From Rathayibacter agropyri (GTDB lineage Bacteria; Actinomycetota; Actinomycetes; Actinomycetales; Microbacteriaceae): a stretch of 64,000 nt of DNA. This document shows positions 1 through 64,000 of the stretch, piece by piece. Each line of letters opens with the position of its first letter. Positions within the stretch are counted from its first letter, which is position 1. Below the pieces are notes generated by a model. That model saw only the letters and a program-made list of their open reading frames with translations, was not told the origin of the DNA and made no database searches. The stretch is from the NCBI RefSeq assembly GCF_013249015.1, contig NZ_JABRPL010000001.1, positions 124,001 to 188,000 of the forward strand, written 5' to 3'. Both the position numbers and the translations under genes were made by a program.

Positions 1-1
1 C

Positions 2-565
2 GGCACCAGCTTCGACCGGATCACGGCAGCACTCGGCGAGGCGGATTCGGGGGACGGCGTCGTCGTCCTCTGCGATCTCGGCTCGGCGATCATGACGGCT
101 GAGACGGCGCTGGAGTTCCTTGACGACGACGCGCGAGAGCGCGTGCGGATCGCGGATGCACCCCTCGTCGAGGGGGCGGTGGCGGCTGCGGTAGCCGCGG
201 AGACGGGTGCGCCGCTCGACTCCGTGCTGGCGGCGGCGGAATCGGCACGCGGAGAAGCGGCACATGGAGAGACGGCCGTCCCCCTCCCAGGTGAGGAGTC
301 CGCAGCGGCGCCTGCGCAGCGGCGCGCCCGCCTGATCAACCCCAACGGGCTGCACGCGAGGCCGGCCGCCGACTTCGTCACGGTGGCGACGACGTTCGAC
401 GCGCGCATCGACGTGAACGGCAAGGACGCGACGAGTCTGCTCGGCGTGATGGCACTCGGGCTCGACCGGGGCGACGAGGTCGTTGTGTCGGCGTGGGGGC
501 CGCAGGCGGAGGAGGCGGTCGGCCGCCTCGCGGCACTCATCGAGTCGGGCTTCGGCGAGGTGTAG
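2..565 (+). CDS. dhaM: DhaM-HPr fusion, phosphotransfer subunit of dihydroxyacetone kinase (5' truncated by window edge)
   Basis: The reading frame is open from base 2, so the start lies outside the window. The first part (GDGVVVLCDLGSA, then TAETALEFL) looks like the C-terminal half of the PTS EIIA-mannose-type domain of DhaM, which passes phosphate from the PTS to the ADP-bound DhaL subunit of dihydroxyacetone kinase. After an Ala-rich linker, an HPr domain follows from about base 330. It has the phospho-histidine motif NGLHARPA and the C-terminal helix typical of HPr. DhaM-HPr fusions are known in actinobacteria; dhaK and dhaL would be expected just upstream. The EIIA active-site histidine is not visible. 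The fold assignment is confident, while substrate and partners are inferred from the family. Confidence 0.85.
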   Translation, partial: GTSFDRITAALGEADSGDGVVVLCDLGSAIMTAETALEFLDDDARERVRIADAPLVEGAVAAAVAAETGAPLDSVLAAAESARGEAAHGETAVPLPGEESAAAPAQRRARLINPNGLHARPAADFVTVATTFDARIDVNGKDATSLLGVMALGLDRGDEVVVSAWGPQAEEAVGRLAALIESGFGEV

Positions 566-610
566 CGCAGATCCAGCGACCGCGGAGGCGCTGGCTCCTA
601 CTGTGGGCAG

Positions 611-2191
611 ATGGCCCTTCGCGGAACCCGCCCCTCATCGGTGCTGCTCCGTCGGCTCGTCACCATCCCGCGGGTGGTGCGACGAGCGGATGCACGCGTG
701 GCACGGCGTCTGAACGCGCGTCACCCCTCCGCGGTGGCCGACGGCGCGCTCGTCGTACTGTCGCGGGCGGCTGATCACGGCATTCTCTGGCTGGGCCTGG
801 GTGCCGCGCTTGTGCTCGCCGGGCGACCGCGCGAGGCGTTGCGTGGCGCCGCTTCCCTCGCCGTCGCCAGCGCGACCGCGAATGTGGTGGGCAAAAAGCT
901 GTTCGGAGGCGATCGGCCGCTGCTGGTCGACGTTCCCGTTGGCCGTCGGCTCGTGACAGTGCCCACCTCGCCGTCGTTTCCGTCCGGCCATGCGGCGAGC
1001 GCCGCAGCCTTCGCTGCGGGAGTGGCGCTGGAGTCGCCGCGGGCCGGCGCGGCCGTCGCTCCGTTTGCCGCCGCGGTCGCCTTCTCGCGTCTGCACGTCG
1101 GGGTGCATTGGCTCTCGGATGTGCTCGGCGGAGCCGCTCTCGGCGCCACCGTCGCCGCGGTCGGCAAACTCGTCGTCCCCGCCCGCCCGCGTCACGTCCC
1201 GGTGTCGGAGCGCGCAGGCCGCCCGCCTGTCGACCGCTGTCCGCTGGGCGACGGTGCCACCCTCCTGGTGGTACTCAATCCCGGGGCCGGGCGCGACTCG
1301 CACCGACCGGATCCGGAGCCGTTGATCCACTCCCGCTTCCCTCGGGCGCGCGTGCACCGGCTAGTCGATGGCGAGGATCTCGGCGACGTGGTCCGCTCCG
1401 CGCGGGCCGGCGCGACACCTCCCGAGGTCCTCGGCATCTACGGAGGTGACGGCACGATGTCGGTCGGGGCCGCCGTGGCGCGCGCCGAAGGGATGACGCT
1501 GCTCGTCTTACCCGGTGGCACGATGAACCACTTCGCCAAGGCGCTGGGGCTGCTCACCGTCGAGGACGCGCTGGACGCGGCGACTCTCGGCGAGCGCCGC
1601 GACGTCGATGTGGCCGAGGTGGTCGCCGACGGTGGGGAGCCGGTCACGGTGCTCAACACGGTGTCGATTGGCGTCTACCCGGAATTCGTCGCCGCGCGAG
1701 AGAAGCGCGAGAAGTCGATCGGTAAGCCGCTCGCCGCCGTGATAGCCGCCCTCTCGGTCGTGCGGAGCACCGATCCGTTCGAGCTACGACGTGATGGGCG
1801 TATCGACCGCGTCTGGTCGTACTTCGTCGGGGTGAACCAGGAGCATCCGCGCACAGCGACGCCGCTCGCCCGCCGCCGACTGGACGACGGGTGTCTCGAT
1901 GTGCGGATCCTGCACTCCGGACGCACGCCTCGCACACGGGGCGCCTTCTCACTCGTCCTCGGACGCACTGCCACCCCACTGCTCGGGCGCGTCCCCGGTT
2001 GGCGAGCGCCCGTGGTCGAATCGTTCTCGACCCGCGAGATCACCGTCGGCGCTCGCCGTCCCGCGGGTACGGCTCCGGAATGGGCGCATGACGGCGAGAC
2101 CGAGTGCTTCGACGGCACCTCAGACGGGTTTGACGAAGCGACGGTACGCATCATTCCACTCGGTCTGCGCGTCTTCGCGACGGCCGACTGA
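611..2191 (+). CDS. PAP2 phosphatase fused to diacylglycerol kinase-type lipid kinase
   Basis: A 526-residue two-domain protein. Residues about 30-195 form a PAP2 (type 2 phosphatidic acid phosphatase) domain with the three signature motifs in order: KKLFGGDRP, PSGHAAS and SRLHVGVHWLSDVLGG. Hydrophobic segments lie between them. Residues about 215-520 form a DAGK catalytic domain, with LNPGAG for nucleotide binding, the GGDGT motif and LPGGTMNHFAK. The combination suggests opposing phosphatase and kinase activities on lipid-type substrates at the membrane; such fusions occur in actinobacteria, but the true substrate is unknown. ATG start 45 bases after the preceding stop. No operon partner is obvious; the FAD oxidase gene follows after 40 bases that include a short tandem repeat. 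Confidence 0.88.
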   Translation: MALRGTRPSSVLLRRLVTIPRVVRRADARVARRLNARHPSAVADGALVVLSRAADHGILWLGLGAALVLAGRPREALRGAASLAVASATANVVGKKLFGGDRPLLVDVPVGRRLVTVPTSPSFPSGHAASAAAFAAGVALESPRAGAAVAPFAAAVAFSRLHVGVHWLSDVLGGAALGATVAAVGKLVVPARPRHVPVSERAGRPPVDRCPLGDGATLLVVLNPGAGRDSHRPDPEPLIHSRFPRARVHRLVDGEDLGDVVRSARAGATPPEVLGIYGGDGTMSVGAAVARAEGMTLLVLPGGTMNHFAKALGLLTVEDALDAATLGERRDVDVAEVVADGGEPVTVLNTVSIGVYPEFVAAREKREKSIGKPLAAVIAALSVVRSTDPFELRRDGRIDRVWSYFVGVNQEHPRTATPLARRRLDDGCLDVRILHSGRTPRTRGAFSLVLGRTATPLLGRVPGWRAPVVESFSTREITVGARRPAGTAPEWAHDGETECFDGTSDGFDEATVRIIPLGLRVFATAD

Positions 2192-2220
2192 CCACCCGCA
2201 CGGCCGACTGACCATCCGCA
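2181..2220 (+). repeat. 20-bp tandem duplication spanning a stop codon
   Basis: CGGCCGACTGACCACCCGCA is followed directly by a second copy with one C-to-T change at 2215. The first copy contains the last codons and TGA stop of the lipid-kinase gene. The second is non-coding and repeats the stop in its own context. It looks like a simple slippage or duplication product. Confidence 0.85.
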
Positions 2221-2231
2221 CGGAGAGGCGC

Positions 2232-3596
2232 ATGAGCGACACCGACATCCTCCCTCGGCTCGGCGACGAGCTCGGTCAGCGCCTCGTCACGGGCGGTCCG
2301 GCCTTCGAGGCGGTCCACTCCGATAAGTCCGGCTGGTCAAGTCCGGGGCGTGCTCTCGCTCTGGTACAGGCCGAGAGCGTGGCGGATGTCCAATCGGCTC
2401 TGAGGCTCGCCGCCGAGTTCCACGTGCCCGTGGTTCCGCGGGGTGCCGGAACGGGACTGGCGGCCGGGGGAGTCGCGAGCGAGGGAGCCCTCGTCGTCTC
2501 GACCGCGGCTATGGACCGCATCCTCGAGATCTCACTGGAGGACGAGCTGGCAGTAGTCGAGCCGGGCGTGCTCAACCAGGCGCTCTCGGACACCGTGGCT
2601 CCCTCCGGGCTCGTGTTCTCCCCCGACCCGGCGAGCAAGGCCATCTCGAGCATCGGTGGCAACATCGCCACGAACGCGGGCGGCCTGCTCTGTGCCAAGT
2701 ACGGAGTCACCCGCGAGGCGGTGCTCGGCCTCGCCGTCGTCCTTCCCGGAGGTCGCCTCCTGCGCACGGGTCGCCGCAGCGTGAAGGGCGTCACCGGCTA
2801 CGACCTCACGGCGCTGCTCACGGGGTCGGAGGGCACTCTGGGCGTCATCGTGGAGGCCACGGTGAAACTCCGACCGATCCCCGCCGGGCCCGTGGTCACT
2901 CTCGGCGCGTACTTCCCGAGTGTGGTGGCTGCGGCCGCCGCGTCCGCCGCGATCACGGCAGCGCGCCTCCGGCCGGCGGTGATGGAGCTGATGGACGAGG
3001 CGGCGCTCGCCGCTATCGCGCGTTACACGGGCATTCGCCTCGATCGCGGGGCTGCCTACCTACTGGTGCAGACCGACGGCGGGGGAGCAGCGGGGGAGGC
3101 GCGGCAGATCCTCGAGATCGTTACGGCCTGCGGGGGCGAGGCGGAGGCCACCGACGACCCCGCGGAGGGTGAGGCGTTGCTCGCCGTGCGCCGCGCATTC
3201 CATCCGGCGCTCGAGGCCGAGGGCGAGGTGTTGATCGAGGACGTCTGCGTGCCCCGCTCGGCGCTCCCCGCGATGTTCGCCGCGATCCGCCGGATCGAGG
3301 AGCGGACCGGGCTGAGCATCCCCACGGTTGCTCACGCCGGCGACGGGAACCTGCACCCGAACTTCGTGCTGCCGACGGGTTCTCATGTGGTCGATGAGGG
3401 CGTTTGGGAAGCAGCGGCGGAACTGTTCCGCACGGCGCTGGCCCTCGGCGGGACTCTTACCGGGGAGCACGGCGTTGGCCTGCTCAAGCGGCGCTGGCTT
3501 GCGGAGGAGCTGGGGGAGGATTCGTTGGCCCTCCAGCGGGGGATCAAGGCGGTCTTCGATCCGCTCGGGATCATGAATCCCGGGAAGGTGTTCTGA
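2232..3596 (+). CDS. FAD-linked oxidase, GlcD-type (glycolate/D-lactate dehydrogenase family)
   Basis: A 454-residue flavoprotein of the FAD_binding_4 plus FAD-oxidase C family, to which glycolate oxidase GlcD and D-lactate dehydrogenases belong. The PCMH-type FAD domain is seen in VPVVPRGAGTGLAAGG, SSIGGNIATNAGGLLCAKYG and LTGSEGTLGVI. The C-terminal cap carries AHAGDGNLHPNF and ends in GEHGVGLLKRRW ... DPLGIMNPGKVF, all classical for the family. An ATG at 2232 preceded by GGAGAGGCGC gives the normal N-terminus (MSDTDILPRL); longer in-frame starts upstream would overlap the lipid kinase and have no family homology. The precise 2-hydroxy acid oxidised cannot be told from the sequence. It appears monocistronic, followed by convergent tRNA-Val. 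Confidence 0.88.
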   Translation: MSDTDILPRLGDELGQRLVTGGPAFEAVHSDKSGWSSPGRALALVQAESVADVQSALRLAAEFHVPVVPRGAGTGLAAGGVASEGALVVSTAAMDRILEISLEDELAVVEPGVLNQALSDTVAPSGLVFSPDPASKAISSIGGNIATNAGGLLCAKYGVTREAVLGLAVVLPGGRLLRTGRRSVKGVTGYDLTALLTGSEGTLGVIVEATVKLRPIPAGPVVTLGAYFPSVVAAAAASAAITAARLRPAVMELMDEAALAAIARYTGIRLDRGAAYLLVQTDGGGAAGEARQILEIVTACGGEAEATDDPAEGEALLAVRRAFHPALEAEGEVLIEDVCVPRSALPAMFAAIRRIEERTGLSIPTVAHAGDGNLHPNFVLPTGSHVVDEGVWEAAAELFRTALALGGTLTGEHGVGLLKRRWLAEELGEDSLALQRGIKAVFDPLGIMNPGKVF

Positions 3597-3634
3597 AGGG
3601 TGCTCCTGCTGGAGCACCGTGAGTCGCAGGACAG

Positions 3635-3707
3635 TGGGCGATACCGGACTCGAACCGATGACCTCTTCCGTGTGAAGGAAGCGCGCTACCAACTGCGCCA
3701 ATCGCCC
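3635..3707 (-). tRNA. tRNA-Val (CAC)
   Basis: On the minus strand the acceptor arm GGGCGAT (3707-3701) pairs with ATCGCCC (3642-3636). The anticodon stem CTTCC/GGAAG encloses the loop TTCACAC, giving anticodon CAC. The T arm is GTTCGAGTC. The 3' CCA is not encoded. A TACGAT box at 3744-3739 could be its -10. Confidence 0.93.
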
Positions 3708-3803
3708 GCAGGGTCATGACTGGACGACCCGAGAATCGATCGTAGCGGATCCCTCGGCGCCGGATGCACCACGACGCCACGCCACGCCCGCACTCCGCTC
3801 GAT

Positions 3804-3831
3804 TTGGAAACTCGACCGCGGGTCGTATACA
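3804..3831 (+). promoter_or_regulatory. Probable promoter of the Gly-Cys-Val tRNA operon
   Basis: TTGGAA at 3804-3809 and TATACA at 3826-3831 are separated by 16 bp, close to the vegetative sigma factor consensus. They lie about 65 bp upstream of tRNA-Gly. No reading frame competes here. This is the best -35/-10 pair I saw in the window. Confidence 0.65.
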
Positions 3832-3896
3832 TTCTTCTAGGTCGAGTCGGGCAGCGAAAGCGTCGGCCAGACAACGACCACCAGTACGACTTACAT

Positions 3897-3968
3897 GCGG
3901 ATGTGGCGCAGCGGTAGCGCATCACCTTGCCAAGGTGAGGGTCGCGAGTTCGAATCTCGTCATCCGCT
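3897..3968 (+). tRNA. tRNA-Gly (GCC)
   Basis: Acceptor GCGGATG pairs with CATCCGC. The anticodon stem TCACC/GGTGA encloses TTGCCAA, giving anticodon GCC. The T loop TTCGAATC is present. No encoded CCA (T then CG follow). First gene of a three-tRNA cluster. Confidence 0.94.
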
Positions 3969-4038
3969 CGAACGCCGGTCTTCTGACCGGTGTCATCGGG
4001 ACGGCACCCTCGGGCCGCCGACACCGAATCCCGTGCAC

Positions 4039-4109
4039 GGTGGATTGGCCGAGAGGCGAGGCAGCGGCCTGCAAAGCCGTATACACGGGTTCGAATCCCG
4101 TATCCACCT
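4039..4109 (+). tRNA. tRNA-Cys (GCA)
   Basis: Acceptor GGTGGAT pairs with ATCCACC. The anticodon stem CGGC/GCCG encloses CTGCAAA, giving anticodon GCA, and a T arm GGGTTCGAATCCC is present. The short overall length (71 nt) is usual for tRNA-Cys. CCA is not encoded. Confidence 0.94.
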
Positions 4110-4147
4110 CGATCGTTCACCGAGCGAGGCGCTCCGCACGGAGCAAC

Positions 4148-4222
4148 GGGCGATTGGCGCAGCGGTAGCGCGCTTCCCTGACACGGAAGAGGTCACTGGT
4201 TCGATCCCAGTATCGCCCACCA
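4148..4222 (+). tRNA. tRNA-Val (GAC), CCA encoded
   Basis: Acceptor GGGCGAT pairs with ATCGCCC (4212-4218), followed by discriminator A and genomic CCA. The anticodon stem CTTCC/GGAAG encloses CTGACAC, giving GAC. It is nearly identical to the tRNA-Val (CAC) on the opposite strand 440 bp away, so the two genes form a long inverted repeat. Confidence 0.94.
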
Positions 4223-4226
4223 CCAG

Positions 4227-4254
4227 AACCCCCGGCTTCGGCCGGGGGTTTTTG
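4227..4254 (+). terminator. Rho-independent terminator of the tRNA operon
   Basis: The stem CCCCCGGC/GCCGGGGG closes a TTCG tetraloop and runs straight into TTTTT. It lies 5 bases after the encoded CCA of tRNA-Val (GAC). A textbook intrinsic terminator. Confidence 0.92.
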
Positions 4255-4340
4255 CCGTTGTGACGGTCGCCGTCGAGTCAGCTCGTCTAGGGTGAGCGAC
4301 GCCGGAGCACGGGCGGCACTCGGAGCGGGAGGGACGGCCC

Positions 4341-5213
4341 ATGACCACGCGGAACATCGGTGGACGCGACTTCGACTTCGAGCGGCAGGTCGCCGTGATG
4401 GCGGTCGTGAACCGCACCCCCGACTCCTTCTACGACAGGGGTTCCACCTTTGCCCTGGACAGCGCCGTGGCGGCGGCCGTCCGCGCGGCCGAGCAGGGCG
4501 CCGACTGGGTCGACATCGGCGGAGTGCCCTTCGGCCGCGGACCGGCCGTCTCGCCGCAGGAGGAACTTGACCGAGTGGTGCCGGTGGTGGCCGGCATTGC
4601 CGAGCGGAGCGACGTGGTCGTCTCCGTCGACACGACCCGTGCCGAGGTGGCCCTGGCGAGCATCACCGCGGGAGCCTCCGTCATCAACGACACCAGCGGC
4701 CTGCACGACCCGAGGATGCTGGCCGTGCTTGCCTCCTCCTCCGCGTCCCTCGTGATCACCCACAGCCTCGGCGCACCGCGCAGCGAGCCTGCCCGGCCCG
4801 AGTATGACGATGTCGTCTCGACCGTCCTCGAATACCTGGGCGCCAAGGCGGAGCAGGCCCGGGCCGCGGGTGTGCCGGCAGAGCGGATCATCGTCGATCC
4901 GGGGCACGACCTCAACAAGAACACGCTGCACACGCTCGAGTTGACCCGGCGTCTGGCGGAGCTGACGCCGCTCGGGTACCCGGTGCTCGCCGCGGTGTCA
5001 AACAAGGACTTCATCGGCGAGACCCTCGACCGGCCGCAGGGGGAACGGCTCGAGGGCTCGCTCGCCGCGGCCGTGATCTGCATCCTCCACGGTGCGCGGA
5101 TTGTACGGATGCACGACGTGCGCCAGGCGGTCGACGCGGTCCGGCTCACGGAGGCGGTCCTGGGCTGGCGAGCGCCGGCGTTCCTCCGCCACAACGTGGA
5201 ACCGACGGCGTGA
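4341..5213 (+). CDS. Dihydropteroate synthase homologue, FolP2-like
   Basis: A 290-residue TIM-barrel protein of the pterin-binding family. Family landmarks are visible: NRTPDSFYDRG (residues 24-34), VDIGG near 57, ISVDT-like VVSVDTTRAE, GASVINDTSG, VDPGHDLNKN, SNKDFIGE and RMHDVRQAVDA. Several catalytic motifs depart from true FolP: the ESTRPG loop that handles p-aminobenzoate and pyrophosphate is replaced by GVPFGRGP, the usual SRK before IGE is SNK, and DPGxGFxK is changed. This is the pattern of the second actinobacterial paralogue (FolP2), which in mycobacteria lacks DHPS activity. No other folate genes are near. A strong SD (GGAGGGA) precedes the ATG. The stop overlaps the next start (GTGA), so the two are translationally coupled. 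Confidence 0.78.
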   Translation: MTTRNIGGRDFDFERQVAVMAVVNRTPDSFYDRGSTFALDSAVAAAVRAAEQGADWVDIGGVPFGRGPAVSPQEELDRVVPVVAGIAERSDVVVSVDTTRAEVALASITAGASVINDTSGLHDPRMLAVLASSSASLVITHSLGAPRSEPARPEYDDVVSTVLEYLGAKAEQARAAGVPAERIIVDPGHDLNKNTLHTLELTRRLAELTPLGYPVLAAVSNKDFIGETLDRPQGERLEGSLAAAVICILHGARIVRMHDVRQAVDAVRLTEAVLGWRAPAFLRHNVEPTA

Positions 5214-5953
5214 GCGCCCGGATCGACGGGCTCATGCCGGCCGCGCCGGACCTCTCAGACGAGGCGTTGCTCAGGCTTTACACGGACGGGGGGAGCGAGG
5301 AGTGGCTGCGGGTCAACTTCGTCTCGAGCGTCGATGGAGCGGTCACGCGCGATGCTGTGTCGGGGGACCTGGGCGGCGAGGCCGACCTGCGCGTCTTCGA
5401 CCTCCTCCGCCGACTCGCCGACGTTGTGCTGGTCGCTGCCGGGACCGTCCGCGCCGAAGGCTACGGTCCGATGGTCCTCGGGGACGAGGCCGCGGCGGCG
5501 CGAGGCGCCGCGGGCCTGCCACCGCATCCCGTGTTCGCGATCGTGTCGGGTTCGCTCGATCTCGATCCCGCCTCTCGGGTGTTCACCGAGGCTCCGGTGC
5601 GCCCGGTGGTCGTGACCACCAATTCCTCGTCGGCACACCGACGCTCAGAGCTGGCTGAGGTCGCCGACGTTCTCGTCTGCGGCGAGCAGGCACTCGACGT
5701 CGGGCGGATGCGCGCGCAGCTCGCCGAGCGCGGTCTCGGCCGGATCCACTGCGAGGGCGGACCGTCGCTGCTCGGCGCTCTGCTCGCGGCGGACGCCGTC
5801 GACGAACTCTGCCTGACGATCAGTCCGACGCTCGAGGCGGGGGAGGCGGGGCGTCTGGCGCACGGGCCGGTTCCGCAGGCGCGCGAGCAGCGCCTTGCGC
5901 ATGTCCTCACGGCCGGAGACGTCCTCCTGTTGCGCTATCTGCGTCGGCGCTGA
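5210..5953 (+). CDS. RibD C-terminal-type (dihydrofolate reductase fold) pyrimidine reductase-like protein
   Basis: 247 residues; resembles the reductase half of RibD (RibD_C, DHFR-like fold), which reduces 5-amino-6-ribosylamino-uracil phosphate in riboflavin synthesis. Recognisable segments are LRVNFVSSVDGAVT at the N-terminus, ADVVLVAAGTVRAEGYGP for NADPH binding, and IHCEGGPSLLGALLAADAVDELCLTISP near residue 185. No deaminase half is present and no rib genes are near, so a role in riboflavin synthesis is not certain. GTG start overlapping the FolP2-like stop codon by 4 bases. Co-translation with a pterin-family barrel suggests a shared pterin or flavin-related pathway, which is inference. 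Confidence 0.75.
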   Translation: MSARIDGLMPAAPDLSDEALLRLYTDGGSEEWLRVNFVSSVDGAVTRDAVSGDLGGEADLRVFDLLRRLADVVLVAAGTVRAEGYGPMVLGDEAAAARGAAGLPPHPVFAIVSGSLDLDPASRVFTEAPVRPVVVTTNSSSAHRRSELAEVADVLVCGEQALDVGRMRAQLAERGLGRIHCEGGPSLLGALLAADAVDELCLTISPTLEAGEAGRLAHGPVPQAREQRLAHVLTAGDVLLLRYLRRR

Positions 5954-5985
5954 GCTACTCCTCCCGAGCAGCTGCTCCCGCGCTC

Positions 5986-7524
5986 CTACTCCCGCTGGCG
6001 TACGTTGTCGTCGCGCTTCGCCTCGGCGGCCGCTCGCGCGGCAATGACGGGGTTTGCCCCGGTGAAGCCGTCGCGGGCCGCGGCGATCGCCAGGATGCGC
6101 GGCTTCGCGACCTTCCAGCCGATGACGAGTGCGGGCACGCCGACGACCGCGACGATGCCTACCGTCCAGGTGCCGGTCGGGAAATCGGCCGCGATCAGCA
6201 GCACCACCACGACCAGGAACGTCAACGTGATCCACGAGGTGACCGGGGCTCCGGGCATTCGGAAGCTCGGACGCGTGAGCCGCCCCTGCGCGGCCCAGCG
6301 CTGCAGCTGCATCTGGCAGAGCACGATCATCCCCCAGCCCGTGACGATGCCCAGAGCGGAGACGTTGAGCACGATCTCGAACGCCTGCTTGGGGACGAAG
6401 AGGTTGAGCACGATGCCGATCAGGGTGATGCTCGCGGTGAGGAGGATCCCCCCGAAGGGCACTCCCTGCGCGTTCATCTTCCCGGTGAAGCGCGGGGCGG
6501 AGCCGTTCAGGGCCATCGAGCGCAGGATGCGGCCGGTGGAGTAGAGCCCGGCGTTGATGCTCGACAGGGCGGCGGTCAGGACCACGAAGTTCATGATCGA
6601 GCCCGCGATCTCGCCGAAGGAGCCGTCGCCGAGGCTGCTGAAGAAGGTGACGAAGGGGCTTTGGTCCTTCGAATAGGCTGTGAAGGGCAGCAGGAGGGTG
6701 AGGAGCAGGACCGAGCCGACATAGAAGACGGCGATGCGCAGGATCACCGAGTTGATCGCGCGCGGAATGACCTTGGCCGGTTCGGCCGTCTCGCCCGCCG
6801 CGGTGCCGACGAGTTCGACGCCGGAGTAGGCGAAGACGACACCCTGCACGACGAGGACGCTGGCGATCAGGCCGCCCGGGAGAATGCCGCCGTTGTCGTC
6901 CCACAGGCTGATGCCTGGCTCCACGGTCGTGCCACCGGCGTGCAGCGGCCAGCCCGCGGTCAGTACGACCACTCCGACGATGAGGAACACCACGAGGGCG
7001 GTGACCTTGATCAGCGCGAACCAAAACTCGAGTTCGCCGAAGACCTTCACCGAGACCAGGTTGAGCGAGAGCACGACGACCAGGGCGATGAGCGCGAGGA
7101 GCCACTGCGGCACCGAGGAGAACAGCGACCAGTACTTCACGTAGAGGGCGACGGCGGTGACGTCGGCGATCGCGGTCATCGCCCAGTTGAGGAAGTACAT
7201 CCAGCCGGCGATGAAGGCCGCCTTCTCGCCGAGGAATTCGCGGGCGTAGGAGATGAAGGAGCCGGAACTCGGCCGGTGCAGCACGAGTTCGCCGAGCGCT
7301 CGAAGGATGAGGTACGCGAAAACGCCGCAGATGGCATAGACGATCACCAGCGAGGGTCCCGCCGAGGCGAGGCGACCGCCGGCACCAAGGAAGAGGCCCG
7401 TGCCGATGGCGCCTCCGATGGCAATCATTTGCAACTGCCGGGGCTTGAGTCCCGGGCGGTAGCCCTCCTGTTCCCTCGAGTAGTCGGGCTGCGAGGGCCC
7501 GTCGTGGTCGGCGTCGCTCTGCAT
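5986..7524 (-). CDS. Amino-acid permease, APC superfamily (AAT/GabP type)
   Basis: 512 residues with about 12 hydrophobic segments. The N-terminal signature [25 protein letters not shown] and the following [14 protein letters not shown] are typical of the amino-acid transporter (AAT) family that includes GabP, CycA and LysP. Proton-coupled uptake of an amino acid or GABA across the cytoplasmic membrane is therefore likely; the substrate is not determinable here. Start chosen at ATG 7524 ([10 protein letters not shown]), preceded by GGGAGCC; an in-frame extension further upstream is Arg/Thr-rich and unlike the family. It converges on the reductase gene with only 32 bp between stops, where GAGCAGCTGCTC may form a weak hairpin. 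Confidence 0.88.
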
Positions 7525-7687
7525 CACGGAGGCTCCCTCGTCACCGGGTCGCGCCGAACGGGTGCTCGGCACGCCCGACAGGGTACGACCGCGAGTCAGA
7601 GAGGATGCAGGTGGCGTGAATTGTAGGCCGTGAATCCTCTCAGATTCGCGCTTTTCGGGCCCCTGGGCTGGTCCTCGCGCCGCCAAA

Positions 7688-8782
7688 TCAGTCCTTTCGC
7701 GCCACTTCGTCGCCCTCATTCGGGGCCGAGCCGTCGCGGTTCTCGCTCGTGAGCCGTATCCAGCGTCCGTCACGCACGTCCTTCTCGTGCACAGTCGCCT
7801 TCTTGTCGCTCGCCGCCGTGTCGCGAGGAGGTAGCTGGATGGTTTCCTCCGCCTCGATGCCTGCCTGCAGCTCCCGGCCGCGCTCGAGTTCGGCGTCGAA
7901 CTCGGCGCCGAAGAGCAAGGCGATGTTGGTGATCCAGATCCAGAGGAGGAAGACGATCACCGCGCCCAGGGACCCGTACGTCTTGTTGTAGTTGGAGAAG
8001 TTGGCCACGTAGAAGGCGAAGCCGGCGGAGGCGACGAGCCAGACCACCAGTGCGAGGATCGAACCGACGCTCATCCAGCGGAACTTCGGCTGCCGGATGT
8101 TAGGGGCCCAGTAGTAGAGGATCGCGACCGTCAAGACGGCAATGATCACGAGCACCGGCCACTTGGCGATGTTCCACACGGTCAGTGCTGCCGAGCCAAG
8201 TCCGATGACGTTGCCCACAGCGGTAGCGACCGGTCCGCTCAGCACCAGGATCAGCGCGGCGATCACGATGAGCACGACGGTGACGACGGTGACACCGAGC
8301 ATCGTGGGCCGGAGCTTCCAAAATGGGCGCCCCTCGTCGATCTGGTACACCCGGTTCATGGCGCGGCCGAAAGCTCCGACATAGCCGGAGGCGGACCAGA
8401 GGGCGCCGACCACACCGGTCACGAAAGCGAGGCCCGCGGCGGAGGACCCGGTGAGCGCCTGGATCGGCTCACGCAGCAGGTCGACCACCTGAGCCGACGC
8501 GAGGTTGCCGACCAGGTCGAGGACGAGGTCGGTCGTAGCCTGCGCCTGCCCAAAGAGGCCGAGCACCGAGACGATCGCGAGCAGCGCAGGGAACAGGGCG
8601 AGAACCGCGTAATAGGTCAGCGCGGCGGCAAGGTCGGTGCACTGGTCAGCGCCGAACTCGCGGGCCGTTTTCTTCAGCACGTAGAACCACGAGCGCTTCG
8701 TGATATCAGTGATGTCATCCGGCTTGCGGGCGTCGTCAGGGTCGGGAGCGGTCTTCTCGCGGGTGGTGCTCTGCTCGGACAT
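7688..8782 (-). CDS. YihY/BrkB family inner-membrane protein
   Basis: 364 residues with about six transmembrane segments between residues 45 and 300. The family pattern is clear: [61 protein letters not shown] and the [26 protein letters not shown] segment. The charged N- and C-termini are predicted cytoplasmic. The biochemical role of YihY proteins is unresolved; older annotations as RNase BN or 'serum resistance' are not reliable. ATG at 8782 is preferred to a GTG two codons upstream. It shares strand with the permease gene but has no evident functional link to it. Confidence 0.85.
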
Positions 8783-8855
8783 GCGCACACGCTACGGCGC
8801 GGTGGAAAGCGACGTGGCCCCCTTGACGAGAAGGGTGAAGACCTGTTGATGATCC

Positions 8856-10034
8856 TCAGCGCACGCGGGCATGGCGGGTGGCGGCGAGGGTTCCACAGAC
8901 GAGGAACGAGCAGGTAGCGGCGAGCACGGTGAGCAGCGGCGCGTCCCAGCCGCCGCTGGCGTCGTGGGCGAACCCGATCACTGTCGGTGCCGTCGCGGCG
9001 ACCGCATAGCCGATGCCCTGCACCGTGGCCGAGAGCCGTGAGGCGTGTGCATCCGAGCGCGACAGTCGCACGACGAGCACGAAGACAACCGTGAAGCCGC
9101 CGCCCTGCGCCACGCCTCCGAGCACGCACCAGAGAGCCCAGAGCTGCGGCGCCAGCAGCAGCCCGATCGGAACCGTGCACCAGAGCAGGCCGACCAGGAG
9201 GATGCTGCCGCGCGGTCCAAGCCGACGCACCAGGAGGGGGATCCCCACCGCTCCTGCGACCGCCGCGAGCTGGAAGACCGAAGAACTCGCTCCGGCCGTG
9301 GCTATCGAGAAGCCGTTGCGGTCGACCAGCAGAGACGGGAGCCAGGCGGTCACGCCGTAGTACGAAAAGGCCTGGCTCGAGAAGCACAGCGCGAGCGCCA
9401 GGACCGTCGCGCTGCGCCAGATCCTCGGTGCAGGTTCCGCTGGTCCGCTGCCGCGCACGAGCCGAGGCGCCGGTCGCAGAGCCGCCCGAGGGCCGACGGC
9501 GAGGAGCCAGCCGACGAGGGCCAGCGCGTTCAGGCCGAGCCAAATCACCAGGGCGCCGCGCCAACCGAGCGCGAGAGCCAGAGGTGCCGTTCCGAGTGAC
9601 GTGATCGTTGAGCCGAGGTTAAGTGCCGCGGTGTAGACGCCCGTCGTCAGATCGATGCGCTCGGCCGAGACGTCGCGGCGGATCACGACGGGCAGCACGA
9701 CGTTCCCGATCGTGATGAAAACCCCGATCAGAACCGTGCCCGCGACCACGGCGACAACATCGCCGGCCGAGCGGACGATCGTGCCCAGCGCGACTCCGAG
9801 GATCGTCACCGTCACGGCCGCGTCCGGACCTGCCCGGCGGATCACCAGGAGGGCGAGCGGAGTCGCGAGGGCGAAGCACAGCACCGGGATGCTCGTGAGG
9901 ACTCCCGCCTGGCCGGAGGAGAGGGAGAGATCACCGCGGACGGCGTCGATCACCGGAGCGACGGCGACGATCGGACCGCGCAAGACCAGGGCGGCGAGGG
10001 CGACTGCGACGACGAAGAGCCAGGGCGCGCGCAC
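8856..10034 (-). CDS. MFS transporter, CynX/NimT type
   Basis: 392 residues, about 12 hydrophobic helices. The N-terminal LVLRGPIVAVAPVI and the layout (two six-helix halves around a loop at 200-215) fit the CynX/NimT group of the major facilitator superfamily, named from cyanate and 2-nitroimidazole transporters. The actual substrate is unknown. GTG start at 10034 with the DUF4190-like gene ending 5 bp upstream, so the two are probably co-transcribed and coupled. Confidence 0.85.
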   Translation of the reverse strand: MRAPWLFVVAVALAALVLRGPIVAVAPVIDAVRGDLSLSSGQAGVLTSIPVLCFALATPLALLVIRRAGPDAAVTVTILGVALGTIVRSAGDVVAVVAGTVLIGVFITIGNVVLPVVIRRDVSAERIDLTTGVYTAALNLGSTITSLGTAPLALALGWRGALVIWLGLNALALVGWLLAVGPRAALRPAPRLVRGSGPAEPAPRIWRSATVLALALCFSSQAFSYYGVTAWLPSLLVDRNGFSIATAGASSSVFQLAAVAGAVGIPLLVRRLGPRGSILLVGLLWCTVPIGLLLAPQLWALWCVLGGVAQGGGFTVVFVLVVRLSRSDAHASRLSATVQGIGYAVAATAPTVIGFAHDASGGWDAPLLTVLAATCSFLVCGTLAATRHARVR

Positions 10035-10039
10035 CGGGA

Positions 10040-10375
10040 TCAGCCGGAGAATCCGGAGGCGATGTTGCTCGCAATGGTGACGGCGCCCGAGACCAGGCCG
10101 AGGATCCCGGTGACCAGACCGGCTGTGGCGAGTCCTCGACCGCCTCCCACGACCGCGGCGGCCGCCCGGCCGCGCGCGGCGAAGAGGATCGCCAGGATCG
10201 AGGGCACCAGCAGCGGGTTGATCAGGAGGCTGATGATGCCGAGGACGAGGCTGGCGACGGCCATCGGATTGCGGCCGGCTGAGGAGGACGGAGCGGACGG
10301 GTAGGCGTACAGCTCCTGCTCAGGAGCTGCCTCGGGAGTGCCAGGCGCGGGCAAAGGGGCGGAGTCGTCGGGCAT
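10040..10375 (-). CDS. Small DUF4190-like membrane protein
   Basis: 111 residues: a Pro/Ala-rich cytoplasmic N-terminus of about 37 residues followed by two long hydrophobic segments, MAVASLVLGIISLLINPLL and GLATAGLVTGILGLVSG. Proteins of this design (DUF4190) are common in actinobacteria and have no established function. ATG start at 10375. It lies immediately upstream of the MFS gene and may be its operon partner. Confidence 0.72.
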   Translation of the reverse strand: MPDDSAPLPAPGTPEAAPEQELYAYPSAPSSSAGRNPMAVASLVLGIISLLINPLLVPSILAILFAARGRAAAAVVGGGRGLATAGLVTGILGLVSGAVTIASNIASGFSG

Positions 10376-10482
10376 GCGCCGAGTCTAGAGCGGAGCGGAG
10401 TGCTCGCCTGCGCCCGGCCCACAGCGGACGGACGGCAGAATGGGCTCGACCAGGGGTCGGCCCCGAGAAAGGATGACGACGC

Positions 10483-10710
10483 ATGGAAACCAGCGAGCAC
10501 AGTCTCGCCGCCCGGGACACGGTCGCGATCATTGCGATCCTCGCGATGCTCGAGGGGGCGCTCGCCGTCGGTACGGTGCCGCAGTCGCTCGAGCGGATCC
10601 TCCTGCACGAGCTAGAGCGCAACGCCCTCGTCCTTCCCGGTGCCGAACGGGAGGAACTCGCCGCCGCTCTGCACGCGCTGGGTTCCCGCGTGCGCTGGAC
10701 GCTCGGGTAG
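10483..10710 (+). CDS. Small conserved-looking hypothetical protein
   Basis: 75 residues ([17 protein letters not shown]...). I do not recognise a family. A helical hydrophobic stretch, [15 protein letters not shown], is followed by an amphipathic helical tail, so a small membrane-associated or dimeric protein is possible. A good Shine-Dalgarno (GAAAGGA) 8 bp before the ATG and codon-position GC bias typical of the chromosome support it as a real gene. It ends 55 bp before the thrS start. A TACAGT box at 10726-10731 between them may be the thrS -10. Confidence 0.6.
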
Positions 10711-10765
10711 GGTCCCACCGCCGACTACAGTCGAGGGGTCAACCGAGCCCGAGGAGTGTTTGCCC

Positions 10766-12769
10766 GTGTCGAATGAACCGTCGAATCCCGCAGAGATCGA
10801 GTCCCACTCGGTCGTCACCGAGGCGGGTACGGGATTCACGCACTTCAGCGATCGGGCGGTCGTCGCGATCCGTGTCAACGGGGAGCTGAAGGACTTGGCG
10901 GCGGACGTCGTCGCGGGCGACCGCATCGAGCCCGTGCTGATCTCCTCGCCCGACGGGCTGAACATCCTCCGCCACTCCGCCGCGCACGTGCTCGCTCAGG
11001 CCGTCCAACAGGTCAACCCGGAGGCGAAGCTGGGTATCGGCCCGCCGGTCACCGATGGCTTTTACTACGACTTCGACGTCGAGGAGCCATTCACGCCTGA
11101 GGCGATGAAGGGGCTCGAGAAGGCCATGGACCGGATCATCCGTCAGGGCCAGCGCTTCGTGCGCCGCGTGGTCACGGAGGAGCAGGCGCGCGCCGAACTC
11201 GCCGGCGAGCCGTACAAGCTGGAGCTGGTCGGGCTCAAGGGCGGCGGAGCCGACGACGAGAACGTCGAGGTTGGCGGCGCCGAGCTCACCCTCTACGACA
11301 ACGTCGACCCGCGCTCGGGCGAGACGGTCTGGAAGGACCTGTGCCGCGGCCCGCACCTTCCCAACACCCGCATGATCGGCAACGGCTACTCCCTGACCCG
11401 CAACGCGGCGGCGTACTGGCGCGGCTCCGAGAAGAACCCGCAGCTCCAGCGCATCTACGGCACGGCCTGGCCCACCAAGGACGAACTGCGCGCGCACCAG
11501 GCGCGGCTCGAGGAGGCGGCGCGCCGGGACCACCGCAAGCTCGGCCACGAGCTGGATCTCTTCTCGTTCCCGGACGAAATCGGGTCCGGATTGGCGGTGT
11601 TCCATCCGAAGGGTGGCATCATCCGCTACGAGATCGAGCAGTACATGCGGGAGCAGTTGCTCGCTCACGACTACGAGCTGGTCTACACGCCGCACATCAC
11701 CAAGGGTGACCTGTTCATGACGAGCGGGCATCTGCAGTGGTACTCAGAGGGCATGTTCCCTCCGATGCACCTCGACGAGTTGCAGGACGAGGACGGCACC
11801 ATCACTCGCCAGGGCCAGGACTACTACCTCAAGCCCATGAACTGCCCGTTCCACAACCTGATCTTTCGCTCACGGGGACGCAGCTACCGCGAGCTGCCGC
11901 TGCGCCTGGCCGAGTTCGGCACCGTCTACCGCTACGAGAAAAGCGGCACCCTCCAGGGCCTCACCCGGGTGCGCGGGCTGACGCAGGACGACGCGCACAT
12001 CTACGTGACCCAGGAGGACGTCGCGGCCGAGTTGACCCGCAACCTCGAGTTCGTGCTCCAGGTGCTCCGCGACTACGGCCTGAACGACTTCTACCTCGAG
12101 CTCTCCACCAACGAGGAGGGCAACCCGAAGTTCGTCGGCGCACCCGAGCAGTGGGAGGACGCGATCGAGTCGCTGCGGGCGGTCGCCGTCGCCTCCGGCC
12201 TGGAACTCGTGCCCGACCCGGGCGGAGCCGCGTTCTACGGCCCGAAGATTTCGGTGCAGGCCCGCGACGCGATCGGCCGGACGTGGCAGATGTCCACGAT
12301 TCAGCTCGACTTCAACCAGCCCGAGCGCTTCGAGCTCGAGTACACAGCGTCCGACGGATCGAAGAAGCGCCCCGTGATGATCCATCGCGCGCTCTTCGGC
12401 TCGATCGAGCGCTTTTTCGCCATTCTTACCGAGCACTACGCGGGTGCGTTCCCGGTCTGGCTGTCGCCGGTCCAGGTCGTGGGCATCCCGATCGCCGACG
12501 AATACCTGCCCTACCTCGAGGAGGTCGTGGGCGAACTCAAGCGCTCCGGCATCCGTGCCGAGATCGACTACTCCAGCGACCGGATGCAAAAGAAGATTCG
12601 CAACGCCACTCTGGCGAAGGTGCCGTTCCAGATCATCGTCGGCGAGAAGGACCGTGACGCTGGGGCCGTCAGCTTCCGGTTCCGCGACGGCACGCAGGAG
12701 AACGGGATCCCCGTCGCGGACGCCGTCGCGCGCATCCGCGACGCCGTCGCCACCAAGGCGCAGGTCTGA
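10766..12769 (+). CDS. thrS: Threonyl-tRNA synthetase
   Basis: 667 residues; charges tRNA-Thr with threonine. Domains in order: N-terminal TGS-like region (to about 65), the editing domain with [11 protein letters not shown] near 72 (HxxxH metal motif), the class II catalytic core with MNCPFHN (zinc-ligand Cys), [11 protein letters not shown] (motif 2), [16 protein letters not shown] and [11 protein letters not shown] (motif 3), and the anticodon-binding domain at the end ([10 protein letters not shown]). The GTG start at 10766 sits 9 nt after GAGGAG; a TTG two codons upstream is too close to the SD. Followed after 2 bp by the HIT gene. Confidence 0.97.
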
Positions 12770-12771
12770 GC

Positions 12772-13320
12772 GTGACCGACCCTGTGCCCGAGGGAGCGGA
12801 GGGCTCGGCGCATCTCGCCGGCGTGCCCGACGAGTTCCAGCGCCTGTGGACACCGCACCGGATGGTCTACATCCGGAAGGGGCAGCCGGGAGCCGACAAC
12901 TGCCCCTTCTGCGTCGCTCCCATGCTGAGTGACGAGGAGGCGCTGATCGTCGCCCGCGGCGAGCACGCGTACGTCCTGCTGAACCTGTTCCCGTACAACT
13001 CCGGCCACCTGCTGGTCTGCCCGTACCGGCACATCCCGTTGTACGACGAGGCCACTGACGAGGAAGTGGCTGAGATTGGGGCGCTCACGCAGACGGCCAT
13101 GCGGGTCGTCCGTTCCGTCTCGAACAACGACGGCTTCAATCTCGGGATGAACCAGGGCGCCGTGGCGGGTGCCGGGATCGCCGCGCATCTGCACCAGCAT
13201 GTGGTGCCGCGCTGGGCGACCGACGCCAACTTCTTCCCGATCATCGCGAAGACCAAGGCGCTCCCGCAGCTGCTGGGCGACGTCCGGGCGAGCCTTGCGG
13301 CGGCCTGGCCGAGCGAGTAG
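12772..13320 (+). CDS. HIT family hydrolase (Ap4A phosphorylase-like)
   Basis: 182 residues. The histidine-triad motif appears as [10 protein letters not shown] (about 139-148), with the upstream HIT-fold segment [24 protein letters not shown] motif near residue 43 is typical of the actinobacterial group related to Ap4A phosphorylases (Rv2613c type), which cleave dinucleoside tetraphosphates. GTG start only 2 bp after the thrS stop, a conserved pairing in actinobacteria. Hydrolysis or phosphorolysis of dinucleoside polyphosphates is the expected activity, from family knowledge. Confidence 0.9.
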
Positions 13321-13336
13321 AACCGCCCGTATCTCG

Positions 13337-13342
13337 TAGACT
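13337..13342 (+). promoter_or_regulatory. -10 box for probable leaderless pdxS transcript
   Basis: TAGACT lies 7 bp before the pdxS ATG at 13350, and no Shine-Dalgarno sequence precedes that ATG. A transcript starting at the A of ATG is therefore likely. No convincing -35 is seen. Confidence 0.5.
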
Positions 13343-13349
13343 CGCGAGC

Positions 13350-14267
13350 ATGACCGACACGACCACCTCGTCCTCGTCCGCCTCGGAGCAGTTCGGCTCG
13401 AGCCGCGTCAAGCGCGGTCTTGCCGAGATGCTCAAGGGCGGCGTCATTATGGATGTCGTCACCGCCGAGCAGGCCCGCATCGCGGAGGACGCCGGTGCTG
13501 TCGCCGTCATGGCACTCGAGCGCGTTCCCGCCGACATCCGCTCCCAGGGCGGCGTTGCGCGGATGAGCGACCCCGACCTGATCGACGGCATCGTCTCTGC
13601 CGTCTCGATCCCCGTCATGGCGAAGGCGCGCATTGGTCACTTCGTCGAGGCGCAGGTCCTGCAGGAACTCGGTGTCGACTACATCGACGAGTCCGAGGTC
13701 CTCTCGCCCGCTGACTACGTGAACCACATCGACAAGTGGAAGTTCACCGTCCCCTTCGTCTGCGGAGCCACCAATCTGGGCGAGGCGCTGCGCCGCATCA
13801 CCGAGGGCGCCGCCATGATCCGCTCGAAGGGTGAGGCCGGCACCGGCGACGTCTCCGAGGCGACCAAGCACATCCGCACCATCTCGGCAGAGGTGAACCG
13901 CCTCAGGGCTATGACGAAGGACGAACTCTACGTCGCGGCCAAAGAGTTGCAGGCCCCGTACGACCTGGTCGTGGAGATCGCGCAGACCGGCAAGCTCCCC
14001 GTCGTGCTCTTCACCGCGGGCGGGGTCGCCACTCCTGCCGATGCAGCGCTGATGATGCAGCTCGGCGCCGACGGTGTGTTCGTCGGCTCGGGCGTCTTCA
14101 AATCCGGCGAGCCCGCCAAGCGCGCCGCCGCGATCGTGAAGGCGACAACATTCTTCGATGACCCGAAGGTCGTCGCGGAGGCGTCACGCGGACTGGGCGA
14201 GGCGATGGTCGGCATCAACGTGGCCGATCTGCCCGCGCCGCACCGCCTCGCCGAGCGTGGCTGGTAA
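13350..14267 (+). CDS. pdxS: Pyridoxal 5'-phosphate synthase, synthase subunit
   Basis: 305 residues, a near-perfect PdxS barrel. It condenses ribose 5-phosphate, glyceraldehyde 3-phosphate and ammonia to pyridoxal 5'-phosphate. Hallmarks: [43 protein letters not shown] (with the Schiff-base lysine), [24 protein letters not shown] and FVGSGVFKS. The extended N-terminus is Thr/Ser-rich and poorly conserved. Ammonia comes from the glutaminase PdxT, whose gene overlaps this one by 11 bp, so a coupled 12+12 complex is expected. Confidence 0.97.
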
Positions 14268-14868
14268 CGAGCGGCTCCTCGTCGGCGTACTCGCGCTGCA
14301 GGGCGACTTCCGCGAGCACGCCAACGTACTGCGCAAGCTCGATGCCGACGTGGTGCTCGTGCGGCGTCCGCAGGAGCTCGCCTCCGTCGCCGGGCTCGTT
14401 ATTCCGGGAGGCGAGTCGACGGTGATGGACAAGCTTTCACGACTCTTCGGACTCGCGGAGCCGGTCGTCGCGGCAATCGAGGCGGGTCTTCCCGTCTACG
14501 GAACCTGCGCAGGGCTGATCATGCTCGCCGACCGCGTGGTCGACCGCATCGACGGGCAGCGGAGTTTCGGCGGGCTCGACGTCTCCGTCCGCCGGAACGC
14601 GTTCGGCAATCAGCTCGACTCCTTCGAGACCGATCTCGACGTGCCGGCCCTCGGCGACCCTCCCGTGCACGCTGTGTTTATCCGCGCGCCCGTCGTGGAG
14701 GAGCTGGGGGAGCGGGCGACGGCGCTCGCCTCGGTGTCCGACGGCAGGGTTGTGGCCGTCGAGCAGGGCAACCTCCTCGGAACGGCGTTTCATCCGGAGA
14801 TCACCGGTGACTACCGTTTTCACGAGCTCTTCCTGCGGAAGGTTGCGGCCACTCGCTTCGGCGCGTGA
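14257..14868 (+). CDS. pdxT: Pyridoxal 5'-phosphate synthase, glutaminase subunit
   Basis: 203 residues, class I glutamine amidotransferase that supplies ammonia to PdxS. Seen: [13 protein letters not shown] at the N-terminus, IPGGEST, the nucleophile Cys84 in [10 protein letters not shown], and the His-Glu pair in [11 protein letters not shown] at 14257 inside the pdxS 3' end gives the normal family N-terminus; the frame extends further upstream, but only as a shadow of pdxS. The 11-bp overlap implies translational coupling. Confidence 0.95.
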
Positions 14869-14878
14869 GGGTTGTTGC

Positions 14879-15739
14879 ATGCCCGAACTCCCCGAGGTCC
14901 AGGCGCTCGCTCTCGACCTTGATGCTCGCCTCGGCGGCCGCGTGCTCGAAAGGCTCGACGTTTTCGCGATTTCGGCGCTGAAGACGGTAGCGATCCCGCC
15001 ATCCGCTCTAGCAGGGCAGATGGTGCACGGCGTGACACGGCACGGCAAGTTCCTCGATTTCGCCGTCGGCGATGCGCACGTGCTTCTCCACCTTGCTCGC
15101 GCGGGCTGGGTGCGCTGGCGGCCAGAGCGACCGACGGTGCCCGTGAAGCCGGGGCGGGGTCCGCTTGCCGCGCGGCTGATCCTCGATGACGGTTCGGGCT
15201 TCGATGTGACCGAGGCCGGGACCAAGAAGAGCCTCGCGCTCTCGATCGTCGCCGATCCGCTCGACGTGCCGGGCGTCGCCCGATTGGGCCCGGATCCGCT
15301 CGATCCCGCCTTCACCCAGGAAATCCTCGGCGCGATCCTCGCTACGGCGGGCCGGGCGCAGCTTAAGGGTGTCCTCCGAGATCAGTCCCGGATCGCGGGC
15401 ATCGGCAACGCCTACTCCGATGAGATTCTGCACGTGGCCCGTCTGTCACCGTTCAAGCCCGCTGCACTGACGTCCGATGAGCTGGACCGCCTGTACTCGG
15501 CGCTCCGCTACACGCTCAAGGAGGCGCTCGCACGAGCCGAGGGCCTGCATGCGGTGGACCTTAAACGCGAGAAAAAGCTCGGAATGCGCGTCCACGGGCG
15601 CACCGGTGAAGCCTGCCCCGTCTGTGGTGACACGGTCCGCCAGGTGATCTTCGCCGACTCCACCCTCCAGTACTGCCCCACCTGCCAGACGGGAGGCAAG
15701 GTCCTCGCGGACCGTGTGCTCTCCCGGCTGGTGAAATAA
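14879..15739 (+). CDS. Fpg/Nei-family DNA glycosylase
   Basis: 286 residues. Starts MPELPEVQAL, with the catalytic Pro2 and Glu3 of the formamidopyrimidine-DNA glycosylase family. A conserved lysine lies in VTRHGKFLDF; then come the helix-two-turn-helix RIAGIGNAYSDEIL and a C-terminal zinc finger with four cysteines, CPVCG and YCPTCQTGG. Base excision of oxidised purines or pyrimidines plus AP lyase activity is expected. PELPEVQ instead of PELPEVE and the divergent core make it more like the actinobacterial Fpg paralogues than the primary MutM. It is 10 bp downstream of pdxT, between pdxT and yebC. Confidence 0.88.
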   Translation: MPELPEVQALALDLDARLGGRVLERLDVFAISALKTVAIPPSALAGQMVHGVTRHGKFLDFAVGDAHVLLHLARAGWVRWRPERPTVPVKPGRGPLAARLILDDGSGFDVTEAGTKKSLALSIVADPLDVPGVARLGPDPLDPAFTQEILGAILATAGRAQLKGVLRDQSRIAGIGNAYSDEILHVARLSPFKPAALTSDELDRLYSALRYTLKEALARAEGLHAVDLKREKKLGMRVHGRTGEACPVCGDTVRQVIFADSTLQYCPTCQTGGKVLADRVLSRLVK

Positions 15740-15881
15740 CTGTGGCGGTGCTTGTTTCCGCGCCGGTTCCTGCCCGGCGCGTGCGCCTACGGTGATCCGC
15801 TGGCACACGGATCGCCGGTTCGGCTCGCAGAGGCCGCTCCTCGGTGAAGGGCGCGGGAGGGGCTGGTGAAAGGGGGCGTTG

Positions 15882-17213
15882 TCAGAAGGGCGGGGGTGAG
15901 GCGGTGGAGTGGGGCTGCCGTGGTGGTTGTGGGGGAGGGGCGGGCGGACGGCCGTGCAGCGTTGGTGGTCGCGTGGTGACGCGTCGGCCGGTCGGAGTGG
16001 TCCAGTCTGCGGTGCCGTCGGGGTGGAGCACGTAGGTCCATCGGTCGCCGTGCCGGACGTGGTGGTGCGCGACGCACAGGCAGGCGAGGTTAGTCAGTGC
16101 GGTGTCGCCGCCGTTGCGCCACTCGATCGTGTGATCGACCTCCGATGTCGCGGCGGGCCGGGTGCAGCCGGGGAAGCGGCAGGTCTGATCCCGCAGCTGG
16201 AGGTGGAGCCGCATCCGTGGCGGCGGTACCCGGTGCGTGCGTCCAACGGAGACGACCATCCCCGTGTGCGCGTCGGCGAGGACCCGGGTGAAGGACGGTG
16301 CGACGCCCGCGAGTTCCCGCGCGACGCTGGCGGGGATTGGCCCGTAGCCGTCGAGGTCAGCGGTGGCGTCGTCGAGACCCGCGGCTGTCCTTAACGCGAG
16401 GGTGAGCCTGACCTCGGCTCGCACTCCCGGCACGAAGGTCGCTGCGACCCCGGTGCCGTCGCCGACGGGGGTTGTGCCCGAGACGTCACCGTCGCAGAGC
16501 AGATCGGCGAGCGCATCGGCTCGAAGCTGGGCCAGCGTTCGCTCGTCGCCCTCGCGGAGCGTTCGGGCGATACGATCCAGCCGGTCATACGCTCCGAGAA
16601 CGAGAGGCGCCGGGAGCTGTGCGCAGAGCGTCGCCATCCCGTCCACGTCTGGAGTCACCCAGACGCGCCGGTCTTCTTGGGCACGTGAATGGCGGCCGGC
16701 GAGAGGTTCCTCATGCAGCTCCTCCCGCAGCCGAGCCACCACGCGGCGCAACTGTGTCGGGGTCATCGAGACGGCTGCCTCGACGGCCCGCTGGTCGAAC
16801 AGGGCCCGGGAGTCGACGGGCAGGGTGCGCGCGATGACGCAGATTACCTGGCCCGCCTCCCAACGGATGCGCGCCGCGGCCAGTGCGGCCCGTGTGCAGG
16901 GCAAGTCCTCGACGAGCAACTGCGCCTGCTCCAGCTCGCGCGACACGACCCGCTCCGACACTCCCAGTGCTACCGCGAACTCTGCCCGGATCGACCGCTC
17001 CACCAGATCGCCCGCCTCGCTGCGTGAGAGGGATCGCCCTCGTGCGAACGACTCCGGGCAGGCGAGCGCCGCGCGGTACCCCGCGTACAACTCCTCGGCC
17101 GCCGCGAGAAGCACGGGGGCAGCGGACCGGACGAGGCCGGCCGCCCGATCGCCACGCGACCGCACCTCCTCCAGCACAGCCTCCGCCGCGCCTGTCTCGC
17201 CTGCATCTGTCAT
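15882..17213 (-). CDS. DUF222 plus HNH endonuclease domain protein
   Basis: 443 residues. The long N-terminal region (about 20-320) is the DUF222 / '13E12 repeat' domain found in many actinobacterial copies. The C-terminus carries an HNH nuclease fold with zinc-binding cysteines CRFPGC and CLC, the DH of [10 protein letters not shown] of [10 protein letters not shown] and HHHVRH. These genes are multicopy and often strain-variable; a homing or mobile origin is suspected but not proved. The tail after the nuclease domain is Pro/Arg-rich. No SD precedes ATG 17213, so it may be read from a leaderless mRNA. It is in the opposite direction to its neighbours and interrupts the pdxST-yebC order. Confidence 0.85.
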
Positions 17214-17432
17214 ACAAGTATTGAATCAGCGACCACCGACACCAGCGCGACTGTGACCGCTCACACGGGACAACTCGGCCGGGGTGGTCGCCTGTGGAGG
17301 AGCGACGTCCCCGCTTCCCGGTACTGCCCTCGGGCGCGGCTCCGGCCGCCCCGGCAGCGCCCGATTACACTGGTCGAGCCATCAGCGGCGTCCTGCGGGA
17401 GTCGCACGAAACGAACTTTCCGAGGGAGCACC

Positions 17433-18194
17433 GTGTCCGGGCATTCCAAGTGGGCCACGACCAAGCACCAGAAGGCGATCAAGGATTCGCGCCGCGCGAA
17501 GTCCTTTGCCAAGTTGATCAAGAATATCGAGGTGGCCGCCAAGATGGGCGGTGCCGACCTCTCCGGCAATCCGACGCTCGTCGATGCCGTGCAAAAGGCG
17601 AAAAAGACCTCGGTGCCGAACGACAACATCGACCGCGCGATCAAGCGCGGCGCCGGCCTCACCGGCGAGGTCATCGACTACACGACCATCATGTACGAGG
17701 CCTACGGACCGAACGGCATAGCCCTCCTGGTCGAGTGCCTCACCGACAACAAGAACCGCGCGGCAGCGGACGTCCGCACCGCGATGACCCGCAACGGCGG
17801 CACCATGGCCGACCCGGGCAGCGTCGCCTACAACTTCGCGCGCAAGGGAGTCATCTCGGTGCCGCACGGAGACAGCGTGACCGAGGACGATGTGCTCGGC
17901 GCGGTCCTCGACTTCGGTGTCGACGACGTGATCGACCACGGCGAGAGCTTCGAGGTCCGCACCGAGCCGAGTGAGCTCGTGCCTGCACGCTCCGCCCTCC
18001 AGGACGCGGGGATCGACTACGACTCCGCCGACGTCGAGTTCGTCGCCTCGCTCCAGGTCGAGGCCGACGCCGACACCGCCCGCAAGGTGTTCCGCCTGAT
18101 CGACGCACTCGAGGACTCGGACGACGTGCAAAACGTCTACACCAACCTCGACATCACCGCAGAGGTCCGCGCCGAGCTCGAGAACGAGGAGTGA
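17433..18194 (+). CDS. YebC/PmpR family (TACO1-type) regulator
   Basis: 253 residues beginning [23 protein letters not shown], the diagnostic start of the YebC family. Later segments such as [28 protein letters not shown] and the acidic C-terminal half agree. Family members have been described as DNA-binding transcription regulators, and more recently as translation factors for proline-rich stretches. GTG at 17433 has GGGAG 5-6 nt upstream. It starts the yebC-ruvCAB block that is highly conserved in actinobacteria. TACACT at 17366-17371 could be the -10 of this block. Confidence 0.95.
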
Positions 18195-18230
18195 CCCGGT
18201 GAGCCCGGCCTGCTCCGCGAGGATGCCCTG

Positions 18231-18812
18231 ATGCGCGTCCTCGGGATCGACCCCGGGCTCACCCGGTGCGGTGTTGGCATCGTCGATGTCACGCGGGACC
18301 GCCGAGCGACCCTTGTGCACGTGAGCGTGCTGCGCACCCCGGTCGGTGACCCCCTCGAACGCCGCCTCCTGGCCCTCGGCGACGGGATCGAGGCGCTGCT
18401 CGATGAGCACCGGCCGGATGCGGTCGCTCTCGAGCGCGTCTTCGCGCAGAACAACGTGCGCACGGTCATGGGCATCGCGCAGATCAGCGGAGTCGCGCTC
18501 GTCGCCGCCGCTCGCCGCTCCCTCCCCGTGGGGATGCACACGCCGAGCGAAGTGAAGGCCGCGGTCACCGGCTACGGAGCGGCCGACAAGCGCCAGGTAA
18601 CTGCGATGATCCAGCGGGTGCTGCGCCTCGACACTCCGCCGACTCCTGCCGACGCTGCGGACGCCCTGGCGCTGGCCGTCTGTCACGCCTGGCGCGCGCC
18701 CCTTGTCGCCGCGCCCGGCGCGGGCGACGGCGAGACCGCGGCGCAGCGGGCTTGGCGCGCCGCGGAGGCCGCGACTCGAACGCCTGTTCGAGCATCTAGA
18801 CTGGCGCGGTGA
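18231..18812 (+). CDS. ruvC: Holliday junction resolvase RuvC
   Basis: 193 residues. Acidic catalytic residues are seen in [13 protein letters not shown] (Asp7), [10 protein letters not shown] (Glu) and the C-terminal [13 protein letters not shown]. RuvC cuts Holliday junctions moved by RuvAB. The C-terminal tail after residue 165 is extended and Ala/Arg-rich. The DNA coding for it contains a LexA-type operator and a -10 for ruvA, so this stretch is doubly used. Confidence 0.96.
18776..18802 (+). promoter_or_regulatory. SOS (LexA) box and leaderless promoter for ruvAB, inside ruvC
   Basis: TCGAAC-GCCT-GTTCGA at 18776-18791 is a perfect match to the actinobacterial SOS-box consensus TCGAAC(N4)GTTCGA. 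TAGACT at 18797-18802 is a good -10, and the ruvA GTG begins 6 bp later at 18809 with no Shine-Dalgarno sequence. The operator overlaps the -35 position. The arrangement predicts damage-inducible transcription of ruvA-ruvB separately from ruvC. Confidence 0.78.
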
Positions 18813-19414
18813 TCTCCTCCCTCCGCGGCACTGTCCTCTCCGCTCGGGGGAGTCTCGCCGTGCTCGATGTCCACGGCGTCGGCTACGCGGTCAATGTCAC
18901 TCCGCAGCACGCCCTCGACATGCGCGTCGGCGACGAGACCACCGTCAGCACCGTGCTCGTGGTGCGCGAGGATTCGCTGACCCTCTACGGCTTTCCGGAC
19001 GAGGAGCAACTCGAGATCTTTGAGCTGCTGATCGGAGTCACGGGTGTCGGCCCGAAATCGGCGCTCGGCGTCCTCGGTGCAGTCGAGCCGGATCGCGTCG
19101 CGCAGGCGGTCGCCGAGGAGGACGACGCGGTGTTCCGCAAAGTCAGCGGCATCGGCCCGAAGACGGCGAAGCTGATCGTCCTGTCGCTGGCGGGCAAGCT
19201 CTCCGTCCGCCCGCGAGCCGCGCGGGGCTCCGGCGCGGGTGCGACCGCTGCGCAGAGCGTCCTGTCGGCCCTCGTCGGTCTCGGTTGGCCCGAGCGCACC
19301 GCCGCCGACGTGGTGGACGAGATCCTGCTCGACGCGCAGGCCTCGGACGCCGCGAACGTGCAGGCCCTGCTCCGCCTCGCCCTCGCCCGCCTCGGCCCTG
19401 CGGCGCGCTCGTGA
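18809..19414 (+). CDS. ruvA: Holliday junction branch-migration protein RuvA
   Basis: 201 residues. N-terminal OB-fold domain ([27 protein letters not shown]), two helix-hairpin-helix motifs ([15 protein letters not shown] and [19 protein letters not shown]) and a C-terminal domain III that contacts RuvB. Forms tetramers on four-way junctions. GTG start overlaps the ruvC stop (GTGA). It can be translated from the operon mRNA by coupling or from a leaderless SOS transcript. Confidence 0.96.
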
Positions 19415-20448
19415 GCGACGACGACGTGCTCGGCCCCGAGGTCGCCTCCGAGGCCGAGATCGCGTTCGAGGGCGCGCTGCGGCCCAAGAGTCTCAGCGAA
19501 TTCGTCGGTCAGCGAAAGGTGCGCGGTCAGCTCGAGCTGCTGCTGAAGGCGGCCTCGATGCAGGGACGCACGCCCGACCACATCCTGCTCGCCGGCCCGC
19601 CTGGTCTCGGTAAGACCACGCTCGCGATGATCGTGGCGGAGGAGAGCTCCTCGCCGCTGCGTCTTTCGAGCGGACCGGCGATCCAGCACGCGGGCGATCT
19701 CGCTGCCGTGCTCTCGTCGCTCTTGCCAGGCGAGATCCTCTTCATCGATGAGATCCATCGCATGGCGCGCTCGGCGGAGGAGATGCTTTACCTCGCGATG
19801 GAGGACTTTCGGATCGACATCATGGTGGGCAAGGGCGCGGGAGCCACGTCCGTCCCGCTGGATCTCGCTCCGTTCACCCTGGTCGGGGCGACGACCCGCT
19901 CGGGTCTGCTGCCCAATCCGCTTCGCGACCGTTTCGGCTTCACCGCCCATCTCGAGTTCTATGCGGAGGACGAGCTGCGGCAGGTTCTCGCACGCGCGGC
20001 GCGACTGCTCGAACTCGACATCGACGCCGACGCGGTGGCCGAGATCGCCGGCCGCTGCCGGGGCACCCCGCGCATCGCGAACCGCCTGCTGCGGCGGGTG
20101 CGCGACTTCGCACTCGTGCACGGGGGACGAGCCGACGTCACCGCCGTCCGCGCCGCCCTCGACCTCTACGACGTCGATGCGCTCGGCCTCGACCGGCTCG
20201 ACCGCGCCGTGATGGAGATCGTGCTGACCCGCTTCGACGGCGGTCCCGTCGGGTTGAACACCCTGGCGGTGTCGGTGGGGGAGGAGGCCGAGACCGTCGA
20301 GGCGGTCGTCGAGCCGTTCCTGGTGCGGATCGGCCTGCTCACCCGCACACCCCGAGGGCGCGTCGCGACGTCGGCCGCCTACCGGCACTTCGGGATCGAT
20401 CCGCGTGGAGCAGCGTCTCCGCAGTCGCTGTTCGAGGATGACCTATAA
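19411..20448 (+). CDS. ruvB: Holliday junction ATPase RuvB
   Basis: 345 residues. AAA+ motor with Walker [10 protein letters not shown], Walker [10 protein letters not shown], sensor 1 [11 protein letters not shown], the arginine-finger region PLRDRFG, and the C-terminal winged-helix ending in [18 protein letters not shown] 19411 overlaps the ruvA stop by 4 bp; longer in-frame extension upstream only overlaps ruvA. Works with RuvA in branch migration. Confidence 0.97.
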
Positions 20449-20449
20449 T
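20444..20449 (+). promoter_or_regulatory. TATAAT -10 box upstream of yajC-secDF
   Basis: A perfect TATAAT overlaps the ruvB stop codon and lies 88 bp before the yajC ATG. The -35 region is poor. It may give the translocon genes a start of their own. A small hairpin GGCCC-GAC-GGGCC follows at 20457-20469. Confidence 0.42.
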
Positions 20450-20536
20450 TTCCTAGGCCCGACGGGCCGCTCGATTCGCTCCTCCTCGACCCGAGGCCGT
20501 GCGGCGGATCGCCACTCCACTCCGGAAGGCCCACCC

Positions 20537-20932
20537 ATGGATCCGACGATCATCCTGCTCGTCCTGCTGCTCGCCGTGATGATGATCTTCATGTTCCGCA
20601 ACAACAAGAAGCGCCAGCGCGATGCGGAGAGCATGAAGAACAACCTCGTCCCCGGGGTGGAGTTGATGACCGGTTCCGGGCTGTTCGGCACTGTCGTGTC
20701 TATCGATGACGAAGCGAACAAGATCGTCATCGAGTCGACACCCGGCACGCTGCTCACGATCCACCGCCAGGCCATCGCCCGCCTGATCGACCCGAGCGAG
20801 AACGTCGCAACAGAGACCGAGGTCGAACCGCTGACCGCGACCACGTCGCCCGAGTTCGGCGAGCGCGACGCAGCGCATCGCGACCCGCTGGTCGACCCGG
20901 TCGAGCGCGATCGCCGACCGGACGCGCAGTAG
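20537..20932 (+). CDS. yajC: Preprotein translocase subunit YajC
   Basis: 131 residues. One N-terminal membrane helix (IILLVLLLAVMMIFMF) followed by RNNKKRQRDAE, then the YajC core LVPGVELMTGSGLFGTVVSID and VIESTPGTLLTIHRQAI. The acidic, Arg-rich C-terminal tail is extra. Accessory partner of SecDF in the Sec holotranslocon. ATG 20537; an in-frame extension upstream overlaps ruvB and is unrelated to the family. Confidence 0.92.
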   Translation: MDPTIILLVLLLAVMMIFMFRNNKKRQRDAESMKNNLVPGVELMTGSGLFGTVVSIDDEANKIVIESTPGTLLTIHRQAIARLIDPSENVATETEVEPLTATTSPEFGERDAAHRDPLVDPVERDRRPDAQ

Positions 20933-20938
20933 TCTCCT

Positions 20939-20972
20939 GGGCGGGTAGGGCGCTCCGGCGCCCCGCCCGCCC
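20939..20972 (+). terminator. Strong GC hairpin between yajC and secD
   Basis: GGGCGGG-TA-GGGCGC, loop TCCG, GCGCCC-C-GCCCGCC forms a long stem, followed by a pyrimidine-rich but not T-only run (CTTCTCC). It could be an attenuating partial terminator or an mRNA-stabilising element between yajC and secD. Confidence 0.45.
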
Positions 20973-21034
20973 TTCTCCGTGTCCGGGCGACTCCGGGCCG
21001 ATCACCAACGAACGAAGAGAAAGCTGAGCCCTGG

Positions 21035-22759
21035 GTGGCCGCATCAACCCCCGTCCGGAAGGCCCGCCGCTCCCTGAGCTGGCTCGGTGTCCTGATCCTC
21101 GCTCTCGTTGGTCTCAACACGGCCGCTGTCCTGTGGGGTGGCGGGTCGTGGATGCCGAAGCTCGCGCTCGACCTCGAGGGCGGCACACAGATCGTCCTCC
21201 AGCCTCAGCTCAACGACGGCGACGCCGTCTCCTCGGAGCAGCTCACTCAGGCCGTCTCGATCATCCGTCAGCGGATCGACGCGTCGGGCGTCTCCGAGGC
21301 CGAAATCACCACGCAGGGCTCCAGCAACATCGTCGTTTCGATCCCCGGCACCCCGGACGACGAGACGCTCCAGCGCATCGAGGCCTCGGCGAAGCTCGAC
21401 TTCCGGCCCGTGCTCGTCGCAAGCCAGGCCACGAACACCGCGGTCGGAGGCGACGCCACGTCATCGCCCACACCGACTCCCGTCGACCCGTCACTGGCCA
21501 CCGAGCCGACGTCTCCGCCGGCCAACGCGAGCGACCTCGCCTACCTGACGCCGGCGCTCCAGGCGCAGTACACCTCGTTCGACTGCGCCTTCTTGAACAA
21601 CCAGGACCCGAACCTCGCCCCAGCGGATCAGCCACTGATCACGTGCGACCCGAGCGGCGCCGTCAAGTACGTGCTCGGCCCGGTCGAGATCACCGGCGAG
21701 GACATCTCCGACGCCTCCAACGGCCTGATGACCACGTCCTCCGGAGCCAGCACCGGCACCTGGGCCGTCAACCTGTCGTTTGACGACCAGGGCACCCGCG
21801 CCTTCGGCGACGTGACCTCGCGCCTCGTCGCGCTCCAGGGAGCGCAGAATCAGTTCGCGATCGTCCTCGACGGCCGGGTCATCTCGGCGCCCTCGACGAA
21901 CGCCGCGATCACGGACGGCAACGCGCAAATCTCGGGATCGTTCACGCAGGCGTCGTCGAAGACCCTCGCCGACCAGCTGAAGTATGGTGCGCTGCCGATC
22001 GGCTTCCAGGTGCAAAGCTCCGACAGCATCTCCGCCACGCTCGGCTCGGCCCAGTTGGCCAGCGGCCTTCTTGCAGGGGTGATCGGTCTCCTCCTGGTGA
22101 TCCTCTACTCGATCGCGCAGTACCGAGTGCTCGGCGCCGTCACCATCGCGTCGCTGATGGTCGCCGCGATCGTTACCTACCTGGTGGTGACTCTGCTCTC
22201 GTGGCGGGAGGGACTGCGCCTCTCGCTCGCAGGAGTCGCGGGCTTGATCGTCGCGATCGGCATCACGGCCGACTCCTTCATCGTGTACTTCGAGCGGATC
22301 CGCGACGAGCTGCGCGATGGCCGTGGCTTGGAGTCGGCGGTGGAGGCGGGCTGGCGCCGTGCGCTGCGCACGATCTTCGCCTCCGACATGGTGAACCTGC
22401 TCGCCGCCGTCGTGCTGTTCCTGCTCGCGGTGGGCAGTGTTCGCGGCTTTGCGCTCACTCTGGGCATCACGACGCTGATCGACCTGGTCGTGGTTGCCCT
22501 CTTCACCCACCCGATCCTGCAGTTGATGGCGACGAGACCGTTCTTCGCGGAGGGGCACCGGGCGTCCGGGCTCGATCCGCGAGCGCTCGGAGCGGTCTAC
22601 CGTGGTCGCGCGGCGTTCCGTCCGCAGGACCAGGTGGTCGCAGGCAAGCGCGCCTCCGCTGCCCGCGAGGCGGCCAGGCGGCAGACCATCGCCGAGCGCA
22701 AGGCCGCCGAGGCGGCAGGCACGCGCAACGCCACCGAATCGACCGGGAAGGACGCGTGA
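21035..22759 (+). CDS. secD: Protein translocase subunit SecD
   Basis: 574 residues, six membrane segments. Seen: N-terminal helix, LALDLEGGTQIVLQP (SecD D1-type motif), IRQRIDASGVSEAEI, the large periplasmic P1 domain with a Ser/Thr/Pro-rich insert around residues 140-170, then INLSFDDQGTRAFGDVT and ALPIGFQVQSSDSISATLG leading into the membrane block with GLIVAIGITADSFIVYFERIRDE. A C-terminal Lys/Arg/Ala-rich cytoplasmic tail is present. Drives late steps of protein export with the proton-motive force. GTG start at 21035; stop overlaps secF (TGATG). Confidence 0.96.
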   Translation: MAASTPVRKARRSLSWLGVLILALVGLNTAAVLWGGGSWMPKLALDLEGGTQIVLQPQLNDGDAVSSEQLTQAVSIIRQRIDASGVSEAEITTQGSSNIVVSIPGTPDDETLQRIEASAKLDFRPVLVASQATNTAVGGDATSSPTPTPVDPSLATEPTSPPANASDLAYLTPALQAQYTSFDCAFLNNQDPNLAPADQPLITCDPSGAVKYVLGPVEITGEDISDASNGLMTTSSGASTGTWAVNLSFDDQGTRAFGDVTSRLVALQGAQNQFAIVLDGRVISAPSTNAAITDGNAQISGSFTQASSKTLADQLKYGALPIGFQVQSSDSISATLGSAQLASGLLAGVIGLLLVILYSIAQYRVLGAVTIASLMVAAIVTYLVVTLLSWREGLRLSLAGVAGLIVAIGITADSFIVYFERIRDELRDGRGLESAVEAGWRRALRTIFASDMVNLLAAVVLFLLAVGSVRGFALTLGITTLIDLVVVALFTHPILQLMATRPFFAEGHRASGLDPRALGAVYRGRAAFRPQDQVVAGKRASAAREAARRQTIAERKAAEAAGTRNATESTGKDA

Positions 22760-23769
22760 TGGCCAGCTTCTCGCAGTTCGGAAACGACCTCTACACCGGT
22801 GCGCGCTCGGTCGACTTTGTCGGGCGGCGCCGCACCTGGTACCTGATCTCACTCGTGCTCATCCTGATCACCGTGCTCGGTACGGTCGCGCGCGGCGGGT
22901 TCAACTTCGGCATTGAGTTCACCGGCGGCTCGCAGTTCACGGTCTCGTCGCCGTCGAGCCTTGACCAGGCCACGGCGACGGATGCCGTGACCGCCGTGGC
23001 TCCCGAAACCGTGCCGCGCGTCTCGATCGTCGGCGACGACTCCATCCGCGTGCAGACCGGCCAGCTCTCGACGGACGAGTCAACCTCGGTGCGCAACGCG
23101 CTTTCGGAGGCTTACGACGTGCCGCCCGAGCAGGTCGCCTCCTCCTTCATTGGCGCGGCGTGGGGCAACGACATCACGCAGCAGGCGATCCGCGGCCTGA
23201 TCATCTTCGTGGTCCTGGCCGCCCTGGCGATGTGGGCGTACTTCCGCACCTGGAAGATGTCGCTCGCCGCCATCGTCGCGCTGCTCCACGACCTCGTGAT
23301 CGTCGCCGGCGTCTACGGCATCACCGGCACCGAAGTCTCGCCCGCGGCGGTGATTGGTCTGCTCACGATCCTCGGCTACTCGCTGTACGACACGGTGGTG
23401 GTCTTCGACAAGATCCGGGAGAACACGGCGGCGGCGATGGACAGCACGACGCGCACATTCTCCGAGACGGTAAACCTGGCCGAGAATCAAACCCTCGTCC
23501 GCTCGATCAACACGTCGATCGTCGCCGCGCTCCCGGTCGCCGCGATCCTCGTGATCGGTGCCTTCGTCCTCGGAGCCGGCACGCTGCGCGACATTTCTCT
23601 TGCGCTGCTGATCGGCATCATCGTCGGCACCTACTCCACCATCTTCGTCGCGGCTCCGCTCTACGCGCAGCTGCGCAGCCGTGAGCCGGAAATCGTCAAG
23701 CACGACAAGCGGGTCGATTCGGCGCGCGCGAAGGCGACCGCACCCGCCGCGCCGGCAGTGCAGGGCTAA
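22759..23769 (+). CDS. secF: Protein translocase subunit SecF
   Basis: 336 residues, six membrane segments. VGRRRTWYLISLVLILITVLG at the start, GFNFGIEFTGGSQFTV (SecF signature), and IGLLTILGYSLYDTVVVFDKIRENT in the second membrane block. Partner of SecD. ATG overlaps the secD stop by one base; the frame upstream of 22759 is a shadow of secD. Confidence 0.96.
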   Translation: MASFSQFGNDLYTGARSVDFVGRRRTWYLISLVLILITVLGTVARGGFNFGIEFTGGSQFTVSSPSSLDQATATDAVTAVAPETVPRVSIVGDDSIRVQTGQLSTDESTSVRNALSEAYDVPPEQVASSFIGAAWGNDITQQAIRGLIIFVVLAALAMWAYFRTWKMSLAAIVALLHDLVIVAGVYGITGTEVSPAAVIGLLTILGYSLYDTVVVFDKIRENTAAAMDSTTRTFSETVNLAENQTLVRSINTSIVAALPVAAILVIGAFVLGAGTLRDISLALLIGIIVGTYSTIFVAAPLYAQLRSREPEIVKHDKRVDSARAKATAPAAPAVQG

Positions 23770-23772
23770 CCG

Positions 23773-24114
23773 ATGGCCGACTACTCTCAGGTCTCCGCCG
23801 CCGACGCGGTCGGCCTCGTCGCGCGCGATGAGGTCTGGCTGCTTGATGTCCGTGAGCCGCACGAGTGGGCACTCGGCCACGCTCCCGGCGCCCACCACAT
23901 CCCGATGGGCGAGATCGGACAGCGGCAGGCTGAACTGCCTGACGGCGCCCCGATTCTCGTTGTCTGCCACTCGGGCGTCCGCTCGGCGAGAGTCGCGCAG
24001 GCTCTCGCCGGCGCCGGCTACGAGACAGCGAATGTCGAGGCGGGAATGACCGCGTGGGCCGCGGCCGACGGCGCCGTGGTCGACGACGACGGTCGGCCCG
24101 GCCGCATCGACTAA
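23773..24114 (+). CDS. Rhodanese-like domain protein
   Basis: 113 residues, a single rhodanese domain: LLDVREPHEWALGHAPGAHHIPM and the active-site loop CHSGVRSARVAQ, with Cys at about residue 73. Probably carries a persulfide in sulfur transfer; the acceptor is unknown. It starts 3 bp after secF and is probably co-transcribed, although a functional link with SecDF is not evident. Confidence 0.88.
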   Translation: MADYSQVSAADAVGLVARDEVWLLDVREPHEWALGHAPGAHHIPMGEIGQRQAELPDGAPILVVCHSGVRSARVAQALAGAGYETANVEAGMTAWAAADGAVVDDDGRPGRID

Positions 24115-24193
24115 GAACCGGTCTGTTCGTGAGAGGCGCAGCGGTCATCCGCATCCCCCGCACGGGCGATAATGGGGCGATGGAGACTCTCGC

Positions 24194-26446
24194 GTGACGG
24201 AAACGACGACGACGTCCTCGACCGCTGCTCTGCGCAGACTGGTCCCCCGGATCTTCTCCCGCGCGCAGCCCTCGGGCGCTGTCGACACCCTCGTCCGCAC
24301 CGTCAGGACTCACCATCCCAAGAGCGACATTGCTCTGATCGAGCGTGCGTACTCGGTCGCGGAGCGCGCGCACGCGAGCCAGAAGCGCCGCAGCGGCGAG
24401 CCGTACATCACCCACCCGCTCGCGGTGGCGCAGATTCTCGCCGATCTCGGGATCGGCTCGAAGACGATCGCGGCGGCTCTGCTGCACGACACCGTGGAGG
24501 ACACGGACTACACGCTGGATGAACTTCGCGCTGATTTTGGCGATGAGGTCGCGATGCTGGTCGACGGAGTCACGAAGCTCGACAAGGTCAAGTACGGTGA
24601 CAGCGCCCAGGCCGAGACGGTCCGCAAGATGATCGTGGCGATGTCGAAAGACATCCGTGTGCTGATCATCAAGCTCGCTGACCGCCTACATAACGCCCGC
24701 ACCTGGGGTTTTGTGCCGGCCGAATCGGCCGCCCGCAAGGCCACAGAAACCCTCGAGATCTACGCGCCGCTCGCGCATCGGCTCGGTATCCAGGCGATCA
24801 AGTGGGAGCTCGAGGACCTGTCGTTCGCGGTGCTGTATCCCAAGATCTACAACGAGATCGAGAACCTGGTGAAGCGGCGGACACCGCAGCGCGAGGAATT
24901 CGTCCAGAGCGTTATCGACCTCATCAGCGAGGATCTTCGTGCGGGGCGGATCCGTGGCCGCGTCGTCGGTCGGCCGAAGCAGTACTACTCGATCTACCAG
25001 AAGATGGTCGTCCGTGGTCGCGAGTTCGATGAGATCTACGACCTGGTCGGCATCCGCGTGCTCGTCAACTCGGTGCGCGACTGCTATGCCGTGCTCGGTT
25101 CGATTCACGCGCGTTGGACGCCGATGCCCGGCCGCTTCAAGGACTACATCGCGACTCCGAAGTTCAACCTGTACCAGTCGCTGCACACCACGGTGGTCGG
25201 GCCGAAAGGCCGGGCGGTCGAGATTCAGATCCGCACCAACGAGATGCACCAGCACGCCGAATTCGGTATTGCGGCGCACTGGAAGTACAAGGAGCAGATG
25301 GCCACCGGCAAGGTGCCCATCTCCGGCTCGAACGACAACGATCTGGCCTGGCTTGCGCACCTCTCCGACTGGCAGTCCGAGACGACCGACCCGAACGAGT
25401 TCCTCGACTCCCTCCGCTTCGAGATCGGCGCGAAGGAGGTGTACGTCTTCACCCCCAAGGGCCGGGTCATCGGCCTGCCCACCGGAGCAACCCCGGTCGA
25501 CTTCGCCTACGCCGTGCACACCGAGGTCGGTCATCGGACGATGGGAGCCAAGGTCAACGGACGCCTCGTCCCGCTGGAGTCATCGCTGACCACGGGCGAC
25601 GTCGTTGAGGTCTTCACGTCGAAGAATCCTGATTCCGGTCCGAGTCAGGACTGGCTGCAGTTCGTGCAGAGTCCGCGCGCGCGCAACAAAATCCGCCAGT
25701 GGTTCACGAAGGAGCGGCGCGACGAGGCGATCGAGCAGGGCAAGGACTCCATTGCCCGCGCAATGCGCAAGCAGAATCTGCCGCTGCAAAAGCTCATGAG
25801 CCAGGACACCTTCACTGAGGTAGCCAGCCAACTGCGCTACAACGACGTCGAGGCGCTGTACGCAGCGGTCGGCGAAGGCCATGTGTCGACCCAGTCGGTG
25901 CTCGAGAAAGTCGTGTCGTCGATTCAGGGCGATCCGGAGTCGGATGAGAACGAGGTCACGCTCCCGCGCTCGCCCCGGCCGCGCAGCCGTAGCAGCGAGT
26001 CGGGCGTGCTGGTCAAGGGTGCGCCGGACATCCTGGTGAAGCTCGCGAAGTGCTGCACGCCGGTGCCCGGCGACCAGATCGTCGGCTTCGTCACCCGGGG
26101 CGCCGGAGTCTCGGTGCACCAGGCAAACTGCCACAACGTGCAGGAGTTGCTGAAGGAGCCGGAGCGAATCGTCGACGTCGAGTGGGCGCCCTCCTCGAAG
26201 AGCATCTTCCTCGTCCAGATCCAGGTCGAGGCGCTCGATCGCTCCGGCCTGCTGAGCGATGTGACCCGCGTGCTCTCGGAGCACCACGTCAACATCCTCT
26301 CGGCCACGGTGTCGACCTCGAGTGACCGACTGGCGATCAGCCGCTTCGTCTTCGAGATGGGGGACACAACCCATCTCGACCGTGTGCTCAACGCCGTCCG
26401 CCGGATCGATGCGGTCTACGACGTGTACCGGGTGAGCGCGGGCTGA
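24194..26446 (+). CDS. rel: Bifunctional (p)ppGpp synthetase/hydrolase Rel
   Basis: 750 residues. HD hydrolase domain with RRSGEPYITHPLAVA and LLHDTVEDT; synthetase domain with the RFKDYIATPK motif (RxKD type, usual in bifunctional Rel rather than RelA) and YQSLHTTVVGP; TGS domain EVYVFTPKGRVIGLPTGATPVDFAYAVHT; zinc/helical region with AKCCTPVPGD; C-terminal ACT domain. Makes and degrades the stringent-response alarmones. GTG start at 24194. GATAAT at 24168-24173 is a plausible -10. The last 31 bp overlap the convergent gene on the other strand. Confidence 0.97.
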   Translation: MTETTTTSSTAALRRLVPRIFSRAQPSGAVDTLVRTVRTHHPKSDIALIERAYSVAERAHASQKRRSGEPYITHPLAVAQILADLGIGSKTIAAALLHDTVEDTDYTLDELRADFGDEVAMLVDGVTKLDKVKYGDSAQAETVRKMIVAMSKDIRVLIIKLADRLHNARTWGFVPAESAARKATETLEIYAPLAHRLGIQAIKWELEDLSFAVLYPKIYNEIENLVKRRTPQREEFVQSVIDLISEDLRAGRIRGRVVGRPKQYYSIYQKMVVRGREFDEIYDLVGIRVLVNSVRDCYAVLGSIHARWTPMPGRFKDYIATPKFNLYQSLHTTVVGPKGRAVEIQIRTNEMHQHAEFGIAAHWKYKEQMATGKVPISGSNDNDLAWLAHLSDWQSETTDPNEFLDSLRFEIGAKEVYVFTPKGRVIGLPTGATPVDFAYAVHTEVGHRTMGAKVNGRLVPLESSLTTGDVVEVFTSKNPDSGPSQDWLQFVQSPRARNKIRQWFTKERRDEAIEQGKDSIARAMRKQNLPLQKLMSQDTFTEVASQLRYNDVEALYAAVGEGHVSTQSVLEKVVSSIQGDPESDENEVTLPRSPRPRSRSSESGVLVKGAPDILVKLAKCCTPVPGDQIVGFVTRGAGVSVHQANCHNVQELLKEPERIVDVEWAPSSKSIFLVQIQVEALDRSGLLSDVTRVLSEHHVNILSATVSTSSDRLAISRFVFEMGDTTHLDRVLNAVRRIDAVYDVYRVSAG

Positions 26447-26988
26447 GCCCCCGGCGGCGCGGGGGAGAGCGCCGCCCGCAATCGGCGCTCGATCCGGTGC
26501 GGCGCTGCGACCGGTCCTCCGTTTTCGAGTCGCGCGAGCACCGCCTCGAGTCCGGTCCGTGTCGCAAGGGCGACGGCGCGGATCAGGCTCTCGCCTCCGA
26601 CGGTGCGGGCCAGATCAATCAGGGTCCGGACGGCGGTGGTCACCGCAGTGTCGTTGTGGACCAGGACATCGCCGTCATCGAGAAGCACCTCGTGACAGCG
26701 GAGCCGGGAGCTCAGTGGCGGACGCAGTCGGTGCCGGCGGTCGACGGAAGCGCTGTGCACCTGAGGTGGGTCGTGCAGTGCTCCGTACACCCAGGCCGCG
26801 GAGAGACGATCGGCGACCGCACCCCGGGGGAGGATCGCAGCGAGTGCGGCCAGCCGTTCAGGAACGCCCAGTGGCAGGTCCGCGACGAGGAAGCCCTCGT
26901 CGAGACCGACGACTTCGCCGTCGAGTCTCGCGGCGCAAAGCTCGGCGAGCGGCAGATGCCCGGGAAGAAGAACGGCGGGAAGGCGCAT
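26416..26988 (-). CDS. Hypothetical protein, possibly AbiEi-antitoxin-like
   Basis: 190 residues. I do not recognise it firmly. The segment VDRRHRLRPPLSSRLRCHEV, then a beta-like stretch VLLDDGDVLVHNDTAVTTAVRTLIDLARTV, and a helical C-terminus with RIERRLRAAL resemble the solitary 'type IV toxin-antitoxin AbiEi-like' proteins of actinobacteria. No cognate AbiEii nucleotidyltransferase is beside it. The frame is open upstream of ATG 26988 without a better start codon, so the N-terminus may be incomplete. Its 3' end overlaps rel in convergent orientation by 31 bp. Confidence 0.55.
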   Translation of the reverse strand: MRLPAVLLPGHLPLAELCAARLDGEVVGLDEGFLVADLPLGVPERLAALAAILPRGAVADRLSAAWVYGALHDPPQVHSASVDRRHRLRPPLSSRLRCHEVLLDDGDVLVHNDTAVTTAVRTLIDLARTVGGESLIRAVALATRTGLEAVLARLENGGPVAAPHRIERRLRAALSPAPPGAQPALTRYTS

Positions 26989-27064
26989 CCAGCCAGGATG
27001 GCCGACGCGCGCGACCCGCAGATCGCCCGCGGCGGATCTGTGGAGGGATCCGCCGCGGACGTTC

Positions 27065-28288
27065 TCAGCCGATCGCGTCGAGCCACACCTTGCGGGCGTC
27101 GAGCGCCTCCTGAGCCTGGGCGATCGCCGCGCGGTCGCCGCGGGCCTTCGCCTCGTCGAGCTCGTCCTGCAGCTTCTGGATTGCCGCGGTCAGTTGCGAG
27201 GCGAGTCCCTCCGAGCGCGCCTTGCGCTCGGGGTTGCTGCGGTTCCAGTGCTCCTCGTCGAGCTTGCGGACATGCGCTTCGACTGTGCGCAGGCGGTCTT
27301 CGACGACCCGCACCTGTTCGCGCGGCACACGCCCGACCGCATCCCAGCGCTCCTGAATCGAGAGCAGCGCGCGCTTGGCCTTCTCGCGGTCCTGCTCCTC
27401 GAGCAGCGGCTCTGCCTCGGCGAGCAGAGCGAGCTTGAGGTCGAGGTTCTCGGTGTACTCGACGCTTTCCTGCGCGACGACCTCGGCTTTGGCGCCGTAA
27501 ATCGCGTCGCCCGCGGCTTTGAATCGCGCCCAGAGTGCGTCGTCGAACCGCTTGCCCGCGCGGCCGGCGACCCGCCAGCGCTCGAGGAGCGCCCGATACT
27601 CCCGAATCGCGTCGGCGCCCTGGGGCACCAGTGCCTCCGCCTGGTCGATGAGCGCCTGCTTGGCCTGCTTCGCCTCACGGTGCGCCGAATCGAGATCGGC
27701 GAAGAACGCCTTGCGGTTTTGCTCGATCGTGGTCCGGGCACTGCGGAACCGGCGCCAGAGTTCGTTCGCGTCGTTCTTGGGAAGACGAGGGCCCTGCTGC
27801 TGGTGGTTCTGCCAGCGGGCAAAGAGTTCGTCGATTGCCGCACTGGCCTGCTTCCACTGGGTCTTTGCCGGATCGACGGCGGCGAGCGCCTCGGCCTCGG
27901 CGACGATCGCCTCGCGGTAGGCGAGGGCATCGGCCAGCGCGGCCTTGGCCTCGGCGGCCTGCTGCTCGGTGAGATCCTCCACGGAGCCGCTCAGAGCATC
28001 GACGCGGGATTGGAGCGCCGCGAGGTCGCCGACCGCGTTGGCCTGGGCGATGGCGGCAGACAGAGACTGCACGGTGCGCGCGACATCGCCGGCGGGCGCG
28101 CCGCGCTTGGCGCGCTGCTCGAGCAGGGAGACCTGCCCGGCGAGCTCGGTGTACTTGCGCTCGTAGTAGGCGAGCGCCTCCTCGGGACTCGCATCGGGGT
28201 ATTGGCCGACCTCGCGCTCCCCGTCGCCGACGCGGACGTAGACCGTCCCGTCGTCGCCGACCCGTCCCCACGGCTGCTGGTCACTCAT
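27065..28288 (-). CDS. DUF349-repeat protein
   Basis: 407 residues. After an N-terminal segment (MSDQQPWGRVGDDGTVYVR) the protein is almost all helical coiled coil with DUF349 units: WRRFRSARTTIEQNRKAFFADLD, ALWARFKAAGDAIYG and EEHWNRSNPERKARSEGLASQL near the end. The family is linked to the stringent response or ribosome biology by co-occurrence only. ATG at 28288 is the typical family start; codons upstream are unlikely. It lies between rel and rarA, a conserved setting. Confidence 0.85.
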   Translation of the reverse strand: MSDQQPWGRVGDDGTVYVRVGDGEREVGQYPDASPEEALAYYERKYTELAGQVSLLEQRAKRGAPAGDVARTVQSLSAAIAQANAVGDLAALQSRVDALSGSVEDLTEQQAAEAKAALADALAYREAIVAEAEALAAVDPAKTQWKQASAAIDELFARWQNHQQQGPRLPKNDANELWRRFRSARTTIEQNRKAFFADLDSAHREAKQAKQALIDQAEALVPQGADAIREYRALLERWRVAGRAGKRFDDALWARFKAAGDAIYGAKAEVVAQESVEYTENLDLKLALLAEAEPLLEEQDREKAKRALLSIQERWDAVGRVPREQVRVVEDRLRTVEAHVRKLDEEHWNRSNPERKARSEGLASQLTAAIQKLQDELDEAKARGDRAAIAQAQEALDARKVWLDAIG

Positions 28289-28476
28289 CGCTCGGAGCCT
28301 CACCTTGCTGTTCGATGTCGTGCTTCTCGGTGCCCGCATCATCGTCGGCCGGTGGGGCTCGACGGCCGGAGGGCCGAAGACCGCGCTCGGCGGCGAACGG
28401 GCAGTGACGACCAGCCTATTGCACTCCCCGCACGGGCGGTTCGTGCCCTGCCCGGTGCTTGCTCTCGGGGCTCGCG

Positions 28477-29283
28477 CTACTGGAGCGTCACGGAGGCTAT
28501 CGAGACGGGTTCCGCGGGTGCGCCGTCGCCGGAGCCGTCAGCCGTGCCCTTGGCGACGACATCGTTCACGAGAGCGTCGAGGCCGGAGGTGATCCGGCCG
28601 ATCACGGTGTAGCCGCCGGCAGCGTCGGCCGGGAGGCTCGTGTCCTGATACACGACGAAGAATTGGCTGCCCTGGCTGTAGCCGTTGCCGCCCTGGCGCG
28701 CCATCGCGATGGCGCCTGCCGGGTACACGCCGTCTGCCGGAGCATTCTCGACCGGGCCGTAGCTGTAGCCCGGGCCACCGGTGCCGTCGCCGTTCGGGTC
28801 GCCGCACTGGAGGACGTAGAGGCCCTCAGTGGTGAGGCGGTGGCACGAGAGTCCGTCGTAGAAGCCGGACCGGCTGAGAGAGATGAAGGAGGAGACGGCC
28901 TGCGGAGCGGCGCTGCCCGTCAGCATGATGCCGAGGGGATTTGAGCCGATGGTGAGCGTACCCGTCCAGTCGCGGCCCTCGGCGATGTCGGAGGAGGGGA
29001 CGTCGCCGGTGTTCTCTCCGGTCGGCGCCGGCGTCGGCGACGCGGTGTCAGAGGAGGAGGCAGCAGCCACCGGAGCGCCCGGTCCCTCGGAGAAATAGAG
29101 GAGCTGGGCAACGACGGCGAGGGTGATGACGACGACGGCCGCGATCGCGGCGACGGTGTTGTCACGGACGCGACGTCTCTGCCTCATCCGGTGCAGGCTC
29201 TGGCGGGCCTGGTACGCCCGGAGTCGGGTGCGCGCCTCGCGGTCGGTCGCCTTTCCCCGGTCGTTCGACTTTCCCTGAGCCAC
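28477..29283 (-). CDS. Membrane-anchored cyclophilin-type peptidyl-prolyl isomerase
   Basis: 268 residues. A basic N-terminus is followed by one membrane helix (NTVAAIAAVVVITLAVVAQLLYF, about 43-65) and a Ser/Thr/Pro linker. The extracytoplasmic cyclophilin domain runs from about 105, with SFISLSRSGFYDGLSCHRL, a QCGDPNGDGTGGPGY loop, AIAMARQGGNGYSQGSQFFVVYQD and GYTVIGRITSGLD. Expected to catalyse prolyl isomerisation of exported proteins. GTG start with SD GGAGGAAC. Divergent from rarA. Confidence 0.9.
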   Translation of the reverse strand: MAQGKSNDRGKATDREARTRLRAYQARQSLHRMRQRRRVRDNTVAAIAAVVVITLAVVAQLLYFSEGPGAPVAAASSSDTASPTPAPTGENTGDVPSSDIAEGRDWTGTLTIGSNPLGIMLTGSAAPQAVSSFISLSRSGFYDGLSCHRLTTEGLYVLQCGDPNGDGTGGPGYSYGPVENAPADGVYPAGAIAMARQGGNGYSQGSQFFVVYQDTSLPADAAGGYTVIGRITSGLDALVNDVVAKGTADGSGDGAPAEPVSIASVTLQ

Positions 29284-29423
29284 GTGTTCCTCCGACGTCG
29301 TCCTCCGCGCTTGGACGGCGCGGCGACCCGCGCGTGCAGGCCGGGTCGAGCCTATGAGACTCCTCGGAGGCTGGACAAACGCTGTTCCGTCGCGGTGTCG
29401 GAGGCCGTCGTTACGCTGGTCGC

Positions 29424-30881
29424 ATGACCATGCAGCAGGCCGGGCTCCGCTCTGGCGCGACTCCGCTCGCCGTGCGGATGCGCCCGCGCAGCCTCGAGGA
29501 GGTGGCGGGGCAGCGCCATCTGCTCACCCCGGGTTCTCCGCTGGTCGCCCTCGCCGCCGACACGACGGGCGAGCGGGGAGCCGTTTCGGTCATTCTCTGG
29601 GGTCCGCCGGGCACGGGTAAGACGACGCTCGCCCAGGCCGTTGCGCACTCGAGCGGGCGGCGCTTCGTCGAACTCTCCGCGGTCACTGCGGGAGTGAAGG
29701 ACGTGCGGCAGGTGATGGAGGAGGCGCTGTCCACTCGCGACCTGTACGGCACCTCCACGGTGCTGTTCCTAGACGAAATCCACCGCTTCACGAAGGCGCA
29801 GCAGGATGCACTGCTCCCCGGGGTCGAGAACGGCTGGGTCATCCTCATCGCCGCGACGACGGAGAATCCATCGTTCTCGGTGATCGCTCCGCTGATCTCG
29901 CGCTCCCTGCTGCTGACGCTGGAGCCGCTGAGCGATGACGATCTCGGCGTGCTGGTCGACCGCGCGCTGCATGACGAGCGCGGGCTGCGCGACTCCGTCG
30001 TGCTTGAGGAGGAGGCGCGCGCGAGCATCGTGCGCCTCGCGTCGGGTGATGCACGGCGGGCGCTCACAGCCCTCGAGGCGGCTGCCACGTCGGCGCGGTC
30101 CGAGGCGCGCGAGGCCGAGCGCGTAGCGCGGGCATCTGCCGCCGAGGAGGAGGACGACGAGGCCCCCGCCGACGAGGCTTCCGCCGACGAGGCTTCCGCC
30201 GACGAGGCCCCCGCCGACGAGACCGCGGAGCCGGCGCTGCCCGTCATCACGACGGAGGTCGTCGCCCGCGCGGTCGACCGGGCGCTGCTGCGCTACGACC
30301 GCAACGGCGACGAGCACTACGACGTCATCAGCGCCTTCATCAAGTCGATCCGAGGCTCCGACGTCGACGCCGCCCTGCACTACCTCGCGCGGATGATCGA
30401 GGCGGGGGAGGATCCGCGTTTCATCGCTCGCCGCATCATCGTCTCGGCCTCGGAGGACATCGGCATGGCCGACCCGCAGGCCCTCGTGGTCGCGATCGCC
30501 GCGGCCGACGCGGTGCAGTTCATCGGCATGCCGGAGGGTCGCATCCCGCTGGCGCAGGCCGTTGTGCATCTCGCCACGGCGCCCAAGTCGAACGCCTCCT
30601 ACTCCGCCATCGACGCCGCGATCGCCGATGTCCGCGCGGGCAAGGCCGGCCGGGTCCCGGCGCACCTGCGCGACGGGCACTACCCGGGAGCCAAACGCCT
30701 CGGCCACGGCAAGGGTTACCGCTACCCGCACGACGCTGACCTCGGCGTGCTTGAGCAGCAGTATCTGCCGGATGCGCTCCAGGGCGCCCGCTACTACCGG
30801 CCCACCGAGCACGGCAACGAGCGAGACGTCTCGGCGCGGCTCGCCAAACTGCTCCGGATCGTCCGCGGGTCGCGGGGCTGA
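29424..30881 (+). CDS. rarA: Replication-associated recombination protein RarA (MgsA)
   Basis: 485 residues. AAA+ ATPase with Walker [11 protein letters not shown], Walker [17 protein letters not shown], sensor 1 [10 protein letters not shown], and the C-terminal tetramerisation region [32 protein letters not shown] ... [13 protein letters not shown]. Acts at stalled replication forks. Unusual: between the lid subdomain and the C-terminal part (about residues 238-268) an acidic Ala-Asp-Glu insert is made of a perfect 15-bp tandem repeat. Two ATGs close together (29424 and 29430); the first is used here. Confidence 0.94.
30156..30221 (+). repeat. In-frame 15-bp minisatellite inside rarA
   Basis: Four 15-bp units starting GACGAG, of pattern P-S-S-P (GACGAGGCCCCCGCC or GACGAGGCTTCCGCC), plus a partial fifth unit. 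They encode repeats of D-E-A-(P/S)-A. Units 1 and 4 are identical, as are units 2 and 3. Copy number changes would keep the frame. Confidence 0.92.
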
Positions 30882-30923
30882 CGCGCTCCCTCCGATCCGT
30901 GCCTCCCAGGCGCTGCGGCCTGA

Positions 30924-31110
30924 TAGTCTTGCGAGGTTGCCCACCGCTCTGTAGCCGAGCGGAGCAGCACATCCCTCTGAATCGCGCAGTTCGCCACTGT
31001 GGTCACCCTTCCCCCGCACCCGCGGAGGACACGACCGCGGCGTCCGCTCTCCTTCCGGAGCCGGCGGACGAGAGCTGCGACCGAACCTCTCAGACCTTGG
31101 AAGGACCACA
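30924..31110 (+). promoter_or_regulatory. Candidate rpsD promoter and 180-nt leader
   Basis: TAGTCT at 30924-30929 is a possible -10, leaving about 175 nt of untranslated leader before the rpsD GTG. The leader holds an inverted pair GTCCGC/GCGGAC around 31039-31069 and a clear SD (GGAAGGAC) just before the start. S4 autoregulates its own mRNA in other bacteria; whether this leader does so is only a guess. Confidence 0.3.
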
Positions 31111-31740
31111 GTGTCGACCACCTCACGTACCCGATCGAAGACGCGCCTCTCGCGCGCCCTCGGCATCCCCCTGACCCCGAAGGCCGCCCGCTACCTCGAG
31201 AAGCGTCCCTACGCTCCCGGTGAGCACGGCCGCTCGAAGCGCAAGGCCGACTCCGACTACGCGGTCCGCCTGCGGGAGAAGCAGCGTCTGCGCGCCCAGT
31301 ACGGCATTCGCGAGAAGCAGCTGCGCATCGCCTTCCAGGAGGCGCGACGCACCCAGGGCCTGACCGGTGAGAACCTGGTCGAGCTCCTCGAAATGCGCCT
31401 CGACGCCCTCGTCCTTCGCTCGGGCTTCGCTCGTACCACTGCACAGGCGCGCCAGTTCGTCACCCACCGTCACATCATGGTGGACGGTAAGACGGTCGAC
31501 CGCCCCTCCTTCCGTGTGAAGCCGGGCCAGGTCATCCACGTCAAGACCCGCTCCGAGGGCACCGAGCCCTTCCAGGTCGCGGCCGCCGGCGGTCACGTCG
31601 ACGTCCTCCCCAAGACCCCGGGCTACCTCGAGGTCGAGATCGACAAGCTGCAGGCGACCCTCCTGCGTCGCCCGAAGCGCGCCGAGGTCCCCGTGACCTG
31701 CGAAGTGCAGCTCGTCGTCGAGTACTACGCGGCTCGCTGA
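31111..31740 (+). CDS. rpsD: 30S ribosomal protein S4
   Basis: 209 residues with the S4 N-terminal domain and the S4 RNA-binding domain (RLDALVLRSGFARTTAQARQFVTHRHIMVDGKTVDRPSFRVKPGQ). The zinc-finger cysteines found in some S4 proteins are absent (Cys-minus type). Binds 16S rRNA early in 30S assembly. Here rpsD is alone, outside the alpha operon, as usual in several actinobacteria. GTG start with SD GGAAGGAC; strong terminator downstream. Confidence 0.97.
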   Translation: MSTTSRTRSKTRLSRALGIPLTPKAARYLEKRPYAPGEHGRSKRKADSDYAVRLREKQRLRAQYGIREKQLRIAFQEARRTQGLTGENLVELLEMRLDALVLRSGFARTTAQARQFVTHRHIMVDGKTVDRPSFRVKPGQVIHVKTRSEGTEPFQVAAAGGHVDVLPKTPGYLEVEIDKLQATLLRRPKRAEVPVTCEVQLVVEYYAAR

Positions 31741-31754
31741 GTCCAGCCCCGCAC

Positions 31755-31786
31755 GAGGCCCCGGTGTCCGCACCGGGGCCTCTCTC
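31755..31786 (+). terminator. rpsD terminator
   Basis: AGGCCCCGGTG and CACCGGGGCCT form a perfect 11-bp stem with loop TCCG, followed by CTCTCGTTG. It lies 15 bp after the rpsD stop. Confidence 0.8.
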
Positions 31787-31839
31787 GTTGCCTGACGTAT
31801 AGGCTGGACTGCCGCATCTGGCGTCGAACGGAGGTCACC

Positions 31840-32256
31840 GTGTCCGGTGGAGACATCGCAGGGCTCATCGCCGCGGGGGTGTTCGCGATCCTGGTCGCGA
31901 TCGCCGCGATCCCGCTCTGGAAGCTCGGGCGGGTCTTCGACAGCACGAGCGAGGCCATTAAGCAGGCCAGTGACGGCCTGACCCCCATCCTCGACGAGTC
32001 GGCCTCCACCCTTCGCGAGGCAAACCAGCAGCTTGCGCGGGTCGACACGATTACGAAGGACGTGGCCGAGGTCACTGGGAACGTGAACGCTCTCGTCGCC
32101 CTCACCGCTGCGACCATCGGCGGACCACTCATCAAGCTCGCGGGTTTCACCGCTGGAGTCCGCGCCGTGCTCGTCGCCAGCCGCACCGCCGGGGACGCCG
32201 GCGCCGCCGTCGGACGAACCGCGGCGAAGCGCTCGAAGCGCGCGCGCTCGAAGTAG
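31840..32256 (+). CDS. DUF948 membrane protein
   Basis: 138 residues. One N-terminal membrane helix (IAGLIAAGVFAILVAIAAIPLW), then a helical DUF948-type region (VFDSTSEAIKQASDGLTPILDE ... VDTITKDVAEVTGNVNAL) and a basic C-terminal tail. Function unknown; similar to general-stress YtxG-like proteins. GTG start at 31840. It precedes a second small membrane protein and alaS, an arrangement conserved in actinobacteria. Confidence 0.8.
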   Translation: MSGGDIAGLIAAGVFAILVAIAAIPLWKLGRVFDSTSEAIKQASDGLTPILDESASTLREANQQLARVDTITKDVAEVTGNVNALVALTAATIGGPLIKLAGFTAGVRAVLVASRTAGDAGAAVGRTAAKRSKRARSK

Positions 32257-32331
32257 CCCGGCGACCGCGCCCTACAATCGAACGGGTTGTGGCGCCTCCG
32301 CGCCCGCCCCACTGCCGTGGAAGGAACACCC

Positions 32332-32523
32332 GTGAAGAACATCCTCCTGATCGTCATCGGGATCGGCCTCGGATTCGCGGTCGCCCATCAGATCTCGCGC
32401 ACTGAGGCGGGTGCTCGCCTGTTCGCCGACCTCAACCGCACGGCGAAGGAGCTCGGCGAGGCCGTCTCCGAGGGTTACCACCAGCGCGAGGCCGAGTTGA
32501 AAGCTGCCATCGGCGAGGGCTGA
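32332..32523 (+). CDS. Small single-span membrane protein
   Basis: 63 residues: a membrane helix at the start (NILLIVIGIGLGFAVAH) then a helical charged tail (GARLFADLNRTAKELGEAVSEGY). GTG at 32332 with SD GGAAGGA 6-7 nt upstream. I know of no function. It sits between the DUF948 gene and alaS; its stop overlaps an upstream alternative alaS ATG. Confidence 0.72.
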   Translation: MKNILLIVIGIGLGFAVAHQISRTEAGARLFADLNRTAKELGEAVSEGYHQREAELKAAIGEG

Positions 32524-32570
32524 TGCCTCGCCGCCCGACATCCGCGTACCGACCGACCGTAACGGAACCC

Positions 32571-35228
32571 ATGCAGACCGCAGACATTCGCACCCGCTGG
32601 CTCGACTACTTCGGGAGCCGCGGCCACACCGTGGTCCCGTCGGCCTCCCTTGTCAGTGAGGACCCGAGTCTCCTCTTCACTGTCGCGGGCATGGTGCCGT
32701 TCGTGCCGTACCTCACCGGAGTGGTGCCTGCGCCATATCCGCGCGCGACGAGCGTGCAGAAGTGCATCCGCACCAATGACATCGAGGAGGTCGGCAAGAC
32801 CCCCCGTCATGGAACGTTCTTCCAGATGAACGGCAACTTCTCCTTCGGCGACTACTTCAAGGAGGGCGCGATCGGTTACGCCTGGGAGTTACTCACCGGC
32901 GCCGAGAGCGACGGCGGCTTCGGCTTCGACGAGAAGGACCTGTGGGTCACCGTCTATAAGGACGACGACGAGGCCATCAGGCTGTGGAAGAAGATTGCGG
33001 GCCTACCCGACGAGCGGATTCAGCGCCTGGACAGGGACACCAACTACTGGTCCACCGGCCAGCCCGGCCCGGCGGGCCCCTGCTCCGAAATCTTCTTCGA
33101 TCGCGGCCCCGCCTATGGCAAAGACGGGGGTCCCGCTACCGACGACGACCGCTACGTCGAGATCTGGAATCTCGTCTTCATGCAGTACCTCCGCGGGGAG
33201 GGCACGAGCAAGGTCGACTTCGACATCCTCGGCGAACTGCCGCGCAAGAACATCGACACGGGCATGGGCCTGGAGCGCGTCGCGTTTCTCAAGCAGGGCG
33301 TCGAGAACATGTACGAGATCGACCAGGTGCGCCCGGTCCTGGACCGCGCGGCCGAACTCTCCGGCCGGCGCTACGGCGCCGTCCACGAGGACGACGTGCG
33401 GATGCGTGTCATCGCCGATCATGTGCGCTCCTCGCTGATGCTGCTCTCGGACGGCGTGACGCCCTCGAACGAGGGTCGCGGCTACATCCTCCGCCGTCTG
33501 ATGCGCCGGACGGTGCGCGCCATGCGCCTGCTCGGAGTGGACGCCGCGACGTTCCCCGAGCTCTTCACCGCCTCGCGCGATGCCATGGCGGCTGCCTACC
33601 CGGAGGTCTCGACCGAGTTCGAGCGTTTGTCGACCAGCGCCTACGGCGAGGAGGAGGCGTTCCTGCGCACCCTGGCCGCCGGCACCGAGATTCTCGACCT
33701 CGCCGTCCTCACGACCAAGAAGGCCCAGGCGCCGACGCTGCCCGGCGACACCGCGTTCCTCCTGCACGACACCTTCGGCTTCCCGATCGACCTCACCCTC
33801 GAGATCGCGGAGGAGTCGGGCCTCTCAGTCGACCGTGAAGCATTCGACTCGCTGATGACCGCGCAGCGCAACCGGGCGAAGGCCGACGCTCGGTCGAAGA
33901 AGTCGGCGCTGGCTGACCTCTCGGTCTATGCCGACTTCCGCGCGCACGGCGAAACGCTTTTCACGGGCTACGACGTGCTCGACACTCCTTCGCGGATCGT
34001 CGGCCTCATCGTCGGCGGCCACGCCGTCTCGAAGGCCGTCGCCGGCGACATCGCCGAGGTAATCCTCGAGGCCACGTCGCTCTACGCCGAATCGGGCGGA
34101 CAGGAGGCCGACGCCGGTCGCATCATCGGATCGGGTTTCGACCTCGAGGTGCTCGACGTGCAGAAGCCGGTGAAGGGACTCATCAGCCACACGGTGCAGG
34201 TGGCCAGCGGCGAGGTCGGAGTCGGCGACGCCGCCACCTCCGTTGTCGATCGCGACTGGCGTCGGGGCGCACAGCAGGCGCACTCGGGCACGCACCTGGT
34301 CCACGCCGCGCTGCGGCAGGTGCTCGGCCCGCAGGCGCACCAGTCCGGCTCCTACAACAAGGCCGGCTACCTTCGCCTCGACTTCTCGTGGAACCAGGCC
34401 CTCTCGCTCGACACACGCAGCGAGATCGAGGACATCGCCAACACCGCGATCCGCGACAACCTCGAGGTTGTCACGCGCGAACTGCCGCTTGACGAGGCGA
34501 AAGCGCTCGGCGCGATGGCGCTCTTCGGCGAAAAGTACGGCGACGTCGTGCGCGTGGTCGACATCGGCGGACCGTGGTCGCGCGAGCTGTGCGCGGGCAC
34601 CCATGTCGGGCGTTCCGCTGAGGTCGGGCTGATCAGCCTCGTGAGCGAGTCGTCCGTCGGGTCGACGAATCGCCGCGTGGAGTCGCTCGTCGGCCGCGAG
34701 GCCTTCCGGGAGCTCGCCGCTGAGCGCGCCCTGGTCAGCACGATCTCGTCGTCGCTGAAGACACCGCGCGAGCAGCTCCCGGAGCGCATCAGCGAGCTGG
34801 TAGCGAGCCTCAAGGCTGCCGAGAAACGCATCGCCGCGATCGAGGCGAGGGCCCTTGCCGACCGTGTCCCGGCGATCGCCGCGAACCGGCGCAGCATGAA
34901 CGGCACCACCGTCGTCGCCGAGAACATCGGCACCGCCGGATCGACCGACGAGCTGCGCTCGCTGGTCGTGTCCGTCCGCGAGCGGCTGGGCCAGGATCCG
35001 GCCGTCATTGCCCTCGCGGCGGACGTCGCAGGCAAGCCGGCCGTCATCGTCGCGACCAACCAGGCCGCACGCGACCAGGGCCGCCGTGCGGGAGTGCTCG
35101 CGAAGCGCGCCGCCGGGATCCTCGGCGGTGGTGGCGGTGGCAAGGACGACCTCGCGCAGGGTGGAGGGTCAAACGTGTCGATGATCGGCGCGGCCCTCGA
35201 AGCCGTGGTTCAGGAAGCGACGAACTGA
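32571..35228 (+). CDS. alaS: Alanyl-tRNA synthetase
   Basis: 885 residues. MQTADIRTRWLDYF at the normal family start; class II core with VPSASLV and FTVAGMVPFVPY; TPRHGTFFQMNGNFSFGDYFK; a central helical domain; the editing domain with HSGTHLVHAALRQVLG (HxxxH) and CAGTHVG; and a C-terminal Gly-rich C-Ala domain (GGGGGGKDDLAQGGG). Start taken at ATG 32571; an in-frame ATG at 32523 would add 16 residues not seen in the family. Confidence 0.96.
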   Translation: MQTADIRTRWLDYFGSRGHTVVPSASLVSEDPSLLFTVAGMVPFVPYLTGVVPAPYPRATSVQKCIRTNDIEEVGKTPRHGTFFQMNGNFSFGDYFKEGAIGYAWELLTGAESDGGFGFDEKDLWVTVYKDDDEAIRLWKKIAGLPDERIQRLDRDTNYWSTGQPGPAGPCSEIFFDRGPAYGKDGGPATDDDRYVEIWNLVFMQYLRGEGTSKVDFDILGELPRKNIDTGMGLERVAFLKQGVENMYEIDQVRPVLDRAAELSGRRYGAVHEDDVRMRVIADHVRSSLMLLSDGVTPSNEGRGYILRRLMRRTVRAMRLLGVDAATFPELFTASRDAMAAAYPEVSTEFERLSTSAYGEEEAFLRTLAAGTEILDLAVLTTKKAQAPTLPGDTAFLLHDTFGFPIDLTLEIAEESGLSVDREAFDSLMTAQRNRAKADARSKKSALADLSVYADFRAHGETLFTGYDVLDTPSRIVGLIVGGHAVSKAVAGDIAEVILEATSLYAESGGQEADAGRIIGSGFDLEVLDVQKPVKGLISHTVQVASGEVGVGDAATSVVDRDWRRGAQQAHSGTHLVHAALRQVLGPQAHQSGSYNKAGYLRLDFSWNQALSLDTRSEIEDIANTAIRDNLEVVTRELPLDEAKALGAMALFGEKYGDVVRVVDIGGPWSRELCAGTHVGRSAEVGLISLVSESSVGSTNRRVESLVGREAFRELAAERALVSTISSSLKTPREQLPERISELVASLKAAEKRIAAIEARALADRVPAIAANRRSMNGTTVVAENIGTAGSTDELRSLVVSVRERLGQDPAVIALAADVAGKPAVIVATNQAARDQGRRAGVLAKRAAGILGGGGGGKDDLAQGGGSNVSMIGAALEAVVQEATN

Positions 35229-35807
35229 ATGCCGCGGTTCGGCGTCAGGCTCGGGATCGACGTCGGTCGCTCCCGGATCGGGGTCGCCCGCTGCGACGCC
35301 GACGGTCTGCTCGCCGTGCCGGTAGAGACTGTTGCTCGCTCGAGTGCCGAGGGGGATTCGTCGGACATCATCAGGATCGTTCACCTCGCGGCCGAGTACG
35401 ATGCCCAAGCGATCATCGTCGGATTACCGTTGTCCCTGTCCGGGGCGGAGACGGCCTCTACCCAGGACGCGCGCAGCTTCGCTCGACGGCTGGCCGAGGC
35501 GGTGCCAGCCGCTGCGGTTCGGCTCGTGGACGAGCGGCTGTCGACGGTGACCGCCCAGGGCGCTCTGCACCGCTCTGGACGCAGCACACGCGGCTCCCGT
35601 GCCGTGATCGACCAGGTCGCCGCCGTGGTGATCCTGCAGCATGCCATCGATTCCGAGCGCTCCGCCGGCCCTCCGGCACCTTCGGCGCTCGAACCGAACG
35701 AAGGACCGATACGTGACCGACGTCCCCCCGAGCCGCCGCGACGCCCGCGCCGCAGAGTCCGCGCGGTCGACTCCGCCGCCCTCGAACCTGGAGCAGGCGC
35801 CGACTGA
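35229..35807 (+). CDS. ruvX: Putative pre-16S rRNA nuclease RuvX/YqgF
   Basis: 192 residues. RNase H-like fold: LGIDVGRSRIGVARCD, AIIVGLPLSLSG, VRLVDERLSTVTAQ, and RAVIDQVAAVVILQHAID. The YqgF family matures 16S rRNA. The start ATG follows the alaS stop directly. The C-terminal 40 residues (Pro/Arg-rich) lie beyond the conserved fold and are coded in DNA shared with mltG, 95 bp overlap in another frame. Confidence 0.9.
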   Translation: MPRFGVRLGIDVGRSRIGVARCDADGLLAVPVETVARSSAEGDSSDIIRIVHLAAEYDAQAIIVGLPLSLSGAETASTQDARSFARRLAEAVPAAAVRLVDERLSTVTAQGALHRSGRSTRGSRAVIDQVAAVVILQHAIDSERSAGPPAPSALEPNEGPIRDRRPPEPPRRPRRRVRAVDSAALEPGAGAD

Positions 35808-37014
35808 GAATGCGGTGCACGATCAGATCCACCGCCTCTTCACCGGACCCGAGGTCCCGGAGGCGAGAGGCCGCGGCGAAGCGGTCGCCGGCCAGGACGC
35901 CCGCGCCGCGTCCTCCCGCCGTCGCGGCTCCCGCGGTACCCGCGTCGCGAAGAAGCGCCGTAGCCACCGAGGACTGATCGGCGGCCTCCTCGCCTTCGGC
36001 GTCTTCGCAGCGCTTGTGGCGATTGCCGTCACGATTTTCATCGAGCCCGTCCGGGGCCTGTTCGCCGAGCCCGAGCCCACGGACTACACCGGCACGGGCA
36101 CGAGCGAAGTGCTGTTCACCATCCACCAGGGCGACGTCGGCAGCGACATCGCCAACAATCTCGTCTCGGACGGTGTGATCAAGTCGTACAAACCGTTCTA
36201 TAACCTGCTGCTCACCCGGAGTCCGGAGCCGGTGTTCCAGCCCGGCGCTTACTCGCTCAAGGCCGAGATGAGCGCGAAGGCCGCCCTGTCGGCGCTGCTC
36301 GACGCCGAGTCCACCCGCCTCGCCAACACGTTTGTCATTCCCGAGGGAACGGCGCTGAAGGCGGCGCTTCCCCTGATTGCGGACGGCACCGGCGTTGCGC
36401 TGGCCGACCTTGAGACGGCCGCCGCCGACTGGGGCTCGTTCGGTCTCCCGGCCGGAGCCACGAGCCTCGAAGGTTTCCTCTTCCCGGCGACGTATGACAT
36501 CCAGCCCTCGACCTCGGCCCACGACATCCTGAAGACGCTGGTCGACAGGATGTACAAGGCGCTCGATCAGGCCGGCGTGCCGGTCGATGACCGCTACCGT
36601 GTGGTCGTCTTCGCCTCCCTCATTCAGCGCGAGGCCCGCGTCGCGGCGGACTTTCCCAAGGTCGCGCGGGTGTTCCAGAATCGGATCGACCAGGGCTGGC
36701 GTCTGCAATCGGATGCGACGGTTGCCTACGGCACCGGAGCCACGAACCGGGTCTCGACGACCGACGCGGAGCGCGATGATGTGAACAATCCCTACAACAC
36801 CTATCAGCACGACGGACTGCCGCCCGCGCCGATCTCGAATCCCGGTGACGTCGCCATCGCCGCGGCCCTGCGGCCTGCCGACGGTACGTGGATGTACTTC
36901 GTCACCGTGAACCTCCAGACCGGGGAGACGGTGTACTCGACCACTGACGCTGAGCACACCGCGGCCGTGGCCCAGTGGCAAGCGTGGATGCGGGACCACC
37001 CGGAGTACCAGTGA
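35713..37014 (+). CDS. mltG: Endolytic murein transglycosylase MltG
   Basis: 433 residues. A long cytoplasmic Arg-rich N-terminus, one membrane helix (GLIGGLLAFGVFAALVAIAVTIFI, about 96-119), a LysM-like segment (FTIHQGDVGSDIANNLVSDGVI), and the YceG catalytic domain: LEGFLFPATYDI, the FASLIQREA motif with the catalytic Glu, QNRIDQGWRLQSDATVAYG and NPYNTYQHDGLPPAPISNPG. Cuts nascent peptidoglycan strands. GTG 35713 with SD GAAGGA. Overlaps ruvX by 95 bp and aroE by 4 bp. Confidence 0.93.
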   Translation: MTDVPPSRRDARAAESARSTPPPSNLEQAPTENAVHDQIHRLFTGPEVPEARGRGEAVAGQDARAASSRRRGSRGTRVAKKRRSHRGLIGGLLAFGVFAALVAIAVTIFIEPVRGLFAEPEPTDYTGTGTSEVLFTIHQGDVGSDIANNLVSDGVIKSYKPFYNLLLTRSPEPVFQPGAYSLKAEMSAKAALSALLDAESTRLANTFVIPEGTALKAALPLIADGTGVALADLETAAADWGSFGLPAGATSLEGFLFPATYDIQPSTSAHDILKTLVDRMYKALDQAGVPVDDRYRVVVFASLIQREARVAADFPKVARVFQNRIDQGWRLQSDATVAYGTGATNRVSTTDAERDDVNNPYNTYQHDGLPPAPISNPGDVAIAAALRPADGTWMYFVTVNLQTGETVYSTTDAEHTAAVAQWQAWMRDHPEYQ

Positions 37015-37862
37015 CGGCCGGGTGCCGGCTGGCAGTCCTCGGTTCGCCGATCGCGCACTCGAAGTCACCGGCGCTGCACGTCGCCGCCTACCGAGTGCTC
37101 GGTCTGGACTGGACGTACACGGCCGTCGAGACGACCGAGGCGACGTTGACGGCGGTCCTTGAACGCGCCTCCTGGCACGGTCTCTCGCTGACTATGCCGC
37201 TCAAGCACGCCGTGCGGCCGCTGCTCGCCGAGGAGGATCTCATCGCGCGGGCGACCGGCGCGGTGAATACGGTGCTGATCGACAGGTCCGGCGCTGCCCC
37301 CATGCTCCGCGGCTTCAACACCGACGTGGCGGGGATCGTGCGCGCCCTGAGCGAGGCGGGCGTCGTGAGCGCCGAGAGGGTCGAGATCCTGGGCGCAGGT
37401 GCAACCGCCGCCTCCGCTCTTGCCGCCGCGGCCGAGCTGGGAGCGACCCAGGCCGTCATCACGGTGCGGACACCCGCGAAAGCCGCTGCCCTGGCTCCGG
37501 TCGCGGCCGCCCTCGGCCTCGTGCTCGAGGTCAGGTCCTTCACCGAGTGGGGCGCGGGGGAGCCCGCTCCGCTCGTGATCTCGACCCTCCCCGGGGGCGC
37601 CGCCGACGGAGTCGACGTGCCCGACGCGGTCGTCGCGGCCTCAACCCTCTTCGACGTCGCCTACTCTCCGTGGCCGAGCGCACTTGCCCGGCGGTGGGGA
37701 TCGGCCGGCTCACCGGTCGTCTCGGGCCTGGGGATGCTGCTGCACCAGGCACTCGTGCAGGTGCGCATCTTCGTCGGGGGGGACCCCGCTGTTCCACTGG
37801 CCCGGGAAGCTGAGGTGCTGACCGCGATGCGTCGGGCCGTGGCGGCGGGTCCGCTGGGCTGA
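37011..37862 (+). CDS. aroE: Shikimate dehydrogenase
   Basis: 283 residues. [21 protein letters not shown] at the start binds shikimate; [10 protein letters not shown] holds the catalytic Lys; [21 protein letters not shown] and the NADP-binding [20 protein letters not shown] follow. Reduces 3-dehydroshikimate. GTG overlaps the mltG stop by 4 bp. First of the aroE-aroC-aroK-aroB run of the common aromatic pathway. Confidence 0.93.
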
Positions 37863-37884
37863 GCGTGTGTGCCAGAATCGGAGG

Positions 37885-39102
37885 ATGCTCCGTTGGCTCA
37901 CGGCCGGGGAATCCCACGGTCCCGAACTCGTCGCCGTCCTCGAAGGACTGCCGGCGGGCGTTCCCGTCTCCCTCGACGACATTCGCGCCGATCTTGCACG
38001 TCGAAAGCTCGGCTATGGTCGCGGTGTCCGGATGAACTTCGAGCAGGACGAGCTGACGATCTCCTCCGGCGTCCGTCACGGCGCCACGATGGGCAGCCCC
38101 ATCGCGCTGCGGATTGGGAACACGGAGTGGCCGCGCTGGGTCGACGTGATGTCGGCCGAGCCCCGCGATCCCGAGACGCTGCCCAAGGGCCGCGGCGCCG
38201 CGCTGACCCGCCCGCGTCCGGGTCACGCCGATCTCGTCGGCATGCAGAAGTACGGCTTCGCGGAGTCGCGGAACGTTCTCGAGCGTGCCTCCGCTCGAGA
38301 GACCGCGGCCCGTGTCGCGCTCGGCGCCATCGCCCGCCGCTTCCTCGGCGAGCTGGGCATCACTCTTGTCAGCCACACCCTCGCCATCGGCCCGGTCCGC
38401 GTGCCCGAGGGTTCAGCGCTGCCGACGCCGGCCGACGTCGACACGTTGGACGCGGATCCGCTGCGCTGCCTCGACGCCGCCACGAGCGCCCTGATGGTCG
38501 CCGAAGTGGACCGAGCACACGAGGACGGCGACACCCTCGGCGGTGTCGTCGAGGTGCTGGCTTACGACCTGCCGCCCGGACTCGGCTCGTACGTGCACTG
38601 GGATCGTCGGCTCGACGCGCAACTCGCCGGCGCGCTGATGGGCATTCAGGCCATCAAGGGCGTCGAGGTCGGCGACGGGTTCTTGACGACGACGCGCCGC
38701 GGCTCAGAAGCGCACGACGAGCTCTTCCAGGGCCCGGATGGCATCGCGCGTTCCAGCGATCGAGCCGGCGGCACCGAGGGCGGGATGAGCACAGGCACCG
38801 TCCTGCGGGTGCGCGCCGGCATGAAGCCCATTGCGACTGTTCCGCATGCGCTGCGGACCGTGGATATCGCCACGGGCGAGGCGGCGGGCGCGCAGCACCA
38901 GCGCTCCGACGTGTGCGCGGTTCCGGCCTCCGGCGTCGTCGCCGAGGCTATGGTCGCCCTGGTGCTCGCTAACGCCGTGCTCGAGAAGTTCGGCGGCGAC
39001 AGCGTGGGGGAGACGCGCCGCAACCTCCAGGGCTATCTCGCGGCCCTTCCGGATGAGTTGCGCACCGTCGCCGCGACCGACCCGGCGCTCGGCCTCGCGT
39101 GA
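37885..39102 (+). CDS. aroC: Chorismate synthase
   Basis: 405 residues, [16 protein letters not shown] start, [37 protein letters not shown] (FMN region), [17 protein letters not shown]. Converts EPSP to chorismate with reduced FMN. ATG 37885 directly follows GGAGG, which is very close; a GTG at 37867 would add six residues not in the family. 22 bp after aroE. Confidence 0.95.
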
Positions 39103-39127
39103 TGCCGAGTTGCTCGGCCACGCGCTA

Positions 39128-39706
39128 ATGGCGGGTCACGATACCGGCGCGGCCCGCTCCCGCCTCGTCCTCATCGGACCGATGGGTGCGGGAAAAACGA
39201 CGATCGGCAAGCGGGTCGCCCGAGCGCTGAACGCCGATTTCATCGACTCCGACGCCGAATTCGTGCGACTGCACGGGCCGATTGCTTCCTACTTCGAGGC
39301 ACAGGGGGAAGCCGCTTTCCGGCGGGAGGAGCGGAGTGTCGTCGAGAGCGCCCTGCGGCGCTCCGCCGTGCTCAGCCTCGGCGGGGGAGCGGTCCTCGAT
39401 CCGGCGACCCGCGTCGATCTCGCCGCCGTCCCCGTCGTCCTCCTGACCGCGACCGCCGACGCCGTGCGTGAGCGTCTCGGTTCCGGCACTCGCCCCCTGG
39501 TCCGCGGTGGGATCGCTGACTGGACTCGGATCATGGAGCAGCGGCGACCGGTCTACGAGGCACTCGCCGACATCGTGATCGACACCTCCCGGCGACCGAT
39601 CACGCTGATCGCCGCCGAAATCACGGAGTGGATGCTCGCGCAGCGCCCCTCCGCATCATCATCGGACCAGGCGGCCTCGGGCTGCCCGAGCGGAAGACAG
39701 TCATGA
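39128..39706 (+). CDS. aroK: Shikimate kinase
   Basis: 192 residues. P-loop GPMGAGKTTIGKRVA, FIDSDAEFVRLHG (shikimate Asp), FRREERSVVESAL, LSLGGGAVL and the lid Arg in GSGTRPLVRGG. Phosphorylates shikimate. ATG at 39128 is 25 bp after aroC with a weak SD; the start is somewhat uncertain because the frame is open upstream. The C-terminal end after residue 170 overlaps aroB by 4 bp (ATGA). Confidence 0.92.
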   Translation: MAGHDTGAARSRLVLIGPMGAGKTTIGKRVARALNADFIDSDAEFVRLHGPIASYFEAQGEAAFRREERSVVESALRRSAVLSLGGGAVLDPATRVDLAAVPVVLLTATADAVRERLGSGTRPLVRGGIADWTRIMEQRRPVYEALADIVIDTSRRPITLIAAEITEWMLAQRPSASSSDQAASGCPSGRQS

Positions 39707-40782
39707 ACGACGGCACCACCGCCCTCACCGTCAGTGGAGAGAACGGCTACGACATTCACGTCGGGCGCGGACTCCTCGACGGACTCGCCGACGCGATCGG
39801 CCACCGAGCGACCAAGGTGCTCATCGTGCACCCGCCGACCCTCGCTGTCCTCGCCGCCGAGATCCGCGAGAGCTTGCTCGAACGCTATGAGGTACTGCTC
39901 GCCGAGGTGCCTGACGCCGAGGCTGCCAAGAGGGTCGAAGTCGCTGCTTTCTGCTGGCAGGTGATGGGGCAGTCCGATTTCACCCGCACCGACGTCGTCG
40001 TCGGCTTCGGCGGCGGGGCGATTACCGACCTCGCGGGCTTCGTGGCGGCAACCTGGCTCCGCGGTGTGGACGTGGTACAGGTCCCCACGACGGTGCTCGG
40101 GATGGTCGATGCAGCCGTCGGCGGCAAGACCGGCATCAACACGGCCGAGGGCAAGAACCTCGTCGGAGCGTTCCATGCGCCACGATCCGTCATCGCCGAC
40201 CTCGATGTGCTCACCAGCCTCCCGCGCAACGAGATCCTCGCTGGCTTCGGCGAGATCGTGAAGTGCGGCTTTATCGCAGAGCCCGAGATTCTCGACATCA
40301 TCGAGGCTGACGTGGAGCTCGCGACGGACCCCACATCTGAGGAATTCCGCCGCCTGGTCGAGCTCTCGATCGGGATCAAGGCGCGGGTCGTCGGCGAGGA
40401 CTTCACTGAGCAGGGCGTCCGCGAGATCCTGAACTACGGCCACACACTGGGGCACGCGATCGAGCACGCCGAGCGCTACCAGTGGCGTCACGGCGCCGCG
40501 ATCTCGGTCGGCATGGTCTTTGCCGCTGAACTCTCGCGCCTCACCGGCACGCTGAGCGATGCGGCGGTCGACCGTCACCGCAGCGTGCTCGAGTCGCTGA
40601 CCCTGCCGACCAGCTACCCGCTCGGCCGGTGGGAGACGCTCCTCGCTGCGATGCAGCGCGACAAGAAGTCGCGCGCGGGGATCCTACGGTTCGTGGTGCT
40701 GGACGACATCGCGCGGCCGAGCATTCTGCAGGGGCCGGAGACGTCGCTGCTGTTCGCGGCGTACCAGGAGATCGGGGTGTAG
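39703..40782 (+). CDS. aroB: 3-dehydroquinate synthase
   Basis: 359 residues. NAD-binding DVVVGFGGGAITDLAGFVAATWLRGV, VPTTVLGMVDAAVGGKTGIN, GFGEIVKCGFI, LNYGHTLGHAIEH (zinc His) and RHGAAISVGM. Second step of the shikimate pathway. ATG overlaps the aroK stop. In many actinobacteria aroQ and efp follow here; instead the accessory island begins 76 bp downstream, and aroQ is not seen in the window. Confidence 0.95.
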   Translation: MNDGTTALTVSGENGYDIHVGRGLLDGLADAIGHRATKVLIVHPPTLAVLAAEIRESLLERYEVLLAEVPDAEAAKRVEVAAFCWQVMGQSDFTRTDVVVGFGGGAITDLAGFVAATWLRGVDVVQVPTTVLGMVDAAVGGKTGINTAEGKNLVGAFHAPRSVIADLDVLTSLPRNEILAGFGEIVKCGFIAEPEILDIIEADVELATDPTSEEFRRLVELSIGIKARVVGEDFTEQGVREILNYGHTLGHAIEHAERYQWRHGAAISVGMVFAAELSRLTGTLSDAAVDRHRSVLESLTLPTSYPLGRWETLLAAMQRDKKSRAGILRFVVLDDIARPSILQGPETSLLFAAYQEIGV

Positions 40783-40798
40783 GGCCTTGCGGACCGAA

Positions 40799-40828
40799 CG
40801 TCTCTCCGGCTCGCAATGAGCGGAGACG
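40799..40828 (+). terminator. Hairpin after the aro genes
   Basis: CGTCTC-TCCG-GCTC, loop GCAAT, GAGC-GGAGACG makes a long stem with a small bulge 17 bp after the aroB stop. No T-run follows on the plus strand (ATTCTGG). It would separate the aro operon from the convergent levansucrase gene. Confidence 0.45.
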
Positions 40829-40857
40829 ATTCTGGCCCCGTGCGCGCTCACCGCAGG

Positions 40858-42582
40858 CTAGCGGCCGCGCTCCGCGATAAAGCGCTCGATAGCCACTCTC
40901 ACCTGCGGTAGAATAGGCCTTCCTTGGAAGTAGTCCTCCACCCGCGAGCCTACGGAAGACCTCATCCGCTTCATGTCTTTCTCCGAAACAGTCCAGGACC
41001 GCCCTCTCCGGGTAAACAAATGCATATTGGCAGGAATATCTGCCCACCGTCCGAGGCCATCGTTTCCATAGGAGTAGTCAACCGTCGAATTCACTCCGGT
41101 GACTGTGATCTTTACCGTTGGGGCGAGAGTGCCACCGCGCGAGAAGTGACTGCTCGTTCCCACGGAGTCGATGAACGACTCCACGAGCCCTCCCGGCATG
41201 ACGTAATGTGAGTACGCCGCAAACTGGCCGGCGGGCTGATTGTTGCTGGGTGAGTACGGCCTACCACCCGGAAAATTCAAGTTCGTGGGGTTTCCAAGCG
41301 CAAGTCCGGAACCACTGTTCAATGGTTGGAAATCGCTCCGGATACCATTGCCGACGAAAGCATAAACACCCTCTGGGCCGTCCATCCCCGAGGCGAACGT
41401 CTGACGATGACTGATGGTGAAGAGATACGCTTTTCCGCCTGTGAAAACAAACTGGGGGCGCTCGGTCTGATCGGTGACGCAGTTCGCCGACAGGACGGGC
41501 GGCAGAAACTCCCACTCGGTCAACGCTTTATTCTTAGCCCTCGCTAATCCGACGTTACCGATATAGTGTGCGGCACCAGACTCGTTCACCGCGTCAACGC
41601 TTTCGGCAAAAGGATCACCATCCCGGTAGCCAAGATCGCCCTTCGTGCATCGAGCTTCTTCTCGAGACAAAGCCGAGTTCCCCTCGAACACCATGTAGGT
41701 GTCGTCAGGGTGTGCTGGGTCCTTGAAAGTGAAGGGATCACGAAAGTTGAGATAGCGGTGTTGTTGCGCGTTTTGATAAAAAACACCGTCGGGAGTGAGT
41801 AGTTCATTCACATGATCGAATCCGTCGAATGAAACACCGTAAGCGTCCGCCTGGACGTGACCCACGCTCAGGACTAGACGGGGGTCGTAGGGTTTGATGT
41901 CCCGACCGGCGTCGTCCCAGTAAAAAGCGACATTGGTGAAAAATAGCTTGACTTCACCATTTTTGAATATGCGCGCGGAGCCTGACCACTGGGTTTGATG
42001 GCTGAAGGACCGATCGGCGAACATTTGATCTGTCACTCCCTCGTGGAAGACGAGACCACCGTAGGTCCAACCGCCGTTCTTTTGCCTTTTCGTCTCGGGA
42101 AGATTCGCTGGACGGTAGAAGTAGCCGATTTTGGCGGAAGTGTGGCGGTCATCGAAGCGGATGCTGCGATCAGCGACGAGCGAATAAATGATCTCCCACC
42201 CGTTCACCGAATACTGGTTCCCGTCTTCGTCCGTCACAGGCCAGGTATCCCACACCCAAACTTTTCCGTTCGACATGTCTGGGAAGGCCTGCGGAATAGT
42301 AGGCATCGTCAACGAGGTCGGCATGGAATTTTCCTGCGGCGGGGCAGACGAGTCTGACAGGCGCTTAAGTTGGCCGGCATCCGCACGAGTCCACTTCGAC
42401 GTGAAGTTGTCCTCTGGAGCAAAAGCCTGTTGTGAATGATCCGTCGGCTGCGGCCCCTTTTGAAGTGATTCCGCAGCTGCCGCCGGCCCGCCCCCGACGA
42501 ACATCGAAGCACACAGCGCACTACAAGCACAGATAATTAGAAGGGAACGACGTCGCCGACGTGCCCTCATTTCCTTAGTCAT
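40858..42582 (-). CDS. Secreted GH68 fructosyltransferase (levansucrase/inulosucrase type)
   Basis: 574 residues. A Sec-type signal peptide: RARRRRR, a hydrophobic core (SLLIICACSALCASMFVGG), and a likely cleavage after AAA near residue 37. GH68 residues are in place: nucleophile Asp112 in VWVWDTWPV, the RDP transition-state motif (281-283) in NFRDPFTF, and acid/base Glu374 in DQTERPQFVF. Expected to cleave sucrose and build levan or release fructose outside the cell; product type cannot be told. ATG 42582 is preceded by AAGGGG; a second ATG five codons upstream lacks one. Codon and base use are visibly less GC-rich than the aro genes, suggesting transfer. It converges on aroB and is the left end of the accessory island. 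Confidence 0.9.
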   Translation of the reverse strand: MTKEMRARRRRRSLLIICACSALCASMFVGGGPAAAAESLQKGPQPTDHSQQAFAPEDNFTSKWTRADAGQLKRLSDSSAPPQENSMPTSLTMPTIPQAFPDMSNGKVWVWDTWPVTDEDGNQYSVNGWEIIYSLVADRSIRFDDRHTSAKIGYFYRPANLPETKRQKNGGWTYGGLVFHEGVTDQMFADRSFSHQTQWSGSARIFKNGEVKLFFTNVAFYWDDAGRDIKPYDPRLVLSVGHVQADAYGVSFDGFDHVNELLTPDGVFYQNAQQHRYLNFRDPFTFKDPAHPDDTYMVFEGNSALSREEARCTKGDLGYRDGDPFAESVDAVNESGAAHYIGNVGLARAKNKALTEWEFLPPVLSANCVTDQTERPQFVFTGGKAYLFTISHRQTFASGMDGPEGVYAFVGNGIRSDFQPLNSGSGLALGNPTNLNFPGGRPYSPSNNQPAGQFAAYSHYVMPGGLVESFIDSVGTSSHFSRGGTLAPTVKITVTGVNSTVDYSYGNDGLGRWADIPANMHLFTRRGRSWTVSEKDMKRMRSSVGSRVEDYFQGRPILPQVRVAIERFIAERGR

Positions 42583-42813
42583 GACCGACCCCTTCATAGT
42601 GACCACCGCAATCTTAGGGGGCTGTGCCGGTCTGGGTAGGACGGCGGAGCCGTTAGACGCCACGAGGTGTCCCTCTGTGGTTTGTCAAGTGGTGGCGGCG
42701 GGTGGGTTGGAGTGTTTGTCCTTCAGGGACGGTCGCTCGTCGTGGCGCCCGCGTTACTCCTGAGCGTGGTCGTCGTCGCCCGAGAAGTTGTGCGCGCGAT
42801 AAGTCGCTCCGGC

Positions 42814-43461
42814 TCACGACGATCGGAGATCATTCTGACCTCGATCCGACATCTCCATGATGCGCGCGAGCTCATGGATCCGATCGAGAAGCAGAGCGGG
42901 GACTCTCGCGTCGGAGTCGTAGAGGGCATCAACGACCGTCTCCAGGCAGAGCACGAACTCCGTGTGCTCGTTGTACTCTCGGCACGAGGAGAACCATTCG
43001 GGATCGAAACGCTCCTCCAGTCGATCGAGCAACTGACCGAGGGCGAGTTCCATTCGGGTGGAGTAGAGAATGCCGAGGCTCTTGCGCAGGATGCGCACCG
43101 TTTCCGGACGAATCGGCCCGCGGTACTTTCGGCGCCAGAGGCCCCTCGCACGGATGGGATCAGGCGGCCCGGCTCCCTCCTCCCATGTCCCGGACGAGGC
43201 ATGGGCACCGGCACACCGCGGGACTCGATCCATGACTGTGCCGAGGTTCACGATGTACGCGACAGGGTAGTTTCGGGTTAGCACGTCCGGCCAGTTCTCG
43301 CTGTCCAGCCCGTGGAGGAGTTCATCCAGGCAGAGCGCGAAATCTTCGCGGCTCAGGGGATGCCGCAGGTACACCTCAGTCTGGGGATCGAGTCGCTGGC
43401 GCACCCGGTGGAGCACAGTGCGGAGTTCGGTGCGCACACGGCGGAGTCGCTGGTCGTAGAT
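42814..43461 (-). CDS. Tandem MafI-like immunity protein, apparent ATC start
   Basis: 215 residues made of two diverged copies of one helical domain. Copy 1 (residues 1-80) has the box FALCLDELLHGL; copy 2 (about 138-210) has EYNEHTEFVLCLETVVDAL. The same (F/Y)xxCL(E/D)xxxxxL box occurs in the single-domain gene at 44603-44854 and in the fusion at 44992-45849. This fits MafI-type immunity proteins of polymorphic toxins. The frame is closed by TGA just upstream. The only canonical start is GTG 43437, which has no SD and would cut off the first helix, whereas ATC at 43461 lies 5 nt after AGGAG. A direct AUC start is therefore proposed. The toxin neutralised is unknown. Confidence 0.62.
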   Translation of the reverse strand: MYDQRLRRVRTELRTVLHRVRQRLDPQTEVYLRHPLSREDFALCLDELLHGLDSENWPDVLTRNYPVAYIVNLGTVMDRVPRCAGAHASSGTWEEGAGPPDPIRARGLWRRKYRGPIRPETVRILRKSLGILYSTRMELALGQLLDRLEERFDPEWFSSCREYNEHTEFVLCLETVVDALYDSDARVPALLLDRIHELARIMEMSDRGQNDLRSS

Positions 43462-43625
43462 GGGTTCTCCTGTTCATGATGATGTGTGAGGTGACCGGAA
43501 CTGCTGCGCCACCGGTCCGCGACGGTACAACCCTGGTGGTGAAGTGTACAGACCATTCACGACGCAGAGGCCGGATAAGCCCAGTTCTGCTTGAGCTTCA
43601 TCATTGGCTATTGCGCTTGTTGCGC

Positions 43626-44126
43626 TCAATGGTACTCACCAAAGTCCACATGTGGATCAATAATCCAAAGATCCACTATCTTATTCCCACGGAGTCCCAA
43701 GGCACCGCCTTGACAAAATCGGTACGCAGTCCTGCTTTCCTCAACATCCACTTGTGCAACTCTAACAAGGTTTTTTGCGGAATCGTATTCTATGCGAAAA
43801 TCGCCGAACCCGACTGATACGGACTCCGCGTGATAGGCCATCCCTCCGGGGGGAATATCGTCCGTGTACAGGCTTCGATCGACAAATTTTGGCGGAGTGA
43901 GAACTCGTGGTTTCCAACTCACGGCAGGCGCAAATCCGTCTATGTACTGCAAGCGGCCGTCGGAGACATCAATCTCGATAGAAAGTGTATCAAAAGCTAG
44001 CATTCCCCCGCCGAAGACATCTGGAGCACGATCGAGGAAAATAAAAGAATGCTCTGTTGTTCGGTAGACAAGCCGTCCTCTCGTTGGCTCTACGTCGTCG
44101 CCAGGTCTTATCACGATAGCCTTCAC
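43626..44126 (-). CDS. Immunity-family paralogue of the protein at 48008-48490
   Basis: About 162-166 residues. Aligns along its whole length with the protein encoded right after the Rhs toxin: (R/S)xVY...xHSF, a central IEID...DGRLQY, W(K/R)PR, DRSLY(T/S)DxIP, and near the end TA(Y/V)RFC(Q/D)GxALGxxG....DLWIIDP. An orphan immunity gene, with no toxin gene next to it. GTG at 44126 has GAGGAG abutting it; the alignment with its paralogue favours GTG 44114, which has GGAGG 11 nt (or AAGG 5 nt) upstream. Role inferred from synteny: protection against related toxin tips of competitors. Confidence 0.68.
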   Translation of the reverse strand: MKAIVIRPGDDVEPTRGRLVYRTTEHSFIFLDRAPDVFGGGMLAFDTLSIEIDVSDGRLQYIDGFAPAVSWKPRVLTPPKFVDRSLYTDDIPPGGMAYHAESVSVGFGDFRIEYDSAKNLVRVAQVDVEESRTAYRFCQGGALGLRGNKIVDLWIIDPHVDFGEYH

Positions 44127-44167
44127 CTCCTCAACCAGTAGTGGTCAATTAGTTCTGCGTTTTGTTT

Positions 44168-44560
44168 CTAGGCAAGGTAAAGGGCAATCTCGTAGAGCCG
44201 ATTCCGCAGCAAGTCGAGTTCCTCATTAGGGCCGCGCGGGTAAGTGCCGTTGGTGTAGATGAGGACGTCGTTGAAACTTCCCATCCCTCTATACATGTGA
44301 AGAATCTTCCTTGATGCTTCACTGACGTCTGCGGAACTGTTTGAGGCCTTGACTTCCTCGAGTAGGGCTTGAAACGCTTTGGCCCAGGATGCGTCTCTTG
44401 CGTCGACAAAAAGCTTCTCCAGCGCCGAAAGCGTTTCGAGCATCGCTTCAACACTCATGTGAGTGACGAAGCGCCGAGAACTTCCACGCCATCGGAAAGC
44501 GACGGCTTGCCAATTGGGGTGGAGCTTCCGCCAAAAACTGCTCAAATGATCCCGTTTCAT
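44168..44560 (-). CDS. DUF6966-like immunity-type protein
   Basis: 130 residues from ATG 44560, or 96 from ATG 44458 (MSVEAMLETL), where the recognisable domain begins. The domain is helical with a conserved-looking GMGSFNDVLIY motif and NEELDLLRNRLYEIA near the end, a pattern I associate with DUF6966 proteins found in toxin-immunity arrays. That family name is from memory and needs a search. The 34-residue N-terminal extension has a close AGGAA SD but no family support. Lies between two immunity-like genes on the same strand. Confidence 0.55.
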   Translation of the reverse strand: MKRDHLSSFWRKLHPNWQAVAFRWRGSSRRFVTHMSVEAMLETLSALEKLFVDARDASWAKAFQALLEEVKASNSSADVSEASRKILHMYRGMGSFNDVLIYTNGTYPRGPNEELDLLRNRLYEIALYLA

Positions 44561-44602
44561 TTCCTGTCCCGCAACTGCCTGCTTTTGATACTTTATGCAA
44601 AG

Positions 44603-44854
44603 TCACTCGCGAACTAGGTCTTGCCATTCGCTGGGGTCGACTTTCAAGGCTACTCCAAGCTGCTCTACCTTATCTACTACGCGTCTCGGCAATGGTATCT
44701 CTAATTCATCCAGCTCGTAGGCTATCTGCTCGAGGCACACTTTGAACTCTTCGTGCTCCACATACTCACGGATATATTTCTCCTGCTGTGGCTTCACATA
44801 GTCCTTGATTTCGTCGATTAACCACAGGAGTTCACGCGTGTAGAATCTGTAGAT
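44603..44854 (-). CDS. Single-domain MafI-like immunity protein, apparent ATC start
   Basis: 83 residues, all helical, with the EYVEHEEFKVCLEQIAYEL box shared by the other MafI-like proteins of this array. In-frame TAA lies about 30 bp upstream. The only ATG/GTG/TTG in the domain is GTG at 44797, which would delete the first 19 residues, including the helix TRELLWLIDEI. ATC at 44854 is preceded by GGGAG with 8 nt spacing (or AGGA with 3 nt) and followed by TAC, exactly as in the gene at 42814-43461. Partner toxin unknown. The stop codon lies in a TTATGCAAA motif that recurs at 46016 and 46087. Confidence 0.6.
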   Translation of the reverse strand: MYRFYTRELLWLIDEIKDYVKPQQEKYIREYVEHEEFKVCLEQIAYELDELEIPLPRRVVDKVEQLGVALKVDPSEWQDLVRE

Positions 44855-44950
44855 TGTTCCTTCTCCCTTCCTGTCAACTTATCAGAAATTTAGTAATTGT
44901 ACCTCACGCGGTGAGGCTCATCCAGAACGTTTTAAATGGTCGGTGAGAAT

Positions 44951-44980
44951 GCTTGTCACCAGGGAGCTTGTCACCAGGGA
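44951..44980 (+). repeat. Perfect 15-bp tandem duplication
   Basis: GCTTGTCACCAGGGA occurs twice in immediate succession, just downstream of the stop of the MafI-barstar fusion. A hairpin CCTCAC-GCG-GTGAGG lies at 44902-44916. No coding function seen. Confidence 0.9.
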
Positions 44981-44991
44981 TTTTGCTGCGC

Positions 44992-45849
44992 TTAGCTGGG
45001 TTGTGAAGAGGCCTCTGTGTCTCCTTCTGGCGAGGCATAGAGGACCGGTTCGAGGCCGTGTCGACCCCATCTTTCCTGGACGCTCGCGAGGGCCTCGAAC
45101 TCGGAGAAGAGCGTGACGATCAAGGGGAGAGCTGGGCGGTCCGAGGAGTGGCCTTCCGCAATCGGCTCGCTCCAGATCTTTCCGGTGCGCTGGAGGGAGC
45201 CGGCGAAAAGCTCCGTCTCCGCCTCGGGTCGGTCGCGCAGGAGATGTTCTGACTCCATTACCGCGAGGAAGATGCCTGAGCCGACGTCTTGTTTTCCGAG
45301 GTCGCTCAGGCATGCATCGAAAGCGTTCGCGTCGCCGTCGCCGTCGTACGGCAGCTGCAAGGCGGCGGAGATCTGATCGAAGACACGTGCGATGTCCGGC
45401 ATCGCTCGGCCGCGCAGGAGTCGACTGGTGAAGCCGCGGCGCTCGTATTCGGCGACGAGACTTCCGGCCGCACCAGGTGTGTCATGGACAAAGCGGAAGG
45501 AAAAGCCAGGCTTATCAAGGGTGTCCCATGACAGGGCGCGAGGTGCTTGAATTGTTCCGAAAGGGTTGAACGGAGTCGCCGGGTCCGCGATCAGATTGCT
45601 CCAGATCGTCGCAGGGAGTTCTAGCTTCTGGGTCGTATCGACGATGACGTCTAACACCCAAGCGTCAACGGTTCGGTAAAGGTCGTTCAGCCCGAGAGCG
45701 ATCTGCTCGAGGCAGAGTCTGTACTGATCGTTGTCGAGAGAGACCCGGGCGGATCGAGCGCGCGGTCCGGGGATTACGTGCTGTGTGGCGGCGAGGACGA
45801 GCTCAAGGTCCCGGGCGATCTGTTGCTGTTGTTCTGCATTCAGGCGCAT
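44992..45849 (-). CDS. MafI-like plus barstar-like fusion immunity protein
   Basis: 285 residues. Residues 1-90 form a helical MafI-like domain with the box YRLCLEQIALGL. Residues about 115-270 are barstar-like: RLLRGRAM, a helix ending in ALQLPYDGDGDANAFDACLSDLG, TGKIWSEPI and LPLIVTLFS. The barstar part aligns with the stand-alone barstar protein at 46405-46938 (LRGxxM, NAFDxC(L/I)SDLG, GxIWSxPI, IVTLFS). ATG 45849 with SD AGAGAG; a longer in-frame reading to 46023 is not supported. One polypeptide thus combines two immunity folds, and so might neutralise two kinds of toxin tip. No toxin gene is adjacent. Confidence 0.72.
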   Translation of the reverse strand: MRLNAEQQQQIARDLELVLAATQHVIPGPRARSARVSLDNDQYRLCLEQIALGLNDLYRTVDAWVLDVIVDTTQKLELPATIWSNLIADPATPFNPFGTIQAPRALSWDTLDKPGFSFRFVHDTPGAAGSLVAEYERRGFTSRLLRGRAMPDIARVFDQISAALQLPYDGDGDANAFDACLSDLGKQDVGSGIFLAVMESEHLLRDRPEAETELFAGSLQRTGKIWSEPIAEGHSSDRPALPLIVTLFSEFEALASVQERWGRHGLEPVLYASPEGDTEASSQPS

Positions 45850-45984
45850 AATTTCTCTCTGGTGAGTTGACGGGTTTGCGTGGTGGCTAGCTACTGTCGC
45901 ATCGACGTCGCGCTTTTGATCGGCGGTCGTGTCGTAGTGAGTGCCGGTCCTTATTGGGGTAGATAAGCCGGAGGTCGACGATCC

Positions 45985-46125
45985 TTCTCGCTGTTGGTGC
46001 CCATTGCATTGAGGCTTATGCAAAATCCCCTCGCACGCCCAGCGAACAAGCCTCTGACCAGGGCTTTTGTGAAGCCCTACCCGGATTTTGCATAAACCTC
46101 ATTCTCGCTGTTGGTGCCCATTGCA
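45985..46125. repeat. 90-bp inverted-repeat element flanked by 24-bp direct repeats
   Basis: Identical 24-bp direct repeats lie at 45985-46008 and 46102-46125 (beginning TTCTCGCTGTTGG). Between them an 18-bp inverted repeat, GAGGCTTATGCAAAATCC at 46011-46028 and its complement at 46083-46100, pairs at 17 of 18 positions. It encloses a smaller perfect hairpin (GGGCTT/AAGCCC at 46061-46077). The right arm overlaps the 3' end of the immunity remnant. It resembles a small non-autonomous element (MITE-like) or a folded recombination site; no transposase is nearby. Confidence 0.72.
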
Positions 46126-46404
46126 CCGTTTTCGGAGAACCGATACGCCGTCGTAATCTGGGGTAGCCCTTTCCGCGCGATTCTCAGACGAATTCTAGAC
46201 GGGTCCAACTCGACGACGAGTATCACTTCGGAAGGATCGGTCCGAGATCGTTCGCAAATACTCCTATGGGCTGCCCGGCGCGGGACGGTTCGCGTCCACC
46301 CATTCACAGCAAACGAGTATTCGAGTCGGTTGACGTCGATGGCGATCTTGCCTTGACGGTCATATACATTCGCATGCGCGGACTGGTCTCCTTTGACAAG
46401 GCGC
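46077..46404 (-). pseudogene. 5'-truncated remnant of the Rhs immunity family
   Basis: Directly after the barstar stop, the minus strand reads without a stop through about 108 residues that match the middle and end of the immunity family at 48008-48490 and 43626-44126: KIAIDVNRLEYSF (compare IEIDVSDGRLQY), NGWTRT (compare SWKPR), RIRLRIARKGLPQITTAYRFSENGAMG (compare the TAYRFCQGGALG segment). The first 45 or so residues and any ATG with an SD are missing; GTG 46307 is the only in-frame candidate. The C-terminus is cut within the inverted-repeat element. Interpreted as a decaying immunity gene. Confidence 0.62.
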
Positions 46405-46938
46405 TTACACCTCGTGGTCCGGAATCGGTAACTGAATGAGGTCTATTTGCTGCTCTGCCCATTGACGTATTACCTCGCCATACTGTTCGACGGGAGAGAA
46501 AAGGGTAACGATGAACGGTTTGGCGTCTCTGTCCCATTCTTGTGCTTCATTTATCGGAGTTGACCATATCCGGCCCGCGCGGCGTAAGCTGTCGGCCAAG
46601 AATTCGAAGACGTCGGGTGGCGATTCGCTGAGTAGCAGGTGCGCGTCCGTGAGCGTCATGCAGACTCCTTTTCCGACTTCCTGATCGCCGAGATCACTGA
46701 TGCACTCGTCAAAGGCATTTCGATTGTACCCAAAGTAGTACGGAAACTGCATTCCAGCGGCGAATTCATCGTAAAGGGCGTTTTCGGACAGCATCTTATT
46801 TCCTCGAAGTCTTTTTGAAAAGTAGCCTTCTTTCTTATGGTGGTCGGTCAACTTTTGACCGAAGTCTGCGCCGGCGTTGATGAAATAGGTCTGGAACTGG
46901 GGGTCAGGTCCTAAAGACCATGGTGTTGGACAATTCAT
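46405..46938 (-). CDS. Barstar-family immunity protein
   Basis: 177 residues. Barstar fold signatures: KRLRGNKM, a helix-loop FPYYFGYNRNAFDECISDLG (the region that plugs ribonuclease active sites in barstar), AGRIWSTPI, and PFIVTLFSP strand. ATG overlaps the stop of the upstream ribonuclease-toxin cassette by 4 bp (ATGA), the usual toxin-immunity arrangement. Expected to bind and inhibit the barnase/RNase Sa-type domain coded just before it. Much lower GC than the Rhs core. Confidence 0.85.
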   Translation of the reverse strand: MNCPTPWSLGPDPQFQTYFINAGADFGQKLTDHHKKEGYFSKRLRGNKMLSENALYDEFAAGMQFPYYFGYNRNAFDECISDLGDQEVGKGVCMTLTDAHLLLSESPPDVFEFLADSLRRAGRIWSTPINEAQEWDRDAKPFIVTLFSPVEQYGEVIRQWAEQQIDLIQLPIPDHEV

Positions 46939-47915
46939 TGGGGCCCTCTCATGATGAAGAATTTATGGTAATGATCTCTGGTGTAGTAAGCGCTGCCGTC
47001 ATCACCCGTTACTAAGCGGGGACTTGGTCGTTTTTGTCCTGGTATCTTTGGCTCTAATTCATATTCCTTATATGCTATTGGTCTGCCGTCGGCTGTCGAT
47101 GTTGGAAGACGCTCGCGCCCTGGTTCCGGACGGTTGTGCCACGGTTGACCACCCTTAATGTTAGGGAATTTCTCACCAGTTGTGTCGAGCCGCTCCAAGA
47201 GTTGCACTGGTTTCTCGGGTATCGGACCCTGGAGAAATTCAGACCGAGCGGGCGCAGGGCGCGGATCGAGTTCGCCGAGTGCCTCTCGGGCGTGTGACAC
47301 ATCTGACTCAAGGGCTCCTGCGGCGCGAGCTCCGGCTCCGGCGAGGCCGTGTCCGAGGAGTGGTCCGCCGGCTCCCATGGCGGCGCCGGAGAGTGCGCCG
47401 CCGCCGGTGGCTTGGAGGAAGCCGTCGAGGGTGTGGGGTCCGGGTCCGGTGGCGTAGGCGTACGCGTCGCCGGAAGCGCCGGACGCGGCGCCGGAGGCGG
47501 CTTCGGTGGCGACTGCGGCTTTGAGGCCGTTGATCCCGGCGGCGCCGAGGCGGGCTGCCATGAGGCCGCTGCCGAGGCCGCCGGTGACCGCCATGAGCGC
47601 GGTTTGTCCCCAGTTGACGGAGCCTGTGGTGGCTTTTTGGACGATGACGTCGATTCCGGCGCCGACGAGGGCGGCACCGAGGGGGCCGCCGACTCCGGTG
47701 AACATCAGGGCGCCGCCGGCGAGAGCCATGGCGCCGCCGGCGATGTACTCCCAGTTGTCCGCCAGGAAGTCCCCGGCGGCGGCGAAGGCCCCGTTGTGGC
47801 CGTCGCGGTAGGCCTGGAGTTGCGCGTCGCTGACGGGGCTGAGACCTGCGGGGTCGAGCGCGTGTACCGGATCGTTGCCCGCGAAGGAGTAGGGGTTCCC
47901 GGACCAGGCCGCATC
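46935..47915 (-). pseudogene. Silent orphan Rhs C-terminal cassette with a barnase/RNase Sa-type toxin tip
   Basis: 326 codons open from an in-frame TAA at 47918-47916, beginning DAAWSGNPYSFAGNDP and DPAGLSPVSD like the end of the Rhs core of the full toxin. Then follow the same Gly-rich hydrophobic region and a different end: FPNIKGGQPWHNRP, AYKEYELEPKIPGQ, SPRLVTGDDGSAYYTRDHYHKFF. This is a guanyl-specific ribonuclease domain; Glu (YKEYELE), Arg (SPRLVTG) and His (DHYHKFF) match the catalytic triad positions of barnase and RNase Sa. No start codon with SD exists at its 5' end (ATG 47729 is internal and lacks one), so it is probably not expressed until recombined onto the Rhs gene. Confidence 0.82.
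47770..47912. repeat. 143-bp near-identical repeat (second copy at 49220-49362)
   Basis: The two copies differ at 9 of 143 positions by my count and have no gaps. They encode the Rhs core end (SGNPYSFAGNDP ... DPAGLSPVSD ... GHNGAFAAAGD) in the orphan cassette and in the full toxin. Weaker similarity continues for about 370 bp to the left of each copy. A recombination event here would replace the toxin tip and its immunity gene. Confidence 0.92.
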
Positions 47916-48007
47916 TTAGGTTTGCGGAGGGGAGCGGCCGAGGGGAAGCCGTGGGGAGCGGCGTCCTGGGCTTGGTGGTTCGGCAATTCCAGGCCGGCGG
48001 GCGGTGG

Positions 48008-48490
48008 TCACAAGCTGTCTCTGAAGAGCGGATCAATGATCCACAGGTCTGCAACGACATCGCCTTGGAATCCAAGTGCAGCGCCGTCGCAGAATCGAAC
48101 AGCGGTTTTTGATGGTTTGACTCCCTTGCGCGCTAAACGAAGCAGATTCTTATTTGCATCGTATTCGGGAAAAAATTTCCCGGCTCCTGCCGCGAATTCT
48201 TCCATTGGGTATGCAGCACCGGTCATGGGTATAATGTCCGAGTATAAACTCCGATCGAGTAGATCCGGCATCAAAAGAGATCGTGGTCGCCAACCCCCCA
48301 TTGATAGGTATCCCTCCGGGTATTGCAGCCTCCCGTCTTCACTGTCTATTTCTATCACAAGAGTGGAAAGCACCAGCATCGATCCGGAATCGAGATCGGT
48401 CTGTCGATTCTCAAAAGCGAATGAATGATCCTCCCCGATGTAGACGATCGAGCCACTTATTGGCTTGCTCTCTGGTCCAATGGCGATCAT
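48008..48490 (-). CDS. Cognate immunity protein of the Rhs toxin
   Basis: 160 residues. ATG overlaps the toxin stop by 4 bp, the standard position for an immunity gene. No database family is recognised by me. Visible features: mixed beta-strand pattern (GSIVYIGEDHSFAF, LVIEIDSEDGRLQYPEG), WRPRSL, DRSLYSDIIP, TAVRFCDGAALGFQGDVVADLWIIDP at the end. Two relatives lie in the same array (43626-44126 complete; 46077-46404 remnant). It probably binds the C-terminal toxin domain at 48487-48780. A 92-bp spacer with no recognisable content separates it from the orphan cassette. Confidence 0.72.
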   Translation of the reverse strand: MIAIGPESKPISGSIVYIGEDHSFAFENRQTDLDSGSMLVLSTLVIEIDSEDGRLQYPEGYLSMGGWRPRSLLMPDLLDRSLYSDIIPMTGAAYPMEEFAAGAGKFFPEYDANKNLLRLARKGVKPSKTAVRFCDGAALGFQGDVVADLWIIDPLFRDSL

Positions 48491-51400
48491 TTTTTTGACC
48501 CGCTTGTGTATAGGTAGTGGACGATTAACTTGTTCTTCTTGTCTACTACCAATTCCCAGTTGCCCGAGCTTCCATTGAAGCCCCCGGGTGCAACAAATTT
48601 GGTCATCCTAGGGTTTATGTCCGGCACTTTAGTACCGCCTTCCACAATTTGTTGCATTACGAGGCGTTGTTCATTGTATGGCCGATCAAAGTCGCCGTTG
48701 TTTTTCAACTTTGTTGAATATTTGAGTATGGATTTGCTCAGCGTGTATTCGAAGAGATCGGGCTTGGGAGTAAGGCGGGATATTGCGCGGGAGAGTCCCC
48801 CACCGAGTGCTCCGCCTGCGGCGCCGAGTGCTCCGCCGGCGAAGGCTCCGTCGGCGGTGGCTGCGACGAATTCGCCTGCGGTGTGGGGTCCTGGGCTGGT
48901 GGCGTAGGCGTAGGCGCTTCCGGCCCCGCCGCCGGAGGCGCCTGCTGCCGCGTTGACGGCGAGGGTTGCTTGTGCTCCCTTGATGCCGAGGGCGCCGAGG
49001 CGTGCGGCTGCGAGTCCGCCGCCGACTCCGCCTGCTACGGCGGTGAGGGCGGTTTGTGTCCAGTCGACGGAGCCTGTGGTGGCTTTTTGGATGATGGCGT
49101 CGGCTCCGGCGCCGATGAGGCCGAGGCCGATGGGTCCGCCGATTCCGGTGTACATCAGGAAGCCGCCGGCGATGATCAGCCCGGCGCCAGCAAAGTACTC
49201 CGCGTTTTGTGCGAACCAGTCCCCGGCGGCGGCGAAGGCTCCGTTGTGGCCGTCGCGGTAGGCCTGGAGTTGCGCGTCGCTGACCGGGCTCAAACCCGCA
49301 GGGTCGAGCGCGTGCACGGGGTCGTTGCCCGCGAAGGAGTAGGGGTTCCCGGACCAGGCCGCGCCCCACACGGGCGCCACAGGGTCGGTGGAGAGGAACC
49401 CCCGCGTCGAGGGGTCGTAGGCGCGTCGCCCCATCCATTCCAGTCCGGCGAAGGTGAGGGCGCCGCCGGGGGTGAGTCCGACGCCGTCCGCGACGGTGGT
49501 CGCGGCCGACGGGTTCCACGGGTCTCGTGTGCTGGTCGAGCGTTCGCTGCGCCAGCCCGGGTCGGTCCACTGGTCGCCGATGCCGGTGACTCCACCGGGC
49601 GTGCGCAGGACGGGGGAGTCGCCAATAGCGAGGAGGTCGGGGGCTCCGCTCGCGTCGTCCCACCACACGTCGGCGCCCTGCACGGAGGCAAGTTCGCCGA
49701 GCACGTCCACCCATAGCGACGTCGTGCTCGGCGCGGAACCCGGGTGCGACTGAGAGACCGACGCCAGGTTGCCAGTCGCAGACCAGGCGTACGTCCGCTC
49801 CGAACCATCGGAGGACACTTCGCGGATGCGGCGACCGAGCCCGTCGTGCACATACTCGACCCGCGAGCCGTCGCTGGATGCCGTCGCGACCAGTTGACCG
49901 CCAGCGTCGTAGTGCCTCGTGCGGGTGATCCCGCCTTCGCGCTCGTGCACGAGTCGTCCGGCCGCGTCGAAGGTCCACTCGATGGGGTCGCCGGAGTCCG
50001 GGATCGCGGCCACGAGTTGGTGCGCTTCGTCGTAGCGGTAGGCGACGGACCCGTCCGGACCGCTCACCCCCACGAGACGTCCCTCCGTGTCGCGCTGGAG
50101 TCTGGTGGCGGTGGTGCGCCCGCCGCCGCTTCGCCGGTGCTCGACGAGTGCGCCGTCGCGGAAGAGCCACTCCTGGGCCTGCCCGCCCGCGGAGGACCGG
50201 ACGAGGCGGCCCGAGCTGTCGTGGGTGAACGTGGCGCGACCGAGGCGCGGATGCGTGATGGCGGTGACGAGTCCGCGGACGTCACGCTCGTACTCGGTGC
50301 GCTGTCCGTTGGGGTGGACGACGGCGGTACGGGAACCGTCGGCGTCGTACTCCCACGAGACGCCGCTGCCGCCGCGGCGACGCTCAATGAGCTGACCGCG
50401 GCGATTCCAGCGCAGCTCGTGCTCGACCGGTCCGCCCGGCGCGGTGTGGTCGGTGACGCGGAGAGCACGGCCGCGAATATCGCGGTCGGTCTCGGAGACG
50501 ACGCGACCGTCGATCAGGAAGCTCTTCTCGCGGCCGTCGGAGTCGTACTGCCGTTCCCAGCGTGATCCGTCCCGATCCCGCTGCCAGATTTGGCGGCCTG
50601 CGGCGTCGTAGCCGCCGGTCGTTGTGCGCCCGAGCGGATCGGTGGTCTCGACGGCACGGTCGGAGGCGTCGAAGCGCCGGCGGGTGACGCCTCCCATCGG
50701 GTCGATGATGACCGTATTGCGACCGCGCTCGTCGTACTCGAAGCGGGTGACGCCTCCGACCCCGTCGACGGCCTCGACCAACTGGCCCGCGGCGTCGTAG
50801 CGGAACCGGCGCCGGCCTGTCCACGGGTCGCTCGAACGGACGACCCGCCCGAGAGCGTCGTAGGCGAATCGGGCTGTGCCCAGGCCGGGGATCGAGCGCA
50901 CCAGCACGCGGCCGACGGCGTCGTACTCGATGCGCTCGACCTCGCCGGTGGGGAGGATGGTCCGCACGCGGCGCGAGTCGCGGTCGTACTCGATCGCGGT
51001 CCGTGCACCGAGTGGATCGATGACGGCGGCCGGTCGACCGCAGCGGTCGTACTCGAAGGTGGTCACGGCTCCGGTGGGGGCGACGCGCTCGATGATCCGT
51101 CCGGCAGCGTCGCGGCGCAGGACCGTGACCGAACCCTCGCCATCGACCAGCTCGACGGGTCGACCGCAGAGGTCGTAGGAGGCGAGAGCCACGGTCTCGC
51201 CCTGCTCCTCGACGCGGATCAGGCGGCCCAGGGAATCGAAGCGGGTCAACTCCTGCGCGCCGCCATCGTCGATCCGGAGGGACTGCGGTTCGTGGTGGAG
51301 GCCGCGTCGGACGCCGGTGGGATCGATGGTGGCCGTGAGGGCGCCCGTCGCGCTGTGCTCGCGGCGCCACACGCCTCCGCTGGGGTCGACCGTCTCGGTC

Positions 51401-53799
51401 AGCCGGGAGAGTGCGTCGTGACCGAACCGCCAGGACGAACCGTCCGGCAGGATCGTCTCGCTGACGAGGCCGACGTCGTCGAGGACGCGGGTCACGGCAC
51501 GGCCGAGTGGGTCGACTGTTCGGACCGGGGCACCGTGCTCGCCGTGTTCGATGGTGGTGCGCCCGCCGAGCGGATCGACGACGGCGACCCTGCGCCCGAC
51601 GGCGTCGTACTCGTAGCGCCAGGTCGCCCCAAGGGCATCGCGCGTCGAGACGAGTCGCCCGGCCGCGTCGTAGCGGAACTGGGAGACCGCTCCCGACGGG
51701 GTGATCGCGGCGATGACCCGGCCTGCCTCGTCGCGCTCCAGCCGGGCGCTGGCTCCGTCGGCGTCGGTCGTGGCGATGAGGTCGCCGTACTGGTCGTAGG
51801 AGAAGCGCAGGCGGACGCCGACCGGATCGACGATCTCGGTGAGCAGGCCGTCGAACCAGGTGAGGATCGTGTGCCCGCCCTCGGGGTCGACGACGAGGCT
51901 CGGGTTCCGGTCGGACTCTCGTGCGTACTCGTAGGTGGTCACCGCGCCGGACTCGGCGACCACTGCGGTGACGCGGTCGTGCTGGTCCCAGCCCACGGTC
52001 ACGTCGGCGCGGGAGGGGGTGACCGTGCGGATGCGGCGCCCGCGGTCGTCATACGCGTGCGCTGTCGTCGCTCCGTCGCGCTCGATGGCGGAGAGGATGT
52101 TGCCGTGCCTGTCGAGGGTCATCGACTGGCGGCGGCCCGTGGGGTCGAGCACCCCGACCAGCCGGCCGCGGGTGTCCGAGATCCAGCTGTTGCTGCGGGA
52201 GCCGTCCTCGTCGGAGGCGACGGTGATCCGGCCGGGGAGATACGCGAAGCGGGTTGTGCGACCGAAGTGAGAGGTCTGCGCGATGACGCGGCGCCGCGAG
52301 TCGTAGCGGTTCTGAACCTCGGCGACGCCCGCCACATCGCTGACGGTCGTGAGGAGCCCCGCATCGCTCCAGCCGTAGCGGCGGGTTCCCGCGAGGCCGG
52401 TCGCCGCGATCAGGGCATCGCCCTCGTACTCGAAGACGACGCGCCGTCCGTCCGAGGCTTCCAGGGCGATGATCCGCTCGCCCTCCCAGATCACGTCGAT
52501 ACGGCGGCCCCGCTCGTGCTGGAGGGCGCTGAGGCGGCCCTCGGCGTCGCGCTCCCCGCCCACCCGTGTGCCTGGGCCGTTACTCGACGCACGCCAGAGC
52601 CCGGTCGCCGAGAACTCCCAGCGGCCGCCGGCGTTGTCGGAGACGAGGAGGGCGTCGCTGATCCGCTCAAGCCAGAGGTTCTCGCCGTCGGCTCGGTCCC
52701 AGCCGTCCCCCAGCCGCGGGAACACGGTCTCGCGACCATCGGCGAGCACCAGCGTCGCGCCGTCGTCCTCCAGGCGAAGACGCACCTCGGCGTCGGAGGA
52801 CCAGCCGCGCCCGAAGGCGCCGACCCGTTCATCCAGCGAGTTGTACGTGCGGGCGAAGCGCAGCGAAGCATTTCCGCCGCTGAAACCCAGGTCGACCTCG
52901 GTCTCGAGGAAGTTGCCGGTGGCGGTGTTGACGGGATCGTCGGCATAGCCGGTGGTCGGGGGAGCACCGAACGCCTGCGGAGGAGCGATGACGATGTCCT
53001 GGCGGACCAGGGAGACGCCGGCCGAGTTCAGGGCAGTGGCGAGCGCCGCGTCGGGGAGAGTCGTCACCGACCCCGCACCTCCGGCCGCAGCGAAGGCGTC
53101 GGCAATTGTGCCGGCCCAGGCAACGTCCTGGTCATTGGCGGACAACCACTGCTGGAAGCCAGCGACCACAGTGTCGGCCGAAAGTCCGCCCCACTGGCAG
53201 GACGCGGCGAACTCTTCCAGCCAACCCCGCACCGACGCGAGCTTCCCGCGCAACTCCTCGTTTGCCGTCCCCGACGACGCGGCGAAAGAGCGCAGGTCTT
53301 CCGGGCGGGCCGAAGTCGTACCACCGCCCGTGCCGCCGCTGCCGGGGAACGGATTCTGCCGAGCGCCACTCGTCGACGGCTCCACACTGAGAGACAACGG
53401 CGTGGCAGGCGGACCCACGGGCGGCTCCTCCTCGCCGAAGAGGCCATCGTGCATCTGCTCGAGGACGTTGCGCGCATCCTGCTTGCGCTTCCACTCCCGA
53501 GCGATCAAGCGCCGCTTCTGCTCGGCGAGCGCCTCGCGCGCCAACTGCTGCACGGCGTCCGCGACCTCGCGGAGGCGGACCACGAGCTCGTCCGAGTCGG
53601 ACTTCGCGACCCGTGCGTTCTCGGCGAACACCTGGGCGAACAGCCCGCGGAACTCGGCGCTTGCCGCCGAGACGAGGGCAGCGCGCGAGGCTGCCTGCGC
53701 CTCGATCGCGGCGGCGGCCGAGATGGCCGAGCCGGTCAGTTGCTCGGCGGTCGCATGACTGAAGCGGACGTTGTCCTCGATCGCACCCAGATCTGCCAC
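48487..53799 (-). CDS. Rhs/YD-repeat polymorphic toxin
   Basis: 1770 residues. (1) Residues 1-130: helical, Ala-rich, ESX/LXG-like, no signal peptide. (2) Gly/Ser linker, then a second helical segment (about 185-270). (3) DUF6531-type start of the shell: DPVNTATGNFLETEVDLGF near 285. (4) About 1150 residues of YD repeats (for example YDAVGRRVAVVDPLGGRT). (5) Core end RGFLSTDPVAPVWG ... NPYSFAGNDPVHALDPAGL near 1470-1500. (6) A Gly-rich hydrophobic region that could be a membrane-passage segment. (7) A tip of about 95 residues, with a basic start and PGGFNGSSGNWELVVDKK ... IVHYLY, which I cannot assign. GTG 53799 with SD GGAGGAG. A contact-dependent competition toxin is expected; the type VII export route is inferred from the N-terminus only. 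Confidence 0.9.
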   Translation of the reverse strand: MADLGAIEDNVRFSHATAEQLTGSAISAAAAIEAQAASRAALVSAASAEFRGLFAQVFAENARVAKSDSDELVVRLREVADAVQQLAREALAEQKRRLIAREWKRKQDARNVLEQMHDGLFGEEEPPVGPPATPLSLSVEPSTSGARQNPFPGSGGTGGGTTSARPEDLRSFAASSGTANEELRGKLASVRGWLEEFAASCQWGGLSADTVVAGFQQWLSANDQDVAWAGTIADAFAAAGGAGSVTTLPDAALATALNSAGVSLVRQDIVIAPPQAFGAPPTTGYADDPVNTATGNFLETEVDLGFSGGNASLRFARTYNSLDERVGAFGRGWSSDAEVRLRLEDDGATLVLADGRETVFPRLGDGWDRADGENLWLERISDALLVSDNAGGRWEFSATGLWRASSNGPGTRVGGERDAEGRLSALQHERGRRIDVIWEGERIIALEASDGRRVVFEYEGDALIAATGLAGTRRYGWSDAGLLTTVSDVAGVAEVQNRYDSRRRVIAQTSHFGRTTRFAYLPGRITVASDEDGSRSNSWISDTRGRLVGVLDPTGRRQSMTLDRHGNILSAIERDGATTAHAYDDRGRRIRTVTPSRADVTVGWDQHDRVTAVVAESGAVTTYEYARESDRNPSLVVDPEGGHTILTWFDGLLTEIVDPVGVRLRFSYDQYGDLIATTDADGASARLERDEAGRVIAAITPSGAVSQFRYDAAGRLVSTRDALGATWRYEYDAVGRRVAVVDPLGGRTTIEHGEHGAPVRTVDPLGRAVTRVLDDVGLVSETILPDGSSWRFGHDALSRLTETVDPSGGVWRREHSATGALTATIDPTGVRRGLHHEPQSLRIDDGGAQELTRFDSLGRLIRVEEQGETVALASYDLCGRPVELVDGEGSVTVLRRDAAGRIIERVAPTGAVTTFEYDRCGRPAAVIDPLGARTAIEYDRDSRRVRTILPTGEVERIEYDAVGRVLVRSIPGLGTARFAYDALGRVVRSSDPWTGRRRFRYDAAGQLVEAVDGVGGVTRFEYDERGRNTVIIDPMGGVTRRRFDASDRAVETTDPLGRTTTGGYDAAGRQIWQRDRDGSRWERQYDSDGREKSFLIDGRVVSETDRDIRGRALRVTDHTAPGGPVEHELRWNRRGQLIERRRGGSGVSWEYDADGSRTAVVHPNGQRTEYERDVRGLVTAITHPRLGRATFTHDSSGRLVRSSAGGQAQEWLFRDGALVEHRRSGGGRTTATRLQRDTEGRLVGVSGPDGSVAYRYDEAHQLVAAIPDSGDPIEWTFDAAGRLVHEREGGITRTRHYDAGGQLVATASSDGSRVEYVHDGLGRRIREVSSDGSERTYAWSATGNLASVSQSHPGSAPSTTSLWVDVLGELASVQGADVWWDDASGAPDLLAIGDSPVLRTPGGVTGIGDQWTDPGWRSERSTSTRDPWNPSAATTVADGVGLTPGGALTFAGLEWMGRRAYDPSTRGFLSTDPVAPVWGAAWSGNPYSFAGNDPVHALDPAGLSPVSDAQLQAYRDGHNGAFAAAGDWFAQNAEYFAGAGLIIAGGFLMYTGIGGPIGLGLIGAGADAIIQKATTGSVDWTQTALTAVAGGVGGGLAAARLGALGIKGAQATLAVNAAAGASGGGAGSAYAYATSPGPHTAGEFVAATADGAFAGGALGAAGGALGGGLSRAISRLTPKPDLFEYTLSKSILKYSTKLKNNGDFDRPYNEQRLVMQQIVEGGTKVPDINPRMTKFVAPGGFNGSSGNWELVVDKKNKLIVHYLYTSGSKK

Positions 53800-54145
53800 A
53801 GTGACTCCTCCTGCACCCGGCGCTGAGACCGGTGCTCGAAGCACGAGCGGGAGCCGGCGCCCTGCTCCCGCTGTGCCCAGGGGCAGAGGCGGGTCGGATC
53901 GGCCGAGGAGCGCACCGAGGAAGGCTCGCCAACGCTAACCAGGCGAGCGTGCAGGAGGCGGAGATTGGCGCTTCGCTGGCGCGGATCGTCGGGGGCCGCG
54001 TGGTCGGGGGAGGCAGCGGCCAGAACCCTCTGCCGCAGCGGGCTCTTCGACTACACTCGACGGGTCAGCCGGACCGGCCGATATCGCCGCGCCCGCGTAC
54101 CGGGCTGGCGGGCGCAGACTTCCACCGAAACGGATTTTCCTTCGC
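53800..54145. other. Intergenic region between the Rhs toxin and efp
   Basis: 346 bp without a supported gene. On the minus strand it contains the toxin SD and a small palindrome, GTGCT-CGA-AGCAC, at 53832-53844. On the plus strand TACACT at 54052-54057 is a possible efp -10 with a poor -35, leaving a leader of about 80 nt. Nothing else is seen. It is the right boundary of the accessory island. Confidence 0.5.
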
Positions 54146-54706
54146 ATGGCCTCTACCACCGACATCAAGAACGGCACCGTCCTCAACATCGACGGCCAGC
54201 TCTGGAACGTCATCGACTTCCAGCACGTCAAGCCGGGCAAGGGTGGCGCCTTCGTCCGCACCAAGATGAAGAATGTGCTGACCGGCAAGGTCGTCGATAA
54301 GACGTTCAACGCGGGCGCGAAGATCGACACGGCGAACGTCGACCGCCGCGAGTTCCAGTACCTCTACCGCGACGGCGCGGACTTCGTGTTCATGGACACC
54401 TCCGACTACGACCAGATCACCGTCCCCGAGGCGGTCGTCGGCGACGCGGCGAACTTCATGCTCGAAAACCAGAATGTGACGCTTGCGCTGCACGACGGCG
54501 ACCCGCTGTACATCGACCTCCCCGCCTCCGTCGTGCTCGAGATCACCTACACCGAGCCCGGTCTGCAGGGCGATCGCTCGACCGGTGGCACCAAGCCGGC
54601 GACCGTCGAGACCGGCTACCAGATCCAGGTCCCGCTCTTCCTCGAGCAGGGCACGAAGGTCAAGGTCGACACCCGCACGGGTGACTACCTCGGCCGCGTC
54701 AGCTGA
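54146..54706 (+). CDS. efp: Translation elongation factor P
   Basis: 186 residues: KOW-like domain with [38 protein letters not shown] (the tip Lys in PGKGG), OB domains 2 and 3 with the EF-P signature region around [23 protein letters not shown]. Relieves ribosome stalling at polyproline. First gene of the efp-nusB-pyr block. Confidence 0.97.
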
Positions 54707-54718
54707 GCCGGGCTGTCC

Positions 54719-55138
54719 GTGAGTGCTCGCACGAAGGCGCGCAAGCGTGCCCTCGACATCCTCTACAACGCCGACGTCCGGCAGATCCCCTTCTCGGAGT
54801 CCCTGCGGGCTGAAGCGGAGCGCGCGGTGAACGAGCCGGCGCGCGAAGCCTCCTGGCTGTACGCCCGCGAGATCGTCGATGGCGTCATCGACCACGCCGA
54901 TGAGATCGACGGGCTGATCGCGCAGCTCTCGAAGGGGTGGACCCTCGCGCGCATGCCGCTCGTTGACCGGGCGATCCTGCGGATCGGTGTCTGGGAGATT
55001 CTGCACAACGACGAGGTCCCAGACGGCGTCGCCATTTCGGAAGCGGTGGAGGCGGCGACGGCGCTGTCGACCGACGACTCCGCAGGCTTCATCAACGGCC
55101 TGCTCGCCTCCGTCGCAGAGACCCGCGCTACGGCCTGA
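54719..55138 (+). CDS. nusB: Transcription antitermination factor NusB
   Basis: 139 residues, all helical: SARTKARKRALDILYNADVR, VDGVIDHADEIDGLI, and MPLVDRAILRIGVWEIL ... VAISEAVEAATALSTDDSAGFINGLLASV. Binds boxA RNA with S10 in rRNA transcription. GTG start 12 bp after efp. Confidence 0.95.
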   Translation: MSARTKARKRALDILYNADVRQIPFSESLRAEAERAVNEPAREASWLYAREIVDGVIDHADEIDGLIAQLSKGWTLARMPLVDRAILRIGVWEILHNDEVPDGVAISEAVEAATALSTDDSAGFINGLLASVAETRATA

Positions 55139-55177
55139 CCTGCGGCCGGGTCGCGCCGGGCGGCTCCGGTGCGGCCC

Positions 55178-55222
55178 TATACTCGGGACGGCTTTTCCTT
55201 TAACAGCCGTCCAGTGAGGCGG
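55178..55222 (+). promoter_or_regulatory. pyr operon promoter -10 and PyrR-binding RNA hairpin
   Basis: TATACT at 55178-55183 suggests transcription from about 55190. The short leader contains UCCAGUGAGGC (55210-55220), which matches the PyrR-binding loop consensus UCCNGNGAGGY. It folds as stem CCGUC, loop CAGUGA, stem GGCGG (55207-55222), directly before the SD GGAAGGAGG at 55222-55231. An alternative upstream hairpin, GGACGGCT/AGCCGTCC (55186-55212), would exclude it. No terminator is present, so control by blocking the pyrR ribosome site is likely, as described for mycobacteria. Confidence 0.78.
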
Positions 55223-55236
55223 GGAAGGAGGTCGGT

Positions 55237-55791
55237 GTGACGGCACGTCTTGTGCTGAACGGCGCTGACATCACGCGTGCGCTCACGCGCATCGCTCACG
55301 AGATCCTCGAATCGAACCGGGGCGCCGCGTCGCTGGTCATCCTCGGGATCCCTACCCGCGGTGTTGCCCTCGCGCAGCGCATCGCCGAGGCAATCGCGCG
55401 GATCGAGCCCGACGCGGATCGGGTCTTCGCTGGGTCCCTCGACGTGACGATGTACCGCGACGACCTCGCCCGGAATCCCGTCCGCACCCCCGCGCGCACC
55501 GCCGTCCCGGCGAGCATCGACGGCCGCACCGTGGTCCTCGTCGATGATGTCCTCTTCTCGGGTCGGACCATCCGCGCCGCCCTCGACGCACTGAGTGACA
55601 TTGGCCGTCCGCGGGCCGTCCGGTTGGCGGCGCTGGTCGACCGCGGTCACCGCGAGCTGCCGATCCGCGCCGACTTCGTGGGCAAGAACCTGCCGAGCAG
55701 CCTGAGCGAGCGGATCAACGTGCGCCTGGTCGAGACGGACGGCGAGGACCTGGTCGCGATCGAGTCAGGCGACGAGGAGGCCACCCGGTGA
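55237..55791 (+). CDS. pyrR: Pyrimidine operon regulator PyrR / uracil phosphoribosyltransferase
   Basis: 184 residues. PRTase fold with [20 protein letters not shown], and the PRPP-binding loop [21 protein letters not shown]. Ends [18 protein letters not shown]-binding regulator responding to UMP/PRPP; binds the hairpin upstream of its own SD. GTG with strong SD. Overlaps pyrB by 4 bp. Confidence 0.95.
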
Positions 55792-56747
55792 AGCACCTAC
55801 TCTCGACCCGCGACCTCGATCGCGCAAGCGCGATCGCCCTCCTCGACATCGCAGAGGACATGGCCGACGTGCAGAACCGCGAGGTCAAAAAGCTGCCGAC
55901 TCTGCGCGGGAAGACGGTCGTCAACCTCTTCTTCGAGGACTCCACGCGCACCCGCATCTCGTTCGAGGCCGCGGCAAAGCGGCTGTCGGCCGACGTGATC
56001 AATTTCAGCGCGAAGGGCTCGAGCGTCTCGAAGGGCGAGAGCCTGAAGGATACGGCGCAGACGCTCGCGGCGATGGGCGCAGACGGGGTCGTCATTCGCC
56101 ACAGCGCCTCCGGAGCCCCCGCGGTGCTGGCGGCGAGCGGCTGGATCGAGGCGTCAATCCTGAACGCGGGCGACGGCACGCACGAGCACCCCACGCAGGC
56201 GCTCCTGGATGCGTTCACCATTCGCCGCCGCCTGCACGGCGCCGCAGCCTCGCGCGGGAAGAGCCTGGATGGAGTCGCGGTCACGATCGTCGGTGACATC
56301 CTGCACTCGCGGGTGGCGCGCTCGAACGTGTGGCTGCTGACGGCCCTCGGCGCCGAGGTGACTCTGGTCGCGCCGCCGACCCTGGTGCCGGTGGACACCC
56401 GCGCCTGGCCGGCGACCATCCGCTTCGACCTCGACGAGGCTATCGACGCGGGCCTGCCCGACGTCGTGATGCTGTTGCGCATTCAGTTGGAGCGGATGTC
56501 GAGCGGCTTTTTCCCCACGGGGCGCGAGTACGCGCGCATCTGGGGGCTTGACGACGAGCGGCTGGCCCGCCTGGGTCCGGATACCATCGTCATGCACCCG
56601 GGGCCCATGAACAGGGGCGTCGAGATCTCGTCGGCCGCCGCCGATTCGAGCCGCTCGACGGTGCTGGAACAGGTCAGCAACGGAGTGTCCGTCCGGATGG
56701 CCGCGCTCTACCTGCTGCTGTCCGGCGAACGGGAGGTTTACCGATGA
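55788..56747 (+). CDS. pyrB: Aspartate carbamoyltransferase catalytic subunit
   Basis: 319 residues. Carbamoyl phosphate motif [41 protein letters not shown], and [13 protein letters not shown]. No pyrI regulatory gene. Forms carbamoyl aspartate. GTG start in the GTGA overlap with pyrR; ATGA overlap with pyrC. Confidence 0.96.
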
Positions 56748-58138
56748 GCACTGCGCCGACACCGAGCACTGCGCCCACACAGAGCACTGCGTCGACACAG
56801 CGGTACCTGATCTCGGGGGCGACGCTCGCCGACGAGTCGACCGCTGACCTGCTGATCGACCGGGGCGTGATCGTGGAGATCGGTGCGGACCTCGATTCGA
56901 GCGGCGCCAGCGTGATCGACGCCGACGGCCTGCTCGCGCTCCCCGGCCTGGTCGACCTGCACACCCATCTGCGCGAGCCTGGCTTCGAGCAGAGCGAGAC
57001 GATTCTCACCGGCACTCGTGCGGCCGCGGCCGGCGGGTTCACCGCCGTGTTCGCGATGGCCAACACCTCGCCGGTGCAGGACACGGCCGGTGTGGTGGAG
57101 CAGGTGCAGAGCCTGGGCGAGGACGCCGGCTACGCGACCGTTCGCCCGATCGGCGCGGTCACCGTGGGCCTGGCGGGGGAGTCGCTCGCCGAGCTCGGCG
57201 CGATGGCCCGCAGCCGCGCGGCGGTGCGGGTCTTTTCAGACGACGGGAAGTGCGTCTCGGACGCCCTGCTGATGCGTCGCGCGCTCGAGTACGTGAAGGC
57301 GTTCGACGGAGTCGTCGCCCAGCACGCGCAGGAGCCGCGGCTGAGTGTCGGCGCGCAGATGAACGAGGGCGCCGTCTCGAGCGCCCTCGGACTCCAGGGG
57401 TGGCCGGCCGTTGCGGAGGAGGCGATCATCGCCCGCGACGTGCTGCTCGCCGAGCACGTGGGCTCGCGTCTGCACATCTGCCACGTCTCCACCGCCGGCT
57501 CGGTCGACGTCCTCCGCTGGGCGAAGGGGCGCGGGATCGACGTGACCGCCGAGGTCACTCCGCACCACCTGCTGCTCACCGAGCAGGCGGTCGCAGGCCA
57601 GGAGGGGCCGAGCTACGACGCCCGGTTCAAGGTCAACCCGCCGCTGCGCCGCGACGAGGACGTGCTCGCCCTGCGGGAAGCGCTCGCGGACGGGACGATC
57701 GACATCGTCGCGACCGATCATGCCCCGCACCCGGTCGAGGCGAAAGAGTGCGAGTGGGACGCCGCCGCGTTCGGCATGGTCGGCCTCGAGAGCGCGCTGA
57801 GAGTCGTGCACGCCGCCGTCATCGAGGACGGCCGGATGAGCTGGGCCGACGTCGCGCGCGTCCTCTCCTCGGCTCCCGCTCGCATCGGCCGGCTCGACGG
57901 CTACGACCGCGGTGTGGCCGTCGGCGCCGCAGCGAACGTCGTGCTCTACGACCCGGAGGCGCGCCGACAGTTCTCGGCCGGTGACCTGCGCGGGCGCAGC
58001 GTCAACTCCCCGTATCTCGGGCGCGAGTTGCCCGGCCGCGTCGTCGCGACGCTGCACCGGGGCTACCCGACCGTGCTCGACGGCGAGCTTGTCGACGCCG
58101 CTGTCGTCGCCGCGTCCGCGAAGGCCTCCCGTGGATAG
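56744..58138 (+). CDS. pyrC: Dihydroorotase
   Basis: 464 residues, class I dihydroorotase. Metal-binding [11 protein letters not shown], then [27 protein letters not shown] and the catalytic Asp in ATDHAPHP. N-terminal 19 residues are an 18-bp repeat product ([18 protein letters not shown]) not found in the family core, which begins at about RYLISGATL. Third step of pyrimidine synthesis; overlaps pyrB and the next gene. Confidence 0.95.
56747..56800 (+). repeat. Three 18-bp repeats at the 5' end of pyrC
   Basis: Three consecutive 18-bp units beginning AGCACTGCG, differing at a few positions, encode [12 protein letters not shown] and STASTQ directly after the start codon. In-frame copy number changes would only alter a disordered N-terminus. 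Confidence 0.9.
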
Positions 58139-58685
58139 GGCCACGATCACGATCGTCATCGCCGCGGTCGTCGTCCTTGTCTTCGTCGGCATGCTGCTGT
58201 CGTGGCGCGCCCGGCGCCGCCGCTCCGCCGCTCTCGCGCCGGAGCCGGTGCCCGCCTCCGCTCTCGGCGCCGAGCTCGAGACCGTGGAACTGCCCTACGT
58301 CGCCACGACCCGATTCGAGCAGCCGCTCGAGCGGGTTGTGCTCCCTGGCCTCGGCTTTCGCGGCCGGGCGACGCTGCGCCTGCACGAGCGCGGAGTCGTG
58401 ATCGCCCCCGTCGGCGAGCGCGAGACCGTGATCCCCGCGGCGCTCCTGCGCGGAGCCGGGCAGGGCAGCTACGTCATCGACCGCGTGGTCGAGGAGGGCG
58501 GTCTGCTCGTGATCTCGTGGTCGCCGCGTGGCGACGAGATTGTCGACAGCTATCTCCGCGTGGCCGAGCCGGCCCTCCGCGCGCACATGGTCGCCGAGCT
58601 GCAACGCCTCGCCGACTCCGATTCCTCCCCCTCCCGCCCCGGGCCCGCCGATGGCGGCCCCGACACGACCCAGAAGGGCTCCTAG
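58131..58685 (+). CDS. Single-span membrane protein with PH-like domain
   Basis: 184 residues. N-terminal membrane helix (ATITIVIAAVVVLVFVGMLL), basic segment RARRRR, then a beta-rich domain (VELPYVATTRFEQPLERVVLPGLGFRGRATLRLHERGVVI) and a helix with LRVAEPALRAHMVAELQRL. A protein of this kind sits between pyrC and carA in many actinobacteria (the position of Rv1382 in M. tuberculosis). Function unknown. GTG 58131 overlaps pyrC by 8 bp. Confidence 0.8.
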   Translation: MDRATITIVIAAVVVLVFVGMLLSWRARRRRSAALAPEPVPASALGAELETVELPYVATTRFEQPLERVVLPGLGFRGRATLRLHERGVVIAPVGERETVIPAALLRGAGQGSYVIDRVVEEGGLLVISWSPRGDEIVDSYLRVAEPALRAHMVAELQRLADSDSSPSRPGPADGGPDTTQKGS

Positions 58686-58688
58686 TCC

Positions 58689-59887
58689 GTGCCAACGACA
58701 CGCCTCAGCACCGAACCCACCGCTGTCCTCGTCCTCGAGGACGGGCGCCGATTCAGGGGTCAGACCTACGGCGCCCGAGGCCGCACCCTGGGTGAGATCG
58801 TCTTCGCGACCGGCATGACCGGCTACCAGGAGACGCTGACCGACCCGAGTTACGCCGGCCAGATCGTCGTGCAGACGGCGCCGCACATCGGCAACACGGG
58901 CACCAACGACGAGGACAGGGAGTCGCGCCGCATCTGGGTCGCCGGCTACGTCGTGCGTGATCCCTCCCGGGTCGTGTCGAACTTCCGCGCCGAGCGCTCG
59001 CTCGATGACGACCTCGAGTCCGACGGCATCGTCGGGATCTCGGGTGTCGACACTCGGGCGATCACCCGACACATCCGCTCGGCGGGGTCGATGCGCGCCG
59101 GCGTGTTCTCGGGCGAGGACCTGGCTCTCCCCGAGCAGGAGCAGCTCGCCCTGGTTCTCGGCGGTCGGCAGATGCAGGGGCTGAACCTGTCCTCCGCGGT
59201 GTCGACCGACGAGCAGTACACGGTCCCCGCGCGGGGCGAGCGCGTCGGCTCGGTCGCGGTGATCGACCTCGGTGTGAAGACCTCGACGGTGAACTACCTG
59301 TCGGAGCGCGGCTTCGACGTGCACGTCCTGCCCGAGTCGGTCACGGCGGAGCAGGTGCTCGCGCTCGACCCGTCCGCGCTGTTCTTCTCGAACGGCCCCG
59401 GCGACCCCGAAGCCTCGGACCGCCACGTCGAACTCTTGCGGACCACGCTGCGCGCCGACCTGCCCTTCTTCGGTATCTGCTTCGGCAACCAGCTTCTGGG
59501 GCGCGCGCTCGGCTTCGGCACCTACAAGCTGCCGTTCGGCCACCGTGGGATCAACCAGCCCGTGCTCGACAAGCTCACCGGCCGCGTCGAGATCACCTCG
59601 CAGAATCACGGCTTCGCTGTCGATGCGCCGATCGAGGGCGAACTCGACTCGCCCGAGGGTTTTGGCCGCGTCGAGGTCAGCCACTACTCCCTCAACGACT
59701 CGGTCGTGGAGGGGCTGCGCTGCCTCGACATCCCCGCCTTCTCGGTGCAGTACCACCCGGAGGCGGCGGCCGGCCCGCACGACTCCAACTACCTCTTCGA
59801 CCGCTTCCGGGCGATGGTCGTGCAGCGCACGGCCGAGCAGGGCGGCGCGACCCCCACGACGACCACCACCACGGGAGACCAGAACTG

Positions 59888-59888
<1 letters not shown>
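58689..59888 (+). CDS. carA: Carbamoyl-phosphate synthase small (glutaminase) subunit
   Basis: 399 residues. N-terminal CPSase_sm domain ([42 protein letters not shown]) and class I amidotransferase with nucleophile Cys in [16 protein letters not shown] and His-x-Glu in [15 protein letters not shown]. Feeds ammonia to CarB. Thr-rich C-terminal tail. GTG start; overlaps carB by one base. Confidence 0.96.
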
Positions 59889-63174
<3,286 letters not shown>

Positions 63175-63178
<4 letters not shown>

Positions 63179-64000
63179 GCACCGACGCGGCGGGCACCGC
63201 CTCCTTCGGCTCACGCCTTGAGGCGGCGTTCGCCGCGTACGGCCAGCTCTGCGTCGGGATCGACCCGCACGCGTTCCTGCTCGACGCGTGGGGGCTCGCC
63301 GATGATGCGGCCGGGCTCGAGAGCTTCGGTCGAAGCGTCGTCGAGGCCGCCGCGGGACGGGTCGGCATCGTGAAGCCGCAGGTCGCGTTCTTCGAACGTC
63401 ACGGCTCCGCGGGCTACGCCGCGCTCGAGCGGGTGCTCGCCGATGCGCGTGCAGCCGGGTTACTTGTGATCGCCGACGCGAAACGCGGCGACATCGGAAC
63501 CAGCGTGACCGCCTACGCCGAGGCGTGGCTGGCCCCGGGCTCGCCGCTCGAGGCCGACGCCATGACCGCCGCCGCCTACCACGGTCTCGGCTCGCTTCAG
63601 GGCATGCTCGCTCTGGCAGAGGAGGCGGGTAAAGGCGTCTTCGTGCTTGCGGCCACCTCGAATCCCGAGGCGCGCCCCGTGCAGCGCGCGGTGGTTCAGG
63701 ACGGTGAGCGAGCAGGGACGACGGTGGCGCACGCCGTCCTCTCGGACGTGGCATTCTGGAACGAGGGACACGCGCGCTCGCCGATCGGCTCGGTCGGCGT
63801 GGTGCTCGGTGCAACACTCGCCCTGGGCGACTACGGCATCAGCACCGGTGAGCCGCTCCGGCCCGCACTCCCGGTGCTCGCGCCGGGCTTCGGCCACCAG
63901 GGCGCGGCCGTTGCGGATGCACGTCGGTTATTCGGGGCGATGAGCGCCACCACCGTCATCAGCGAGTCGCGCAGTGTCCTCGGCGCCGGTCCCACGGGGA
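63175..64000 (+). CDS. pyrF: Orotidine 5'-phosphate decarboxylase, type 2 (3' truncated by window edge)
   Basis: 275 residues visible, no stop before the window end. The GTG at 63175 overlaps the carB stop (GTGA). Active-site motif [13 protein letters not shown] (Asp-Lys-Asp), with the N-terminal [15 protein letters not shown] and [13 protein letters not shown] typical of the longer type 2 (mycobacterial/myxococcal) PyrF. C-terminal APGFGHQGA is the phosphate-binding region. Final step to UMP. pyrD is not in the window. Confidence 0.93.

What the first reader, a model, noticed from the sequence alone, without database searches (positions are those of the whole stretch)
44852..44854. Second, independent ATC start in the neighbouring MafI-like gene
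The single-domain paralogue shows the same design: GGGAG with 8 nt spacing, then ATC TAC, then the conserved helix. In-frame TAA lies upstream and no ATG, GTG or TTG occurs before GTG 44797, which would delete 19 residues. Two paralogues with the same non-canonical codon make random error less likely and suggest deliberate low-level or conditional initiation, for example one sensitive to IF3 or the start-context.
Basis: partly seen in the sequence, partly recalled or inferred. Interest (0 to 1): 0.75.

Follow-up and report, generated by a model that had tools for sequence, protein, structure and literature searches.

The report
Immunity gene that lost its start
A small spare antitoxin-type gene in a Rathayibacter-like bacterium has the weak codon ATC where its relatives have an ordinary start codon, most likely because the unused gene is being silenced rather than because ATC is a special switch.

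Summary
On the minus strand an 83-codon MafI-like frame opens after TAA 44881-44879. ATC 44854-44852 sits 8 nt behind GGGAG, and no ATG, GTG or TTG occurs before GTG 44797. The two-domain MafI-like gene 1.1 kb away also has ATC, at 43461-43459.

The suggested design is not supported. The closest homologue of the single-domain gene (Rathayibacter-group genome G005, 80% identical) has ATG at the aligned position. That of the two-domain gene (G004, 93%) has ATG, and the G015 copy GTG. Of 11 MafI-domain genes found outside the window, 0 need ATC. The island is full of decay: G004 lacks the single-domain gene; in G005 an IS-like element and an octamer array separate Shine-Dalgarno from ATG; the two-domain gene has an internal stop in G015 and is a 3' scrap in G005.

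Most likely the ATCs are derived start losses in orphan immunity genes, leaving little or no product. A selected low-output AUC start is not excluded; nothing here measured translation.

The parts
44852..44854 (-). ATC at the ancestral start position of the single-domain MafI-like gene
   Evidence: aligned with ATG of the G005 homologue and behind a leader homologous to G005's
44603..44854 (-). single-domain MafI-like frame, 83 codons plus TGA
   Evidence: NF033691 E 1.7e-5, 24.5 bits, below the cut-off of 31; 80% identical to G005
44863..44867 (-). GGGAG Shine-Dalgarno-like, 8 nt before ATC
   Evidence: homologous AAGGGA in G005
44879..44881 (-). in-frame TAA that closes the frame upstream
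44795..44797 (-). GTG, first standard start downstream (AAGGA 4 nt before it); CTA in G005
44592..44875 (-). segment holding the gene that is absent from G004, whose flanks match at 91% and 93%
43459..43461 (-). ATC at the start position of the two-domain MafI-like gene
   Evidence: ATG in G004, GTG in G015 at the aligned place
42814..43461 (-). two-domain MafI-like frame, 215 codons plus TGA
   Evidence: NF033691 E 3e-8, 33.4 bits for the 207 residues from GTG 43437; 93% identical to G004
43467..43471 (-). AGGAG Shine-Dalgarno-like of the two-domain gene, 5 nt before ATC
   Evidence: unchanged in G004
44992..45849 (-). MafI-barstar fusion gene just upstream, ATG start
   Evidence: Pfam Barstar E 2.1e-5; N-terminal MafI-like domain by alignment
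48487..53844 (-). Rhs protein at the head of the island
   Evidence: RHS_repeat E 1e-102, 24 stretches

Best explanation
The single-domain gene is an orphan MafI-like immunity gene in a Rhs-linked immunity island of a Rathayibacter-like chromosome. In the window's lineage ATC stands where homologues have an ordinary start codon; the two-domain gene in the same island changed in the same way independently. Shown: the aligned standard starts in homologues, the homologous leader with its Shine-Dalgarno, and loss or breakage of these genes in relatives. Inferred: with the immunity function no longer needed, loss of the start was tolerated, and AUC now gives only a trickle of product or none. The gene is in early silencing, its frame still open because the change is recent.
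For: Standard starts at the aligned position: G005 ATG; two-domain G004 ATG and G015 GTG; 0 of 11 outside genes need ATC. Decay in relatives: single-domain gene absent from G004; in G005 an element with a DDE transposase (Pfam DDE_Tnp_4 E 2.9e-21) and a 6.2-copy octamer array separate Shine-Dalgarno from the last ATG; the two-domain gene has an internal TAG in G015 and only a 28-residue 3' match in G005. The two-domain copy with ATC shows 4 synonymous and 8 nonsynonymous changes on its branch (start codon left out) against 12 and 2 on the G004 branch (Fisher p 0.014); a stricter codon-level count gives 4:7 against 11:2 (p 0.033). Nothing toxin-like was recognised directly upstream of the single-domain gene; its neighbour is another immunity-type gene.
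Against: The single-domain gene shows no relaxed selection: dN/dS 0.09 against G005 (31 synonymous, 19 nonsynonymous, dS 1.15), and it has no second lesion; if the start is dead, the loss must be recent. Its ancestral ATG rests on one close homologue. The branch test is small, its outgroup (G015) is itself broken, four more changed codons (1 synonymous, 3 nonsynonymous) could not be placed, and 4:8 does not differ from the pooled other island genes (53:50, p 0.36); the unusual branch is G004's (p 0.02). Start loss as the first lesion in both genes is unlikely under plain neutral decay (0.1-0.7%).
Confidence: 0.64

Rival explanations
1. ATC is a working, selected low-output start: AUC with a good Shine-Dalgarno gives a small, steady amount of immunity protein, in both genes.
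For: Both frames intact; Shine-Dalgarnos kept; leaders not more structured than shuffles (z 1.34 and 0.86). AUC can initiate: one ATC upstream site in an E. coli N-terminome (PMC13245402, passage); an AUC mutant lacZ fusion in B. subtilis still expressed at a much lower level (PMC10303841, passage); AUC in a Chlamydomonas chloroplast gene cited as lowering initiation by 10-20% (PMC9845219, passage). Small joint chance of two start losses as first lesions; dN/dS 0.09 for the single-domain gene.
Against: No homologue found needs ATC (0 of 11), so nothing shows conservation; the two-domain ATC branch lacks the purifying selection seen on G004's; in reconstituted translation IF3 disfavours weaker third-base pairs (PMC10158994, passages).
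Confidence: 0.2
2. Translation starts at GTG 44797, giving a shortened 64-residue protein.
For: AAGGA lies 4 nt before GTG; the shortened product still matches NF033691 weakly (E 9.3e-4, 19 bits).
Against: G005 has CTA there. Codons 2-19 show the same mix of changes as the rest (8 synonymous and 5 nonsynonymous against 21 and 11, p 1.0), so the N-terminus was protein-coding for most of the divergence. The start would remove predicted helix 1 (residues 2-16; single-sequence AlphaFold2 model, mean pLDDT 70.8).
Confidence: 0.08
3. One or both ATCs are sequencing or assembly errors.
For: Only one sequence of this strain is at hand; its genome is not held.
Against: Two separate sites. No sign of motif-specific miscalling: ATGTAC occurs 13 times in the window against 12.0 expected, and of 26 ATGTA[CT] sites in seven loci of relatives 19 align with ATGTAC and 1 with ATGTAT in the window; 1 is the two-domain start itself (overlapping alignments counted apart).
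Confidence: 0.08

Closest known systems
MafI family immunity proteins (NCBIfam NF033691; Neisseria MafB/MafI)
   Same: Residues 8-68 match model positions 4-64 of 67; immunity-type gene in a polymorphic-toxin island.
   Different: 24.5 bits, under the curated 31; no MafB recognised; beside an Rhs protein in an actinobacterium; ATC at the start position.
Orphan immunity genes in toxin immunity islands (e.g. esaG arrays, PMC9484751, passages)
   Same: Strings of immunity-like genes, some without a matching toxin, with members annotated as pseudogenes.
   Different: Here the lesion is at the start codon with the frame still open, in two genes of one island.
Near-cognate AUC starts in bacteria (passages in PMC13245402, PMC9094748, PMC10303841)
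   Same: ATC as the candidate start, here behind a Shine-Dalgarno.
   Different: No evidence of translation here; homologues have standard starts.
ATG-to-ATC start change in a CREE-disrupted PAAR gene of Neisseria mucosa (PMC10210955, passage)
   Same: Same codon change in an interbacterial-competition locus, function doubtful.
   Different: There ascribed to an inserted repeat; here a point difference with no insert seen at the site.

Membership tests
MafI family immunity protein (NF033691) | score over the curated cut-off of 31 bits | tested here: not met
   single-domain 24.5 bits; its G005 homologue 23.8. The two-domain gene scores 33.4 in the window; its G004 homologue 32.1 in the genome search and 29.9 as a protein. 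Hence the single-domain gene is MafI-like, not filed as a member.
MafI family immunity protein (NF033691) | lies directly behind its cognate toxin gene | tested here: not met
   the upstream gene is a MafI-barstar fusion
MafI family immunity protein (NF033691) | neutralises a toxin | not testable with these tools
   needs a bench test
Gene with a functional non-standard (AUC) start | no ATG, GTG or TTG in the frame before the conserved domain, ATC behind a Shine-Dalgarno | tested here: met
   GTG 44797 would cost predicted helix 1
Gene with a functional non-standard (AUC) start | non-standard start conserved among homologues | tested here: not met
   0 of 11 homologues outside the window
Gene with a functional non-standard (AUC) start | initiation at AUC measured | not testable with these tools
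   no Ribo-seq or N-terminal peptides at hand
Decaying orphan immunity gene (pseudogene) | loss of an expression signal that relatives have | tested here: met
   standard start at the aligned place in relatives
Decaying orphan immunity gene (pseudogene) | relaxed purifying selection | tested here: inconclusive
   two-domain 4S:8N against 12S:2N in G004, but single-domain dN/dS 0.09, and 4:8 is like other island genes (p 0.36)
Decaying orphan immunity gene (pseudogene) | further inactivating lesions in the frame | tested here: not met
   both window frames are open to their stops

The most novel reading that the evidence does not exclude
Two immunity genes of one Rhs island have been tuned down, in parallel and under selection, by exchanging their start for AUC behind a good Shine-Dalgarno: a low-output, IF3-sensitive memory of past toxins, kept at little cost.
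Probability: 0.15. Interest if true: 0.6.

Novelty: new member of a known kind. Interest (0 to 1): 0.22.

Why it matters
If AUC really drives these genes, annotation that allows only ATG/GTG/TTG would miss or shorten working immunity genes, and orphan immunity genes would be a natural test bed for near-cognate initiation outside model bacteria. If not, as is more likely, the island is a tidy view of how orphan immunity genes go silent: start loss, an IS-like element between Shine-Dalgarno and start, loss of the whole gene, and an internal stop, caught side by side in the window and three related genomes.

Tried and rejected
Systematic miscalling or avoidance of ATGTAC: not seen, 13 copies against 12.0 expected. 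Gene conversion between the two starts: not seen by eye, only ATCTAC and GGAGAA are shared. A standard start further upstream: excluded by TAA 44881. Promoter and terminator scan: 2 promoter-like sites against 1.2 in shuffles, 0 terminators against 3.1; uninformative. Plasmid search with the protein: no match. First genome-contig scan with the MafI-like protein: 92 stretches matched a pattern, none confirmed. Enrichment of ATC-TAC was therefore not tested.

Rows dropped before the start-codon count of 11: the G005 3' remnant of the two-domain gene (L094), a G005 match of 39 profile positions with 2 TAG (L110), a second G005 stretch like the N-terminus of the MafI-barstar gene (L096:12092-12232), and a weak G001 match (L081, E 0.51; not inspected). 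The 11 counted: G005 two, G004 three, G015 two, G495 one, G796 one, G901 two. For G796 and G901 more than one standard start is possible; I did not choose among them. The G015 two-domain GTG is counted although that gene has an internal TAG.

Names such as aroB and the pyrimidine genes are my reading of the translations, from no call. [quoted passage not shown] coli (Hecht 2017) is not held; that AUC initiates at a very low level there is recalled. A phrase search for ATC/AUC start codons listed 20 of 37 papers, mostly mitochondrial genomes; I looked at passages of two of them.

Full report
What is there. The window is a Rathayibacter-like chromosome: the protein that I read as AroB is 94% identical to that of Rathayibacter sp. 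Leaf185. Behind it lies an Rhs protein (48487-53844 minus) followed, in the direction of transcription, by a string of small immunity-type genes. In Leaf185 about 13 kb, window 40784-54037, is missing: the matches on both sides lie 418 nt apart.

The claimed start. The 83-codon frame 44854-44603 is closed upstream by TAA 44881-44879 and has no ATG, GTG or TTG before GTG 44797. ATC 44854 stands 8 nt behind GGGAG. The two-domain frame 43461-42814 has ATC TAC 5 nt behind AGGAG. NF033691 (MafI) matches the single-domain frame with 24.5 bits, under its cut-off of 31, and the two-domain frame with 33.4.

Homologues. In 15 genomes of the genus, the single-domain protein finds an 80% match in G005; its other matches, in G004, G005 and G015, are 20-36% identical. 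The two-domain protein finds 93% in G004 and 80% in G015. G005 has ATG TAT exactly at the ATC. Its leader is homologous too: ATTACTA..TTTC.GAT, TTGACA and AAGGGA precede the start in both, although in G005 an array and an element now separate this leader from the frame. G004 has ATG, and G015 GTG, where the two-domain gene has ATC. Including more distant genes, 11 MafI-domain genes outside the window all have a usable ATG or GTG; 0 of 11 need ATC. ATC is therefore derived, by parsimony, in the two-domain gene; for the single-domain gene one close homologue supports this.

The island decays. G004 lacks a stretch that corresponds to window 44592-44875, that is, the single-domain gene and most of its leader, while the flanks match at 91% and 93%. 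In G005 the start octamer ATGTATGA has grown to 6.2 tandem copies, and an element with a DDE transposase and inverted ends lies between this array, with its Shine-Dalgarno, and the last ATG, so that copy too is doubtful. The two-domain gene has an internal TAG in G015 and is a 28-residue scrap in G005. In the window a 92-nt palindromic insert with ends like those of the G005 element lies upstream, at 46010-46101.

Selection. Against G005 the single-domain gene has dN/dS 0.09: 31 synonymous and 19 nonsynonymous differences, dS 1.15. Codons 2-19 follow the same pattern as the rest, so the N-terminus was translated for most of the divergence, and GTG 44797, which is CTA in G005, was not the old start. 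If the start is now dead, that is recent. The two-domain gene, with G015 as outgroup, has 4 synonymous and 8 nonsynonymous changes on the window branch (start codon left out) and 12 and 2 on the G004 branch, with 1 and 3 not placed (p 0.014); a stricter codon-level count gives 4:7 and 11:2 (p 0.033). As a control, four other island genes (one of them only its first 62 codons; G005 as outgroup) pooled give 20:19 on the window branch and 33:31 on G004's, changes not placed left out (counts, test). So the window branch is not distinct from the island in general (p 0.36), and the conserved G004 branch is the exception (p 0.02). This hints at relaxed selection on the ATC copy but is weak.

Is the coincidence telling? 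Under a simple mutation model the chance that the first lesion of both genes is loss of the start is 0.0013-0.0072, depending on the indel share, and that both are ATC 0.00002-0.00009. That favours some tolerance of ATC over plain chance. Two things weaken it: the pair was chosen after reading many genes, and G-to-C or C-to-G exchanges are frequent in this group (13-48% of substitutions in seven locus alignments, 13% in the island alignment with G004), whereas the model gave them no extra weight. A miscalling bias was looked for and not seen.

Would AUC work? The leaders are open: fold energies are not lower than in shuffles (z 1.34 and 0.86). Published passages show that AUC can initiate, mostly weakly: one ATC upstream site in an E. 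coli N-terminome (PMC13245402), an AUC lacZ fusion in B. subtilis expressed at a much lower level (PMC10303841), AUC, AUU and AUA named as rare starts (PMC9094748), and a cited chloroplast case with only a 10-20% drop (PMC9845219). In a reconstituted system IF3 disfavours weaker third-base pairs (PMC10158994). So some protein is possible, but nothing here shows it. The single-sequence AlphaFold2 model (mean pLDDT 70.8, pTM 0.57) has five helices; starting at GTG 44797 would remove helix 1.

Verdict. A real observation; most likely an orphan immunity gene whose start was lost, with little or no product. A selected low-output AUC start remains open at about one in five. Interest is modest. The comparison of the window with three related genomes is the useful part, because it shows several ways in which such genes go silent, two of them at the initiation step.

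Noticed in passing
window 46010-46101: A 92-nt palindromic MITE-like insert (19-nt ends, 95% complementary) between 27-nt direct repeats (45982-46008 and 46099-46125); absent from G004; its ends resemble those of the transposase element in G005 (L096:10984-11894).
   Followed up: partly
L096:11896-11945: In G005 the start octamer of the single-domain gene is expanded to 6.2 tandem copies behind the Shine-Dalgarno, which puts ATGs in several frames; possibly phase-variable before the element arrived.
   Followed up: partly
window 44992-45849: Fusion of an N-terminal MafI-like domain (no NF033691 match; its G004 and G005 homologues match profile A3) with a barstar domain.
   Followed up: partly
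window 46405-47729: A gene with a weak ribonuclease match (PF00545, 22.3 bits, cut-off 24) directly followed by a barstar gene (E 9.2e-14): looks like a displaced Rhs tip with a barnase/barstar-like pair (the Rhs link is by eye).
   Followed up: no
window 40858-42663: Levansucrase (GH68, E 2e-127) of lower GC (56%) between aroB and the island; no match in the stretches of G004, G005 and G015 compared.
   Followed up: no
L097:13719-13801: In the 17.7 kb of G004 that were fetched, only about the last 84 bp of aroB (89%) lie beside the island, as if the aroB end had been copied or used as a junction.
   Followed up: no
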